DNA of 64,000 bases from Steroidobacter gossypii. Its GTDB lineage: Bacteria; Pseudomonadota; Gammaproteobacteria; Steroidobacterales; Steroidobacteraceae. Below, one piece after another: positions 1 through 64,000 of this stretch. The stretch is taken from NCBI RefSeq assembly GCF_016801985.1, contig NZ_JAEVLS010000001.1:1240001-1304000 (forward strand), in the 5' to 3' direction. A program made the translations under genes and the position numbers. Below the pieces are notes generated by a model. The model worked only from the letters and a program-made list of their open reading frames with translations. It had not been told where the DNA came from and did no database searches. The stretch's first letter is position 1, and each line of letters opens with the position of its first letter.

Positions 1-760
1 CCGCGAGCCACGTCTCGAAATCTTCTTGTTTGTCCACGACCACGCGTCCGCGCATGGCGAAGTGGGCCACACCGCAAAGCTGCTCGCACAGCACGTCGAA
101 TTCGCCAGTGCGGGTCGGCGTGAGCCAGAAGTAAGTCACCATGCCCGGCACCATGTCCATCTTCACGCGAAACTGCGGCACGGCGAATTGGTGGTTTACG
201 TCCTTCGCACGCAACAGTATTTTCACCGGCCGGTCGATGGGCAGATGCAGTTCGGGGCTGGCGACCAGATGATCGTCCTGACCCACCGGGTCGTTCGGAT
301 CCATGCCGAACGGATTGTCGACGCTGATCAGATTGGCGTCGGAGGCGCCGAGCTGCCCATCCTTGCCGGGGAAGCGATATGTCCAGGCCCACTGCTGACC
401 CAGCACTTCGACCACGTCCGCACCTTCCGGCACCGTGACGAAATTGGCCCACACGGACAGGCCGGGCGCGAGCATCGCCGCGATACCCACCGAGGTGATG
501 CCGGTCAGCCACCATTCGAGCTTTTTGTTCTCCGGCTCGTAGTGGGCCTTGTTTCCCTTGCGATGCCGGTAGCGAATGATGGCGTAAGCCAGGAACAGGT
601 TGACTGCCACGAACACCACGCCGGTGACCCAGAAGGTCACGTCGACGGTCGAATCCACGGTCTGCCAGTTGGATGCGATCGGCGTGAACCACCATGGGCT
701 CAGGAAATGAAACAGCACCGTGGCCACTACCAGCACGATCAACGCGATCGCGATCGTCAT
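1..760 (-). CDS. Cytochrome c oxidase subunit II-like protein (second copy, 3' end cut by window edge)
   Basis: 253 residues are visible, starting at an ATG at 760 preceded by a purine-rich AAGAAGGGGA. Hydrophobic segments lie near residues 2-22, 42-62 and 86-105, followed by a cupredoxin-like domain. The CuA ligands are visible: His190, Cys225, Cys229, His233 and Met236. The CuA loop reads CEQLCGVAH, so Gln stands where Glu is usual; that residue binds copper through its backbone carbonyl, so CuA may still form. The subunit would accept electrons from cytochrome c or a cupredoxin for a heme-copper oxidase. It differs clearly from the CtaC at 6440-7312 and probably belongs to a second oxidase whose other genes lie left of the window. 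A C-terminal heme c domain cannot be excluded. Confidence 0.9.
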   Translation of the reverse strand, partial: MTIAIALIVLVVATVLFHFLSPWWFTPIASNWQTVDSTVDVTFWVTGVVFVAVNLFLAYAIIRYRHRKGNKAHYEPENKKLEWWLTGITSVGIAAMLAPGLSVWANFVTVPEGADVVEVLGQQWAWTYRFPGKDGQLGASDANLISVDNPFGMDPNDPVGQDDHLVASPELHLPIDRPVKILLRAKDVNHQFAVPQFRVKMDMVPGMVTYFWLTPTRTGEFDVLCEQLCGVAHFAMRGRVVVDKQEDFETWLA

Positions 761-802
761 AGGCGGTTTCCCCTTCTTCTGCCTACCAGTGCAGGGTGTT
801 GG

Positions 803-1390
803 TTACATTCTGGGCGCCGTGCTCTGAACCGTGTTCTGGGTGGTACTCTGGGACACCCGATCCACGCCGGTGAACGGGTTGATGAAATGAGAATCCACGG
901 CCACCAGCTCGGCATCCGCGTGACGCTCTTGCATCATCTTGCGGACCGTCTCTTCCTGATGCTTCCTCACGTACACCAGGATCAGATATTTACCGGCGGC
1001 AATATCGTCGTGGAATCTGCGCAGCTTTTTGTTCTCGGTGGCGATGCCGGTGAGGCCGCCTTCCCAGGCGCCGAACAGCGTCGCCGCACCGACCAGAATC
1101 GCATAGACCAGCGTGGGAACTTCGACGGTGGGGCCGAAGGGCTTGAAGTACATCAGCAGCGAGACGCCGATCAGGCCGACGATGAAACCGAGCGCGGCGC
1201 CGATGAAGCCGTCGCGTATAACGTCGAGTGTTTCTAAATAATTCGCGGAATGAATGTGCTGTTTTTTGAGGCCGCACTCGTCCTTGGAGATTACGTGCAG
1301 ATAAAAATCGTTGACGCCCACTGCATGCAGATCGTCCGACACTTCCTGAGTGCACTTGAGCGTCGGTGACAGAAAGTAGATGCATTTCAT
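803..1390 (-). CDS. Uncharacterised two-TM glycine-rich membrane protein
   Basis: 195 residues. The ATG at 1390 is chosen over one at 1420 because GGGGA lies about 10 nt before it. A soluble N-terminal part (1-58) is followed by two glycine-rich membrane segments (about 61-82 and 93-115) with small-residue spacing like a glycine zipper, then a soluble C-terminal region ending in Thr/Ser/Gln. The layout resembles DUF1269-type membrane proteins, but I cannot assign a family. It ends 42 bp before the second subunit II gene on the same strand, so the two are probably cotranscribed. A role in that oxidase is inferred from position only. Confidence 0.75.
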   Translation of the reverse strand: MKCIYFLSPTLKCTQEVSDDLHAVGVNDFYLHVISKDECGLKKQHIHSANYLETLDVIRDGFIGAALGFIVGLIGVSLLMYFKPFGPTVEVPTLVYAILVGAATLFGAWEGGLTGIATENKKLRRFHDDIAAGKYLILVYVRKHQEETVRKMMQERHADAELVAVDSHFINPFTGVDRVSQSTTQNTVQSTAPRM

Positions 1391-1531
1391 GGCAATCCCC
1401 CGATTGCTTCGCTGAACCAATCAACCGTTAACGCGATACCTCTTTTGATACGTTGAACCAATCCATCCGAAGATGGCGCGCGAGGAAATGCCGTGGCGCA
1501 CTCCCTCGCTTGCGCACCGAGTGTGTCACAG

Positions 1532-2155
1532 TTATCCGATATGCGACAGCTTCAGTAACTTCTTCAGATCCTCGAGCAAACCCTTCTGCGGCGCATCAGG
1601 CTCGTATTTCATCATTAGATTACCCAAGGGATCGACCAGATAAATCCGGCCGAGCCCGGGCGCACGGGCTGCATCCGGAAATGTTTGTAACAGTGTCTGG
1701 CCTTCTGGATTGTCGATGCGTCCGAGCAACAGGCCGCTCTGCTCGGCTTCCAGATAGGGCCGGTCGCAGCAGTTGGCGCTGACCAGAAACACCCGCTGAA
1801 CGCGCGGCAGGTCGTCACCGAGCGCGAGTCTCGTTTGACGCATCAACGTAAGGGCTTGCCGACAGCGATCGTCACAAGCGCCGTCGCCGATATAAACCAT
1901 GCTCCACTTGCCGCGCAGCGCGTCCGCTGCAAGTTTTTGATCCGCCATGGCGGGCAGCTCCACTTCGGGCAATGTCACAGGCGGATGAATCAGATCGCCC
2001 TTGTTGGTGCTGCCGTGGGGGCGCACGTCGAGGCCGTAGTAGAGAATGAATGCGAGCGCCAGGGGTGCGAAAAATGCACCGATCAAAATATAGATCTGGC
2101 GACGCGAGCGCGATGTTTGGCCAGCCGGCGCGGCCGGGTCAGCGGGGCGATGCAT
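1532..2155 (-). CDS. Sco1/SenC-like cytochrome oxidase assembly protein
   Basis: 207 residues from the ATG at 2155, which has GAAGG upstream. The start overlaps the end of SURF1 by 17 bp, indicating translational coupling. One N-terminal membrane anchor (about residues 20-42) precedes a periplasmic thioredoxin-like domain. A CxxxC pair (CDDRC) sits in the position of the Sco copper site, after the sequence YIGDGA. Sco-type proteins deliver copper to, or reduce, the CuA site of subunit II; that role is taken from the family. Its place after SURF1 in a cox cluster matches many proteobacterial cox loci. I do not see the ctaA/ctaB heme A synthesis genes that often follow. Confidence 0.85.
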   Translation of the reverse strand: MHRPADPAAPAGQTSRSRRQIYILIGAFFAPLALAFILYYGLDVRPHGSTNKGDLIHPPVTLPEVELPAMADQKLAADALRGKWSMVYIGDGACDDRCRQALTLMRQTRLALGDDLPRVQRVFLVSANCCDRPYLEAEQSGLLLGRIDNPEGQTLLQTFPDAARAPGLGRIYLVDPLGNLMMKYEPDAPQKGLLEDLKKLLKLSHIG

Positions 2156-2918
2156 CTGTTGCCTTCTTGGTACGAACACTGGTGACAAGAAAAAGAATCA
2201 AAGCCGCGGCGGCCAGGGCGAACCACTGAACCGCATAGCCGATGTGGCGCTCGGGTTTGAAACCCAGGTGGGCTTCCCAGATCCGCTGGTAGCCGTCGGG
2301 ATGTGAAGCATCGAGCAACAACACTCCGGGCAGCAGCTCGTGCCCCAACTGTTGCTCAAGGCCCTCGTGCGTCGGAAAGCTGAGTACGCGTGGCCACGGC
2401 AGGGTGGGGTCGATGGTCGGTGTCTCGAGCTGCAACCCAGCTCGCGGCAGAACATCGATGGTGCCGGTGATGGTTCGCTGTTCGTCGCTGACCGAGATGT
2501 CGGGCAATACCTGTCGCGAGGCACCGAGCGGCAACCAGCCCCGATCCACTAGAAGCCAGCCCGCCGAGGTCTCGAGCGGAGTGAGCACTCGAAAGCCGGG
2601 CTGTCCGGTATGTGACGGCATGTTGTCCAACAGAATCTGATGTGTCGGATCGTAGCGGCCGCTCACCTGCGCGCGCTGATAGCGCGGCAAGTTGTGAGCA
2701 TTCTGCGAGGTGATCTCGACTTGCGCTTGCTGGCCAGCGGCGTATTGATCCAGGAGCGCCTGCTTCTGGTCGGCGCGATCGAGTTGCCAGTAGCCGAGTC
2801 GGATGAACAACGCCAGGCCGAGCAGCGTTAGCACCACGCCCAGCAGGCTGGGGCGAAACGTCCGGCTCGTTGCAGTTGTCTCGGTAGCGGTCACGATATA
2901 CTGGTCGCGATCCGCCAT
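2139..2918 (-). CDS. SURF1 family cytochrome oxidase biogenesis protein
   Basis: 259 residues from the ATG at 2918, the first start that leaves the divergent gene at 2937 free. SURF1 hallmarks are seen: an N-terminal membrane helix (GVVLTLLGLALFIRLGYWQL), the LGYWQLDRA motif after it, a periplasmic domain with LLVDRGWLP, and a C-terminal membrane helix with HIGYAVQWFALAAAALILF. SURF1 helps insert heme a into oxidase subunit I. It lies beyond the terminator of the main cox operon and has its own divergent upstream region. It overlaps the Sco-like gene by 17 bp. Confidence 0.93.
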   Translation of the reverse strand: MADRDQYIVTATETTATSRTFRPSLLGVVLTLLGLALFIRLGYWQLDRADQKQALLDQYAAGQQAQVEITSQNAHNLPRYQRAQVSGRYDPTHQILLDNMPSHTGQPGFRVLTPLETSAGWLLVDRGWLPLGASRQVLPDISVSDEQRTITGTIDVLPRAGLQLETPTIDPTLPWPRVLSFPTHEGLEQQLGHELLPGVLLLDASHPDGYQRIWEAHLGFKPERHIGYAVQWFALAAAALILFLVTSVRTKKATDASPR

Positions 2919-2936
2919 CGCGGATCGGGAGGTCCC

Positions 2937-3137
2937 ATGGTCAAAATCATCATCCTCGCCGGGCTGATCGCCGTCGTGCTCAGTCTCGCCTCCGGCCTGT
3001 TCTTCCTGGTCTACGACAAGGGTGAGTCGAAAAAGATGGTCAACGCACTGTCGGTCCGCGTGGGGCTGTCGGTGCTGCTGTTCCTGCTGCTGCTCCTGGC
3101 GTGGTCGCAGGGAATGATCAAGCCGCACGGCATGTAA
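2937..3137 (+). CDS. DUF2909 twin-transmembrane protein
   Basis: 66 residues, starting at an ATG preceded by a strong GGGAGGT site. Two hydrophobic helices (about 3-26 and 40-60) are joined by a short charged loop (YDKGESKK), the pattern of DUF2909, a small inner-membrane family commonly found inside proteobacterial cox clusters. Its function is unknown; position suggests oxidase assembly or stability. It is divergent from SURF1, and its stop codon overlaps the T-tract side of the terminator for the opposing cox operon. Confidence 0.85.
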   Translation: MVKIIILAGLIAVVLSLASGLFFLVYDKGESKKMVNALSVRVGLSVLLFLLLLLAWSQGMIKPHGM

Positions 3138-3169
3138 AAAAGCCGCCGCGTTCAGTTGAAGCGGCGGCT
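3136..3169 (-). terminator. Intrinsic terminator of the ctaCD-ctaG-ctaE operon
   Basis: On the minus strand a GC-rich perfect stem (AGCCGCCGC / GCGGCGGCT, 11-nt loop) is followed directly by six T residues. It lies 63 bp after the ctaE stop and overlaps the 3' end of the opposing DUF2909 gene. Confidence 0.88.
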
Positions 3170-3231
3170 CATCGTCAATCGCGGCGCGCCTTGGAGCGTT
3201 CTCTCGGGCGCGCCACCAGGTCGTCGTCGGA

Positions 3232-4116
3232 TCAGAGCCAGTACACGAACACGAACAGGCCCAGCCACACCACGTCGACGAAGTGCCAATACCAGGCCAC
3301 GCCCTCGAACGCGAAGTGATGCGTCGGCGTGAAGTGCCCCTTCAGGCAGCGGAACCAGATCACCAGCAGCATGATCGCGCCCATGGTCACGTGGAAGCCG
3401 TGGAAGCCGGTCAGCATGAAGAAGGTCGAGCCGTAGATGCCCGAGGTCAGCTTCAGGTTGTAGTGCTGATAGGCCTCGACGTACTCCATGCCCTGCAGGT
3501 ACACGAACAGGAAGCCCAGCGCGATGGTCAGGCCGAGGAACACGTTCAGCACGCCGCGGCTGCCGGACTTGATCGCGTGGTGAGCGATCGTGATGGTCAC
3601 GCCCGAGGTCAGCAGGATGGCCGTGTTGATCGCCGGCAGACCGAACGCCGGGATCACGTCGAAGTCGCCGCCCACGTCGCCGGGGCCGTCGGTCGGCCAC
3701 GCCGCTTCGTAGTTGTCGCCACGGAGGATCTTGGTTAGGGCGCGCGTGCCTTCGCCACCCAGCCACGGCACCGAGAAGTTACGTGCGTACCACAGCGCGC
3801 CGAAGAACGCCGCGAAGAACATGACTTCGGAGAAGATGAACCACATCATGCCCATGCGGAACGAGCGATCCACCGCATCGTTGTAGAGGCGACCTTCGCT
3901 CTCCCTGATCACGGCGCCGAACCAGCCGGCGAACATGAACAGCAGGATGGCGAAACCGATCGTCATCACCCACGGGCCGGCGTTCGAGTGGTTGAGCCAC
4001 ATCGCCGCGCCACCCACGGTGAGGAACAGCGACACCGAGCCGACCAACGGCCACGGGCTACTGTGAGGAACGTAGTACTTCTCGGACGGCGCGTGCGTCG
4101 TTGTTGCGTGGGCCAT
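3232..4116 (-). CDS. ctaE: Cytochrome c oxidase subunit III
   Basis: 294 residues with about seven hydrophobic helices, the normal build of a bacterial aa3-type subunit III. It contains family motifs such as WFIFSEVMFF and GFHGFHVTMG, and ends in helices typical of the C terminus (WYWHFVDVVW). Subunit III stabilises the oxidase and supports proton uptake into the D-channel. It is the last gene of the operon, 49 bp after ctaG, and is followed by a good intrinsic terminator. Confidence 0.97.
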   Translation of the reverse strand: MAHATTTHAPSEKYYVPHSSPWPLVGSVSLFLTVGGAAMWLNHSNAGPWVMTIGFAILLFMFAGWFGAVIRESEGRLYNDAVDRSFRMGMMWFIFSEVMFFAAFFGALWYARNFSVPWLGGEGTRALTKILRGDNYEAAWPTDGPGDVGGDFDVIPAFGLPAINTAILLTSGVTITIAHHAIKSGSRGVLNVFLGLTIALGFLFVYLQGMEYVEAYQHYNLKLTSGIYGSTFFMLTGFHGFHVTMGAIMLLVIWFRCLKGHFTPTHHFAFEGVAWYWHFVDVVWLGLFVFVYWL

Positions 4117-4165
4117 AGCTTTAACGTCTGCCAGTCAGGTTCAAATTGATTCGGTTCTCAAGAAA

Positions 4166-4705
4166 TCAGCTGGTGCTCTTGCCGTCGTACATGACGTAGG
4201 AGAGCGTCAGTCGATCGATGTTTTGCGGCAACTTCGGGTCGACGATGAAGCGCACCGTGAGCTCGCGCTCCTGTTGCGCATCGAACGGCTGCGGCGTGAA
4301 ACAGAAACATTCGGTCTTGTGGAAGTACTTGGTCGCTTGCAGCGGAGCGATGCTGGGGATGGCCTGCGCTACCACCGCCTGCGTCCGCATGTTGCGCGCG
4401 TAGAACTTCGCCTCGTACAAGCGGCCGGGATGGACCTGCAGCGAGCCCTGTTCCGGCCGGAACTCCCAATCGCCGACCTGCGGCGAATCGGACAGCAGCT
4501 CGATGGTGATCGTGCGGTTCTTGTCTTCCTCCGCGGTGAACGAGCTGGCTTCCACCAGCTTGGTGCGATCGCCGTAGCCGGTCACATCGCAGATCACGTC
4601 GTACAGCGGCACCAGCGCAAAGCCAAACGCGAACGACCCGGCAGCAAAGATCCATAGCTGCCGGGTCAACGAGCGGTTGGCCTTTTTTTGCTCCAGGTCG
4701 CTCAC
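4166..4705 (-). CDS. ctaG: Cytochrome c oxidase assembly protein CtaG (Cox11)
   Basis: 179 residues: a short cytoplasmic N terminus, one membrane helix (about 17-38) and a periplasmic immunoglobulin-like domain. The copper-binding CFCF motif is intact (KTECFCFTPQ), as is the family's PLYDVICDVTGYG near the membrane. Cox11 inserts CuB into subunit I. It sits between the 41-aa small protein (7-bp gap) and ctaE in the same operon. Confidence 0.96.
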   Translation of the reverse strand: MSDLEQKKANRSLTRQLWIFAAGSFAFGFALVPLYDVICDVTGYGDRTKLVEASSFTAEEDKNRTITIELLSDSPQVGDWEFRPEQGSLQVHPGRLYEAKFYARNMRTQAVVAQAIPSIAPLQATKYFHKTECFCFTPQPFDAQQERELTVRFIVDPKLPQNIDRLTLSYVMYDGKSTS

Positions 4706-4712
4706 GTCACCT

Positions 4713-4838
4713 TCACTGCGCTCGCATCACCGCCATGGCGATGAAGCCGAAGTAGAACGTCGCGGCGATCAGCAGCAGCCACAGCACGGTGCGCTGGACG
4801 CCGCGTTTACGTTCGGGATCGCGAATCTCGGTAGCCAT
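4713..4838 (-). CDS. Small single-TM protein of the cox operon (41 aa)
   Basis: A 41-residue frame starts at the ATG at 4838, whose A is shared with the TAA stop of ctaD (TAATG), so it is translationally coupled. It has a charged N terminus (MATEIRDPERKRGVQR), one hydrophobic helix (TVLWLLLIAATFYFGFIAMA) and a short tail. A protein of this size and place, between ctaD and ctaG, is known in many beta- and gammaproteobacteria as the cytochrome oxidase small assembly protein. The assignment rests on synteny, size and topology, and automatic gene callers easily miss it. Confidence 0.8.
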   Translation of the reverse strand: MATEIRDPERKRGVQRTVLWLLLIAATFYFGFIAMAVMRAQ

Positions 4839-6433
4839 TACTTCACTTCAGGAGCGGTTTCGAAGCTGTGATACGGCGGGGGCGAGCTCAGCGTCCACTC
4901 CAGGCCATGCGGCCGGCCGCTGTCCCAAACCTTGTCCGTCGCCTTTTCGCCGCCACGGATGCATGCGAACACGATGTACGCGAACAGCAGCTGCGACAGG
5001 CCGAAACCGAACGCGCCGATCGAAGAGATCATGTTCCAGTCGGCGAACTGCGTGGAGTAGTCCGGGATACGACGCGGCATGCCGGCCAGACCCAGGAAGT
5101 GCTGCGGGAAGAACAGCACGTTCACGAAGATGGTCGACAGCCAGAAGTGCGCTTTGGCCAGCTTCATGTTGTACATGTGACCGGTCCACTTAGGCAGCCA
5201 GTAGTAGGCGGCGGCCATCAGCGAGAACACCGCGCCCGGCACCAGCACGTAGTGGAAGTGCGCCACCACGAAGTAGGTGTCGTGATACTGGAAGTCCGCC
5301 GGCACGATCGCGAGCATCAGTCCAGAGAACCCGCCGATCGTGAACAGGAACAAGAAGGAGATGGCGAACAGCATCGGCGGCTCGAAGCTGATCGAGCCCT
5401 TGAACATCGTCGCGGTCCAGTTGAACACTTTCACGCCGGTCGGCACGGCGATCAGCATGGTCGCCAGCATGAAGAACATCTGACCCGCCAGCGGCATGCC
5501 CACCGTGAACATGTGGTGCGCCCACACGATGAACGACAGGAAGGCGATCGAAGCGGTCGCGTACACCATCGCGTCATAGCCGAACAGCGGCTTGCGCGAG
5601 AACGTCGGGATGATCTCCGAGACGATGCCGAAGGCCGGCAGGATCATGATGTACACCTCGGGGTGCCCGAAGAACCAGAAGATGTGCTGGAACATCACCG
5701 GGTCGCCGCCACCGGCCGCCTCGAAGAAGGTGGTGCCGAAGTAGTGGTCGGTCAGCAGCATGGTCACGGCGCCCGCGAGCACCGGCATCACGGCGATCAG
5801 CAGGTACGCGGTAATCAACCAGGTCCAGACGAAGATCGGCATCTTCAGCAGCGACATGCCGGGAGCGCGCATGTTCATGATGGTCACGATCACGTTGATG
5901 GCGCCCATGATCGAGGACGCGCCCATCAGGTGGACCGCGAAGATCAGCATCGGGAAACCGTCGCCCAGCTGCTGGGACAGCGGCGGGTACATGGTCCAGC
6001 CGCCGGCCGGGCCACCGCCCGGAACGAACAGCGTGCCGAGCAGCATGGTGAAGGCGAACGGCAGGATCCAGAAGCTGAAGTTGTTCATGCGGGGCAACGC
6101 CATGTCCGGCGCGCCCACCTGCAGCGGGATCATCCAGTTCGCCAGACCAACGAACGCCGGCATGACCGCGCCGAAGATCATGATCAGCGCGTGCATGGTG
6201 GTCATCTGATTGAAGAACATCGGATCGACCAGCTGCATGCCGGGCTGGAACAGCTCGGCACGGATCACCAGCGCCATCGCGCCGCCGATGAAGAACATCA
6301 GCAGGCTGAACAGCATGTACATCGTGCCGATGTCTTTGTGATTGGTCGCGAACAGCCAGCGACCGATGCCCTTGGCCGGGCCGTGGTCGTCGTGGTGATC
6401 GTGGGCAGCGTCGTGCGTGTGTGCGTGTGCCAT
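4838..6433 (-). CDS. ctaD: Cytochrome c oxidase subunit I
   Basis: 531 residues, twelve-helix heme-copper oxidase core that reduces O2 to water and pumps protons. Visible signatures are the N-terminal ATNHKDIGTMY, GHPEVYI with the A1-type Glu at the end of the D-channel, the CuB pair HHMFTVGM, and the heme a / a3 region HDTYFVVAHFHYVL. A His/Asp-rich N terminus (HTHDAAHDHHDDH) is unusual but occurs in relatives. It starts 6 bp after ctaC, so the two core subunits are coexpressed. Confidence 0.98.
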   Translation of the reverse strand: MAHAHTHDAAHDHHDDHGPAKGIGRWLFATNHKDIGTMYMLFSLLMFFIGGAMALVIRAELFQPGMQLVDPMFFNQMTTMHALIMIFGAVMPAFVGLANWMIPLQVGAPDMALPRMNNFSFWILPFAFTMLLGTLFVPGGGPAGGWTMYPPLSQQLGDGFPMLIFAVHLMGASSIMGAINVIVTIMNMRAPGMSLLKMPIFVWTWLITAYLLIAVMPVLAGAVTMLLTDHYFGTTFFEAAGGGDPVMFQHIFWFFGHPEVYIMILPAFGIVSEIIPTFSRKPLFGYDAMVYATASIAFLSFIVWAHHMFTVGMPLAGQMFFMLATMLIAVPTGVKVFNWTATMFKGSISFEPPMLFAISFLFLFTIGGFSGLMLAIVPADFQYHDTYFVVAHFHYVLVPGAVFSLMAAAYYWLPKWTGHMYNMKLAKAHFWLSTIFVNVLFFPQHFLGLAGMPRRIPDYSTQFADWNMISSIGAFGFGLSQLLFAYIVFACIRGGEKATDKVWDSGRPHGLEWTLSSPPPYHSFETAPEVK

Positions 6434-6439
6434 GGTCTC

Positions 6440-7312
6440 TTACTCCGCCGCAGCAGCCGTGGCCGGCGCCGCATTCTCAACCGTCTGTGCCGAAGCCGCC
6501 GCAGGCGCGGCTTGTTCGCCGCCCTTCTGCTGAGCGAGCCAGCTGTCGTACTCCTGTTGAGGCAGTACGTTCACGACGACAGGCATGAAGGCGTGGTCGC
6601 GACCGCACAGCTCGGCGCACTGGCCGCGATAGATCCCGGGCTCGTCGGCGCGGAACCACAGCTCGTTCACGAAGCCCGGGATGGCGTCCTTCTTCATGCC
6701 GAAAGCCGGCACCCACCAGGCGTGAATCACGTCGTGCGAAGTCAGCAGCACGCGCACTTTCTTGCCGACCGGCACCACCAGCGGGTTGTCGACTTCGAGC
6801 AGATAGTTCTCGACGCTGTTCGGGTCGACGCCCGAGTCGAGCTGACGAGCATGGTCGCTGTCGCGGGCCAGGGTGGAGAAGAAGCTCACGTCCTGATCCA
6901 GGTACTCGTACTGCCACTTCCACTGGTAGCCGGTGACCTTGACGGTCATGTCCGAGTCGCGCGTGTCCTCGATCTTCACCAGGGTCGCGGCGGCGGGAAT
7001 GGCCATGCCGACCAGGATCGCGACCGGGATGATGGTCCAGACGATCTCGGCCTTGGTGCTGTGGTCGAAGTTGGCGGGCACCGCGCCCTGGGAGTGGCGG
7101 AATTTGACGATGGAATAAATCATCATGCCGAACACCGCGATGGCGATCAGCACGCAGATCCAGAAGATCAGCATGTGCAGGCCGTGGATGTCGCGGCTCA
7201 ACTCGGTCACACCGACCGGCATGTTGAGCTCCCATGCCGCCAGCGCCGCCCCGCTGGGCGCAAACGCGGCCCCCGCTAATGAACCGGCGGCGGCGTATTT
7301 CACGATCTTCAT
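6440..7312 (-). CDS. ctaC: Cytochrome c oxidase subunit II
   Basis: 290 residues from the ATG at 7312; an in-frame TTG at 7330 is less likely, since GGGAG lies between them as a possible ribosome site. It has a signal-like N terminus, two membrane helices (about 44-66 and 90-112) and a cupredoxin domain with a canonical CuA loop CAELCGRDH. An Ala/Glu-rich C-terminal tail replaces any heme c domain. It takes electrons from soluble cytochrome c, possibly the cytochrome c4 at 18504. It is the first gene of the ctaC-ctaD-small protein-ctaG-ctaE operon. Confidence 0.97.
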   Translation of the reverse strand: MKIVKYAAAGSLAGAAFAPSGAALAAWELNMPVGVTELSRDIHGLHMLIFWICVLIAIAVFGMMIYSIVKFRHSQGAVPANFDHSTKAEIVWTIIPVAILVGMAIPAAATLVKIEDTRDSDMTVKVTGYQWKWQYEYLDQDVSFFSTLARDSDHARQLDSGVDPNSVENYLLEVDNPLVVPVGKKVRVLLTSHDVIHAWWVPAFGMKKDAIPGFVNELWFRADEPGIYRGQCAELCGRDHAFMPVVVNVLPQQEYDSWLAQQKGGEQAAPAAASAQTVENAAPATAAAAE

Positions 7313-7458
7313 TGGCCCTTTTGCTCCCAAGTGCTTCGTTCTGCCCGCGTCCGCCCTTGCATAAAAAACGAACGCGAATCATGCGTGGCAGGACTGTCCG
7401 GTCGAAAGCGGCCGAAGCCCTTTCGACGCACGCGCCCGCAGTCCGACGCCGCGCTACT

Positions 7459-7992
7459 TCATAGCGCGGGCGTTTCGTTCATATTCCCCACCAGTTGCTT
7501 TAGACGAACCGCGAGGCTGCGGCGCTCGTCCTCTGTGAGAAACCTGCCCACCTCGCAGGCGCGACCGCGCGACTCCAAGACGAGTCGGCTGGGATGTAGC
7601 GCCGCCGGCGGGGCGTGGAGTGTAACCCTCGACCAATGTCTAGGAAATACCGATGACTGCACACCGCGGCGGTCCCAGTGTCTGATGATCACCGAGTCCT
7701 GGGTCACTGTAATGGTTTCCCGCTCCAGCCCTGATCGCATGGAGGCGCGGACCGCCCAGGTCAGCAACCCGATTTCCAGACCGGCAAAGGGCAGCACCGG
7801 CCAGAATCCCTGGGCTGTAAACATAAGAGCGACGACCACGGTCGGAGCCGCCACGGAAGCGATGAAGATGCGCGCGGTCTTGGGAGTGAGCGAGCGATGC
7901 GGCATCAGCTCGAGCACCCGCTCACCGGGGCGGGCCCCGGGCTTGGCGTCCGGGGTCGGGCGAGGCGGCGGCAGATCGGCCCGAGCATTCAT
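7459..7992 (-). CDS. DUF2244 membrane protein
   Basis: 177 residues: a Pro/Arg-rich N terminus, two adjacent hydrophobic segments (about 41-60 and 65-84), then a soluble beta-rich domain with VIIRHWDRRG and a C-terminal region ending KQLVGNMNETPAL. This is the DUF2244 pattern, an integral membrane family often encoded next to cox genes in proteobacteria. Function unknown. It lies upstream of ctaC on the same strand, separated by about 145 bp that probably hold the cox promoter. Confidence 0.8.
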   Translation of the reverse strand: MNARADLPPPRPTPDAKPGARPGERVLELMPHRSLTPKTARIFIASVAAPTVVVALMFTAQGFWPVLPFAGLEIGLLTWAVRASMRSGLERETITVTQDSVIIRHWDRRGVQSSVFPRHWSRVTLHAPPAALHPSRLVLESRGRACEVGRFLTEDERRSLAVRLKQLVGNMNETPAL

Positions 7993-8058
7993 CGTGTAGA
8001 TACTGTTGTCGAACGGATGTGTCTTTGTTGGTCTATATCGCGCTGACTTTCTAAAAAG

Positions 8059-8931
8059 TTAACGTTTCGTGCGAGTCAAAACACTCAGGGGCACCCGCAC
8101 TTCGTCGCCGGCCCGACGCCGTGGACGCAGCTCGGTCGCCCAGGCATGACCGTAGACCACTTCCACCGAGACCGATAGTGCGCCCTTTTCCGGGGTGGGC
8201 CGGACCGCCTCTCGCAGCGATGCCAGGTGACCCTTCGGAGTCAGTCCGCGGCTTCGGCCGTGCGCCAGGTTGGTCGAGCCCGTTGCCGTCAGCTCCTGCA
8301 TCAACGCATCGAGGTGGGGGTAAGTTACCGTCAGCCTCTCGGTATCCATCACCGGCTCGGCGAGCCCGGCGCGGACCAGGGCGTCACCCAGATCGTGCAT
8401 GTCGATGAAGCGGTGAACATGGGGGTGTGGGTCGATTTTGCGCCAGCTTTCGCGCAACTCGCGCAAAGTATCCGGGCCCAGGGTGGCGAAGGTCAGCAAC
8501 CCGCCCGGCTGCAGCACCCGGCGCATCTCCTGGAACACGGCGTCTGGATCGTGGCACCACTCCAGCATCAGATTGCTGAAGACCAGCTGCGCACTGGCGT
8601 CCTTGATCGGCAGCTTGTGCGCGTCGGCGATCACCCGGTGGAAGCGCTTCAACCAGCTCTGTCGGCGGTTCGCTTCTTCGAGCATGCGGGGCGCGATGTC
8701 GAGAGCGATGACTTCCGCGGTTTTGTAGCGCTGTTTGAGCGCCTTGCTCGCGTGACCGGTCCCCGCGCCGAGGTCCAAGACCACCTTCGGCTGCAGCTTT
8801 ACGAGATCGAGCCGCTCGAGCAGGCGATTGCGGATTTCAGTCGGCACTGCGGCCGCGGCGTCATAGCCGGTCGCGGCCTTATTGAAAGAGCGGCGGACGC
8901 GCGCGGGGTCAAGGTAGAACTCATCGGGCAT
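8059..8931 (-). CDS. bioC: Malonyl-[ACP] O-methyltransferase BioC
   Basis: 290-residue class I SAM methyltransferase. The N terminus VRRSFNKAATGYDAAA is typical of BioC, followed by SAM motif I (VLDLGAGTGHASKAL) and the conserved LMLEWCHDPDAVFQEMRRVL. BioC methylates malonyl-ACP so that the fatty-acid machinery can build the pimeloyl chain for biotin. It starts 13 bp after bioB on the same strand, forming a bioB-bioC operon. Confidence 0.95.
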   Translation of the reverse strand: MPDEFYLDPARVRRSFNKAATGYDAAAAVPTEIRNRLLERLDLVKLQPKVVLDLGAGTGHASKALKQRYKTAEVIALDIAPRMLEEANRRQSWLKRFHRVIADAHKLPIKDASAQLVFSNLMLEWCHDPDAVFQEMRRVLQPGGLLTFATLGPDTLRELRESWRKIDPHPHVHRFIDMHDLGDALVRAGLAEPVMDTERLTVTYPHLDALMQELTATGSTNLAHGRSRGLTPKGHLASLREAVRPTPEKGALSVSVEVVYGHAWATELRPRRRAGDEVRVPLSVLTRTKR

Positions 8932-8944
8932 GGCCCGATGAATC

Positions 8945-10003
8945 TTACCCGCTAATCGCGAGCTGCTCGTCCTCCAAGCGGCGCGAGCAGGTCGGCGCGC
9001 TCTGCTGGGCCAGCGGCTCCGCGGTGATGCCGAGCTTGGCGAACAGTTTGCGGTCCTGATCCTCTTCCGGATTTTCAGTGGTCAGCAGCTTGTCGCCGTA
9101 GAAAATCGAATTCGCGCCGGCCAGGAAGCACAGTGCCTGCGTCTCGTCGCTCATGCCGGAACGGCCCGCCGACAGACGCACGTGCGCCTTCGGCATGAGC
9201 AAGCGCGCGACGGCGATCACGCGCACAAAATCGAGCGCGTCGGGCTTTTCCGCGCCATAGAGCGGCGTGCCCGGGACCTGCATGAGCTGATTGATCGGCA
9301 CGCTATCCGGGTGCTGAGGCAAGGTCGCCAGCGTATGTAGCAGCTCCGCGCGATCCTGCTCCTTCTCGCCCAGACCGAGGATGCCGCCACAACACACATT
9401 GATTCCGGCGTTACGCACGGCTTCGAGCGTGTCGAGCCGATCCTGATAGGTGCGCGTGGTGATGACTTTCTTGTAGTGAGACTCGGATGTGTCGAGGTTG
9501 TGATTGTAGTAATCCAGCCCCGCGTCCTTGAGCTGATGTGCCTGTTCCGGCGTCAGCATGCCAAGCGTCACGCACGTTTCCATGCCCATCGCCCGCACGC
9601 CTTTGATCATTTCGACGATCTGCGCCAGCTGCTTGGGCTTCGGGCTGCGATATGCGGCGCCCATGCAGAAGCGGGTCGCGCCATTCGCCTTGGCGGCGCG
9701 CGCTTTTTCCATCACGTCATCCAGGTCCATCAGCGGCTCGGATTTCAGGCCGGTCTCGAAGCGGATGCTCTGCGAGCAGTAGGAACAATCTTCCGGGCAG
9801 GCGCCGGTCTTGATCGACAGCAGCGTGCTGATCTGCACCTGGTTCGGGTCGAAGTACAGCCGATGCACCCGCTGCGCGTGATAGAGCAGATCGGAAAACG
9901 GTAGCGCGAATAGCTCGCGCACTTCATCCAGCGACCAATCGGTGCGCACCGCGCCCAGGCGATCGATCAGGGTAGCGCTGCGCGCGGCTTCGGAACGGGT
10001 CAT
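8945..10003 (-). CDS. bioB: Biotin synthase
   Basis: 352 residues from the ATG at 10003; an in-frame ATG at 10057 would add 18 residues that do not look conserved. It is a radical SAM enzyme with the CxxxCxxC cluster in [12 protein letters not shown], and with [23 protein letters not shown] and a C-terminal Fe-S region ([20 protein letters not shown]) typical of BioB. It inserts sulfur into dethiobiotin. It diverges from comF across a 119-bp gap. No clear BirA operator is visible there. Confidence 0.96.
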
Positions 10004-10122
10004 ATCCACGACAAACCTCGAGTTAATCGGTGCCGTGGCTGGCTCGACAGGCTCCATGCTCGTTCCGCCGCCACGGGGACGTTGGCGGAAGTATTCGTGG
10101 CGGTCGGGAAGCCTGTCAACCG

Positions 10123-10899
10123 ATGTTCAGAACTGCAGTCGACATTATAGCGCGGCTGATGGTCGCCGCCGGGCGGCAACTGTGGCCGCCGCGCTGTGCG
10201 CTTTGCGGCCTATCTGGTCAGGAAGATCTCGATCTGTGCGCCGGTTGCGAAGGCGATCTGCCGATCAACGATAGCTGTTGCGAGCACTGCGCCGAGCCGT
10301 TGCCGCGCGAGTTGACCAAGCCGGCGCTTTGTGGCGCGTGTTCCACCCATCCACCCGTGTTCGATGCTGGTGTCGCGCCGTATCTGTATCGCTTTCCGGT
10401 GGATCGCATGATTCAGGGGCTCAAGTATCGCCGCGATCTGCCGTACGGCCGGATCCTGGGTTCTTTGCTTGCGCGTCATCTGGCCGGTCGGAACACACGA
10501 CCGGAACTGGTGATTCCGGTGCCGCTGGCGCCGCTGCGCTATCGGGAGCGAGGTTTCAACCAGGCTCGTGAGTTGGCGCAGCCGGTGTGCAAGTTGCTCG
10601 AACTCGATCTGCGTAGCGACTTGCTGGTTCGCCATCGCGAGACGCGCGAGCAGGCGGCGCTGGATCGTAGTGAGCGACTGAAGAATACCCAGCGTGCTTT
10701 TTCGCTCATCGCTCCACTCGATGCGCGTCATGTGGCGATCGTTGATGACGTGGTCACGACCGGCAGCACCGTCAACGAAATCGCCAAGGTGTTGCGGGCT
10801 GCCGGCGCGCAATGGATCGAAGTGTGGGCCGTGGCCCGCCCCGCTCAACGAAACGTGTATTCCAGCAATATGCCGATGAACACCGACATGCCGAAGTAG
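10123..10899 (+). CDS. ComF family phosphoribosyltransferase-like protein
   Basis: 258 residues from the ATG at 10123. An N-terminal zinc-ribbon-like region has paired cysteines (CALCGL, CAGCE, CCEHC, CGAC), followed by a PRTase-like domain with RERGFNQA and the PRPP loop [13 protein letters not shown]. ComF/GntX-type proteins are linked to DNA uptake or phosphogluconate use, but the reaction here is unknown. Divergent from bioB. Its last 18 codons overlap the 3' end of the convergent ubiA gene by 55 bp. Confidence 0.9.
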
Positions 10900-12956
10900 T
10901 TGTTGTTGAGAAACGCGCGGAAGCACTTGTCCGGTTTGCGGTCGCGGATCAGCAGCTGTTGATACAAAGCAAACATCGCCGCGAATGCCAGGCCCAGTCC
11001 GTACCACAGGCCGAGCTCCATCTCGTGCCCGATCAGCCACAAACCCAGCAGCGTCATCAATTGCATGATGCCGATGATGAAGCGGTCCGCGTCGCCGAAC
11101 AGAATGGCGCTCGAGCGGATGCCGAGCTTCTTGTCGTCTTCTCGATCCACCATCGCGTACATGGTGTCGTACGCTACGGTCCATGCGACGCCCGCAAGAA
11201 ACATCACGATGGCGATGCGCGACACCTGATTGGTCTGTGCGGCGAACGCCATTGGCACCGACCAGGTGAATGCGATGCCCAGGTAGGCTTGGGGCATCGG
11301 GAAGAAACGTTTGAAGAAAGGGTAGGTGACGACCAGGATGCCGCCTGCCAGCGTCAGCCACTGCGCCAATTCGTTCAGCGTCAGGGCGAGGCCGAGTGCG
11401 ATGAGACCCAGGGCCGCGCAGATCGCTATAGCTTCCATCGGATCGACCGCGCCGGTGACCAGCGGGCGATCTTTCGTGCGCTGCACGTGACCGTCGAAGT
11501 TGCGGTCGGCGAAATCGTTGATCGCGCAGCCCGCGGAGCGTGTCAGCACGGTGCCGAGGACGAACACGATGAATACGTGTGGATCGGGGCGACCGCTCGA
11601 GGATATCCATAGCGCCCACAGCACCGGCCACATCAGCAGCCAGATACCGATCGGCTTGTTCAATCTCGTCAGTGCTCCATAGGCACTGAGCTTTGCCCCT
11701 GCTCCTGGCAGGATCTCGGTGACGAATGCCGTCGCCGCGATCTTGTGACCGAGCCAACGCAAACGTTCCTTCACGGGCGCGAGCGGCTGGCTCGGCTGCC
11801 TGATTTCGATGTCCGGCGCTAGCGTCGGCTTCGCCGCGGCCATCTTCACCGTCTTGACGTACTCACCCGCCGCCCCGGCCGCCCTCGCGGCCTTCGCCGG
11901 CTCCGCCAACGTCGAGCCGGTCGTTCTCGTCGTTTCCGGCTGCGCCGGCGCCGCCGCCTTTGCCGCTGGCGTTTCGTCCTGCGCCGAAGCGTGCGAGCTC
12001 GATGATGAATGCGCCCCCGCCTTCGCCGCGCCCTTCGCAGTCTCGTGCGGTGACGGCGCGTTCGGGGTGCCCCTTACATTGTCATGCTGAGGCGGCACAT
12101 TCGCCGTGGTCGCTGCGACTTTCACACGTTCATGGTGTGTGGGCGAACTGGGAGCCTGCGTTTTCGTTGCTTCGACTCGCGGCGGCATCGCTGCGGCAAC
12201 AGCTGGCGCATGCGTCCTCGCCGTCTCAGGTTGCGTCGCCGCTTTCGAAGCCGGCGAGGTCGTCACATCTTTCAGCGGCGGCGGTGTTGCTACTTGAGGC
12301 GCGGTCGGCTTCGCAGGCTCATGATGCGCCGGTGAGATCGCTGGCGGCGGAGTGGTTACGTCACTTCGCGGTGGTGACACTACATGAGGCGCGGCAGGCT
12401 CGTGATTTGGCGGCGGGCTAGCCGGAGGAGAAGGGGTCACATCACTGTGCGGCGGTGAGGGCGCCGAAGTGGAGGACTTTGAGGCTTCCTGGTGTGCCAA
12501 CGCTGCCGAAGCGAATGTTGTCGGTCCGGAATGGGCTGTCGTGGGTGCCGGTTTAGTCAGCGACTCATGCGAAGGCGATGTATCAGATGGCGCGGGCCCC
12601 GAGGGGCCCGCGGCCGCAGTTGCCACCGCCGGTTGCGCGGGCGAAGACGACGCGGGTGCCGTCTTCGGCGGCTCGACGCGCGGAGGCGCCGCGGACTTGG
12701 CCTTCTTAGAAGTCTCGCGACGTGGGGCCGCAGTCTTCACGCGATCAGAAGCAGAAGGAGCAGCACCAGCCGGCTGACCCGGTGCAGCCGAGGCGGGCGG
12801 CAGGACATGAAGCGGCTGCGTCTTGTCAGGCTGGTGACCCACCGAAGGCGCAGCGTTCAGCAAATCCATCTGCGCAGCGCCCGACTTGGGCGCAGCCTCC
12901 GCCGCGGCCGAGGGCTGCGTCGAATCGGGTTTGTGCGCGTTTTGTGGGTCTGTCAC
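10845..12956 (-). CDS. ubiA: 4-hydroxybenzoate polyprenyltransferase UbiA with a very long N-terminal extension
   Basis: The C-terminal part, about residues 395-703, is a normal UbiA: many membrane helices, the first Asp motif in NDFADRNFD and the second in VDREDDKKLG. It prenylates 4-hydroxybenzoate in ubiquinone synthesis. The frame stays open upstream to a GTG at 12956, 12 bp after recG, adding a Pro/Ala/Thr/Ser/His-rich, probably disordered region of about 370 residues with degenerate repeats. No strong ribosome site precedes the GTG. An internal ATG at 11843 (Met372) would give a 332-residue enzyme of nearly usual length. The UbiA call is secure; the start is not. Confidence 0.85.
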   Translation of the reverse strand: MTDPQNAHKPDSTQPSAAAEAAPKSGAAQMDLLNAAPSVGHQPDKTQPLHVLPPASAAPGQPAGAAPSASDRVKTAAPRRETSKKAKSAAPPRVEPPKTAPASSSPAQPAVATAAAGPSGPAPSDTSPSHESLTKPAPTTAHSGPTTFASAALAHQEASKSSTSAPSPPHSDVTPSPPASPPPNHEPAAPHVVSPPRSDVTTPPPAISPAHHEPAKPTAPQVATPPPLKDVTTSPASKAATQPETARTHAPAVAAAMPPRVEATKTQAPSSPTHHERVKVAATTANVPPQHDNVRGTPNAPSPHETAKGAAKAGAHSSSSSHASAQDETPAAKAAAPAQPETTRTTGSTLAEPAKAARAAGAAGEYVKTVKMAAAKPTLAPDIEIRQPSQPLAPVKERLRWLGHKIAATAFVTEILPGAGAKLSAYGALTRLNKPIGIWLLMWPVLWALWISSSGRPDPHVFIVFVLGTVLTRSAGCAINDFADRNFDGHVQRTKDRPLVTGAVDPMEAIAICAALGLIALGLALTLNELAQWLTLAGGILVVTYPFFKRFFPMPQAYLGIAFTWSVPMAFAAQTNQVSRIAIVMFLAGVAWTVAYDTMYAMVDREDDKKLGIRSSAILFGDADRFIIGIMQLMTLLGLWLIGHEMELGLWYGLGLAFAAMFALYQQLLIRDRKPDKCFRAFLNNNYFGMSVFIGILLEYTFR
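12027..12464 (-). repeat. Degenerate Pro-rich repeats encoded in the UbiA extension
   Basis: About residues 165-310 of the long frame contain a loose 27-31-residue repeat. A PP-x-x-DVT element recurs at residues 172-174, 199-201 and 230-232 (position of DVT), each followed by a Pro-rich stretch and a HEP/HER/HET element (185-187, 212-214, 275-277, 304-306). The repeats are recognisable at protein level, which suggests the frame is, or recently was, translated. Confidence 0.55.
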
Positions 12957-12968
12957 GAAGCTAACCGT

Positions 12969-15095
12969 CTACACCTTGCCGAATCGCTCACCCTGGCCAA
13001 TCCATCGCCGCAGCAGCGGCGCAATGTTGGCCTCATTTTGGGCAAGCATCAATTCCGCCACTTCCTGAACCTTCGGCAACAGGTCCGAGTCGCGCACCAG
13101 ATCCGCCACGCGCATCTGCATGAGGCCGGTCTGCTTGGTCCCAAGCAGCTCGCCAGGGCCGCGCAACTCCAGGTCCCGGCGTGAAATCTCGAAGCCGTCA
13201 TTGGTAGCCCGCATGACAGACAATCTCTCACGCGCCACCTCAGTGAGCGGCGTCCGATACAACAACACGCAAGTGCTCTCCGCGGCGCCTCGGCCAACGC
13301 GGCCGCGGAGCTGATGCAGCTGAGCCAGGCCCATGCGCTCGGCATTCTCGATCACCATCAAGCTCGCATTCGGCACGTCGACACCGACTTCGATGACCGT
13401 GGTCGCGACCAGCAAGTCGATCGCACCTTCCTTGAAGCGCCCCATGACCGCGTCCTTCTCTTTGGGCGACATGCGGCCATGAACCAGCCCGACCTTCAAC
13501 TCCTGCAAAGCTTCGGCGAGTATCGCGGCAGTCTCCTCCGCCGCCTGCGCTTCGAGCTGATCCGACTCTTCAATGAGCGGGCACACCCAATACGCCTGAC
13601 GTTTTTGTTTGCACGCGTCCCGAATCCGCAGCACGACCTCATCGCGCCTGTTCTCGGGCAGGGCTACGGTCTTCACCGGCGTGCGCCCGGGCGGCAACTC
13701 GTCGATCACCGACACATCGAGATCCGCATACGCGGTCATGGCCAACGTTCGCGGAATCGGCGTGGCGGTCATGATGAGCTGATGAGGATATCGTCCGGAC
13801 GCAAGCCCCTTCTCACGTAACAACAAACGTTGATGCACGCCGAAGCGATGCTGTTCGTCCACGATGACCAGGCCCAGCCGTCGAAACTCCACTTCCTGTT
13901 GAAACAACGCGTGCGTACCGATCGCGATCTTCGCCTCTCCCGACGCAAGATCCGCGAGCGAACGAGCTCGAGCCGCCGCGGCTCTCTTGCCCGTGATCAG
14001 CGCAGGGAATAACTCCAGCGGCGCCAGCCAGTTGGTGAAGTTCCGAGCATGTTGTTCCGCTAGCAATTCCGTCGGCGCCATCACGGCGACTTGGAAGCCA
14101 GACTCCACCGCTCGCAACGCAGCCAGCGCCGCAACTAACGTTTTCCCACAGCCCACGTCGCCCTGTACCAGGCGAAGCATCGGGCTCGCTTGCGAAAGAT
14201 CGCGCTCGATATCGCGCCACGCGCGCGTTTGCGCGCCCGTGGGCTTGAACGGCAATGTTTGCAGGAAGCGATCGATCAGCGGCTCACTCACCGTGAACTT
14301 CCAGCCCGGATCTCGCTGAATCTCACGTCGCAGAAGCCGCAGGCTCAATTGATGGGCGAGCAGCTCCTCGAAGGCCAGCCGCCGCTGCATCGGATGCTGA
14401 CCGGTAGCCAACAAGTCCAGATCGGCATCCGGCGGCGGACGATGCACGTACTGAAGCGCATCACGCAGCGGCGGCAGTTGCAACTGCGCCAGTACCGCCG
14501 GCGGAATCCAATCCTGCACCGATCGATTCGCAAACTCCCGCAAGGCCATGGCTGTGAGCTGTCGCAATCGCCCCTGCTGCACGCCTTCCGTCAGTGGATA
14601 AATCGGCGTGAGCACTTCTTCATTCGCAGCCGGCGCATCGCTGGCTACGCGCCGATATTCGGGATGCACGATCTCCATTCCGCTCGGTCCCCGCCGAATC
14701 TCGCCATAGCACCGCAGGCGCGTGCCGCGAGTCATCTGTTCATACTGCGAGTTGCTGAAATGAAAGAAGCGCAACGTCAACCAGCCCGATCCATCGCCGA
14801 TTCGACACAACAACTGCCGTCGGCCGCGGAATGCGATCTCCGCGAGCTGGACTTCGCCTTCCACCACGGCGCGGTCGCCATGACGAAGTGAGCCGATGGG
14901 TACGACTTGGGTGCGGTCTTCGTATCGTAGCGGGAGCAGGAACAGCAGATCCTGAATGGTGGTGATGCCCAGCTTCGCCAGCTTCCCAGCCAGCGCATCG
15001 CCCACGCCCCGCAGCGTCGTCACTGGACGGATTTCGGGCGACACCGCAGCCGCAGGCAATTCAGTTCGCTTGCTCTTGGAAGGGGAGGGGTTCAT
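12969..15095 (-). CDS. recG: ATP-dependent DNA helicase RecG
   Basis: 708 residues, usual length. An N-terminal wedge domain (LRGVGDALAGKLAKLG, OB-fold region) is followed by superfamily 2 helicase motifs: Walker A GDVGCGKT, DEQH box (VIVDEQHRFG), TATPIPRTLAMT, and the C-terminal HQLRGRVGRG and GPGELLGTKQ. RecG remodels stalled replication forks and branched DNA. It follows the spoT-ridA genes on the same strand, separated from ridA by the palindromic repeat at 15209-15367, and lies 12 bp before the ubiA frame. Confidence 0.98.
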   Translation of the reverse strand: MNPSPSKSKRTELPAAAVSPEIRPVTTLRGVGDALAGKLAKLGITTIQDLLFLLPLRYEDRTQVVPIGSLRHGDRAVVEGEVQLAEIAFRGRRQLLCRIGDGSGWLTLRFFHFSNSQYEQMTRGTRLRCYGEIRRGPSGMEIVHPEYRRVASDAPAANEEVLTPIYPLTEGVQQGRLRQLTAMALREFANRSVQDWIPPAVLAQLQLPPLRDALQYVHRPPPDADLDLLATGQHPMQRRLAFEELLAHQLSLRLLRREIQRDPGWKFTVSEPLIDRFLQTLPFKPTGAQTRAWRDIERDLSQASPMLRLVQGDVGCGKTLVAALAALRAVESGFQVAVMAPTELLAEQHARNFTNWLAPLELFPALITGKRAAAARARSLADLASGEAKIAIGTHALFQQEVEFRRLGLVIVDEQHRFGVHQRLLLREKGLASGRYPHQLIMTATPIPRTLAMTAYADLDVSVIDELPPGRTPVKTVALPENRRDEVVLRIRDACKQKRQAYWVCPLIEESDQLEAQAAEETAAILAEALQELKVGLVHGRMSPKEKDAVMGRFKEGAIDLLVATTVIEVGVDVPNASLMVIENAERMGLAQLHQLRGRVGRGAAESTCVLLYRTPLTEVARERLSVMRATNDGFEISRRDLELRGPGELLGTKQTGLMQMRVADLVRDSDLLPKVQEVAELMLAQNEANIAPLLRRWIGQGERFGKV

Positions 15096-15208
15096 TCACT
15101 GAATAGTGTACGGCAGGAGACGCGCTGATCGTGCCGATGAAGTGGCTGATGGTCTCAGCCGTGCAGATGCCGCGAGTTTCAGGCGCCTGAAGCGCCGCGG
15201 ACGTCTCG

Positions 15209-15367
15209 GCGGTGGCTGTCGGGGGGAAGTGTCCTCCCGGCAAATGGGATCAACAGGGACGTTGACCCATTAGCGCTACATGGACGTACAAGCAACGCGC
15301 CGCGCGACAGCGCAGGCGCGGCGGGTGCAGCGGTGCCGGGAGGACACTTCCCCCCGGCAGCCGCCGC
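15209..15367. repeat. Dispersed palindromic repeat, copy A
   Basis: Two 34-nt arms (15209-15242 and 15334-15367) pair almost completely. The inner 22 nt of each arm (15221-15242 with 15334-15355) are perfectly complementary; the rest pairs with two G-T wobbles. The 91-nt loop holds its own hairpin (TGGGATCAAC / GTTGACCCA). The loop is nearly identical to the copy at 40240-40389, while the outer arm bases differ but still pair. It fills most of the 300-bp gap between recG and ridA; I see no gene there. Confidence 0.9.
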
Positions 15368-15396
15368 GAGCCACCGTAACCTCTGACAGTCCGAGC

Positions 15397-15780
15397 TCAG
15401 TCGAGCTCAACAATACAATCGATCTCGACGTTCGCATTCTTCGGCAGCGCCGACACCTGCACCGTCACCCGAGACGGATAAGGCTCGCTGAAATATTCCG
15501 CCATGATCTTGTTCAACGTCGGAAAGATCCCGAAGTCGAGAATGAACACGGTAGCGCGTGTGACCTGAGAGAAGTTACCGCCAGCCGCTGTGACGATCGC
15601 TTTGAGATTGTCGAACACACGACGAATCTCGACCTCGATCGAGCTCTGTTGCATTTCGCCGGTGGCCGGATCGAGAGCGATCTGGCCCGAGACGTACACC
15701 GTCTTGCCGACCTTTACCGCCTGGGAGTAGGTGCCGATGGCCTTGGGAGCATTCGGAGTGGAGATAACTTCGCGCGCCAT
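15397..15780 (-). CDS. ridA: RidA family reactive intermediate deaminase
   Basis: 127 residues, full length for the YjgF/YER057c/UK114 family. Family motifs include the N terminus ISTPNAPKAIGTYSQAV, VSGQIALDP, and the C-terminal active-site region with the conserved Arg (YPSRVTVQVSALPK) and Glu (ANVEIDCIVEL). RidA hydrolyses 2-aminoacrylate and related enamines made by PLP enzymes. It lies 74 bp after spoT, at the place taken by other genes in the E. coli spoT-recG cluster. Confidence 0.96.
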   Translation of the reverse strand: MAREVISTPNAPKAIGTYSQAVKVGKTVYVSGQIALDPATGEMQQSSIEVEIRRVFDNLKAIVTAAGGNFSQVTRATVFILDFGIFPTLNKIMAEYFSEPYPSRVTVQVSALPKNANVEIDCIVELD

Positions 15781-15854
15781 GATGAACCAACCGTTGATGA
15801 CGAGGAGCGCGGATTTTGCGCGCGTTCGCGCGCAATGACCACCTTGGGTTTGAA

Positions 15855-18026
15855 CTAGGCGATCACGCGCGTCACGCGTAACACTTCGGGCATCTTGCGC
15901 AGACTCTTGATCGCATGCGCCAGATGTTTCCGATCTCGGACCTGCAGATCGAAGATCAGCGTCGACGCGTCGCCGTCACGCTCGTCGACCGCAACATGCT
16001 CGATGTTGGTCTCCGTCGTGGCGATGTTCGAGGCGATGGCCGCGAGCACGCCCATACGATTGGCGACGTCGATGCGAACCTCGACATTGAACAGACGATC
16101 GACGTTCGGCTGCCACGTAACCGTGAGCCACTTGTCCGGCTGCTTGCGGTAGTTGCGCAGATTGCCGCAGGCCTCGCGATGAATGACCACGCCTCGGCCA
16201 CTCGACAGGTAAGCCATGATCGGATCGTTCGGAATCGGGAAGCAGCAGCGCGCGTAACTGACGACCATGCCTTCCGTACCCGCAATAGCCAGCGGCTCGG
16301 CCTGCGTGGTGGGCTCCGGCGGCTGGCTGCCGTCGGCGGGAAGCAGACGCCGCGCAACCAATGCCGCGAGCCGCTCGCCGAGGCCGATCTTCTCGAACAA
16401 CTCGTCAGGTGTTTTCAAGTTGAGCTCCGCCGCCACGGCCTGCAGACGCCCTTCCGGAATCTTCTTCAGCACCAGTGACAGATCCTGCAGCGCCTGACTC
16501 AGCATGCGCTTGCCCAGCTCGATCGCCTCGCTTTGTTTCAGGCCCTTCAGGTAGTGACGAATAGCGGCACGCGCCTTCGCCGTGACGACAAAGTTCACCC
16601 ACGCCGGATTCGGCGTCGCGCCCTTCGCAGTGATGATCTCCACCGTCTGGCCATTACGCAGCGGCGTGCGCAACGGCACCAGCCTGCGGTCCACTTTTGC
16701 GGCCACGCAGTGATTACCGATGTCGGTGTGGACCGAATACGCAAAGTCGACCGCGGTGGCATTGCGCGGTAAGCGACGAATCTCACCGCGCGGCGTGAAC
16801 ACGTATACCTTGTCCGGGAACAGGTCGAGCTTGACGCTCTCCATGAATTCTTCGGCGGAGTTGCCGCTGTGAGGCATCTCCATCAGGTGCTGCAGCCATT
16901 CGCTCGCGCGATCGCGATACGCGCGGCCGGCATCGTTGGAATCTTCGCCAGTCTTGTACTGCCAATGCGCGGCGATGCCTGACTCGGCGATTCGATGCAT
17001 GTCCTCGGTGCGGATCTGCACTTCGATGGGCATGCCGTTGGGGCCGAACAAAGTGGTGTGCAACGATTGATAGCCGTTGATGCGCGGAATCGCGATGTAG
17101 TCCTTGAAGCGCCCGGGCATCGGGCGATACAGACCGTGCACAATGCCGAGCACGCGATAGCACTGATCGATCGAGTCCACGACGATGCGGAAGCCGAACA
17201 TGTCGATGATGGACGACAACGGCACGCGCTTGCGCCGCATCTTCTGATAGATGCTGTAGAGATGCTTCTCGCGACCCTCGACGCGGCCGTTCACCTGCGC
17301 CTTCTCCAGGGCCTTGCGCAAGTTGTCCGCGATCTTGCCGAGGAACTGCTTCTGGTTGCCGCGCGCCTTTTTCAGCGCCTTTTCGATGATGCGATGACGG
17401 CCCGGATACAGCGCCTTGAAGCCCAGTTCCTCGAGCTCCGACTTCACCGTGTGAATGCCGAGGCGATTCGCAATAGGTGCGTAAATCTCCAGCGTCTCGC
17501 GCGCGACGGTGCGCCGTTTTGCCGGCGGCACCGAGCCCAACGTGCGCATGTTGTGAGTGCGGTCCGCGAGCTTGACCATGATCACGCGAATGTCGCGGAC
17601 CATCGCGAGCAGCATCTTGCGGAAGCTCTCGGCCTGCGCCTCGGCTCGGCTGCGGAACTGGATGTGATCGAGTTTCGAGACGCCGTCGACCAGCTCCGCG
17701 ACATCGGCGCCGAAGCGCTCGGCGATGTCGTCCTTGGCGGTCGGCGTGTCCTCGATGACGTCGTGCAGGATCGCGGCGACGATGGTCGGCGCGTCCATGT
17801 GCAGATCGGCGAGGATGTGAGCAACGGCGACCGGATGCGCGATGTACGGCTCACCGCTCAGGCGCTTTTGGCCCTCGTGGGCTTCGGCGCCGAATTCATA
17901 AGCATCGCGGATCCGGTCGACCTGCGCGGGCGGCAGGTAGGTCTCCAGCTTATTGAGCAGCTGGTTGACCCCTATGGAGCGTCTTCCGGTAGGTAAGAGA
18001 TTCAGGATGGAAGACGCGTAGTCCAT
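15855..18026 (-). CDS. spoT: Bifunctional (p)ppGpp synthetase/hydrolase SpoT
   Basis: 723 residues in the full RSH order. The hydrolase domain keeps its HD site (LHDVIEDT, residues 87-94). The synthetase domain keeps REKHLYSIYQKM, the DMFGFRIVVD strand and RFKDYIAIPRINGYQSLHT. TGS (VYVFTPRGEIRRLP), helical and C-terminal ACT domains (about 650-723) follow. Both catalytic sites look intact, so it should make and degrade the alarmone. It starts 30 bp after rpoZ on the same strand. Confidence 0.98.
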   Translation of the reverse strand: MDYASSILNLLPTGRRSIGVNQLLNKLETYLPPAQVDRIRDAYEFGAEAHEGQKRLSGEPYIAHPVAVAHILADLHMDAPTIVAAILHDVIEDTPTAKDDIAERFGADVAELVDGVSKLDHIQFRSRAEAQAESFRKMLLAMVRDIRVIMVKLADRTHNMRTLGSVPPAKRRTVARETLEIYAPIANRLGIHTVKSELEELGFKALYPGRHRIIEKALKKARGNQKQFLGKIADNLRKALEKAQVNGRVEGREKHLYSIYQKMRRKRVPLSSIIDMFGFRIVVDSIDQCYRVLGIVHGLYRPMPGRFKDYIAIPRINGYQSLHTTLFGPNGMPIEVQIRTEDMHRIAESGIAAHWQYKTGEDSNDAGRAYRDRASEWLQHLMEMPHSGNSAEEFMESVKLDLFPDKVYVFTPRGEIRRLPRNATAVDFAYSVHTDIGNHCVAAKVDRRLVPLRTPLRNGQTVEIITAKGATPNPAWVNFVVTAKARAAIRHYLKGLKQSEAIELGKRMLSQALQDLSLVLKKIPEGRLQAVAAELNLKTPDELFEKIGLGERLAALVARRLLPADGSQPPEPTTQAEPLAIAGTEGMVVSYARCCFPIPNDPIMAYLSSGRGVVIHREACGNLRNYRKQPDKWLTVTWQPNVDRLFNVEVRIDVANRMGVLAAIASNIATTETNIEHVAVDERDGDASTLIFDLQVRDRKHLAHAIKSLRKMPEVLRVTRVIA

Positions 18027-18056
18027 AAGCTGAAGCTGGGGACTTTATAGCGTGAC

Positions 18057-18347
18057 TCAATCTCCGAGGCCGAGATGAGGCGCGCGCAGCTCGCCGGACA
18101 TACCCGGAATTTCGGGCTCCGGCATCAGTTCGGGCTGCGGACGCTGCTCGGCTTCCTCGAGGATTTCCGGGCCGATGTGACCGGCGGCGATTTCGCGCAG
18201 CGCCACCACCGTCGGCTTGTCGTTTTCCCACTCCACCGTCGCCTCGGCGCCGTTGGCCAGCTTGCGCGCGCGCTTGGCGGCCACCAGCACCAGCTGGAAC
18301 AGGTTCGGGATGTTGTTGAGGGAGTCTTCAACCGTGATACGGGCCAT
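18057..18347 (-). CDS. rpoZ: DNA-directed RNA polymerase omega subunit
   Basis: 96 residues from the ATG at 18347, with GAGG about 10 nt upstream. The N terminus [20 protein letters not shown] and AAKRARKL are the family signature; the C-terminal tail ([14 protein letters not shown]) is longer and more acidic than in E. coli. Omega helps assemble RNA polymerase and forms part of a ppGpp site, so pairing with spoT is functionally sensible. The usual upstream neighbour gmk is absent; a divergent cytochrome c gene takes its place. Confidence 0.96.
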
Positions 18348-18503
18348 GCGGAACCTCGAGGATCGAAATCGGGGGATTGGCCAGCAGTATACCTGAGGCA
18401 GTGCCCAGGGCAGACCTTTCAGGTACCATACCGCGCCCCGCCGGCCGGGGTCCCTGAGGTTTTCTGGCAATACTGCGCCGGTAATAAGCGGAGAGAGTGG
18501 GTT

Positions 18504-19136
18504 ATGACGTTTCGATTGGGCCCGGTCACAGTGTTGGGTCTGGGCTTGCTGGGCGCGATGATGACCACTGGCGCCGGCGCGGCCGATGCCGCAAAGGGCA
18601 AGGTTCTGGCTTACACCTGCCATGGCTGCCACGGTGTGCCGGACTATAAGAACGCCTTTCCCAACTACCGCGTGCCCAAGCTCGGCGGCCAGAATGAGGC
18701 GTATATCGTCAGTGCGCTGAATGCCTACGCCAATGGCGAGCGCCCGCACCCGACCATGCACGCGCAGGCCGTGACCCTGACGCCGGAAGAGCGCGCCGAC
18801 ATCGCGGCTTTCTTCGCCGCCGAAGGCGGCCTGCAGAACAAGGAAGTCGTCGGCACGCCGCCGCCGGCCACTCAGACCTGCGTGGCCTGCCACGGCGCCG
18901 ATGGCGCCAAGACCGTTGCGCCGGACTATCCGAAGCTCGCCGGTCAGCCGGCCGACTACCTGGTGCATGCGCTCAAGGACTACAAGAGCGGCAAGCGCAA
19001 AAACCCGATCATGGCCGGCATCATCAGCGGCGTGGACGAGAAGGACTTCGAGGCCATCGCGGAATTCTTCTCGCGGCAGCAGGCCCTGTGCACGACCGAT
19101 CAGATTCAGAAGCACGGCAAGTGCGCGGCCGAGTAA
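18504..19136 (+). CDS. Diheme cytochrome c4-type protein
   Basis: 210 residues from an ATG preceded by GGAGAGAG. A signal peptide (about 1-27, ending GAGA-ADAA) exports it. Two cytochrome c domains follow, each with one heme site: CHGCH and CVACH, with axial Met candidates in HPTMHAQ and KNPIMAG. Cytochrome c4 carries electrons from the bc1 complex to terminal oxidases, so it is a plausible partner of the CuA oxidase encoded at the left of the window. It is divergent from rpoZ. Confidence 0.93.
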
Positions 19137-19213
19137 TCGGCGCGCCCATATCGAAAGTCAGTTCGAATCGTTAGCGCCTCGATCGTTGACCGGAAGGCGC
19201 GGGAGCAGTCGCG

Positions 19214-20206
19214 GTGGAGAGCTTTCGCGCATTTCGCATTCATCAGGAAGGCGGCAAGATCGTCTCGCGTTTCGAGACGATCCCGCTCGAGGCGCTCAGT
19301 GCCGGTGAAGTGGTGGTGAAAGTCCGCTACTCCACCATCAACTACAAGGATGCGCTGGCCGCGACCGGCGCCGGCAAGATCCTGCGGCGTTATCCGCTGG
19401 TGGGCGGCATCGATCTGGCGGGCGAAGTGGTGTCGAGCGCCGCTCCGCAATTTCAGCCCGGCCAGAAAGTATTGGTCACCGGCAGTGGCCTTTCCGAAAC
19501 GCATGACGGCGGCTACGCCGAGTTCGCGCGTGTGAACAGCGACGCAGTCGTACCGATTCCCGCGGGCCTCGATGAATTCCAAGCGATGGCCATCGGCACT
19601 GCCGGCTATACCGCGGCGCTCGCCGTCCACCGGATGGAGCAGAACGGGCAGAAGCCTGACGCGGGCGAAATCGTGGTGACCGGTGCGACCGGCGGCGTCG
19701 GCAGCATCGCCATCGATATCCTCGCGGCGCGCGGCTATCGCGTCGTCGCTGTGACCGGCAAAGAATCGTCCACCGAATATCTGCAGCGGCTCGGCGCCGC
19801 GCGCGTGCTGCTTCGTGATCGGATCGACACCGGCAGGCGCCCGATGGAAGAAGCGCTGTTCGGCGGCGCCATCGACAATGTCGGTGGCGAGTTGCTCACC
19901 TGGCTGACGCGCACCGTCGGCTTCTTCGGCAACATCGCCAGCATCGGTCTCGCCGCGAGCCACGAGCTGAACACGACCGTGATGCCGTTCATCTTGCGCG
20001 GCGTGAGTCTGCTCGGCGTGAACTCTGTATACACGCCGCGAGAGTTGCGCCTGGAAGTATGGCAACGGCTCGCCAGCGATCTGAAGCCGCGACATCTCGA
20101 CAGCATCGTGACGCGCACGATCGGCTTCGAGCAGTTGCCGAGCGCGTTCGACGATTATCTGAAGGCGAGCGTCACGGGCCGCACTGTCGTGCGCATCGCG
20201 GGTTGA
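19214..20206 (+). CDS. acuI: YhdH/AcuI family NADPH-dependent acrylyl-CoA reductase-like oxidoreductase
   Basis: 330 residues from a GTG start. A zinc-free medium-chain dehydrogenase with the YhdH subfamily features: STINYKDALAATGAGKI, the NADPH site VTGATGGVGSIA, the conserved ASHELNTTVMPFILRGV and GVNSV, and a C-terminal GRTVVRI. AcuI reduces toxic acryloyl-CoA to propionyl-CoA, often in DMSP or propionate metabolism. The exact substrate here is inferred from family. It ends 7 bp before rsmG, so the two are probably cotranscribed. Confidence 0.88.
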   Translation: MESFRAFRIHQEGGKIVSRFETIPLEALSAGEVVVKVRYSTINYKDALAATGAGKILRRYPLVGGIDLAGEVVSSAAPQFQPGQKVLVTGSGLSETHDGGYAEFARVNSDAVVPIPAGLDEFQAMAIGTAGYTAALAVHRMEQNGQKPDAGEIVVTGATGGVGSIAIDILAARGYRVVAVTGKESSTEYLQRLGAARVLLRDRIDTGRRPMEEALFGGAIDNVGGELLTWLTRTVGFFGNIASIGLAASHELNTTVMPFILRGVSLLGVNSVYTPRELRLEVWQRLASDLKPRHLDSIVTRTIGFEQLPSAFDDYLKASVTGRTVVRIAG

Positions 20207-20213
20207 GCGTCGC

Positions 20214-20846
20214 ATGGCCGACGCAACTCTCGTCGCCGGCGCGGCGCAATTGGGCATCGAGCTCGAGGAACGCCAGGCCGCACAGCTGGTTCGCCTGCTC
20301 GACGAGCTGGACGACTGGAATCAGCGCATGAATCTCACGGCCATCCGCGAGCGCGGCGCGCAGATCACCAAGCATTTGCTCGACAGCCTGTCCGTGCAGC
20401 GATTCCTGCAGGGCGAGCGCGTTTTGGACGTGGGCACCGGTCCAGGCTTTCCGGGCTTGCCGCTCGCGATCGTGAATCCCACGCGGCAATTCACGCTGCT
20501 GGACTCGACCGCCAAGAAGCTCAAGTTCATCGATCACGTCGTCGGGTTGCTGGAGTTGCCCAACGTACAGACCGTCCATACTCGCGCGGAAAATTTCCGC
20601 CCGGCGCAGCGATTCGATATCGTGGTGTCGCGCGCGGTCGGTCCGGTAGAGCAATTCGTCAAATGGGCCGGTCATCTATGTGTCGGCGGCGGGCGACTGC
20701 TGGCGATGAAGGGGCGGCACCCCGCGGCCGAGCTGGAAAAGCTGCCGAGCGGCTGGAAACTTGCGGCGGTCCATCGACTTAACGTGCCCGCTCTGGACGA
20801 AGAGCGGCATCTTGTGGAAATCTGCCGCAGCCACGAACGGCTGTAG
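20214..20846 (+). CDS. rsmG: 16S rRNA (guanine-527-N7)-methyltransferase RsmG
   Basis: 210 residues, full length. Family motifs include WNQRMNLTAIRE, HLLDSLSV, the SAM site VLDVGTGPGFPGLPLAI and VVSRAVGP. It methylates G527 of 16S rRNA. It starts the rsmG-parA-parB order found near the replication origin of many bacteria; mnmG, the usual partner upstream, is not present here. Confidence 0.97.
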   Translation: MADATLVAGAAQLGIELEERQAAQLVRLLDELDDWNQRMNLTAIRERGAQITKHLLDSLSVQRFLQGERVLDVGTGPGFPGLPLAIVNPTRQFTLLDSTAKKLKFIDHVVGLLELPNVQTVHTRAENFRPAQRFDIVVSRAVGPVEQFVKWAGHLCVGGGRLLAMKGRHPAAELEKLPSGWKLAAVHRLNVPALDEERHLVEICRSHERL

Positions 20847-20956
20847 CGCCACGGCTGGCGATTCGAGCCCCACTCCAGCCGCAGATTCGAGCGTTGCAAA
20901 TTCAGCGTTGAGCCGATTGCCTGACTCATTAACGGATTGGTCCCATTCATTATTCC

Positions 20957-21766
20957 ATGCATCGCATTCTCGCCATCACGAACCAGAAAGGCGGCGTCGG
21001 CAAGACCACGACGAGCGTCAATCTGGCTGCCTCGCTGGCGGCGACCAAGCGGCGCGTGCTGTTGATCGACATCGATCCGCAGGGCAACGCCACCATGGGC
21101 TGCGGCATCGACAAGCGCACCGTGGAGCGATCAACCACCGACGTGCTGCTCGGTGATAGCGATGCGGCCTCGGCGATGCGCGCGGTGGACTACGCCGATT
21201 TCAAAGTGATGCCCGCCAACCAGGACCTGGTGGCCGCGGACGTGGAGATGATGGGCAAGCCGGGTTGCGAAGCCCGCCTGCGAGATGCGTTGCAGCCTGT
21301 GCTGGAGCAGTTCGATATCGTGCTGATCGATTGCCCGCCGGCGCTGAACATGTTGACTGTGAACGCGCTGGTGGCCGCCGAAGGCGTGCTGATTCCGATG
21401 CAGTGTGAGTATTACGCCCTGGAAGGCTTGAGCGCGCTGATCGCCACCATCGACCAGATCAAGGCCGGCCCGAATCCCAAGCTGGAGATCGGGGGCATCC
21501 TGCGCACCATGTTCGATCCACGAAACAACCTGGCGAACGAAGTGTCGGCGCAATTGATCGAGCACTTTGGCGACAAGGTGTTCCGCTCCATCATTCCGCG
21601 CAATGTGCGCCTGGCCGAGGCGCCCAGCTTCGGCAAGCCGGCATTGCATTACGATAAAGAGTCACGCGGCGCGCTGGCTTATCTGGCGCTGGCCGGAGAG
21701 ATGATTCGCCGGGAGGAAGAAACATTCAATGTGGCGCCTCCCGCCGCCGATGCGGTCGCGTCATAG
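20957..21766 (+). CDS. parA: Chromosome partitioning ATPase ParA
   Basis: 269 residues. It has the deviant Walker A KGGVGKTTT at the N terminus, Walker A' (LLIDIDPQGNATMG) and Walker B (IVLIDCPPALNMLTVNAL). ParA binds DNA without sequence specificity in its ATP form and pulls ParB-parS complexes during origin segregation. It ends 12 bp before parB. The N terminus is the short chromosomal type with no DNA-binding domain. Confidence 0.97.
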   Translation: MHRILAITNQKGGVGKTTTSVNLAASLAATKRRVLLIDIDPQGNATMGCGIDKRTVERSTTDVLLGDSDAASAMRAVDYADFKVMPANQDLVAADVEMMGKPGCEARLRDALQPVLEQFDIVLIDCPPALNMLTVNALVAAEGVLIPMQCEYYALEGLSALIATIDQIKAGPNPKLEIGGILRTMFDPRNNLANEVSAQLIEHFGDKVFRSIIPRNVRLAEAPSFGKPALHYDKESRGALAYLALAGEMIRREEETFNVAPPAADAVAS

Positions 21767-21778
21767 CATGATGAACCC

Positions 21779-22711
21779 ATGACAACCATGGCGAACAAAC
21801 GACCCTCACTCAGCCGGGGGCTGGGCGCCTTGCTAGGCCAGCCAGCCGCGGCCACGTCTCCCGCCGCTGCCGCCGTGGTCACGGCGTTGCGGCCCGCCGA
21901 CGAAGAGTTGCGCAAGCTGCCGGTGGATCTGTTGCAGCGGGGCAAGTATCAGCCGCGCATCGATCTGCGTCAGGAAACATTGCAGGAGCTGGCGGACTCG
22001 ATCAAAGCGCAGGGCGTGGTGCAGCCCATCGTCGTGCGTCCCATTGGCAGCGAGGCGGGCGAGAGCGGCCCGGCCGAGCAGCGTTACGAGATCATCGCCG
22101 GCGAGCGTCGCTGGCGTGCGGCCCAACTGGCCGGATTGCATGAGATTCCCGCGGTCATTCGGCGCGTGCCCGATGAGGCGGCCATCGCGATGGCGCTCAT
22201 CGAGAACATCCAGCGCGAGAATCTCAATCCGCTGGAAGAAGCACGCGCTTTGCAACGATTGATCACCGAGTTCGAGATGACGCATGCGACTGCCGCCGAG
22301 GCGGTGGGCCGTTCTCGTGCCGCAGTTTCGAACCTGTTGCGTCTGCTCGATCTGGGCGAAGAGGCCAGCCGGCTGGTGGAACATCGCGAGCTCGACATGG
22401 GGCACGCGCGCGCCTTGCTCGGCATCGAGAACAAGCGGCAGCAAGCGGAACTGGCGGCGCAGATCGCCCAGCAAAAACTTTCGGTGCGCGATACCGAGGC
22501 GCTGGTGAAGCGCGTCGCGGCGCAACCATCGGGCGGCTCGCAACAGGCGGCGCCCCGCGTCGATCCCAATATCCGCAAGCTGGAAGCGGACCTGAGCGAA
22601 AAGCTCGGCGCCAAAGTGCAGCTCCAGCACGCCTCCTCGGGCAAGGGCAAGCTGGTCATCAGCTATCATACGTTGGAAGAGCTCGACGGTATTCTCGAGC
22701 ACATCCAGTAA
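21779..22711 (+). CDS. parB: Chromosome partitioning protein ParB
   Basis: 310 residues; an ATG three codons in (21788) is an alternative start. The N terminus KRPSLSRGLGALLG is typical. The CTPase/ParB_N motifs QPRIDLRQETLQELADSI, IIAGERRWRAAQLAG and ENIQRENLNPLEEA are present, followed by a helix-turn-helix (VGRSRAAVSNLLRLL) and a C-terminal dimerisation domain. ParB loads on parS as a CTP-dependent clamp. I found no clear parS match nearby by eye. Confidence 0.97.
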   Translation: MTTMANKRPSLSRGLGALLGQPAAATSPAAAAVVTALRPADEELRKLPVDLLQRGKYQPRIDLRQETLQELADSIKAQGVVQPIVVRPIGSEAGESGPAEQRYEIIAGERRWRAAQLAGLHEIPAVIRRVPDEAAIAMALIENIQRENLNPLEEARALQRLITEFEMTHATAAEAVGRSRAAVSNLLRLLDLGEEASRLVEHRELDMGHARALLGIENKRQQAELAAQIAQQKLSVRDTEALVKRVAAQPSGGSQQAAPRVDPNIRKLEADLSEKLGAKVQLQHASSGKGKLVISYHTLEELDGILEHIQ

Positions 22712-22810
22712 GCGGCGTCGTCCACAGCACGCCACGCCCATCAGGTCAGACCAGGTAAGGTTCATGATTCGGCGTTCCAGGGAAGTTTGCTCACGGGAGG
22801 TCCGTTCAAG

Positions 22811-25159
22811 ATGCGAACGGCTCCAGTGCTGATCGGGGAGTGGCTGCGCACTGCGACTGGTTACATTTCCTGTGCGTTGCTGCTGACATTTACTGCAGTC
22901 TGTAGTGTTCCGGCGCACGCCGAACTGAAGATCGACGGCCGGATCGACGAAGCGCAATGGCAGCAGGCCGTTCACTGCGACGATTGGCGACGCACGCTGC
23001 CGTTCGCACGCGATGAGCCCCGTTACGGCAACCAGCTGCACATACTTTCCACCGAGGCGGGCCTGGCGGCCGCTTTTATCATCGACCAGCCGCCCAGCGA
23101 ACGGCGCATCAAGCCGCGCACGCCGCGCGACTCGGAACGTTTGATCGGCGACACGGTGTCGCTGATGGTGGACTTCGACGCCAACGCGCAGATCGGCTAT
23201 GAGTTCACCGTCGGCCTCGGCGGCGGCATTCGCGACGGGCTGATCACCAATCAAAACAAGTTCGATCGCGACTGGGATGGCGCCTGGCAGCACGCCGTGT
23301 ACGAGACCGAGCAGCAATGGTTCGTGGAGCTGTTCATTCCCTGGTCCAGCATCAGCATGCGCGAGTCGGGCGAGGAGAAGCGCGCCATCGGCGTGTACGG
23401 AACGCGTTATCTGTTCGAGCGCGGCGAGCGCTACGCCTGTCCGGGCATCACCAGCGAAGCGGCGGTGTTTCTTTCCGAATTCCGCCGCATGGAGATCTCA
23501 CAATACGCCGCGGTCGCAAGTTTAGACGTGGTGCCGTATGCAACCGTCATCTCCGACTTTGTCGAGGACGACATGCGCTTCAAAGCCGGCGCCGACATCA
23601 ATTGGAAGGCGTCGCCGAATCTGTGGCTGTCGGCCACCTTGAATCCCGATTTCGGCCAGGTGGAAAGCGACGAGCTGGTGGTGGATTTCTCGGCCATCGA
23701 AGTGGTGTTCACCGACAAGCGGCCGTTCTTTTCCGAGAACCAGGGCATTTTCGATCTGCGCACGCCCGCCAATGGACAACTCGTCTACACGCGGCGCATC
23801 GGTTCGGCGATGGACGATGGCAGCGCCGCGTCCGCCGATATCGACGCGGCATTCAAGCTCACTGGCACCGCAGGCTCGCTGGTGTACGGCGGCTTCGTCG
23901 TGCAGGAAGACGATTATCGCAACCAAGGTCCCGGTCGCTTGTTCGCCGCCACTCGCGTCGCGCTGCCGATGGAAAACGCTCGCGTCGGCTATCTCGGCAC
24001 CTGGACCGACCGGCCGTTCCTGGATCGCGACGCGCTGCTGAATGCCTTCGATTACGAGCTCGCAACCAGCGACGACTGGCGCATCAGCGGCCAAGTGATT
24101 CGATCCGACATCGGTACCAGCGGGCTGAACCTGTTCATGGGCGATGCCATAGCGATCGCTCGCGGCACCTCGCCCTCACGGTACGAGATCAACACGCACG
24201 GTTACGAGTCGTGGCTGCAGGCCGATTTCAATCGCAGTTCGCCGCTGATGCATACGCTGAAGCTGCTGTACATCGACGACGATTTCGACATGAACGACCT
24301 CGGCTACATGGAGCGCAACGCGCTCAAGCAGGTCGAGTGGGAAACCAATCATCGCGTCGCCAATGCCGGCGGTGGACGGATCAATGGTGAAACGCGACGG
24401 CTCTACACGTTTTATCGTGAGAACACCGACGGTCAGCGTCTGCAATCGCGCTTCGCGCTGTCGCGCGATGTGAGTTACTCGAGTGCGTGGACGGCGTTTC
24501 AGGAGCTGCGCTACGTCAGCAGCGGCGTGGACGATTTGATTTCCCGCGGCAACGGACCGGTGCGTCTCGACGATCGCCTTTCCGGCTACATGGACATCAC
24601 CACGCCCCGCTACGGCGACTGGCAATTCACGTTGGGCTCGTATCTTTATCAGCAGGGTGTCGAGGATTACTCCGCGTGGCTGCAGTTGGTCGCCGCCTGG
24701 TATCCCACCGAAAAGCTGACGGTGCGGCTGGATCTGCTCCCGCAGTACTCCTCGGACTGGCTGCTTTGGGAAGAAGGCAATCTGTTCGGCTCGTTTCGCG
24801 CCAGGCGACTCGACTACGACTTCCGACTGGACTGGATCCCCGCGCCGCGCCACGAGCTGCGCATCAAGTGGCAATGGATCGGCATCGATGCCGACCTGCG
24901 CCAGGCCTATCGCACCGATGCGGCCGGGAATCTGTTGCCGGTGAGCGATCCGGTCGCGCCGTTCACGGTCAACAATCTCGGCCTGCAGGTGCGCTATCGC
25001 TACGAGCTGGGCCCGATGTCGGAGCTGTTTCTGGTGTACGCGCGCGGCGGCTACCATTTCCTCGACGACGACCAGCGCCATGTGAACCAGCTGTTTCAAG
25101 ACATGACCGACGTGCGCGACGCGGATCAGTTCCTGATCAAGTTTCGATACAAGTTGTAA
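22811..25159 (+). CDS. DUF5916 outer-membrane protein with CBM9-like N-terminal domain
   Basis: 782 residues from the ATG at 22811, which follows GGGAGGT; an in-frame TTG at 22787 lies upstream of that site. A signal peptide ends near AHAEL. Then comes a carbohydrate-binding-9-like domain beginning LKIDGRIDEAQWQQA, and a long C-terminal region (from about residue 235) rich in alternating aromatic strands and ending in FRYKL, like an outer-membrane barrel. DFGQVESDELVVDFS and KRPFFSENQGIFD are typical of DUF5916. Function unknown; it sits between parB and atpI, where most genomes have no gene. Confidence 0.85.
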   Translation: MRTAPVLIGEWLRTATGYISCALLLTFTAVCSVPAHAELKIDGRIDEAQWQQAVHCDDWRRTLPFARDEPRYGNQLHILSTEAGLAAAFIIDQPPSERRIKPRTPRDSERLIGDTVSLMVDFDANAQIGYEFTVGLGGGIRDGLITNQNKFDRDWDGAWQHAVYETEQQWFVELFIPWSSISMRESGEEKRAIGVYGTRYLFERGERYACPGITSEAAVFLSEFRRMEISQYAAVASLDVVPYATVISDFVEDDMRFKAGADINWKASPNLWLSATLNPDFGQVESDELVVDFSAIEVVFTDKRPFFSENQGIFDLRTPANGQLVYTRRIGSAMDDGSAASADIDAAFKLTGTAGSLVYGGFVVQEDDYRNQGPGRLFAATRVALPMENARVGYLGTWTDRPFLDRDALLNAFDYELATSDDWRISGQVIRSDIGTSGLNLFMGDAIAIARGTSPSRYEINTHGYESWLQADFNRSSPLMHTLKLLYIDDDFDMNDLGYMERNALKQVEWETNHRVANAGGGRINGETRRLYTFYRENTDGQRLQSRFALSRDVSYSSAWTAFQELRYVSSGVDDLISRGNGPVRLDDRLSGYMDITTPRYGDWQFTLGSYLYQQGVEDYSAWLQLVAAWYPTEKLTVRLDLLPQYSSDWLLWEEGNLFGSFRARRLDYDFRLDWIPAPRHELRIKWQWIGIDADLRQAYRTDAAGNLLPVSDPVAPFTVNNLGLQVRYRYELGPMSELFLVYARGGYHFLDDDQRHVNQLFQDMTDVRDADQFLIKFRYKL

Positions 25160-25287
25160 AACTGGCATGTCGTCGCGAGCGGCCGGCGCAACCGCCAAAG
25201 TCGAAGTCAAGTGACAAAATGCCCCACCCGCGCGGCATCAACCCAGCCGAATAGTCATAAGTCACGATCGAGACCGACCAATCTTCC

Positions 25288-25316
25288 TTGTAGCACTGCA
25301 AAACGCTGCGTATAAT
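25288..25316 (+). promoter_or_regulatory. Putative sigma-70 promoter of the atp operon
   Basis: A perfect -10 hexamer TATAAT (25311-25316) lies 17 bp after TTGTAG (25288-25293), a 3-of-6 match to the -35 box. It is 55 bp before the atpI start and is the only consensus-like promoter I noted in this gap. Confidence 0.7.
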
Positions 25317-25371
25317 TCGCCGCCGTTTCCGGCCGGGCGGTAATCCAAAACGTGCCACACACGTCATTAAC

Positions 25372-26933
<1,562 letters not shown>

Positions 26934-27008
26934 CGGGCCGCTTCTGTTCGATCGGCGCCAGGCGGCGCCTGTGCATGGGTTCGCCGCCGTCAGTGAATCG
27001 GAGTAAGC

Positions 27009-27488
27009 ATGGATCCCACAATAACTATCGTCGTCCAAGGCTTCGCGTTCTTCGCGGTGGCTTGGCTGGTCATGAAGTTCGGCTGGCCGAACATCATCGC
27101 GGCGATCGAGGATCGGCAGAAGAAGATTGCCGAGGGTCTCGCGGCTGCCGAGAAGGGCGAGAAGAGCCTGGCGGAAGCCAAGAACTCGGCCGCCGACATC
27201 ATCAAGGAAGCGCACGCGCGCGCCGCCAAGATCGTCGAGCAGGCCAATCGCCGCTCGGCCGAAATGGCGGAAGAGGCGCGTGGCGTGGCCTCGGCGGAAG
27301 CCGAGCGTCTGGTGGCCACCGCACGTCAGGAAGCAGCGTTGGAGTCGGGCCGCGCCCGCGAGCAGTTGCGTAAAGAGGCCGCCGGTCTGGCGGTGCTTGG
27401 CGCGAGCAAGCTGCTCGGTCGCGAGATCGACCCCAAAGCGCACGCCGACTTGCTGGACAAGCTGGCGCTGGAGATCGAGCGCGGGTAA
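27009..27488 (+). CDS. atpF: ATP synthase Fo subunit b
   Basis: 159 residues: one N-terminal membrane helix (FAFFAVAWLVMKFGWPNI) followed by a long charged alpha-helical stalk rich in Ala, Glu and Lys. A homodimer of b forms the peripheral stalk joining subunit a to F1. Only one b-type gene is present, so the enzyme is the simple bacterial type. Confidence 0.97.
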   Translation: MDPTITIVVQGFAFFAVAWLVMKFGWPNIIAAIEDRQKKIAEGLAAAEKGEKSLAEAKNSAADIIKEAHARAAKIVEQANRRSAEMAEEARGVASAEAERLVATARQEAALESGRAREQLRKEAAGLAVLGASKLLGREIDPKAHADLLDKLALEIERG

Positions 27489-27521
27489 CCGCGTCCGATC
27501 TTTCGAGACACTGGAGCATTC

Positions 27522-28058
27522 ATGGCCGAAAAAGCCACCATCGCCCGCCCCTACGCCAAGGCTGCGTTCGAATCGGCGCGTCAACACAACGCGTTCGAGC
27601 GTTGGTCCACGGTGCTGGCAACCGCCTCGTCGGTGGTGCAGGACGAGCGCGTTGCCCCACTGCTGTCGAATCCTCTGGTCAAGCCGGAGGAATTGACCGG
27701 TTTGATCGCGGACATCGCCGGTGAGTCGATGGACGATCGGACCCGCAACTTCCTGGCCACGCTGGCCGACAATCGTCGGCTCGCGCTGCTGCCGGAAATC
27801 GCCTCGATGTACGAAGCGCTGCGGGCCGAAGCGGAGAACACGGCGGACGTGCAGGTGGTCTCGGCGGTGGCTTTGAACGATGCGCAGAAGCAGCGCCTCG
27901 CCGCGGCCCTGAAGCAGCGCTTGAAGCGCGAAGTGCGATTGCATTGTGAAGTGGACGAATCGCTGATCGGCGGCGCCATCGTGCGCGCGGGCGATTTCGT
28001 CATCGATGGTTCGCTGAAGGCGCGCCTCGACCGGCTGGCGGTCGAGATGACCCATTGA
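27522..28058 (+). CDS. atpH: ATP synthase F1 subunit delta
   Basis: 178 residues, usual length. It has the OSCP/delta signature: N-terminal ARPYAKAAFESA, a helical N domain, and the C-terminal DESLIGGAIVRAGDFVIDGS. Delta caps F1 and holds the peripheral stalk. It follows atpF by 33 bp. Confidence 0.97.
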   Translation: MAEKATIARPYAKAAFESARQHNAFERWSTVLATASSVVQDERVAPLLSNPLVKPEELTGLIADIAGESMDDRTRNFLATLADNRRLALLPEIASMYEALRAEAENTADVQVVSAVALNDAQKQRLAAALKQRLKREVRLHCEVDESLIGGAIVRAGDFVIDGSLKARLDRLAVEMTH

Positions 28059-28118
28059 CCCCCGGACGATCCAGCGCCGTCACCAGTGCCACAACAGAAT
28101 TGACCGAGGATTGAGCTC

Positions 28119-29660
<1,542 letters not shown>

Positions 29661-29694
29661 AGTTTGTCGAGCTGGGTCCCGCACTGAGAACGAC

Positions 29695-32027
<2,333 letters not shown>

Positions 32028-32040
32028 CGCGGAGCGAGGC

Positions 32041-32134
32041 GGCGGCCTTCGCGGCCGCCTGTTAAGGCGAATTCGCGCTGCGAAAGTCGCTTCTTTCGCA
32101 AGCGAAGCAGAAAAGTGCCGGGAGCACTTTTCTG
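32041..32134 (+). promoter_or_regulatory. Three successive hairpins in the atpD-atpC spacer
   Basis: Three perfect inverted repeats follow one another: GGCGGCC / GGCCGCC (32041-32059), TGCGAAAG / CTTTCGCA (32079-32100) and CAGAAAAGTGC / GCACTTTTCTG (32108-32134, 5-nt loop). None is followed by a T-run, so they are not good terminators. The last ends just before the atpC ribosome site. RNA processing or tuning of atpC translation is a possible role. Confidence 0.7.
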
Positions 32135-32147
32135 CAAGAGGAACAGT

Positions 32148-32567
32148 ATGGCCACAATTCACGTCGATATCGTCAGCGCCGAAGGCCAGATCTTCTCCGG
32201 CGAGGCCGCCATGGTGTTCGCTCCGGCCGCCATGGGCGAGATGGGCATCGCGCCTCGTCACGCGCCCTTGCTGACGACGCTCAAGCCCGGCGAAGTCCGC
32301 GTGCAGCTGCCCGGCGGTGAAGAACAGCTGTTCTTCGTCGGTGGCGGCGCCATCGAAATCCAACCTCATCTCGTCACCGTGCTCGCCGACACCGCTCTTC
32401 GCGCCAAGGACATCGACGAAGCCGCTGCCCTGCAAGCCAAGCAGCGCGCCGAAGAAGCACTGAAGGATCGCGGCAGCCAGATCGAGCTCGCCGAAGCTCA
32501 AGCAGAGCTCGCTCGCGCCATGGCTCAGATCAAGGCCATCGAGAAGCTGCGCAAACTCAAGCAGTAG
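32148..32567 (+). CDS. atpC: ATP synthase F1 subunit epsilon
   Basis: 139 residues from the ATG at 32148, preceded by AGAGGAA; an in-frame ATG at 32115 lies inside the hairpin. It has an N-terminal beta-sandwich ([29 protein letters not shown]) and a C-terminal two-helix domain (AEEALKD..., [12 protein letters not shown]) that can inhibit ATP hydrolysis. Last gene of the atp operon. Confidence 0.97.
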
Positions 32568-32609
32568 TCGCGCTTCGAGCTCCGGATCTGCTGGCCGCTG
32601 ATCGCGGCG

Positions 32610-32631
32610 AGACGTTTCCGCGGAAACGTCT
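32610..32631. promoter_or_regulatory. Perfect 22-bp palindrome after atpC
   Basis: The sequence is AGACGTTTCC, GC, GGAAACGTCT: a perfect dyad starting 42 bp after the atpC stop and ending 40 bp before the next gene. There is no T-run after it, so it may be an operator for the following gene or a weak Rho-aided terminator. A short direct repeat CAGCGCCGAAAC occurs twice just downstream. Confidence 0.6.
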
Positions 32632-32671
32632 GACAGCGCCGAAACATCCCGGCATTTGGATCGATGGAACC

Positions 32672-33397
32672 GTGTCAGCGCCGAAACTTCCTTGTGAGCA
32701 CTGCCGGGCCCTGGTCCCACGCTTCGTCGTAAGCGACGAGCAATTTCAGGCCATCATCAAGGCGCTTTCCGACGGATCGACGACGCTTGCGACCGCGGAG
32801 CTGAAGCATTTCGTCCACTGCAAGGACGAGGAGGCACAGGCTTGGATGGAGCACCTGCTCAGCTGTGCTTCCTCATGGCCATTGGCGGAGGCCGATCAGC
32901 AAGTGCTTCACCAGATCGATCAGGTCTTCGGCGAAGTCCCCAAGCCAGACCACTTCACGAACCACACCCACTGCAGTGAATGCGAGGAGCACGACAGCAC
33001 GCTGCGGATGAGAACTCGCGAAACGCTACGGCGCGAGGATCTGGGCAGCAGTGGCTGGGACCCACTCAATTTCTCCAGCGCGGCAGGGATCGGGTACCTG
33101 TTTCCTGCGCTGGCGCGCTTCGCCTTGCTGCCCGACGCGTGTAGCAGACGCCATGACTGGTATGGCAGCCAACTGCTGTTTCATCTTTCTTTCGAAGCAG
33201 GCAGCAACAGGTTCCTGGCATGGTGCTCGCCGCGCCAGGCAAACGCCGTGTACGACCTCCTGTGCCATCTGGCCGCCACCCGGCTTCACAACATCGAGGA
33301 CTATGGCCAAGAGGCACTACTGAGGACCGCGCTTGACGCGTGGCGACGGCCCGATCTTCCGAAGCCTGGCCCCCTGACTTCCCCGCTGATCATATAA
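32672..33397 (+). CDS. Unrecognised cysteine/histidine-containing protein
   Basis: 241 residues from a GTG start. No signal peptide or membrane segment. Near the N terminus is CEHC, and near residue 100 a Cys/His cluster HTHCSECEEHD; these could bind a metal. The second half is a compact aromatic-rich domain (GIGYLFPALARFALLP, WYGSQLLFHLS). It resembles proteins of the DUF6714 type as I remember them, but I am not sure. It is followed 16 bp later by another unrecognised gene, so the two are probably one unit. Confidence 0.65.
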   Translation: MSAPKLPCEHCRALVPRFVVSDEQFQAIIKALSDGSTTLATAELKHFVHCKDEEAQAWMEHLLSCASSWPLAEADQQVLHQIDQVFGEVPKPDHFTNHTHCSECEEHDSTLRMRTRETLRREDLGSSGWDPLNFSSAAGIGYLFPALARFALLPDACSRRHDWYGSQLLFHLSFEAGSNRFLAWCSPRQANAVYDLLCHLAATRLHNIEDYGQEALLRTALDAWRRPDLPKPGPLTSPLII

Positions 33398-33413
33398 AGA
33401 CAAAGGAGTTTCG

Positions 33414-33896
33414 ATGGGCGTCTCCCTGTCCTATTCGTGCTCGGCTCCGATACCGCAGCAGGATCGCGCGCGATTGCTCGAAGCAGTCGACCAGGCCGTG
33501 GATTCCTTTACCTGGTGGGCCGAACCGATCTGCCTTTGGGAACACGAGGGATCGGTCGCCGGCGACACCAAGATCTTCCTGCTGGCCTACTCGACGAACG
33601 CAGGCGAGACGCGCGAAGTCGAGCCCGAGGACGACACCATCATGGCGTGGCGCGACACCGTGCGAATCCTGGAGCTCCTGCAAGACTATGCCAGGACGTA
33701 TCGGCTGGTTTGGAATATCGACCTGGCGGGCGAGCCCTTCGGACAGATTCGCGGCGACAACGAGCAGGATGCCGTGACATTTGCTAACGCGGCCAAGATG
33801 CTGGAAGCGATTACTGGCTTCGGCCCTACCCATCCCGAGCTGCCGCAGCGGATCGCCGAAATCGATGCGAAGTTCAGCGACCGCTGGGAAAGCTGA
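33414..33896 (+). CDS. Unrecognised small acidic protein
   Basis: 160 residues, starting at an ATG with a very good AAAGGAG site. Soluble, acidic and Trp-rich (SFTWWAEPICLWEHEG), with no signal peptide and no motif I recognise. It lies 16 bp after the preceding unrecognised gene and is convergent with the hydrolase-LuxR gene 34 bp away. Size and composition recall immunity- or adaptor-like proteins, but no partner supports that. Confidence 0.7.
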   Translation: MGVSLSYSCSAPIPQQDRARLLEAVDQAVDSFTWWAEPICLWEHEGSVAGDTKIFLLAYSTNAGETREVEPEDDTIMAWRDTVRILELLQDYARTYRLVWNIDLAGEPFGQIRGDNEQDAVTFANAAKMLEAITGFGPTHPELPQRIAEIDAKFSDRWES

Positions 33897-33930
33897 CCGC
33901 GCGAGCAATATCCAAAAGTTTCGAGGTTCC

Positions 33931-35010
33931 TTACCGCGCCCGAAATCCGTGATCCCGAGCGAACACAGCCGCTTGTGTGCGCGAGTGAACATCCAGCTTT
34001 TCGAATACGCGAGAGACGACGTTGCGAACGGTCTTCTCGCTGATGTGCAAGCTCGCGGCGATCTCGGCGTTGCTGCGGCCGGCGGCTAAACCTCCCAGAA
34101 CTTCACGTTCGCGAGATGACAAAGCGCCGAAGCGGTCAATTTCACGCACATTTGCGGCGCCTCTGCCGCAAAACTCCAGGACGATCTCCTTGAATCGCGC
34201 CCACGCCGGCTCATCCGCAAGCAGCACGTGATTGCGCGAATCCAGCTGCACGAACTCCGCATTCGGGATCTCAGCGGCCAGCTCGCGACTGGCACTCAAT
34301 GGCGTGACCTGATCATCCACGGCATGGATGACCAACGTCGGCACCTTGACCTGAGGCAGTAGCTCGCGCACATCGATCTCCGACCGAGCCAACATCAGAT
34401 GCGCCGCAACCTCCGGCGTCGTCGTGCGCCGGCACAGCTCGTTGAACCATTCGAGCTGCTGAGGGCTGGCGCCAGGGGCGAAGCGAGAGGTGAAGACTTG
34501 CCGGAACGCCACCGTGTCGGTGCCCCAGCCAAAACGAATCAGTTCGACGATAGCCTGGAAGCGACGCAGACCCTGCGGGTCGCCGCGCTTGGCCCAGCCC
34601 GTGGCGTAGCCGCCGTAGAGAATCAGATGAGAAACACGCTCCGGGTGCCGCACGGCATAGGCGATGCAAGTCGCGGCACCTTGCGAGATACCAAGCAGTG
34701 CCACCGGCCCATCACATTCGGCCGCGCCGATCACGGACTCCAAATCATCCGTCCACCGCGGCAAGGAAACTTCAGGCACCTCCCACTGCGACATGCCACA
34801 ACCGCGCTCGTCGTAACGAACGAAACGGAAACGCTCGGCGAAAAACTCGATCCAGTGCCGCCACACCGGGCTCTCGAGGTCATATTGCAGGTGCGTTAGC
34901 CAGTTCGCGGCCTTGACCATGGGCGGCCCGCTGCCGATCGACGCCCATGCCAGCCGCACCCCGTCGCTGGCCCGGACGTATCGAATGGTCTGACGGATCG
35001 TGTGCCCCAT
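33931..35010 (-). CDS. Alpha/beta hydrolase fused to a LuxR-type DNA-binding domain
   Basis: 359 residues from the ATG at 35010; ATGs at 35043 and a GTG at 35091 are alternatives and no start has a strong ribosome site. Residues about 1-280 are an alpha/beta hydrolase with the nucleophile elbow GISQG (Ser109), a candidate acid in HAVDDQVTP and the catalytic His in DSRNHVLLADEP. The last 65 residues are a GerE/LuxR helix-turn-helix (LSSREREVLGGLAAGRSNAE, then HISEKTVRNVVSRVFEKL). This makes it a regulator that may sense or hydrolyse a small ester or lactone. The divergent MddA-like gene is a possible target. Confidence 0.88.
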   Translation of the reverse strand: MGHTIRQTIRYVRASDGVRLAWASIGSGPPMVKAANWLTHLQYDLESPVWRHWIEFFAERFRFVRYDERGCGMSQWEVPEVSLPRWTDDLESVIGAAECDGPVALLGISQGAATCIAYAVRHPERVSHLILYGGYATGWAKRGDPQGLRRFQAIVELIRFGWGTDTVAFRQVFTSRFAPGASPQQLEWFNELCRRTTTPEVAAHLMLARSEIDVRELLPQVKVPTLVIHAVDDQVTPLSASRELAAEIPNAEFVQLDSRNHVLLADEPAWARFKEIVLEFCGRGAANVREIDRFGALSSREREVLGGLAAGRSNAEIAASLHISEKTVRNVVSRVFEKLDVHSRTQAAVFARDHGFRAR

Positions 35011-35142
35011 GCGCCCGCCGAAGTCGGGACGAATGTCCCGCATCGGCACCCGATCATGCCTGCGTTCGGGACATCCTTCATCTATTTCCACGAGACCGCC
35101 GGGCGGATGCTATCCGGGTTCCACACCACGTCCGGAGCTCCC

Positions 35143-35907
35143 ATGAAACGCGTCCTGGTTCTGCTGTACGGCGCAGCCTGTTACGCCGTATTCCTTGCCA
35201 CTTTCGTCTATGCGGTGGCCTTCCTCGGCAACTTCTTCATCGGCAATTCGATCGACGCTGCGCCCACCACCGGTATCGGCCAGGCGATCGCGATCGATAT
35301 CGCGCTGCTCGCGGTGTTCGCGCTTCAACATAGCGTCATGGCGCGCCCCGCCTTCAAGCGGTGGTGGACGCGCCTGGTGCCGCCCGCCGCCGAACGTAGC
35401 ACCTATGTTCTCTTTTCCAGCCTGGCGCTGCTGCTGTTGTTCTGGCGGTGGCAGCCGATCGGCGCCGTGGTGTGGAACGTCGAGAGCACCGCCGGCCAAG
35501 CCCTGCTGTACACCGGCTATGCGTCCGGCTGGATCCTGCTGCTGGTGGCCACGTTCATGATCGATCATTTCGATCTGTTCGGGCTGCGCCAGTCGTGGCT
35601 GTACTTCCGCGGTCGGCCGTATTCGGAGCTTTCGTTCCGTACTCCCGGCTTGTACAAGCTGGTGCGACATCCGATCTACGTCGCCTGGCTGCTCACGTTT
35701 TGGTGCACGCCCATCATGACGGCCGCGCATCTGCTGTTCGCGTTGCTGACGACGGCTTACATTCTGATCGCCGTCCAGCTCGAAGAACGCGATCTCATCC
35801 GCGCGTTCCCCGAGTATGAAAGTTACCGCCGGCGCGTGCCCATGCTCATCCCATTCATTCGCGTCCGAACCAAGGACGTCGTGGCCACACCTGGCGAGGT
35901 CCGATGA
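35143..35907 (+). CDS. mddA: MddA-like methanethiol S-methyltransferase (NnrU/isoprenylcysteine methyltransferase superfamily)
   Basis: 254 residues from an ATG with GGAG 8 nt before it. Five or six membrane helices; FALQHSVMARPAFKRWWTR and ERSTYVLFSSLAL match MddA as I know it, and LYKLVRHPIYVAW plus LEERDLIRAFPEYESYRRRV is the SAM-binding signature of the superfamily. MddA converts methanethiol to dimethyl sulfide using SAM. It is divergent from the hydrolase-LuxR regulator and upstream of selO. Confidence 0.78.
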   Translation: MKRVLVLLYGAACYAVFLATFVYAVAFLGNFFIGNSIDAAPTTGIGQAIAIDIALLAVFALQHSVMARPAFKRWWTRLVPPAAERSTYVLFSSLALLLLFWRWQPIGAVVWNVESTAGQALLYTGYASGWILLLVATFMIDHFDLFGLRQSWLYFRGRPYSELSFRTPGLYKLVRHPIYVAWLLTFWCTPIMTAAHLLFALLTTAYILIAVQLEERDLIRAFPEYESYRRRVPMLIPFIRVRTKDVVATPGEVR

Positions 35908-36006
35908 TTCACAGCCTGTCCGTGTTCCGTCCATGGAGAAATACGCGCCACGATTAGTGTCCAACATCGATAGGCTTCCGCGCTCCGGCACGCTACGATG
36001 GGGCCC

Positions 36007-37473
36007 ATGCGATTGGGCTTTGAACATACATACGCAGCGCTGCCGGCGCGATTTTTCGCAGCAGTTCCACCGACCACGACCGCCGATGCGCGCATGGTCA
36101 TTTTCAATCGTGCTCTGTGGGATGAGCTCGGGCTCGATCCGAACGTCGACGAGACTCAGGCTGCCGCGCTCTTCTCAGGTAATGAGCTGGCCGAGGACTC
36201 CACGCCGATTGCGATGGCGTACGCAGGCCACCAGTTCGGGCAGTTCGTGCCGCAGCTCGGCGACGGGCGGGCCATTCTGCTCGGCGAAGTGCGTGGGCGA
36301 GACGGCGTTCTGCGCGACATTCAATTGAAAGGTTCCGGTCGCACGCCGTTCTCTCGCGGAGGCGATGGTCGCGCGGCGATCGGGCCGATGCTTCGCGAAT
36401 ATCTCATCAGCGAGGCGATGCATGCGCTCGGTATTCCGACCACGCGATCGCTCGCTGTCGTCGCTACCGGCGAGCAGGTATATCGGCAGCAGATCCTGCC
36501 TGGAGCGGTGCTGACTCGCGTGGCGGCGAGCCACATCCGTGTGGGAACATTTCAGTTCTTCGCAGCTCGCGGCGACAGAGAAGCACTGCAGACGCTCTTA
36601 GATTACGTGATCTCGCGGCACTATCCCGAAGCGGGGGCGGCAGAAGTGCCAGCGCTTGCGCTGCTCGAAGCAGTGACGAAGCGACAAGCTTTCTTGATCG
36701 CCGACTGGATGCGCGTCGGCTTCATTCACGGTGTGATGAACACCGACAACATGGCGCTATCCGGCGAGACCATCGACTATGGCCCATGCGCATTCATGAA
36801 CAGCTACGACCCGCAGACGGTATTCAGCTCCATCGATCTGGGCGGACGGTACGCCTACACCAACCAGCCCGCCATCGCTCAGTGGAATCTGGCGCGACTG
36901 GCTGAAACATTCCTGCCGCTCATCGACGCCGACACCAACAAAGCGATCGAGCTGGCGACCGGGGTCGTGGAAGACTTCGTCGAGCACTTCGAAGCCCGAT
37001 TCCTGGAATGCATGCGCCGGAAGATCGGCCTCGTGTCCGAGGAAGACGGCGACGCCGATCTGATCTCGCGATTGCTGGCAGCGATGCAAAACGCCAAGGC
37101 AGATTTCACTCTGGCCTTCAGTGCCATCTCACGGGCGGCCACCAGCGCGGGCGAAGCCGCGACATTGCGAACAATGTTCGCAGGTGCCGCCGAGATCGAC
37201 GAGTGGCTGAGCGATTGGCACATGCGCCTGTCGCGAGACCCGCAAACTCCAGACCAGCGCGCCGAGACGCTCCGTCTCGCCAATCCCGAGTTCATTCCTC
37301 GCAATCATCAGGTCGAGGCCGCTCTCGAAGCGGCAACTTCAGGCGACATGCAGCCGTTCAAGCGACTGCTGGCAGTCTTGCAACGGCCGTATGACAGACA
37401 GTCGGAATTCGAGGAGTATCGGCTGCCGCCGCCTCCGTCCGAGGTTCCTTACAAAACGTTCTGCGGAACGTGA
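36007..37473 (+). CDS. selO: Protein adenylyltransferase SelO (YdiU)
   Basis: 488 residues from the ATG at 36007; an in-frame ATG at 35998 is an alternative. It is a pseudokinase-fold enzyme that transfers AMP to protein Ser/Thr/Tyr. Motifs visible are YAGHQFGQFVPQLGDGRA, QLKGSGRTPFSRGGDGRA, the metal-binding HGVMNTDNM and DYGPCAFMN, and the C-terminal YKTFCGT. In some relatives this last Cys is selenocysteine; here it is TGC. A 6-bp hairpin (ACGTTC / GAACGT) spans the stop codon, 10 bp before the convergent response regulator. Confidence 0.95.
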   Translation: MRLGFEHTYAALPARFFAAVPPTTTADARMVIFNRALWDELGLDPNVDETQAAALFSGNELAEDSTPIAMAYAGHQFGQFVPQLGDGRAILLGEVRGRDGVLRDIQLKGSGRTPFSRGGDGRAAIGPMLREYLISEAMHALGIPTTRSLAVVATGEQVYRQQILPGAVLTRVAASHIRVGTFQFFAARGDREALQTLLDYVISRHYPEAGAAEVPALALLEAVTKRQAFLIADWMRVGFIHGVMNTDNMALSGETIDYGPCAFMNSYDPQTVFSSIDLGGRYAYTNQPAIAQWNLARLAETFLPLIDADTNKAIELATGVVEDFVEHFEARFLECMRRKIGLVSEEDGDADLISRLLAAMQNAKADFTLAFSAISRAATSAGEAATLRTMFAGAAEIDEWLSDWHMRLSRDPQTPDQRAETLRLANPEFIPRNHQVEAALEAATSGDMQPFKRLLAVLQRPYDRQSEFEEYRLPPPPSEVPYKTFCGT

Positions 37474-37483
37474 GTTGGTGGGA

Positions 37484-38440
37484 TCAGGCTGCGTGCTGCG
37501 CAGGCGCGGATTCAGCAGCACGGCGATTCGCGTTGGGCGCGTCGTTAGTGCGGCGGTTACGCTCGGCCTGACCGAGCAATTCCAGGGCGGCGGGAGCCTG
37601 CTCTTCACCAGCAAACGCGGCCAGGCCGGTCGACAGCCGAATGCCGCTGTTGACCGAGCTCAATCCCCAGTGAACGAACGCGTTGCGAATCGTTTGTTCC
37701 ATCGCGCCGGCTTCGATCGAGCCGCTTTCGGGCATGACGACCACCAGCCGGCAAGTGTTGGCGGGCGCAGGCAGGCGCACCACCCAATCGAGCTTCGGGC
37801 GCATGGCTTCATGTGCGGCACTCAACAGAGTATCGGAAATCGCTCCCGAGCCGCCGTGATGCTGGAATGCCGTGGGATCCGCGGCATCGAGACCGATGCT
37901 CAGGACTTGCAATGTTTTCTGAGAGCGACCGGCCTGGACGATCTCCGCTCGCATACGACCGACCAGATGTCGCGCGGTATGCGCACCGTTCTCCAAATCG
38001 ACCGTCGCCGGCTCGTGGGCTCGGCCCGTGCGTGAGGACTGACGACGGCGAATCGCGGTGATGCCCGCCTGCACGCGACCAACGAGCTCTGATAAAGAGT
38101 TCTGCCGCATCAGGTATTGATCCACGCCCATGCAGTAGCCCTGCTCATGAACGCGCACGTCCGTCGTCTCGGTGGGCATGATGATATAAACCGGTGCGAG
38201 CGACAGAATACGCAGGCGAGCCACGAATTCGATTCCGTCCACCGGGGGCACCGAGCTGTCGGTGACCACGACCGGAAACCACTCGCGAGCAAACATCGTG
38301 AGCGCTTCAACGCCGTCGGCGGCAGCGGCCACTTCGTAGCCCTGCAGCTTGAGCAGCGCCGCCGCCGACTCGCGCATGCCCGTGTCGGCATCCACGATCA
38401 GGACGCGGCGCGGAGGTGAAAAATCGGGCGTGGCGCTCAT
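37484..38440 (-). CDS. Response regulator with a degenerate GGDEF-like output domain
   Basis: 318 residues. The N-terminal receiver domain has acidic residues in VDADT (Asp17/19) and a phosphoacceptor Asp61 in VVVTDSSVPPVDG. The usual Lys after beta-5 is Arg112 (DQYLMRQ). The C-terminal region (about 160-300) has the strand pattern of a GGDEF domain (LQVLSIGLDAAD, DWVVRLPA, RLVVVMPES, IRLSTGLAAF), but the GGDEF loop is replaced by PAPANTC, so cyclase activity is not expected. No cognate kinase is adjacent. It ends in an Ala/Asn/Arg-rich tail. Confidence 0.8.
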   Translation of the reverse strand: MSATPDFSPPRRVLIVDADTGMRESAAALLKLQGYEVAAAADGVEALTMFAREWFPVVVTDSSVPPVDGIEFVARLRILSLAPVYIIMPTETTDVRVHEQGYCMGVDQYLMRQNSLSELVGRVQAGITAIRRRQSSRTGRAHEPATVDLENGAHTARHLVGRMRAEIVQAGRSQKTLQVLSIGLDAADPTAFQHHGGSGAISDTLLSAAHEAMRPKLDWVVRLPAPANTCRLVVVMPESGSIEAGAMEQTIRNAFVHWGLSSVNSGIRLSTGLAAFAGEEQAPAALELLGQAERNRRTNDAPNANRRAAESAPAQHAA

Positions 38441-38733
38441 GTGGGCTGCTTTGTTATACGTGAGGGAGCAACGTTACTCCGTACGCCGGTGTCAGCGTTA
38501 ACGCGCCTGCCATTTCTGTGAGGCCGTCTGTGACTATGTCGGTCAGGCACTACACGAGTTGAGGGCTGGATTGTGCGCCAGTTCGCAATTCGCAGCCGGA
38601 GCCGCCCCGTTCCGCCGACGGGCGTCCGCCCGGCGAATGGCCAGTGCTCGATCGGCACCGCTGGCGATGGCGGGCGCATGTCCCGATAATGCGGCTCATC
38701 GAGGCCGCGTCGGCCTGCCACCATTCATTGCCC

Positions 38734-40098
38734 ATGCCCCTGTCCATCGTCATCCTGGCCGCCGGCCAGGGCAAACGTATGAAGTCGGAGCTGCCCAAGG
38801 TGCTGCAGCCCCTGGCCGGTCGCCCCATCCTTTCCCACGTGCTCGACACGGCGAAACAGCTGAAAGCCGAGGCTATCCACGTCGTGTACGGCCACGGTGG
38901 CGAGCAGGTCCGCCAGGCTCTGGCGACCGAACCGGTCAACTGGGTGCTGCAGGCGGAGCAATTGGGCACCGGTCACGCCGTGGCACAGGCCATGCCCGCC
39001 ATCCCGGACGATCACGACGTTCTGATTCTGTACGGCGACGTGCCGCTGATTCGCCAGCCCACCTTGGAAACATTGCTGCAGCAATGCAACCCCAAGGCGT
39101 TGGCCCTGCTCACCGTCGTGCTGGCCGATCCCACCGGTTACGGCCGCGTGGTTCGCGACAACGCCGGCAACGTGGTGCGCATCGTCGAGCAAAAGGATGC
39201 GAACACCAAAGAGCGCGCCATCGGCGAGATCAACACCGGCCTCATGGCCGTGCCGGCCGCGTCGCTGCGCCAGTGGCTGGCCGCTCTGAAAAATGACAAC
39301 GCCCAAGGCGAGTACTACCTGACCGACATCATCGTCATGGCGGTGCGCGGCGGACTCAAGGTCAATGCTGTCGTTGCTCCGACCGAAACAGAAGTGCTCG
39401 GCGTCAACGACAAGGTTCAGCTGGCGCAGCTCGAAGGCGCCTTACGCGCCGAGCGGGCACGTGAGCTGATGATCAACGGCGTTACGCTCGCCGACCCGGC
39501 TCGCATCGATATTCGCGGCCAAGTGACGGTGGGTCGAGATGTTTTCATCGACGTGAACGCGGTACTGGTCGGCAACGTGGAACTGGGCGATCGGGTGCGC
39601 ATCGGCCCGAACTGCTACCTGAAAGATTGCCGCATCGATGCGGATACCGAGATCCATCCCAATTGCGTGATCGACCGCGCCGTGGTTGGGCCTCGCAATG
39701 TGATTGGTCCGTTCGCCCGGCTGCGACCCGACAGCGTGCTGCACGAGAACGTGCACATCGGCAACTTCGTCGAAGTGAAAAAGAGCGAGATCGGGGCGGG
39801 CAGCAAGGCCAACCACCTGACCTATCTCGGCGACGCCAGCGTCGGTAGAAATGTCAACGTCGGCGCCGGCACGGTCACCGTCAACTACGACGGCGTGAAC
39901 AAACACCGTACCGAAATCGGCGACGGCGCCTTCGTCGGCTCCGGCTCCATGCTCATCGCCCCGGTGAAAATCGGCGCCAATGCCAACACCGGCGCCGGCT
40001 CCACCATCACCAAAGACGCCCCCGAAGGCAAACTCACCCTGGCCCGCGCCCGCCAGGTCACCATCGAAGGGTGGCAACGCCCGCAAAAGAAGAAATAG
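38734..40098 (+). CDS. glmU: Bifunctional GlmU: GlcN-1-P acetyltransferase / GlcNAc-1-P uridyltransferase
   Basis: 454 residues from the ATG at 38734, which places the family start PLSIVILAAGQGKRM correctly; ATGs upstream would add non-conserved residues. The N-terminal uridyltransferase has LAAGQGKRMKSELPKVL and YGDVPL; the C-terminal left-handed beta-helix holds the acetyltransferase with KANHLTYLGDASVG and VNYDGVNKHRTEIGD. It makes UDP-GlcNAc for peptidoglycan and LPS. It is followed by glmS, with the second palindromic repeat between them. Confidence 0.98.
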   Translation: MPLSIVILAAGQGKRMKSELPKVLQPLAGRPILSHVLDTAKQLKAEAIHVVYGHGGEQVRQALATEPVNWVLQAEQLGTGHAVAQAMPAIPDDHDVLILYGDVPLIRQPTLETLLQQCNPKALALLTVVLADPTGYGRVVRDNAGNVVRIVEQKDANTKERAIGEINTGLMAVPAASLRQWLAALKNDNAQGEYYLTDIIVMAVRGGLKVNAVVAPTETEVLGVNDKVQLAQLEGALRAERARELMINGVTLADPARIDIRGQVTVGRDVFIDVNAVLVGNVELGDRVRIGPNCYLKDCRIDADTEIHPNCVIDRAVVGPRNVIGPFARLRPDSVLHENVHIGNFVEVKKSEIGAGSKANHLTYLGDASVGRNVNVGAGTVTVNYDGVNKHRTEIGDGAFVGSGSMLIAPVKIGANANTGAGSTITKDAPEGKLTLARARQVTIEGWQRPQKKK

Positions 40099-40239
40099 TG
40101 GACGCTCGCGCCCCGGGCACGACCGCCTCGCCCTGAATCCAGGCGTTCGGCCAGCGACGAAAACGCCGCAACCAGTCAACGTCTTGTCAGGCCAAGAAGA
40201 GGTTGGCAAGGGAACGAAGGACACCACCGCCGCATCGGG

Positions 40240-40389
40240 CGCAGGCCTGGGGGGCGGGTCCTCCCGGCAAATGGGATCAACAGGGACGTTGACCCAGCAG
40301 CGCTACATGGACGTACAAGCAGCGCGCGAGCGACAGCGATGCGCGGCGGGTGCAGCGGTGCCGGGAGGACCCACCCCCCCAGGCCTGCG
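40240..40389. repeat. Dispersed palindromic repeat, copy B
   Basis: Arms 40241-40269 and 40359-40388 pair over about 29 bp with one mismatch and one extra C. The loop shares almost the whole sequence of copy A (15209-15367), including the internal hairpin TGGGATCAAC / GTTGACCCA and the stretch AGCGCTACATGGACGTACAA. It occupies the middle of the 460-bp gap between glmU and glmS. I see no gene in that gap; its last 60 bp before glmS probably carry the glmS promoter and a GGACCTCC-like ribosome site. Confidence 0.9.
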
Positions 40390-40557
40390 GCGAGCCACGG
40401 ACGCGTCCTTTCTAGGACTCCGAAGCGAACAAAAGCGTGCAAAAGGACGCTTCACACCCACAAAACGACCTGTGAGACTTTCGGCAGCCTTCGGGAACCT
40501 CCCTCGGCTACACTCTCTTACTATAAATCAGCGACTCAACGGACCTCCTGAAGCCCC

Positions 40558-42393
40558 ATGTGCGGAATCGTCGGCGCGATTGCGGATCGCAACATCGTTC
40601 CTATTCTGATCGAAGGCCTGCGGCGCCTGGAATACCGGGGCTATGACTCGGCCGGCCTCGCCATTCTGAACGGCACCGGCCACCTGCGCCGGCTGCGCAC
40701 TGTCGGCAAAGTGCGAAAGCTGCAGGACGCGCTGGTCGAAGCCCCCGTCGAAGGCCACCTCGGCATCGCTCACACCCGCTGGGCCACCCACGGTGTCCCG
40801 TCCGAACGCAACGCCCATCCGCACATCTCGCGGGATGGCATCGCCATCGTTCACAACGGCATCATCGAGAATCACGAAGAGCTGCGCGAGGAGCTGACCA
40901 AGGTCGGCTATCAGTTCACCTCCGAGACCGACACCGAGGTGATCGCGCATCGCATCCATTATCACAAGCAAAAGTTAGGCGACATTTTCCGCGCCGTCCG
41001 TGCAACTGTCGCCGAGCTGGAAGGCGCATATGCGCTCGCGGTCGTTTCCGAAGATGCGCCCGACACCATGATCCTCGCTCGCGCCGGCTGCCCCGTCGTG
41101 ATCGGCGTTGGAGAGAACGAACACTTCGTCGCTTCCGACGTTGCCGCCTTGCTGCCGGTGACTCGCAAGTTCATCTTCCTCGACGAAGGCGATGTCGCCG
41201 AAATTCGCCGCACGTCCGTGCGCATCCTCGATAACGAAGGCAACAACGCCCAGCGCCAGCTGCGCGAAAGCTCGCTTTCGGCCGACGCCGCAGAGAAGGG
41301 CGAATACGCGCACTACATGCTCAAGGAAATTCATGAGCAGCCTCGCGCCATCGCGCAGACGCTGGAAGAGCGCGTCGCCGGCGGCAAGCTGCTCGAAGCT
41401 GCCTTCGGCCCGCTGGCAACCGAAGTGTTCCGTCGCTGCGAAGCCGTGCAGATCGTGGCCTGCGGCACGAGCTACCACGCCGGCGCCGTCGCCAAGTATT
41501 ACATCGAGCAGATCGCTCGCCTGCCGTGCTGGGTGGAGATTGCGAGCGAATATCGCTATCGCAGCCCGGTCGTTCCCAAGAACACTTTGTTCGTCTCGAT
41601 CTCACAATCGGGCGAGACCGCCGACACGCTGGCCGCGCTGCGCATGGCCAAGCAGTCCGGTTATCTGTCGACGCTGTCAATCTGTAACGTTCCGGAAAGC
41701 TCGCTGGTGCGCGAGTCCGAGCTGGTGCTGCTGACCCGCGCCGGCCCGGAAATCGGCGTCGCTTCCACCAAGGCGTTCACCACTCAGCTGTGCGCCCTCG
41801 GCATGCTGGTCATTGCTCTCGCCAAGTTCCACGGCACCGATCCCGAGCGCGAGCGCGGCCTGGTGCAGCGGTTGATCGAGATCCCGGGCTTGATTGAGAA
41901 GACCCTGCATCTCGACGAGACCATCAAGAAACTCGCCGAGCGCTTCGCCGATAAACATCACGCCCTGTTCCTCGGTCGCGGTCAGATGCACCCGATCGCG
42001 ATGGAAGGCGCGCTGAAGCTCAAAGAAATCTCTTACATCCACGCCGAAGCCTATCCGGCCGGCGAGCTCAAGCACGGCCCGCTCGCCCTGGTCGACGCCG
42101 ACATGCCCGTGATCGCCGTCGCTCCCAACAACGACCTGCTGGAGAAGCTCAAATCCAACCTCCAGGAAGTCCGCGCCCGCGGCGGCGAGTTATACGTCTT
42201 CGCCGATCCGGACTCCGGCTTCCAGCCCTCCGAAGGCGTCACCGTCATCACCATGCCCAAGCACGTCAGCCACTTCCAGGCGTCCGCGGTCTATACCGTG
42301 CCCTTGCAACTGCTGGCCTACCACTGCGCCATCCTCAAAGGCACCGACGTCGACCAACCTCGCAACCTCGCCAAGTCCGTGACGGTGGAATAG
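40558..42393 (+). CDS. glmS: Glutamine-fructose-6-phosphate aminotransferase (isomerizing)
   Basis: 611 residues. The class II glutaminase domain starts with the catalytic Cys (MCGIVGAI) and has HTRWATHG; two SIS sugar-isomerase domains follow ([19 protein letters not shown], and [18 protein letters not shown]), with the C-terminal [12 protein letters not shown]. It makes GlcN-6-P, the precursor used by GlmM/GlmU. The gene ends 5 bp before the stop of the convergent LuxR regulator, leaving no room for a terminator between them. Confidence 0.98.
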
Positions 42394-42398
42394 TTCTG

Positions 42399-45143
42399 TC
42401 ACTCCGCGGCGTCGGGTGAGCTGTCCAGCAGGCGCTGTTCGCGAGACAGGCGGACGGCGTCGCGACGGGAGTTGACGCCGAGCTTTTCGTAAAGGGATTT
42501 GAGGTGATACTTCACCGTGTTCGGTGAGATCTTGAGCAGGCGGGCGATTTCTTTGTTGGTGTAGCCCTGGTCCAAGTGACGCAGGGCGGAAAGCTCCGGG
42601 CCGCTGAGCAGGGTGGAGTCGCGGTTCTGGGCGGAGTGGCGTTCCAAAGACTTGCGCAGGCGGCGAAGAAAGGTCTCGCGGAAGCGATCGGTGTGGCGCA
42701 AGGTCGCGTGACGGGAGTCGATGGTGGCGGACAGGCTGATGAATCGCCAGCAGTCGAGGAATGGCCCGATGAAGCCTTGGAACATCGACATGCTGACCGC
42801 TTCATCGAAGCGCACGATGGCCTGCTCGGGCTGTTTCGCCAGGCGATGCGCATGCGCTGCCAGAATGCAAAGCGTAATGAGCAATCGTCCGTGTCCGTGC
42901 TGACGAGCCCAGCGTTCAGTAGTCTCGATCTCGGTGAGCGCTGCCTGGTGGTCGCCGCCGCACAGATGAACCTTGGCGAGGCACACCGACGCCGCCAGCG
43001 CGATGTGACGATAGGGTGGCATCTCTTCACTCATGGCAGCGGCCAACTGACGCATGCCAATCTTTTCAGCATGTTCACCAGCCGACTCGTGCCGACCCGC
43101 ATGAATCAGCGACTCGACTTCGTAGATGTCAGCTAGCAGCTGCAGCTGAGTGAGATGTCGACCCGCGGCGACCGTACGCATCCGCGCGATGATGCGATCG
43201 GCCTCGGATGCGCTCTTGCCGAAGGCGACGCGAATGGCAGTACAAAAGCCCGAAGCATAGATCTCGAACCACCCGTCCGACTGCTCCATGTGAGGCAGCG
43301 CCCAATCGAGCAGCGACATGGCCTCCTCGAGGGCGTCACGTTCGAACAGCGCCTCCGCTTGATACACGGCGCAATTGGCCGCGAGATCGGAGCGCGGCCC
43401 GTAAGCCCGCTGAATATCTGCAGCCGCCTCTTTGAGCACCACCTGGGCTTCATCCAGGCGTCCCTGGGCAAGTCGAATCCTAGCTTCGAGCAAGCGAGCA
43501 AACATTTCGCCATAGAGCGAGCCGAGCGCCCGATGATGCTCACGCGCGCGCCGCGTAGGTTCAAGAGCGCGCTCGAGCCAGCCGCAGTCACAATACTTCT
43601 CGCCCAGCGATTCGCAAACATTGGCGAGCATCAGGTGATCGTTGGACGGCAAGCTCAGGATCAGCGCTTCCTTGGCCAACAAATCTTCCAGCCGCACCGG
43701 CGTGTTCTCATATTCCGAGAGCACCTCGCCGACCAGGTTCACCTCAGTCCAAAGATCGGCGGGCAAGCTGGCGCGTTCCACAGAATTTCGGAAGCCATCG
43801 TAGCTGGCGCGCGCCGCGGTCATCTGGCCTTGTTTGATCAAACGATACACGTTCGCCAGCTGCAGTCGTGGAAAGCGCGCAATGGTGGCATTAGAGACGT
43901 GCGAAAGCCCCGCGATCAGCGTCTCCATCCTGCCTTCGGGAATCATGCGCCACCCGCCGGCTTCATCCAGCACGGTAGCGAGGAATTCCTCATCCGCCGC
44001 GCCGATGGCATGGCCGACCGCCTCGGCGACCTGGCCGTGCGAGCCAAACCAGATGGCCGCTTTCCGATGCAGCTGACGAAACAACGCCGGGTCGCGACGC
44101 GCGAGGCGATCGCGAAGGATCTGCGCGAACAACTGGTGATAGCGATAGGTCAGATGTTGAGCATCGAGCGGCAACAGAAACAGATTCTGCTTCTCCAGCT
44201 GCTCGAGCATGAACTGACCGTCCTCCCGATCGCACAGCAGATTCACCAGATCGCCATTCAACCGCTCCAGGATGGCGGTGCGCGTGATGATGTTCTCCAC
44301 GTCCGGCGGCAGACTGGCCAGCACCTGTTCGGACAGATAACTGGCGAGCTCCCAGGCCGGGCCAGAGAAATTCGCGATCAGCTCGGCACGGTCGCAGCCT
44401 TTGCGTAGTGAAAGCGCAGTCATCTGAAGCGCAATAGGCCAGCCCTCAGTGCGCTTCAGCAGCCGGGCGATGTCGTCCTCGGCCAGCGGAGCAGAGGCGC
44501 CGCGATTCAACATCACTTGCGCTTCATCGAGCGTGAATTTCAGATCGTCGGCGCCGAGCTCCACCAGGTCCTCGTTGGCGGCGAGCACGGCCTGGCCGAG
44601 CTTCGGATAGTCACGCGAGGCGATCACGATGTGCAGCCGCTCGGGAGCGAGCTTGATGAGCTGGCGTACGAAGTGACAGACGGCCTCGCTCTCGGCACGG
44701 TGAAAGTCATCGAGGATCAGGACGGTGTGACGATCTGCATGCGACAGCCGATTCACGATGGCCGACAGCGCCGCGCGTGTCGGCATGCTCTCGCCGCTGC
44801 TTCCACCGCCGATCGCCGCCATCAGATACTCGGCGAAACGGGCGGCATCGGATTCTTCTTCTTCCAAGGTCAGCCAGGCGGCCTCGATGCCTCGCTCCGT
44901 GAGCGCCCGATGCCATTGCGCGAGCAGACTGGTTTTGCCGTATCCGGCCGGAGCGTGCAACAGGGTGAGCCGCCGCGTGATCACATCGTCCAGCCGCTGC
45001 AACAGCAACTCGCGCGGCACATGCTGGCTCGGGCGAGCCGAAGGCGCGATCTTGGTGAGGATGGGATCACCGAGGCTGTTCACGGATCCAATCGTAAGTT
45101 CCGGGGAGGCCGTCGAGCATAGCAAATCAACAGCGCTACCCAT
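42399..45143 (-). CDS. MalT-like large ATP-binding LuxR-family regulator (LAL)
   Basis: About 914 residues from the ATG at 45143; ATG 45164 and GTG 45083 are possible alternatives and none has a clear ribosome site. An N-terminal STAND-type NTPase has Walker A HAPAGYGKTS and Walker B VLILDDFH. A long helical TPR-like sensor region follows, then a C-terminal LuxR helix-turn-helix (LRHLDQGYTNKEIARLL, SPNTVKYHLKSLYEKLGV). Such regulators bind an inducer in the TPR region and activate nearby catabolic genes. It is divergent, with 86 bp between, from the hyuA-like operon, its likely target. Confidence 0.92.
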   Translation of the reverse strand: MGSAVDLLCSTASPELTIGSVNSLGDPILTKIAPSARPSQHVPRELLLQRLDDVITRRLTLLHAPAGYGKTSLLAQWHRALTERGIEAAWLTLEEEESDAARFAEYLMAAIGGGSSGESMPTRAALSAIVNRLSHADRHTVLILDDFHRAESEAVCHFVRQLIKLAPERLHIVIASRDYPKLGQAVLAANEDLVELGADDLKFTLDEAQVMLNRGASAPLAEDDIARLLKRTEGWPIALQMTALSLRKGCDRAELIANFSGPAWELASYLSEQVLASLPPDVENIITRTAILERLNGDLVNLLCDREDGQFMLEQLEKQNLFLLPLDAQHLTYRYHQLFAQILRDRLARRDPALFRQLHRKAAIWFGSHGQVAEAVGHAIGAADEEFLATVLDEAGGWRMIPEGRMETLIAGLSHVSNATIARFPRLQLANVYRLIKQGQMTAARASYDGFRNSVERASLPADLWTEVNLVGEVLSEYENTPVRLEDLLAKEALILSLPSNDHLMLANVCESLGEKYCDCGWLERALEPTRRAREHHRALGSLYGEMFARLLEARIRLAQGRLDEAQVVLKEAAADIQRAYGPRSDLAANCAVYQAEALFERDALEEAMSLLDWALPHMEQSDGWFEIYASGFCTAIRVAFGKSASEADRIIARMRTVAAGRHLTQLQLLADIYEVESLIHAGRHESAGEHAEKIGMRQLAAAMSEEMPPYRHIALAASVCLAKVHLCGGDHQAALTEIETTERWARQHGHGRLLITLCILAAHAHRLAKQPEQAIVRFDEAVSMSMFQGFIGPFLDCWRFISLSATIDSRHATLRHTDRFRETFLRRLRKSLERHSAQNRDSTLLSGPELSALRHLDQGYTNKEIARLLKISPNTVKYHLKSLYEKLGVNSRRDAVRLSREQRLLDSSPDAAE

Positions 45144-45229
45144 CGTCGCGGCCTGACTGCCCATCGCCGGGGCACGCGTTACCCGTCTTGGCGTCGGAAC
45201 CGAGGTTCCGGGCACGTAGACTGCCCACC

Positions 45230-46789
45230 ATGCGATTGGGTATCGATGTGGGTGGGACAAACACGGACGCCGTGCTGGTTGCCGGCCGAACCGTGTTGGC
45301 GTCGGCAAAGCGGCCGACCACCGATGACGTGAGCAGCGGCATCGTCAACGCGACTCGAGCGGTGCTCGACGCCGCCGGGGTCAGCCCGTGGGCCGTCAGC
45401 AGCGTGATGATCGGCACCACCCACTTTGTGAATGCGCTGGTCGAGCGCAAAGGGCTGCTGGGGGTCGGCGTGTTGCGCCTGGCAGGAGCGGCGGGCGAAG
45501 CGCTGCCGCCGATGAGCGGTTGGCCCGACGACCTGAAACGGTGCATCGGCGCGACCAGCTTCCAACTTCCTGGCGGCTACGAGTTCGACGGTCAGGAGAA
45601 CACGGCCTTCAACGAGGATGCCGTGCGCGACGCCGCGCGAGAGCTGCGTCGCAAGGGGTTGCAGTCCGTTGCGATCTCATGTGTGTTCGCGCCGATCAAT
45701 CGATCGATGGAGCAACGAGCCGCGGCGCTGGTGAAAGAAGTCGCCCCGGACATGTCGATCACCGTCTCGAGTGCGCTAGGTCGCATTGGATTTCTGGAGC
45801 GCGAGAACGCCACGATCATGAACGCGTCGCTGTCGAAGATGGCGCGTCACGTGATGGCCTCGTTCACATCCGCGTTCGGCGAGCTCGGCATTCACGCGCC
45901 CTTGTACGTCAGTCAGAACGACGGCACGCTGATCTCGGCGGACTATGCCGCACAGTATCCCGTGCTAACGCTGGGTTCCGGGCCCACCAACAGCATGCGT
46001 GGCGCGGCGTTCCTCACTGGGATCCAAGATGCCATCGTGATGGACGTGGGTGGTACGACCACCGATATCGGCGCACTGGTGAACGGCTTCCCGCGCGAGT
46101 CTTCGATTGCCGTGAACATCGGCGGTGTGCGCACCAACTTTCGCATGCCCGATATTCTTTCCATCGGTCTGGGCGGCGGCACTCGCATCCATCTGGACGC
46201 CGACGGCCAACTGATCGACATCGGTCCAGACTCGGTCGGCTATCGATTGTCCCAGGAAGCCTATATGTTCGGCGGCTCGACCCTCACCGCCAGTGACATC
46301 GCGGTGAAGGCCGGTCAGGCGAACTTCGGCAATCCGGCCAGGGTGCCGGATTTGCGGCCCGGCGTGATGGAAAAAATCCTCGCGGGTTTCCGCAACATTT
46401 TCGAAGACGGCATCGATCGCATGAAGACCGCGGCCGCGGATGTTCCAGTCGTGCTGGTCGGCGGCGGCAGCGTTCTGGTGCCGAACGAATTGAAGGGCGC
46501 AGCGCGCGTGCTTCGTCCCGAGCATGCAGCAGTCGCGAATGCCGTCGGCGCCGCGATTGCCCAAATCGGCGCAGAAGTGGATCGCATCGTGGCGTACGAC
46601 AACGAAGATCGAGCGACGGCATTGCAAGACATCGAGCGAGAAGCGGCCGAACGCGCCGTCGCCGCCGGCGCCGATGCCAGCACTGTGCGGCTGGTCGATG
46701 TGGAAGAAACATTTCTTTCGTATATGCCGGGCAACACGGTGCAGATCCGCGCCAAAGTCGTGGGCGATCTGGCGGTGAGCGCCGCATGA
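45230..46789 (+). CDS. HyuA-like hydantoinase/oxoprolinase family protein
   Basis: 519 residues from the ATG at 45230. An actin-like ATPase fold with two phosphate motifs: N-terminal GIDVGGTNTDAVL and internal MDVGGTTTDIGAL; IGLGGGTRIHLD and GGGSVLVPNEL also match. The family couples ATP hydrolysis to opening of five-membered cyclic amides (hydantoins, 5-oxoproline). It is shorter than full HyuA and no HyuB follows; a DUF917 gene overlapping by 4 bp (ATGA) takes that place, a pairing known in many genomes. First gene of the putative catabolic operon. Confidence 0.9.
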   Translation: MRLGIDVGGTNTDAVLVAGRTVLASAKRPTTDDVSSGIVNATRAVLDAAGVSPWAVSSVMIGTTHFVNALVERKGLLGVGVLRLAGAAGEALPPMSGWPDDLKRCIGATSFQLPGGYEFDGQENTAFNEDAVRDAARELRRKGLQSVAISCVFAPINRSMEQRAAALVKEVAPDMSITVSSALGRIGFLERENATIMNASLSKMARHVMASFTSAFGELGIHAPLYVSQNDGTLISADYAAQYPVLTLGSGPTNSMRGAAFLTGIQDAIVMDVGGTTTDIGALVNGFPRESSIAVNIGGVRTNFRMPDILSIGLGGGTRIHLDADGQLIDIGPDSVGYRLSQEAYMFGGSTLTASDIAVKAGQANFGNPARVPDLRPGVMEKILAGFRNIFEDGIDRMKTAAADVPVVLVGGGSVLVPNELKGAARVLRPEHAAVANAVGAAIAQIGAEVDRIVAYDNEDRATALQDIEREAAERAVAAGADASTVRLVDVEETFLSYMPGNTVQIRAKVVGDLAVSAA

Positions 46790-47898
46790 GCCACACGAAA
46801 AGAACGTTGACGCTCGAAGATGTCGCCGATCTCGCCCGCGGTTGCGCCTTCCTCGGCTCCGGTGGCGGCGGCGATCCTCACACGGCATTCATGGAGATCG
46901 AAGCAGCGCTCGGCGAAGGCGGCGCCATCGAACTGATCGAGCTGGAGTCACTGCCTGACGACGCCTTCGTCGCGCCCTGCGGCTGGATCGGGGCGCCCAC
47001 CATCTCGGCCGAGAAACTGCCGAGCGGACGCGAAGCGCTGCAAGGCCTGCGCAAGCTGGAAGAAATCACCAACCGGCGCGTCGACGCCGTGTTCCCAGTG
47101 GAAATCGGTGGCAGCAACGGCCTCGCGGCATTGTTGTTGGCCTTGCGCTCCGGCCTGCCGGTGGTGGACTGCGATGGCATGGGGCGCGCCTTCCCCGAAT
47201 CGCAAATGGTGATCTTCAACATTCGCGGTCAGCAGGCGTCGCCCGCCATTCTCACCGACGACAAGGGCAACTGCGTCGTGATCGAGACTGTCGATAACGT
47301 CAGCGAAGAGCGATTGGCGCGCGCTGCGGCCGTGACGCTGGGCGGTTCGTGCCATCTCATCGAGTACTGCGCTTCGGCGCGAGAAATGAAAGCCAACGCG
47401 CTTCGAGGCACCATCTCCGATGCGCTTCGCATCGGTCGCGGCATTCGTGCCGCCCGTGAAAACGGGCGCGATCCGTTCCATGGCTTGTTCGAGGCGCTGC
47501 GCGCGTCGCCCCATTTCGACCAGGCCGGCGTGCTGTTCGACGGCAAGATCGTCGATTTGCAACGCGAGACGCGCAATGGCTTCTCGGTGGGGCGGGCGGT
47601 GATCGATGCCTTCGGCGGCGGCCAGCGTTTGGAAGTCGAGTTCAAGAACGAGAATCTGATCGCTCGCCTGGACGGGCAAGTGCGGGCGCTGGTCCCCGAC
47701 ATCATCAGCATTCTCGACCGCGAAACGGCCGAGACCATCGTGACCGAGTGTCTGAAATACGGTCAGCGGGTCAAAGTCGTCGGCGCCAGCGCGCCTCGCG
47801 CCTTGCGATCCGCCGAGTCCCTGGCGGTGCTCGGCCCCGACGCCTTCAAACTGCCCGGACCGTATCGCTCGATCGCCGAGCTCAATGGCTGGAAATAA
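46786..47898 (+). CDS. DUF917 / S-methyl thiohydantoin desulfurase family protein
   Basis: 370 residues. The N terminus TLEDVADLARGCAFLGSGGGGDPH is the family hallmark, followed by VEIGGSNGLAALL, DCDGMGRAFPESQM and a C-terminal domain from about residue 250. Pfam has, as I recall, renamed this family S-methyl thiohydantoin desulfurase. The start codon overlaps the stop of the HyuA-like gene, so the two are made together and may act as partners. The true substrate is not shown by the sequence. Confidence 0.85.
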   Translation: MSHTKRTLTLEDVADLARGCAFLGSGGGGDPHTAFMEIEAALGEGGAIELIELESLPDDAFVAPCGWIGAPTISAEKLPSGREALQGLRKLEEITNRRVDAVFPVEIGGSNGLAALLLALRSGLPVVDCDGMGRAFPESQMVIFNIRGQQASPAILTDDKGNCVVIETVDNVSEERLARAAAVTLGGSCHLIEYCASAREMKANALRGTISDALRIGRGIRAARENGRDPFHGLFEALRASPHFDQAGVLFDGKIVDLQRETRNGFSVGRAVIDAFGGGQRLEVEFKNENLIARLDGQVRALVPDIISILDRETAETIVTECLKYGQRVKVVGASAPRALRSAESLAVLGPDAFKLPGPYRSIAELNGWK

Positions 47899-47913
47899 CG
47901 TCCGGAAATAAAC

Positions 47914-49164
47914 ATGTCCAGCACGGCCGTCGAATCGAAGACAGAACAGTTCGCCAATGAGCCCGTGCCGGAAAGCGAGACCGTCGACGGCTGGCGCGTC
48001 GCGTTGATTCTCACAGGGTTTGCCATCTCGCTGCCGAGCTTCTTGAGCAGCGCTCAGATCGCGAGTGCGCTCGGCTTGCGAGACGCCTTTGTCGTTTCGC
48101 TGCTGGCCGGAGCGTTGTTGTGTGCGATGGGCTGCCTCACCGCGGTGGTCAGCGTGCGCACGCGACTGACGACCTACCTGCTCGTGCAACGCTCGTTTGG
48201 ACGCAGCGGCGCGGCATTGGTGAACATCGCGATCGCATTGGTGCACTTCGGCTGGTTCGGTGTGAACGCTGCGTTCTTTGGCAACGCCATGGTGGCCGGG
48301 ACGCAAGAAGTGCTCGGCGTGACCGGACCGTTCCCGGCATTCGTCGTGATCGGCGCTCTGTTGATGGCCATCACCACCATCTATGGTTTCCGCGCACTCG
48401 ACCGACTCGCGTTGGTCGCCGTGCCGATTCTTGCACTGATTCTGGGCGCGGTCGTGGTCATGGCTGTGCAGCAGTACGGCATGGTTGTCGCGCCCGACCC
48501 GACGCCGCCCGAACCGATGAGCTTCGGCATTGCGCTGTCGGCCCTGATCGGCGGCAACATGCTCACCGTGGCTGCGATGCCGGATCTCACACGTTACATC
48601 CGCTCCTCGAGGCAATCGGTGCTCGGCATGGTGCTGTCGTTTCCAGTGGCGATCCCGTTGCTGACCCTGGCGGCCGCCATTCCGGTGCTCGCGACCGGCG
48701 AAATAGATATCATGCGACTGATCATCGGCTTCGGCCTGGGCGTGCCGGCGCTGCTGGTGCTGATTCTTTCCACCTGGACCATCAACTCGGCCAATCTCTA
48801 TTCCGCCAGCCTGAGCCTCACGGCGACGTTCCCGGCCGTGGCGCAATGGAAGTTCACTCTGGTCGCGGGTGCGCTGGGTGCATTGATCGCGGTCGCGGGC
48901 ATCCTCGATGCGTTCGTTTCGTTCTTGTTGTTGCTGGGCGCGATCATCCCGCCGATAGCGGCGATCTACGTGATCGACGCGTTTCGCTCCAACAGCACTC
49001 AGGCGCCGGTGCATTGGCCCGCCGTCGTGACATGGGCGGTGTCCGCAGGAATTGCACTGCTCGCCAACTCAGGTTATTTCACGCTGACCACGGTGCCCGC
49101 ACTCGACGCGACGCTGGCCGCGTCGCTGGTCTACGGTGTGTGGTCGCGCGCTGGAAGGGTATGA
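47914..49164 (+). CDS. NCS1-type (CodB-like) permease
   Basis: 416 residues with about eleven or twelve hydrophobic helices in an APC-like fold. VDGWRVALILTGFAISLPSF, GWFGVNAAFFGNAM and LTRYIRSSRQSVLG fit cytosine/purine/hydantoin permeases of the NCS1 family. It should import a small nucleobase- or hydantoin-like compound with Na+ or H+. It lies 15 bp after the DUF917 gene, and its cargo is presumably the substrate of the two preceding proteins. Confidence 0.9.
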   Translation: MSSTAVESKTEQFANEPVPESETVDGWRVALILTGFAISLPSFLSSAQIASALGLRDAFVVSLLAGALLCAMGCLTAVVSVRTRLTTYLLVQRSFGRSGAALVNIAIALVHFGWFGVNAAFFGNAMVAGTQEVLGVTGPFPAFVVIGALLMAITTIYGFRALDRLALVAVPILALILGAVVVMAVQQYGMVVAPDPTPPEPMSFGIALSALIGGNMLTVAAMPDLTRYIRSSRQSVLGMVLSFPVAIPLLTLAAAIPVLATGEIDIMRLIIGFGLGVPALLVLILSTWTINSANLYSASLSLTATFPAVAQWKFTLVAGALGALIAVAGILDAFVSFLLLLGAIIPPIAAIYVIDAFRSNSTQAPVHWPAVVTWAVSAGIALLANSGYFTLTTVPALDATLAASLVYGVWSRAGRV

Positions 49165-49284
49165 GCGTCCCACGCGCGGGTAGTTCGCTCCGCGCGATGG
49201 GTAGTGGACTAGCCACCGCTCAAGCCCCGCCATAGCTTGCTTCGAACGCTGACGCAGATAGATCAGCCCATGGGGATTCGAACG

Positions 49285-51393
49285 ATGAACAAACTTTCAG
49301 TGGCCGTTGCCTGCACTCTGGCGCTCGCTTCGGCGGCGCGAGCCCAAGAGAGTGGTGGCGAGGGCGGTACTCTCGAAGAAGTCACAGTGCTGGCCGACCG
49401 CGCCGGGGCGGCGACCAAAACCGACACCCTGCTGGTGGAGATTCCGCAATCCATCAGTGTCGTGACCGCCGAACAGATCATGGAGCGTGGCGCGACGTCC
49501 TACCAGGAGGTGTTTCGCTACTCCGCCGGCGTGGCTACCGAGCTCTCCGGTGGCGATACCCGCTCGGACTATTTCGCGGCGCGTGGCTTCGCGCTGAAGC
49601 AATTCCTGGATGGCCTGAACAAGACGCCCAAGGGTCTGTATGGCTCGACTCAGGAAACGTTCACTCTCGAGCGCGCCGAAGTGCTGCGCGGCCCGTCGGC
49701 AGTGCTCTACGGCGCGGGCAGCTCGGGCGGCTTGCTGAACGCAGTGAGCAAACGTCCGCAATGGGAATTCGGCGGAGAGATCGGTCTGCAAGCCGGCAAC
49801 TGGGATCGTAAACAGCTGCAGGTGGATCTCACCGGGCCGCTGGGCGAGGACTTCGCCGGTCGCTTCGTCGGCGTGCTTCGCGACGGCGATCTGATGTGGG
49901 AAGGACAGGCGAACGACAAGTACGTCGTGATGCCCTCGCTCGCGTGGAAGCCGGGCGAGCAGACCGATATCACCCTGATCGGGCTGTATCAGAAGGAAGA
50001 CATGGGCACGCAGACCTATCTGCCCATGTCCAAGACGCTGCAGGCCAATGCCGACAATCCCAAGATCCCCATCGACTTCTTCGTCGGCGAGCCGGACTTC
50101 AATCACATGGATACCGAGCAGGCGTCGGTCACGCTGCTGGTGAACCATCGCTTCAACGAGCTGGTCGCGGTGAGCAGCAACACCCGCTATCTGAATCAGA
50201 CGGTGGACTACGGCGAGGTGTATCCGACCTTCAACTTCGGCGTCGATACGTTCATCGACCCGGAGCGGACCACGCTGTCGCGCGCGTTCTACTTGCTGGA
50301 CGACTCGTACACCATCGTCAATTCCGACAATCACGCGCAGTTCGACTTCGACACCGGCCCGGTGTCGCACAAGGTGCTGGTCGGCGTGGACTACACGTTG
50401 TTCGAACAGGATCGTCGCGAAGGCTACTCGTGCGTGGTTTTCTACCCTGGCTGCTTCGAAGCGATGACGATTCCGCTGAACGTCTACAACCCCGTCTACG
50501 GGCAGCCGTTCAACTATGGCTATAGCAACGCGTTCGACAGTCGCAGCACGCAGCTGGGCTTCTATCTGCAGGATCAGATGAAACTCGCCGACCGTGTTTC
50601 GTTCGTGTTCGGTGCGCGTCGCGACCGCGCCACGTCCGAAGCCACGTTGAGCCCGAAGGAGACGGTGAATGCGACCACGTTCAAGTTCGGCGTGATCGCC
50701 GAGGTGTTGCCGGGCGTCTCGCCGTTCGCGAGCTACTCGGAGTCGTTCACGCCCATCTTCGGCGGCGACTTTTATGGCAACGCCTACAAGCCGCAGCAAG
50801 GCGAGCAGTACGAAGCCGGCATCAAATGGCAGCCGTTCTCGAACAGCTTGATCACCGCCACTTACTTCGATATCGAGGACAGCAACTTCCTCACCAGCGA
50901 TCCCAGCAACCTGCAGAACTTCATCCAAAGCGGCGTGATCGGCTCCAAGGGCGTCGAACTGGAGGCGCAGGTCAATCTCGCGATGGGCTTGAGCGTGAAC
51001 GCCGCCTGGAGCTACACCAAAGCCGAAGTGCTCGAAGGCACCTCGTCGCATCCCGCCGGCGATCGCATCGAGGATCTGCCGAATCATCTGGCCTCGCTGT
51101 GGCTCAGTCAGATGCTCTACATCAACAACGATCTGACCATGCGTCTGGGCGCGGGCGTGCGGCGCGTCGGCGACAAGCTCGATTACTACCAGATCCAGAA
51201 GACTCCGGCGGTCACGCTGGTGGACGCCAGCGTCGAGGCTACTTACAAGGACTGGAGCCTGCAGATCAATGCGAACAACGTGGCCGACAAGGAGTACTAC
51301 GCCACTTGCGCCGCATGGGCGACGCCGTTCGACGGCATGTGCACGCCGGGCCAGACGCGCAGCATCCTCGGCACCGTGACTCGGAAGTTCTGA
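49285..51393 (+). CDS. TonB-dependent outer-membrane receptor
   Basis: 702 residues from the ATG at 49285, with GGGGA 11 nt before it. The signal peptide is cleaved after ARA (about residue 20); a TonB-box-like EEVTVLA follows, then a plug domain (PQSISVVTAEQIMERG, ERAEVLRGPSAVLYG, GSSGGLLNAVSKRP) and a barrel ending in VTRKF. The overall sequence resembles the siderophore-receptor subgroup. In this operon it more likely brings in the organic substrate of the permease and hydrolases, but iron chelate uptake cannot be excluded. Confidence 0.93.
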   Translation: MNKLSVAVACTLALASAARAQESGGEGGTLEEVTVLADRAGAATKTDTLLVEIPQSISVVTAEQIMERGATSYQEVFRYSAGVATELSGGDTRSDYFAARGFALKQFLDGLNKTPKGLYGSTQETFTLERAEVLRGPSAVLYGAGSSGGLLNAVSKRPQWEFGGEIGLQAGNWDRKQLQVDLTGPLGEDFAGRFVGVLRDGDLMWEGQANDKYVVMPSLAWKPGEQTDITLIGLYQKEDMGTQTYLPMSKTLQANADNPKIPIDFFVGEPDFNHMDTEQASVTLLVNHRFNELVAVSSNTRYLNQTVDYGEVYPTFNFGVDTFIDPERTTLSRAFYLLDDSYTIVNSDNHAQFDFDTGPVSHKVLVGVDYTLFEQDRREGYSCVVFYPGCFEAMTIPLNVYNPVYGQPFNYGYSNAFDSRSTQLGFYLQDQMKLADRVSFVFGARRDRATSEATLSPKETVNATTFKFGVIAEVLPGVSPFASYSESFTPIFGGDFYGNAYKPQQGEQYEAGIKWQPFSNSLITATYFDIEDSNFLTSDPSNLQNFIQSGVIGSKGVELEAQVNLAMGLSVNAAWSYTKAEVLEGTSSHPAGDRIEDLPNHLASLWLSQMLYINNDLTMRLGAGVRRVGDKLDYYQIQKTPAVTLVDASVEATYKDWSLQINANNVADKEYYATCAAWATPFDGMCTPGQTRSILGTVTRKF

Positions 51394-51412
51394 TCTTTCG
51401 GTGGGAAGTTTG

Positions 51413-53212
51413 ATGAAGTCAAAGAACATCGGCGAGCGTCAATCCGGCGCTCGCTTCTCCGGTCGGGCCTCGGCGCGGGTGTTGGTTCTCACGATCGCGG
51501 CGCTCGTGACCGCGTGCGCGAAACAGGAGCCGGCGGCCGAGCCAACTGCGGAGTTGGTGTTCAAGAATGGCAACATCTACACCGTCGATGCCGGGCAACC
51601 CACAGCATCTTCGATCGCAGTTCGCGCCGGCAAGATCGTTGCGCTCGGCGCGGACGGCGACACTGCGGGATTGATCGGTCCGCAAACCAAAGTGGTCGAT
51701 CTGCAAGGCCGGTTCGTGCTGCCGGCATTTCACGATGCGCACGCGCATCCGGTGTGGGGCGGCCTCGGTCAAAGTCAGTGCCCGCTGCACGAAGGCAACT
51801 CCATCGCCGACTATCAGAAGAAGATCGCCGAGTGCGCGGCGGAGCAGCCCGGTTCGGGATGGCTGGTGGGTGTGGGCTGGAAGGACGGTTTGTTTGTTCC
51901 GGAAGGCACGCCCGACAAGAAGCTGCTGGATGCGGTGGTGTCCGATCGCCCGGCGGCATTCACGTCGGTGGGTGGCCACAGCATCTGGGTGAACTCGAAG
52001 GGACTGGAAGCGGCGGGGATCACGCGCGCAACGCCGGATCCCCCCAACGGTCGCATCGATCGTTACAAAAATGGCGAACCCATGGGCTCGTTTCAGGAAG
52101 CCGCCGTCGAGTTGATCCTCGCAAAGCTGCCGCCGCCTTCCGATCAGGCGCGCGAGGATGGTCTGCTTTACGCGCGTGAGTATTTCAACAGCATTGGCAT
52201 CGTCGGTTGGCACGATGCGTTGGTGCCGATCACCAGCGAAGAGCCCGGGCAGGCCATTCCGCCCGGCGTTCCGCAGACGTACGCCAGTCTGGCCAGCAAG
52301 GGCGAGCTCAAAGGTCACGTGCGCCTGGCGCTGGGTTGGGACAAGAAACGCGGCGTCGAACAGATTCCAGACCTGGTCGCAGCCGCGCAAAAGCTGGCCG
52401 AAGCGGGCGTCGAAGCCAGGTCGGTGAAGTTTTTGTTGGACGGCGTTCCGGCGCAGCGCACGGCGGCGCTCATCGAGCCTTATTCAGACATGCCGGGCTT
52501 CACGGGCGACCTGCACATGGAGCCGGCGCTGCTCGAAGACGCGGTGACTCGTCTGGACGCCGAAGGTTTCCAAGTTCACATTCATGCCATCGGCGATCGC
52601 GCCGTGCGTACTGCGCTCGATGCGTACGCCAAAGCGCGCGAGCGTAACGGCAACAAAGATCATCGGCATCTGCTGTCGCACGTCAATTTGATTTCGACGG
52701 CGGATCTGCCGAGGTTTCGTGAGCTGGGCGTGGTGGTGGTGTTCCAGCCGCTGTGGGCCTGCCTGGATGAATACATGGTCATGGTTGGCAGACGCGTCGG
52801 GCAGGAGCGGCTCGATCGCACCTATCCGACGGCTTCTTTGCTGAAGGCCGGCGGCCGGGTGGCGTATGGTTCCGATTGGCCGGTCGCCTCCGCCAATCCC
52901 TTCGAAGGCATCGAAGTGGCCCTCTCGCGTCGTTTCCCCGGTGCGACCGAGGGCGACCGCCTGGCGCCCGGCGAAGCCATCGAACTCGCTCGCGCCATCG
53001 AGAACTACACGCTGCATTCGGCCTACGCCTCGCACCTCGACGATCGCAGCGGCTCGCTGGTGGTGGGCAAGAGCGCCGACCTGGTGGTGCTCGACCGCGA
53101 CCTGTTCAAGATCCCGGTGCACGAAATCTCCAAGACCAAGGTGCTGCTGACGTTGTTCGCCGGCGAAGCGGTCCATGGCGATTTCGCTGCTGTAAGCGCC
53201 GCGAGCGAGTGA
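51413..53212 (+). CDS. YtcJ-like amidohydrolase, predicted lipoprotein
   Basis: 599 residues from the ATG at 51413 with a GGGAAG site. A signal with a lipobox (LVTAC, Cys35) predicts a lipid-anchored periplasmic or outer-membrane location. The amidohydrolase_3 domain has the metal motif HDAHAHP, GGHSIWVNS, HIHAIGDRA, a SHVNLI strand and the Asp in GSDWPV. Such enzymes hydrolyse amides or deaminate ring compounds. It is the last gene of the operon, 19 bp after the receptor, so hydrolysis may happen just inside the outer membrane before import. Confidence 0.9.
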   Translation: MKSKNIGERQSGARFSGRASARVLVLTIAALVTACAKQEPAAEPTAELVFKNGNIYTVDAGQPTASSIAVRAGKIVALGADGDTAGLIGPQTKVVDLQGRFVLPAFHDAHAHPVWGGLGQSQCPLHEGNSIADYQKKIAECAAEQPGSGWLVGVGWKDGLFVPEGTPDKKLLDAVVSDRPAAFTSVGGHSIWVNSKGLEAAGITRATPDPPNGRIDRYKNGEPMGSFQEAAVELILAKLPPPSDQAREDGLLYAREYFNSIGIVGWHDALVPITSEEPGQAIPPGVPQTYASLASKGELKGHVRLALGWDKKRGVEQIPDLVAAAQKLAEAGVEARSVKFLLDGVPAQRTAALIEPYSDMPGFTGDLHMEPALLEDAVTRLDAEGFQVHIHAIGDRAVRTALDAYAKARERNGNKDHRHLLSHVNLISTADLPRFRELGVVVVFQPLWACLDEYMVMVGRRVGQERLDRTYPTASLLKAGGRVAYGSDWPVASANPFEGIEVALSRRFPGATEGDRLAPGEAIELARAIENYTLHSAYASHLDDRSGSLVVGKSADLVVLDRDLFKIPVHEISKTKVLLTLFAGEAVHGDFAAVSAASE

Positions 53213-53310
53213 TTGGGTAACTGGATCCTGACAGGGCGACCGGGCGGGCGTTTGGGTCCGCGATGGGCCATAATGCGACATTTCGGCCACCCCTGTTTCG
53301 GGCCCCTGTC

Positions 53311-53793
53311 ATGCAAATCACCAAAGACGCTGTCGCACTGATCCACTACACGCTGACCGACGATGCCGGAGCGACCATCGACAGCTCCGCCGGGGGGGAG
53401 CCGCTTGCCTACATCCACGGCAATGGCAACCTGATCCCGGGCCTGGAGCGCGAACTGGAAGGCAAAGGCGAGGGCGACAAGCTCGACGTGAAAATCACAC
53501 CGGCCGACGGCTACGGCGAGTTCGACAAGGCGCTCATCCAGCAGGTGCCCCGCCGTGCGCTCAAGGGCGTAGGCAATCTGCATGTCGGCATGCAGTTACA
53601 TGCACAGTCCGAGCACGGTGTGCGAGCCGTGACCATCACTCACCTTCAGGGCGACATGGTGACGCTGGACGGCAATCATCCGCTCGCCGGCAAGAACCTG
53701 AACTTCAAAGTCGAAATTGTCGGCGTCCGCGCCGCCACCGAAGAAGAGTTGGCGCACGGCCACGTACATGGCCCGGGCGGCCATCACCACTGA
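53311..53793 (+). CDS. slyD: FKBP-type peptidyl-prolyl isomerase SlyD
   Basis: 160 residues from the ATG at 53311. FKBP halves (ITKDAVALIHYTLTDDAG, PLAYIHGNGNLIPGLERELE, DGNHPLAGKNLNFKVEIV) surround an insert-in-flap chaperone domain. The C terminus is His-rich (HGHVHGPGGHHH), so it may bind nickel, though this tail is shorter than in E. coli. It assists folding and metal delivery in the cytoplasm. Its link to the preceding operon is only positional (98-bp gap). Confidence 0.95.
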   Translation: MQITKDAVALIHYTLTDDAGATIDSSAGGEPLAYIHGNGNLIPGLERELEGKGEGDKLDVKITPADGYGEFDKALIQQVPRRALKGVGNLHVGMQLHAQSEHGVRAVTITHLQGDMVTLDGNHPLAGKNLNFKVEIVGVRAATEEELAHGHVHGPGGHHH

Positions 53794-53973
53794 TCCATTC
53801 CTGAAACGATCTCTCGTCGCGCGCACCATTGTCGTGCGCCCGGCGGAGCATCGTGCATCGTTGGATCGCGACTTTCCGACATTTCGCGGTCATATCCGCT
53901 CCGTAGAATGAGTTCGCTTCGCTGGCACACTCCGTGCTTGCTCACGATGTGATACACGTTGCAGGAGCTGTCG

Positions 53974-54300
53974 ATGGAATTCACCCCTGACACCTCACCT
54001 CCGAAGCGCACTCGCGCCAAGCCCAAAATCGCCGCGGGCGTGACTGCCCAGACTCCATCCGCGGTAGTGAAAAAACCTCGCGCACCTCGTAAAACGCCGA
54101 CAAGCAAAACGGCGCCGGCTGCACCCGCTACCGAAGTGCAGGTGGTGGCGGCCACCCTGGATCCGACGCGCGAAGATGTGGGCACGATGATCGCGACCGC
54201 CGCCTACTATCTGGCCGCAGCCCGCAATTTTTCCCCAGGCCACGAGTTGGACGATTGGTTGGAAGCCGAGCGTGCTATTCACGCCAAGCTGTACGGCTGA
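53974..54300 (+). CDS. DUF2934 protein with basic N-terminal tail
   Basis: 108 residues from the ATG at 53974. The first 60 residues are Lys/Arg/Ala/Pro/Thr-rich and probably disordered (KRTRAKPKIAAG, KKPRAPRKTPTSK), like a histone H1-type tail. The C-terminal 40 residues (MIATAAYYLAAARNFSPGHE, then DDWLEAERAI) are a DUF2934 domain. Function unknown; the basic tail could bind nucleic acid. It precedes a CBS protein by 71 bp. Confidence 0.8.
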   Translation: MEFTPDTSPPKRTRAKPKIAAGVTAQTPSAVVKKPRAPRKTPTSKTAPAAPATEVQVVAATLDPTREDVGTMIATAAYYLAAARNFSPGHELDDWLEAERAIHAKLYG

Positions 54301-54371
54301 CGACAGCACGCATTTCATCGCAGCAGAGTTTGGGAGTAGGCTGGTCCTCGCTTCAAAGAAGGAGGGCCACA

Positions 54372-54800
54372 ATGCTTCGCGTCAGTTACGTGCTTGCCTT
54401 CAAGAACAAAGAGGTCTGGACCATCGGGCCGGAAGAGCCGGTGCTCGCAGCCATTCAGATCATGGCCGACAAGCACATCGGCGCACTGCCGGTGATGCGA
54501 GATCAGGAGCTGGTCGGCATCGTTTCGGAGCGCGACTACGCACGTAAGGTGATCCTGCTCGGGCGTTCCAGCTCCGACACGCCGGTGTGGCAGATCATGT
54601 CGTCCCCCGTGAAGACCGTCTCGCCCGATGAGGCCGTGCATCGATGCATGGAGCTGATGACCGAGCATCGCATCCGCCACCTGCCCGTGCTCGAGAAGAA
54701 TCGCCTGGTAGGGATGATCTCCATCGGGGATCTGGTGAAGGCGGTGATCGAGGAGCAGCAGCAAACGATCACTCAGCTGGAACGTTACATCGCCGGCTGA
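54372..54800 (+). CDS. Two-CBS-domain protein
   Basis: 142 residues after a strong AAGGAGGG site. Two CBS motifs: PEEPVLAAIQIMADKHIGAL with GIVSERDYARKV, and SPDEAVHRCMELMTEHRIRH with GMISIGDLVKAVI. Stand-alone CBS pairs bind adenine nucleotides and act as energy or stress sensors. The C terminus is a short helix (EEQQQTITQLERYIAG). No partner enzyme is adjacent. Confidence 0.92.
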   Translation: MLRVSYVLAFKNKEVWTIGPEEPVLAAIQIMADKHIGALPVMRDQELVGIVSERDYARKVILLGRSSSDTPVWQIMSSPVKTVSPDEAVHRCMELMTEHRIRHLPVLEKNRLVGMISIGDLVKAVIEEQQQTITQLERYIAG

Positions 54801-54820
54801 TTTGCTCTCGGCCCGCCCGG

Positions 54821-54852
54821 ACCCACCCCTGAACTCGGGGTTCGGGGTGGGT
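54821..54852. terminator. Stem-loop between the convergent CBS and leuA genes
   Basis: ACCCACCCC (54821-54829) pairs with GGGGTGGGT (54844-54852), and GAAC / GTTC can extend the stem inward. It lies 20 bp after the CBS stop and 13 bp after the leuA stop on the other strand, so it can serve both. A strong T-run is lacking. Confidence 0.7.
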
Positions 54853-54865
54853 GTTCGCGGCGAAA

Positions 54866-56674
<1,809 letters not shown>

Positions 56675-56737
56675 TTATTTTTAGCGCCGTTCCCAGATCC
56701 CATTTCAGGGGGGAGGCGGGAGGGTGAAGTTGTGCGT

Positions 56738-56824
56738 CTAGCGACGCAGGTGCAGGCGCGCACGCAGCAGCCCACTGCCATGGGGGGGCAGAGCAGACAT
56801 TTGCTGGTTCGTACGCATGTGCAT
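56738..56824 (-). CDS. Possible Leu-containing leader peptide upstream of leuA
   Basis: A 28-codon frame (ATG at 56824, alternative ATG 56818) ends in LLRARLHLRR followed by TAG, 174 bp before leuA. Leu is enriched at its end (four of the last ten residues, all CTG), as in attenuator peptides. I do not see a convincing terminator with a T-run between it and leuA, and no strong ribosome site. The rest of the 370-bp gap holds no other feature I can name. Confidence 0.3.
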   Translation of the reverse strand: MHMRTNQQMSALPPHGSGLLRARLHLRR

Positions 56825-56933
56825 GAATCTAGCAGGGCCTGTTTGCGAAACGCAAGGAGTTCCTGCGGCATTCCGGTATGACCGCGCAGGCCAGGTAGGG
56901 GAACTGCTCCCCTGAGCCCAGGGTTGGTTCGGT

Positions 56934-57491
56934 ATGGTGCAACGGATCAACCTCGGATCTTGCCGCTGGAGCGCGGCCTGCCTGACCGCGATGCTGGCCT
57001 GGTTCGCGCCAGTCGCAGCGGCGCAGGGGTCGCTGTTCCAGATCGTATGGGTGGTGATCGGCGAGGCCTCCAGCGCGACCGACCAGCAGCCGGCAAAAGC
57101 CGGCCGACAATTGTTCACGGCCTCCGATCTGGTCTCCGCCAGTCTCGCCGACGTCACGGTGGAGCAGGTCGAGGTCGGGCCAGTCATTAAGCAGCTGGCG
57201 ATCGGCGAGCGTCTGTGTCTGACCGAGATGAGCATTCGCACCACCGGGCCAGGCAAGGAGCCGGTCGGCGGCGCGCCGCTATCGATCTCGGTGCGTCAAG
57301 ATCATAAGCAACGATTGGGCCTGAAGCGCTCCAAGCGCAATATCTGTTTGCAACCTACGGAAGGCGGGGAATATCCCGTGCGGCTCACCAGCATGTTGCC
57401 GGCGCGCGATGGCACGATGCGCGGCGCCCAAGTGTACATACGAGTCGGCGGAGACAAATCAACAGACGCCAGCGCTGCTGACGTTCCCTGA
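56934..57491 (+). CDS. Unrecognised exported protein
   Basis: 185 residues. It has a signal peptide (about 1-31, hydrophobic core CLTAMLAWFAPVAAA, cleavage near AAAQG). The mature part is soluble and beta-rich with two Cys residues (LCLTEM, NICLQP) that could form a disulfide. No family recognised. It is divergent from leuA. The start ATG lacks a clear ribosome site, so some uncertainty about the exact start remains. Confidence 0.65.
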   Translation: MVQRINLGSCRWSAACLTAMLAWFAPVAAAQGSLFQIVWVVIGEASSATDQQPAKAGRQLFTASDLVSASLADVTVEQVEVGPVIKQLAIGERLCLTEMSIRTTGPGKEPVGGAPLSISVRQDHKQRLGLKRSKRNICLQPTEGGEYPVRLTSMLPARDGTMRGAQVYIRVGGDKSTDASAADVP

Positions 57492-57739
57492 CGCACGTCG
57501 TTCTCCGACAGGAAGTCGCAAAAAGCAAACATTGGCCTTTCGGGCCGACGCTGGATTTCACGCGTTCTTCACGCGCTCGCTCACCTTGTCGTCACGAGCC
57601 AGGCGCAAAGTCCCCCACATGAAAAACAAGCCCTCACTGCACGACTGCATCGCCGCGCTCAACCCCCAGATCGACGCGGGGTTGCTGTCGCGCAGCTGGG
57701 AACGTTCGGGAAAAACTTTGCAACTCTGGAGTACCACAC

Positions 57740-57931
57740 GTGAACATCCATACCCGGCTCGTCGGCGCATTCGACGCAATCATCATGTTGCTATGGGGAG
57801 CCGTGACCATCGCCATGATGATGGCGCTGCTCGACCCTTCTTTCAGCCGGTCTGAATTGCTGAGCAAGCGCGGCACGGTGGCGATTCAGCAGCTCGCGTT
57901 GAACGCCACGACCAGCGTGCACCAGCTTTAA
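57740..57931 (+). CDS. Possible small single-TM protein
   Basis: 63 residues from a GTG start with GGAG 11 nt upstream. One hydrophobic helix (FDAIIMLLWGAVTIAMMMAL) and a polar tail. It overlaps another possible frame (57619-57855) that looks like a shadow because of its Arg/His-rich composition. Convergent with cysQ, 21 bp away. Weak evidence; no homologue recognised. Confidence 0.4.
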   Translation: MNIHTRLVGAFDAIIMLLWGAVTIAMMMALLDPSFSRSELLSKRGTVAIQQLALNATTSVHQL

Positions 57932-57952
57932 CGACACGCCCGGTCGACGTCT

Positions 57953-58750
<798 letters not shown>

Positions 58751-58763
58751 CACGCGAGTTTCC

Positions 58764-60689
58764 CTACAAGCCGGACAATTCGTCCGCCGGATACAGCATA
58801 CCCGCGTCGCGCAGCTGATTCATGATGTGCTCGGCGGCCGCTTCCGGAGAAACCAGCGCCGTGCGCAAGTGAATCTCGGGATTCTCCGGCGCCTCGTAGG
58901 GCGAATCGATGCCGGTGAAGTTCTGCAGCTCGCCGCGCCGCGCCTTTTTGTACAGACCCTTCGGATCGCGCTTCTCGGCTTCTGCGAGCGGCGTGTCGAC
59001 GAACACTTCGAAGAATTCTCCCGGCTGCATCAGATCGCGCGCCAGACGACGCTCGGAGCGGAATGGAGAAATGAACGACACCAGCACGATCAGACCCGCG
59101 TCCACCATGAGCTTGGAGACTTCGGCGACGCGACGGATGTTTTCGACACGGTCCGCATCGGTGAAGCCCAGATCCTTGTTCAGACCATGACGCACGTTGT
59201 CGCCGTCGAGCGTGTACGTGTGCCGGCCCAGCGAGTGCAGACGCTTCTCGACCAGGTTGGCGACGGTTGATTTACCCGCGCCAGACAAGCCGGTGAACCA
59301 CAGCACGCAAGCGCGCTGACCCTTCAGCGCGGCGCGCGCCGCTTTGTTCACATCGAGCGCTTGCCAATGGATGTTTTCAGCTCGGCGCAGCGCGAAGCTC
59401 AGCAGGCCCGCGCCGACGGTGTCGTTGGTCACCTTGTCGATCAAGATGAAGCCGCCGGTCTCGCGATTCTCCGTGTACGGATCGAAGGGCACCGGGCGGT
59501 CCAGGCTCAGATTGCACACGCCGATCTCGTTGAGCTCCAGCTGCTTGGCGGCCAGGTGCTCCAGGGTGTTGACGTTCACCTTGTACTTCGGCGCGGTGAT
59601 GCTGCCAGTGACGGTGCGCGAGCCGAGCTTGATCAGATAGGGCCGGCCGGGAAGCATCGGCTCGTCGTGCATCCAGATGATGGTCGACTGGAATTGATCG
59701 GCGACCGTCGGCGGCGAATCGGCGGTGGCAATCACGTCGCCACGGCTGATATCGACTTCGTCGGTCAACGTCAGCGTGATCGATTGTCCGGCGACGGCCT
59801 GTTCCAGATCGCCACCATGCGCGACGATGCGCGCGACCTTGCTGGTGCGACCTGACGGCAGCACGCGAATCGTGTCGCCCTTGCGAATCACGCCGCTGGC
59901 GATGGTGCCCGCGAAGCCGCGGAAATCCTGATTGGGACGATTCACCCACTGCACGGGCAGGCGGAACGGCCGCTGTTGCAAGTCGTCTTCGATCTCGACG
60001 GTCTCGAGATAGGACATCAGGGTCGGACCTGCATGCCAAGGCGTATTGGCGCTTGGCTCGAGCATGTTGTCGCCGCGCAAGGCCGACAGCGGCACGGGCA
60101 CGATGTTCTCGAGGCCGATCTGCGCGGCGAAGTCGCGATACTCGGCGACGATGGTGTCGAAGATCTGCTGCGAGTAGCCGACCAGGTCCATCTTGTTGAT
60201 GGCCAGCACGACGTGCTTGATGCCGAGCAGAGACACGATGTAGCTGTGTCGGCGCGTTTGCGTCAGCACGCCTTTGCGCGCGTCGATCAGAATGACCGCG
60301 ACGTCGGCGGTCGACGCGCCGGTCACCATGTTGCGCGTGTACTGCTCGTGGCCAGGCGTGTCGGCGACGATGAACTTGCGTCGGTCCGTCGAGAAGAAAC
60401 GATACGCGACGTCGATGGTGATGCCCTGCTCGCGCTCGGCCGCCAGGCCATCGACCAGCAAGGCGAAATCCAGCTCGCCGCCCTGCGTGCCGACCTTCTT
60501 GGAGTCGGCTTCCAGCGCCATCAGCTGGTCCTCGAAAATCATCTTGGATTCGTACAGCAGCCGGCCGATCAGGGTCGACTTGCCGTCATCGACGCTGCCG
60601 CAGGTGATGAACCGCAGCAGGCTCTTGTGCTCGTGGGACTTCAGGTAGGCCTGAATGTCGGTAGCGATGAGATCTGATTTATGGGCCAT
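58764..60689 (-). CDS. cysNC: Sulfate adenylyltransferase GTPase subunit fused to APS kinase (CysNC)
   Basis: 641 residues. The N-terminal half is CysN: GTPase P-loop [28 protein letters not shown], then two beta-barrel domains. The C-terminal 185 residues are APS kinase (CysC) with P-loop GLSGAGKST (near residue 470), [11 protein letters not shown] and the active-site region [11 protein letters not shown]. The fusion couples APS formation to its phosphorylation to PAPS. It follows cysD after a spacer with 7-bp tandem repeats. Confidence 0.98.
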
Positions 60690-60724
60690 GATTTATCTAC
60701 CGAAGTCGCGGCCGGCGTCTCTGA

Positions 60725-60752
60725 CCAGTCAGTAGTCAGTAGTCACCAGTCA
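60725..60752. repeat. 7-bp tandem repeat in the cysD-cysNC spacer
   Basis: Four exact-register 7-bp units in + orientation: CCAGTCA, GTAGTCA, GTAGTCA, CCAGTCA. They fill 28 of the 68 bp between the genes and start 35 bp before the cysNC ATG on the coding (minus) strand. Confidence 0.85.
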
Positions 60753-60757
60753 CTTCC

Positions 60758-61660
60758 TCAGAAATAGCCCTCCTGCTTTTTCTTTTCCATGGACGCGGCG
60801 CTGTCGTGATCGATCACGCGGCCCTGTCGTTCGGAGCTGGTGGTCAGCAGCATCTCCTGAATGATCTCCGGCAGCGTGGCGGCTTCGCTCTCGATGGCGC
60901 CGGTCAACGGATAGCACCCCAGGGTGCGGAAGCGCACCGACTTCATTTCCGGCCGTTCGCCGTCGCGCAGGGGCATGCGATCGTCGTCGACCATGATCAG
61001 CGTGCCGTCGCGGCGGACCACCGGCCGCATGGCCGAGAAGTACAGCGGCACGATCGGAATCTTCTCCAGGTAGATGTATTGCCAGATGTCCAACTCGGTC
61101 CAGTTGGACAGTGGGAACACGCGCAGGCTCTCGCCTTTGTTCTTGCGGGCGTTGTATTGGCGCCAGAGCTCGGGACGCTGACGCTTTGGATCCCAGCGAT
61201 GCTGGGCCGAGCGGAACGAGAACACGCGCTCCTTGGCGCGGGACTTCTCTTCGTCACGGCGCGCGCCGCCGAAAGCCGCATCGAAGCCGTATTTATCCAG
61301 CGCCTGCTTCAGGCCCTGAGTCTTCATCACGTCGGTGTGCACGGCCGAGCCATGGGTGAACGGGCCGATGCCTCGCGCCAGACCGTCCTGATTGATGTGG
61401 ACCAGCAGGTCGAGGCCAAGCTCCCGCGCCGTCCGATCGCGAAACGCGATCATGTCGCGGAACTTCCAGGTGGTGTCCACATGCAGCAGCGGGAACGGCG
61501 GCTTGGCCGGATAGAAGGCCTTCATCGCCAGGTGCAGCATCACCGAGCTGTCCTTGCCGATGGAATACAGCATCACCGGCCGCTCGCACTCGGCCACGAC
61601 CTCGCGGAGGATGTGAATGGATTCGGCTTCGAGGCGTTGTAAATGAGTCAGTCTGGTCAT
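60758..61660 (-). CDS. cysD: Sulfate adenylyltransferase subunit 2
   Basis: 300 residues, usual length. PAPS-reductase-like fold with the PP-loop [49 protein letters not shown], and C-terminal [14 protein letters not shown]. It forms APS from ATP and sulfate with the GTPase CysN. First gene of the operon; the 350-bp region upstream, shared with the divergent efflux gene, must hold its promoter, but I see no certain CysB site. Confidence 0.98.
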
Positions 61661-61878
61661 CTTGTGCGAAACATCCCGCCGGTTCGAGTCGCGGTCGCCA
61701 GGTCGCAGGCAGGCCTGCGGACCCGTCGGGCGCGGGCGATAAATTGTGCGTTAACGGCCTGTGACTGCATATCGCAACTGGTACGGCCACACGCACAGTT
61801 GGTTATAAGCAGGTCACCCCAGCAATCCCAGAACACCGCGGCCATGGCTAAAAGCACGGCCTTTTCAGATACATATGC

Positions 61879-61892
61879 TTACAATCTTGTAA
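61879..61892. promoter_or_regulatory. Candidate operator upstream of the efflux genes
   Basis: The dyad TTACAA-TC-TTGTAA lies 118 bp before the efflux gene start in the 350-bp divergent region between cysD and that gene. Six-bp arms with a 2-bp spacer fit a dimeric repressor such as TetR or MarR types. No regulator gene is adjacent. The rest of this region holds no gene I can support. Confidence 0.4.
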
Positions 61893-62009
61893 CACTATGG
61901 CGCCCTGGGCCGTGCTGAACTTGCCTCCTGGCGTGGCCACCAACCCATGCCAGCCCGGCTGGCCGGTCATATGTCGCGTTCCGGCCATTACCCCAGTCAC
62001 CACAGGTCA

Positions 62010-63509
62010 ATGACGCTCTCACAACTCCGCCCGACAGCGCCGTCTGAATCGGCAGGAACGGTAGAACGCGTGTCCGTGTTCCGACCTCTGATCGTTGCCG
62101 CCGTGGCGATGGCGCTGGTGGGCTGCGCCGTCGGGCCGGACTACCGTCCGCCTCAGACGGTCGCGCCGGATGAATGGCACCAGCTGCCGCAAACCGGCGT
62201 TCGCGTGGAGTCTCCGGATGCGCCCTCGCTGGCAGCCTGGTGGACCACGCTGAACGATCCGCAACTGAACGAATTGATCGAACGAGCGCTGGCCGAGAAC
62301 AGGACGGTCAAGCAGGCCTATGCGCGCGTGGTTCAGGCTCGCGCACAGCGGGCCATCGCCGGCGCGGGTTTTTGGCCGAACATCGGAGCGTCCGCGAGCG
62401 GCAATCGCACCGAGTCCGAGTCGAACTTCAACGAGCGCGGCGAAGCGGTCACGACGGTCGGCGAGAGTTACGGCACCGGCTTCAGCGCCAGTTGGGAACT
62501 GGATCTGTTCGGCGGACAGCGACGCTCGTACGAAGCCGCGACCGCGCAACTCGCCGCCACCGAAGCGGACCTTCGCGACGTCCTGGTCGTGTTGTTGGGC
62601 GACGTGGCGCTGAGCTATGTCGGGGTGCGGACTGCGCAATCGCGACTCGAATTCGCTGAGCGCAATCTCGAGTCACAGCGTGAAGCATTGGATATCACGC
62701 GTTGGCGCGCGCAGGCCGGGCTCACCACGGTGCTCGATGTCGAGCAGGCCAACACCAGCTACGAACAGACTCGCGCACAGATTCCCTTGTTGGAATCCAG
62801 CCTGGTGCAGAACATGAATCGGCTGGCGGTGCTCACCGGCCAGCCGCCCGGCGCGCTCGAAGCCTCGCTTCAGCAACGTAAGCCGATTCCGATCGCGCCC
62901 GTCGATATCGTTGCCGGTGTGCCCGCCGATGTACTGCGGCGTCGACCCGATATTCGCAGCGCCGAGCGGCAGCTCGCGGCGCAGACAGCGCAAGTAGGTG
63001 TGGCCACCGCGGCCTTGTATCCGAGCTTGTCGTTGAATGGCTCGATCAGCTGGCAGTCGCTCACCGCCAGCGATCTGCTCGACGGTTTTCGTAACGAACG
63101 CAGCGGCGTTTCCTTGAGCCTGCCGCTGTTCAATGGCGGCGCACTCCGGCAGAACATCCGAGTGCAGAACGCGCTGGTGGATCAGGCGCTGGCTTCGTAC
63201 GAGTCGGTGGTGCTGGCGGCGTATGAAGAAGTCGAGAACGCGCTCTATGCCTGGAGCAGCGAGCAGCGCCGTCATCAAGCGCTGGTCGAAGCCGTCGGCA
63301 GCGGCCGGCGCGCCGCCGAGCTGGCGCGGGTCCAATACAACTCCGGTCTGGTCGATTTCGAGACGGTGCTGACCGCGGATCGCCAGCTGCTCTCGCTGGA
63401 AGACTCGCTGGCCATCAGCGATGGCGAGATGACTTCCAATCTGATTCGTTTATACAAGGCGCTCGGCGGCGGCTGGTCGGTGTTCCCAACGACCACCACC
63501 GGCAGTTGA
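62010..63509 (+). CDS. NodT/OprM-type outer-membrane efflux lipoprotein
   Basis: 499 residues from the ATG at 62010 (CACAGGTCA before it); a GTG at 62070 would also leave an intact signal. The lipobox AMALVGC predicts lipid attachment, followed by AVGPDYRPPQTVAPDEW typical of NodT-family channels. Two outer-membrane-factor repeats follow, with GFWPNIGASASGNR, LRRRPDIRSAERQLAAQTAQ and LYPSLSLNGS. It forms the trimeric exit duct of a tripartite pump. The adaptor gene follows 20 bp later. Confidence 0.95.
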   Translation: MTLSQLRPTAPSESAGTVERVSVFRPLIVAAVAMALVGCAVGPDYRPPQTVAPDEWHQLPQTGVRVESPDAPSLAAWWTTLNDPQLNELIERALAENRTVKQAYARVVQARAQRAIAGAGFWPNIGASASGNRTESESNFNERGEAVTTVGESYGTGFSASWELDLFGGQRRSYEAATAQLAATEADLRDVLVVLLGDVALSYVGVRTAQSRLEFAERNLESQREALDITRWRAQAGLTTVLDVEQANTSYEQTRAQIPLLESSLVQNMNRLAVLTGQPPGALEASLQQRKPIPIAPVDIVAGVPADVLRRRPDIRSAERQLAAQTAQVGVATAALYPSLSLNGSISWQSLTASDLLDGFRNERSGVSLSLPLFNGGALRQNIRVQNALVDQALASYESVVLAAYEEVENALYAWSSEQRRHQALVEAVGSGRRAAELARVQYNSGLVDFETVLTADRQLLSLEDSLAISDGEMTSNLIRLYKALGGGWSVFPTTTTGS

Positions 63510-63529
63510 TCGCCAGCTTCAAGGCCAGC

Positions 63530-64000
63530 ATGGATACCGAAACCAGCCAATCCACCGATCTGTCGCGCACGTTGCGGGCGGGGCTCCACGAGCCGCCTGC
63601 GTGGCAGCGCTTCCTCAAATGGGGGCTGCTCGCGCTGATCCTGATCGCCGCGGCCTATTTCACATTCGGTCGCGACCGCTCCAAGGAAGTCTCCTATGTG
63701 ACTCAGGACGTGGTCACCGGCGATCTGACTGTCAGCGTCACCGCCACTGGCAACCTCGAGCCGCGCAATCAAGTCGAGATCGGCAGCGAACTGTCCGGCA
63801 CGGTGGCCAAGGTCCATGTCGATGTGAACCACGAAGTCAAAGCGGGCCAGGTACTGGCGGAGCTCGACACCACTCGCTTGAAGGCGCAGGTGCTGCAAGC
63901 CGAGAGCTCGCTCGAGTCGGCGCAAGCTCGCGTGTTGCAAGCGGATGCCAGCGCCAAGGAAGCCAAAGCGAACCTGGCTCGTCTGCAAAAAGTCCGCGAG
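63530..64000 (+). CDS. MacA-like efflux periplasmic adaptor (3' end cut by window edge)
   Basis: 157 residues visible. An N-terminal membrane anchor (about 28-45, LLALILIAAAYF) precedes a biotinyl-lipoyl-like half with VTATGNLEPRNQVEIGSELS and VDVNHEVKAGQVLAELDTTR, then the start of a helical hairpin (QAESSLESAQARVLQADASA). This is the MacA/HlyD adaptor pattern. A MacB-type ABC transporter usually follows but would lie outside the window, so MacAB versus another pump type is not settled. Confidence 0.9.
   Translation, partial: MDTETSQSTDLSRTLRAGLHEPPAWQRFLKWGLLALILIAAAYFTFGRDRSKEVSYVTQDVVTGDLTVSVTATGNLEPRNQVEIGSELSGTVAKVHVDVNHEVKAGQVLAELDTTRLKAQVLQAESSLESAQARVLQADASAKEAKANLARLQKVRE

Follow-up and report, generated by a model that had tools for sequence, protein, structure and literature searches.

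A short HyuA and its DUF917 partner in a candidate MalT-type catabolic regulon of Steroidobacter gossypii

Relation to described systems

MalT operators consist of multiple direct-repeat boxes, the last of which lies near the -35 region, and fungi carry HyuA-DUF917 fusions. The regulator of the Steroidobacter gossypii locus described here has the ATPase-TPR-GerE architecture in common with MalT, but scores below the MalT equivalog cutoff. Its candidate boxes resemble those of MalT as multiple direct repeats, the last near -35, but read YTACCCRYY at 20-22 bp, and its proposed regulon is an amide-catabolic island. The HyuA of the locus shares with HyuA/HyuB, OplAB and CapAB the ASKHA HyuA fold, both ATP phosphate motifs, linked transport genes and a predicted activation of a lactam by ATP, CapA being the phosphorylating subunit of caprolactamase (PMC8453981). 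It differs in being short (approximately 520 versus 690 aa) and without the GxxPGP motif, and a DUF917 protein accompanies it, whereas HyuA/HyuB and CapAB have a metal-binding HyuB or CapB partner. The (S-methyl-)thiohydantoin desulfurases (NF058532, NF058529) share the Pfam two-domain family of this DUF917, which is set apart by sub-cutoff scores, by its HyuA, NCS1 and TonB linkage and by a neighbourhood in which no ergothioneine-pathway enzyme was found.

In a published survey, DUF917 was enriched together with hydantoin racemases near cyclodipeptide oxidases (PMC11055893). The likeness to these clusters lies in DUF917 beside hydantoin/Asp-Glu racemases and peptide-type transporters, whereas the present locus adds a TonB receptor and a lipoprotein amidohydrolase and no cyclodipeptide oxidase was seen in it. 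The pYJN5-3 locus of Paenarthrobacter sp. YJN-5 (L083, 44486-61585) resembles it in having, in a stretch of 8 kb, a cytosine permease, an Amidohydro_3 protein (37% identical), a HyuA N-terminal-domain protein and DUF917, but is Gram-positive, has no TonB gene, encodes a DUF917 of only 27% identity and carries a canonical HyuA/HyuB pair and a racemase. A polysaccharide deacetylase is also encoded there, with recombinase and transposase genes nearby, and no function was described for this locus in the literature searched. Likewise, no description of a HyuA/DUF917/NCS1/TonB system was found in the open-access literature searched.

Gene content and genomic setting

The DNA analysed (the window) is a stretch of 64,000 nt, positions 1,240,001-1,304,000 of NZ_JAEVLS010000001.1, from the 7.1-Mb genome of the soil bacterium S. 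gossypii (GCF_016801985.1). Judged by its DUF917 gene, this genome is closest to Steroidobacter and Peristeroidobacter. ORF and profile searches confirmed six genes at 42399-53212, for LuxR, HyuA, DUF917, NCS1, TonB and amidohydrolase proteins, in the families named by the preliminary description and with start codons slightly corrected. The spacings it gave from hyuA onwards also hold (4-bp overlap, 15 bp, 120 bp), except that the last gap, between the TonB and amidohydrolase genes, is 18 and not 19 bp.

The regulator gene (42399..45083, minus strand) encodes a MalT-like, large ATP-binding LuxR protein of approximately 894 aa with AAA, TPR_MalT and GerE domains. The N-terminal ATPase, TPR_MalT region and C-terminal GerE domain give it the LAL architecture, and its score against the MalT equivalog is 337 versus a cutoff of 537 bits. 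A 969-aa reading frame from TTG 45308 overlaps hyuA; the start was placed at GTG 45083 on the conservation of GTGAACAGCCTCGGTGAT in four species, this GTG, at which the homologous part begins, being conserved in four species as well. Elsewhere in the window (33931-35091, minus strand) lies a gene for a 386-aa protein with an alpha/beta hydrolase domain and a C-terminal LuxR-type GerE domain, possibly a hydrolase-like sensor fused to a DNA-binding domain.

The NCS1-type permease (47914..49164, plus strand; 416 aa) matches Transp_cyt_pur (PF02133) at 63.2 bits versus a cutoff of 23.5. Its nearest solved relative is the cytosine permease 7qoa, but it falls below the curated cytosine-permease and ncs1 cutoffs (175 versus 326 and 84.3 versus 353.1 bits). 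The TonB-dependent receptor (49285..51393, plus strand; ATG start), with Plug and TonB barrel domains, exceeds the cutoff of the siderophore-receptor subfamily TIGR01783 (318.9 versus 223.5 bits), a subfamily that does not imply a ligand. The last gene (51412..53212, plus strand; ATG start) encodes a YtcJ-like Amidohydro_3 lipoprotein (PF07969, 306.7 bits) with the lipobox VTAC, the Cys of which is residue 39 of the GTG-initiated reading. Its metal ligands HxH, Lys, His, His and Asp (H114, H116, K343, H395, H427, D492) are intact and invariant in 22 sequences. A lipobox or signal peptide is present in most close orthologues, making hydrolysis outside the inner membrane likely; the starts in L034 and L082 are uncertain, and Gram-positive homologues have neither feature.

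The cluster is flanked by glmS and slyD, which lie near each other in five congeners without the cluster. In one of these (G011), the interval between them is approximately 2.5 kb (L104 15491-17974) and contains a 54-aa LuxR fragment, 91% identical, together with short DNA matches to the cluster, a scar left by cluster loss.

The short HyuA and DUF917

The short HyuA (45230..46789, plus strand; ATG start; 519 aa), predicted to be an ASKHA-type lactam kinase, matches Hydant_A_N and Hydantoinase_A (PF05378, PF01968). Taking the roles of the ATP-binding motifs from PMC8453981, the phosphate-1 (DxGGTxTD) and phosphate-2 (D(V/I)GGT) motifs are present, as DVGGTNTD and DVGGTTTD, and both are kept in 45/45 short HyuA proteins. 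The adenosine-binding motif GxxPGP, present in three long HyuA controls, is absent from the window protein and replaced by a (S)VG/LG...FGG form in all 45 short ones; judged from sequence, this loss could mean that HyuA does not use ATP in the normal way. By predicted fold (pLDDT 91.6), its nearest matches are N-methylhydantoinase 9h03, acetone/acetophenone carboxylases and caprolactamase CapA. HyuB (PF02538) was not found among the six locus proteins, and the two PF02538 genes of the host genome are both on another contig. The membership of this HyuA in a short subfamily, and the absence of both the adenosine motif and a HyuB partner, had gone unnoticed in the preliminary description.

DUF917 (46786..47898, plus strand; 370 aa) has the N and C domains of the S-Me-THD-like family, as Pfam at present calls DUF917 (PF06032 and PF20906; 193 and 183 bits). 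A Foldseek search with its predicted fold (pLDDT 93.5) returned CV_3147 (2o3i) as the sole confident match, and VIA-align superposed the model on 2o3i with a Z of 41.2 and an rmsd of 2.2 over 340 residues; no other entry had a Z of at least 5. The candidate that DUF917 is a disguised HyuB was rejected, since PF02538 gives no match and the fold matches 2o3i alone convincingly, although a more distant kinship is possible. In the alignment of HyuA-linked DUF917 proteins there is no invariant Cys or His, and hence no obvious metal or thiol site; the invariant polar residues are E76, E106, N111, D130, R134, E175, R179, N288, E289 and D305.

Among 148 related genomes, all 28 short HyuA matches (at least 44% identity) are linked to DUF917, 27 of them directly, with a TonB gene intervening in the remaining one (G100). 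None of the 11 canonical long HyuA matches in these genomes (35-38% identity) stands beside DUF917, and a group of unpaired DUF917 proteins (approximately 27-34% identity) has no HyuA neighbour in the stretches examined. The two proteins are thus observed as a pair, in which HyuA most likely phosphorylates a lactam that DUF917 would then open. A Peristeroidobacter soli-like genome has four DUF917 genes, two of which (L050, G003:C3:1162900-1182800) flank a single HyuA gene with a reported internal TGA.

A candidate operator at two promoters

Tandem YTACCCRYY boxes, 20-22 bp apart, are found at the hyuA and TonB promoters and form a candidate operator, the strongest piece of new evidence obtained here. 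In the gap between the regulator gene and hyuA, on the plus strand, box 1 (CTACCCATC, 45136..45144) is followed at 21 bp by box 2 (CTGCCCATC, 45157..45165) and at a further 22 bp by box 3 (TTACCCGTC, 45179..45187). The second operator (49154..49204, minus strand) spans the 3' end of the NCS1 gene and the NCS1-TonB gap, and has three boxes at 21-bp spacing, ATACCCTTC at 49154, CTACCCGCG at 49175 and CTACCCATC at 49196. A putative -10 element, TAGACT (45217..45222, plus strand), conserved in four species, lies 7 nt before the hyuA ATG, so that the hyuA mRNA may be leaderless. In several loci a -10-like element follows the start of box 3 at approximately 38-40 bp, a layout that would suit an activator site overlapping -35.

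The box motif and spacing were picked after inspection of the sequence, and leave-one-out and reversed-pattern controls were applied. In the full 7.1 Mb a degenerate two-box pattern has three matches, two overlapping ones at hyuA and one at the TonB gene; its reversed form has one. With a matrix trained only on the hyuA promoters of other loci, the tested locus being left out, hyuA promoters scored above 16 bits in 17/17 loci. There were 22 further matches versus 1.15 expected from dinucleotide shuffles, most of them at TonB, aldehyde dehydrogenase or HSL promoters and a few without an assigned target. Thirteen loci have a TonB gene near the cluster, and in every one of them, rearranged loci included, an array lies upstream of it. 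In genome-wide searches for TTACCC-N14-16-TTACCC, Sphingomonas QA11 and BK235 had the pattern at hyuA and TonB and nowhere else, and Niveispirillum irakense had it at these two and at HSL alone; three further genomes had additional sites with partly assigned targets. A looser pattern also matches some unrelated sites in other Steroidobacteraceae. That so rare an operator is confined to the hyuA and TonB promoters in the host and in both Sphingomonas genomes argues for one regulon. This candidate operator, missed by the preliminary description, is a newly recognised DNA tag, and its occurrence at both promoters speaks, at the level of DNA sequence, against the scenario that would have undone the earlier proposal, namely a receptor answering to another signal than hyuA and DUF917.

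Related repeats occur outside the cluster. In the paralogous LuxR-HyuA-DUF917-TonB loci L049 (7824) and L051 (8111), a similar CTACCCGCC repeat with 23-bp spacing lies just upstream of HyuA, a hint that the operator code predates the full cluster. In Parvularculaceae, an operator-like array stands right at the beginning of L039 13398-16472, a gene that encodes 1024 aa comprising PD40 beta-propeller repeats and an amidohydrolase domain and that probably belongs to the regulon.

Conservation and additional genes in relatives

GTDB genomes yielded 18 loci on scanning, to which one on a Novosphingobium sp. RL4 plasmid was added. Of these 19, 17 group with the window in a single clade of the DUF917 tree (support 100/97) that includes Steroidobacteraceae, Alteromonadaceae, Sphingomonadaceae, Azospirillaceae, Hyphomonadaceae, Parvularculaceae and Caulobacteraceae. 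The gene set recurs, partly rearranged, in 17 other loci of two proteobacterial classes, which indicates that the locus is more than chance; its range takes in Steroidobacteraceae, further Gammaproteobacteria and several orders of Alphaproteobacteria. A chance neighbourhood was rejected on the strength of conservation and operator. The genes named in the preliminary description do travel together, contrary to the failure it had allowed for, but not in its fixed five-gene order: HyuA and DUF917 are kept together, usually with NCS1, TonB and amidohydrolase genes, and the order otherwise varies. NCS1 is replaceable, as three loci (L034-L036) have none beside DUF917.

The additional genes that recur in relatives encode an aldehyde dehydrogenase and an SDR, for transport an aromatic-acid-type MFS or an ABC-type substrate-binding protein, esterases of two kinds (a secreted PF00756 enzyme and one of HSL type), an amidase-signature enzyme and a CaiB-type CoA-transferase. 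A Henriciella locus (L037) carries nearly all of them, and the window locus none. The closest aldehyde dehydrogenases elsewhere in the host genome are only 38-39% identical and so are probably not orthologues. Since the apparent regulon extends to further genes in relatives, the window locus is a core and not a complete pathway. The cluster is real, conserved and transferable, a catabolic core that probably forms a single regulon and whose HyuA-DUF917 pair is unusual; the earlier terms "self-contained" and "full route" do not hold, given the oxidation, esterase and transport genes that relatives add.

Proposed route and alternatives

On balance, the locus is somewhat more probably than otherwise the core of a substrate-inducible catabolic island, switched by the LuxR protein, in which TonB-dependent import and external trimming precede NCS1 import and ring opening by HyuA and DUF917. 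The MalT-like regulator would bind the tandem TACCC boxes, recognised by comparison of loci, at the hyuA-DUF917-NCS1 and TonB-amidohydrolase promoters and activate both. The TonB receptor would import an N-acylated or esterified compound, which the lipoprotein amidohydrolase, aided in some relatives by the secreted esterase, may trim outside the inner membrane before the NCS1 permease takes up a small cyclic amide core. In the cytoplasm, the short HyuA would phosphorylate the ring lactam oxygen with ATP, and DUF917, in the position held by HyuB in classical hydantoinases, would open the ring. In several relatives, the SDR and aldehyde dehydrogenase, both absent from the host locus, could oxidise the released alcohol or acid parts. 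Of the single-compound route proposed earlier, the receptor, the secreted metal amidohydrolase, the NCS1 permease, the ATPase-type ring-activating subunit and their co-occurrence stand, and its completeness and the desulfuration step do not.

The imported core is most likely hydantoin- or diketopiperazine-like. HyuA-DUF917 pairs lie beside Asp/Glu racemases and ABC transporters in Aureimonas and Aminobacter, beside an NCS1-type permease in Planococcus, and with an NCS1 permease, an Amidohydro_3 homologue and canonical HyuA/HyuB in Paenarthrobacter. It is the racemase-linked loci, the survey cited above (PMC11055893) and the NCS1 permease that favour such a core, and the esterase, SDR, aldehyde dehydrogenase and MFS genes of relatives suggest an attached acyl or alcohol part.

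In an alternative reading, DUF917 is itself a desulfurase acting on a (S-methyl-)thiohydantoin, which would leave HyuA to activate or open the hydantoin so formed. Both curated desulfurase models do align over most of the length of DUF917, a member of the Pfam S-Me-THD-like family, but its scores are far below their cutoffs (97.3 versus 450 and 86.2 versus 440 bits), on which ground an ergothioneine/thiohydantoin pathway was rejected. In addition, the HyuA-linked DUF917 proteins have no conserved Cys, and neither the six window proteins nor the scanned neighbour genes include any other named ergothioneine-pathway family, as the preliminary description had already remarked of these enzymes. Desulfuration is accordingly unlikely. 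Similarly improbable is the scavenging of an ester- or hydroxamate-containing siderophore-like molecule, such as a fungal diketopiperazine siderophore. In that case a FhuA/FoxA-like receptor would take the molecule up, the secreted esterase and the amidohydrolase would cleave it, HyuA-DUF917 would open the diketopiperazine, and SDR, ALDH and CoA-transferase would oxidise the acyl part. The receptor score above the siderophore-receptor cutoff, the CaiB-type CoA-transferase and the weak enterochelin-esterase similarity of the PF00756 esterase of relatives are consistent with such a substrate. However, TIGR01783 is a broad subfamily in these bacteria, NCS1 cargoes are small heterocycles, and the locus contains no ferric reductase or siderophore ABC system. 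Neither promoter has a Fur-like box (best matches 10 and 9 of 19 positions), and iron (Fur) control of the receptor was rejected on this ground.

It is very improbable that HyuA-DUF917-NCS1 and TonB-amidohydrolase are two unrelated neighbouring units. Alphaproteobacterial loci do have the two units apart or inverted, and distant paralogous loci lack the amidohydrolase, but the genome-rare operator stands at both promoters in 13/13 loci, even where the units are rearranged. It is quite possible, if tentative, that ATP-dependent cyclic-amide hydrolases have a second architecture, so far unrecognised, in which the short HyuA works with DUF917, a protein of unrelated fold, in place of HyuB. The pair would here be built into a regulon fed through TonB, controlled by a MalT-type protein and marked by an operator code of its own, and directed at a natural product that is not yet known to serve as a nutrient.

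Significance

Genes for HyuA and DUF917 occur widely among bacteria, and their annotation often says no more than "hydantoinase" or "DUF917". The HyuA-DUF917 linkage, the lost motif and the genome-rare common operator turn this vague annotation into a defined pathway proposal, and the candidate operator offers a direct route to the inducer and hence to the substrate.
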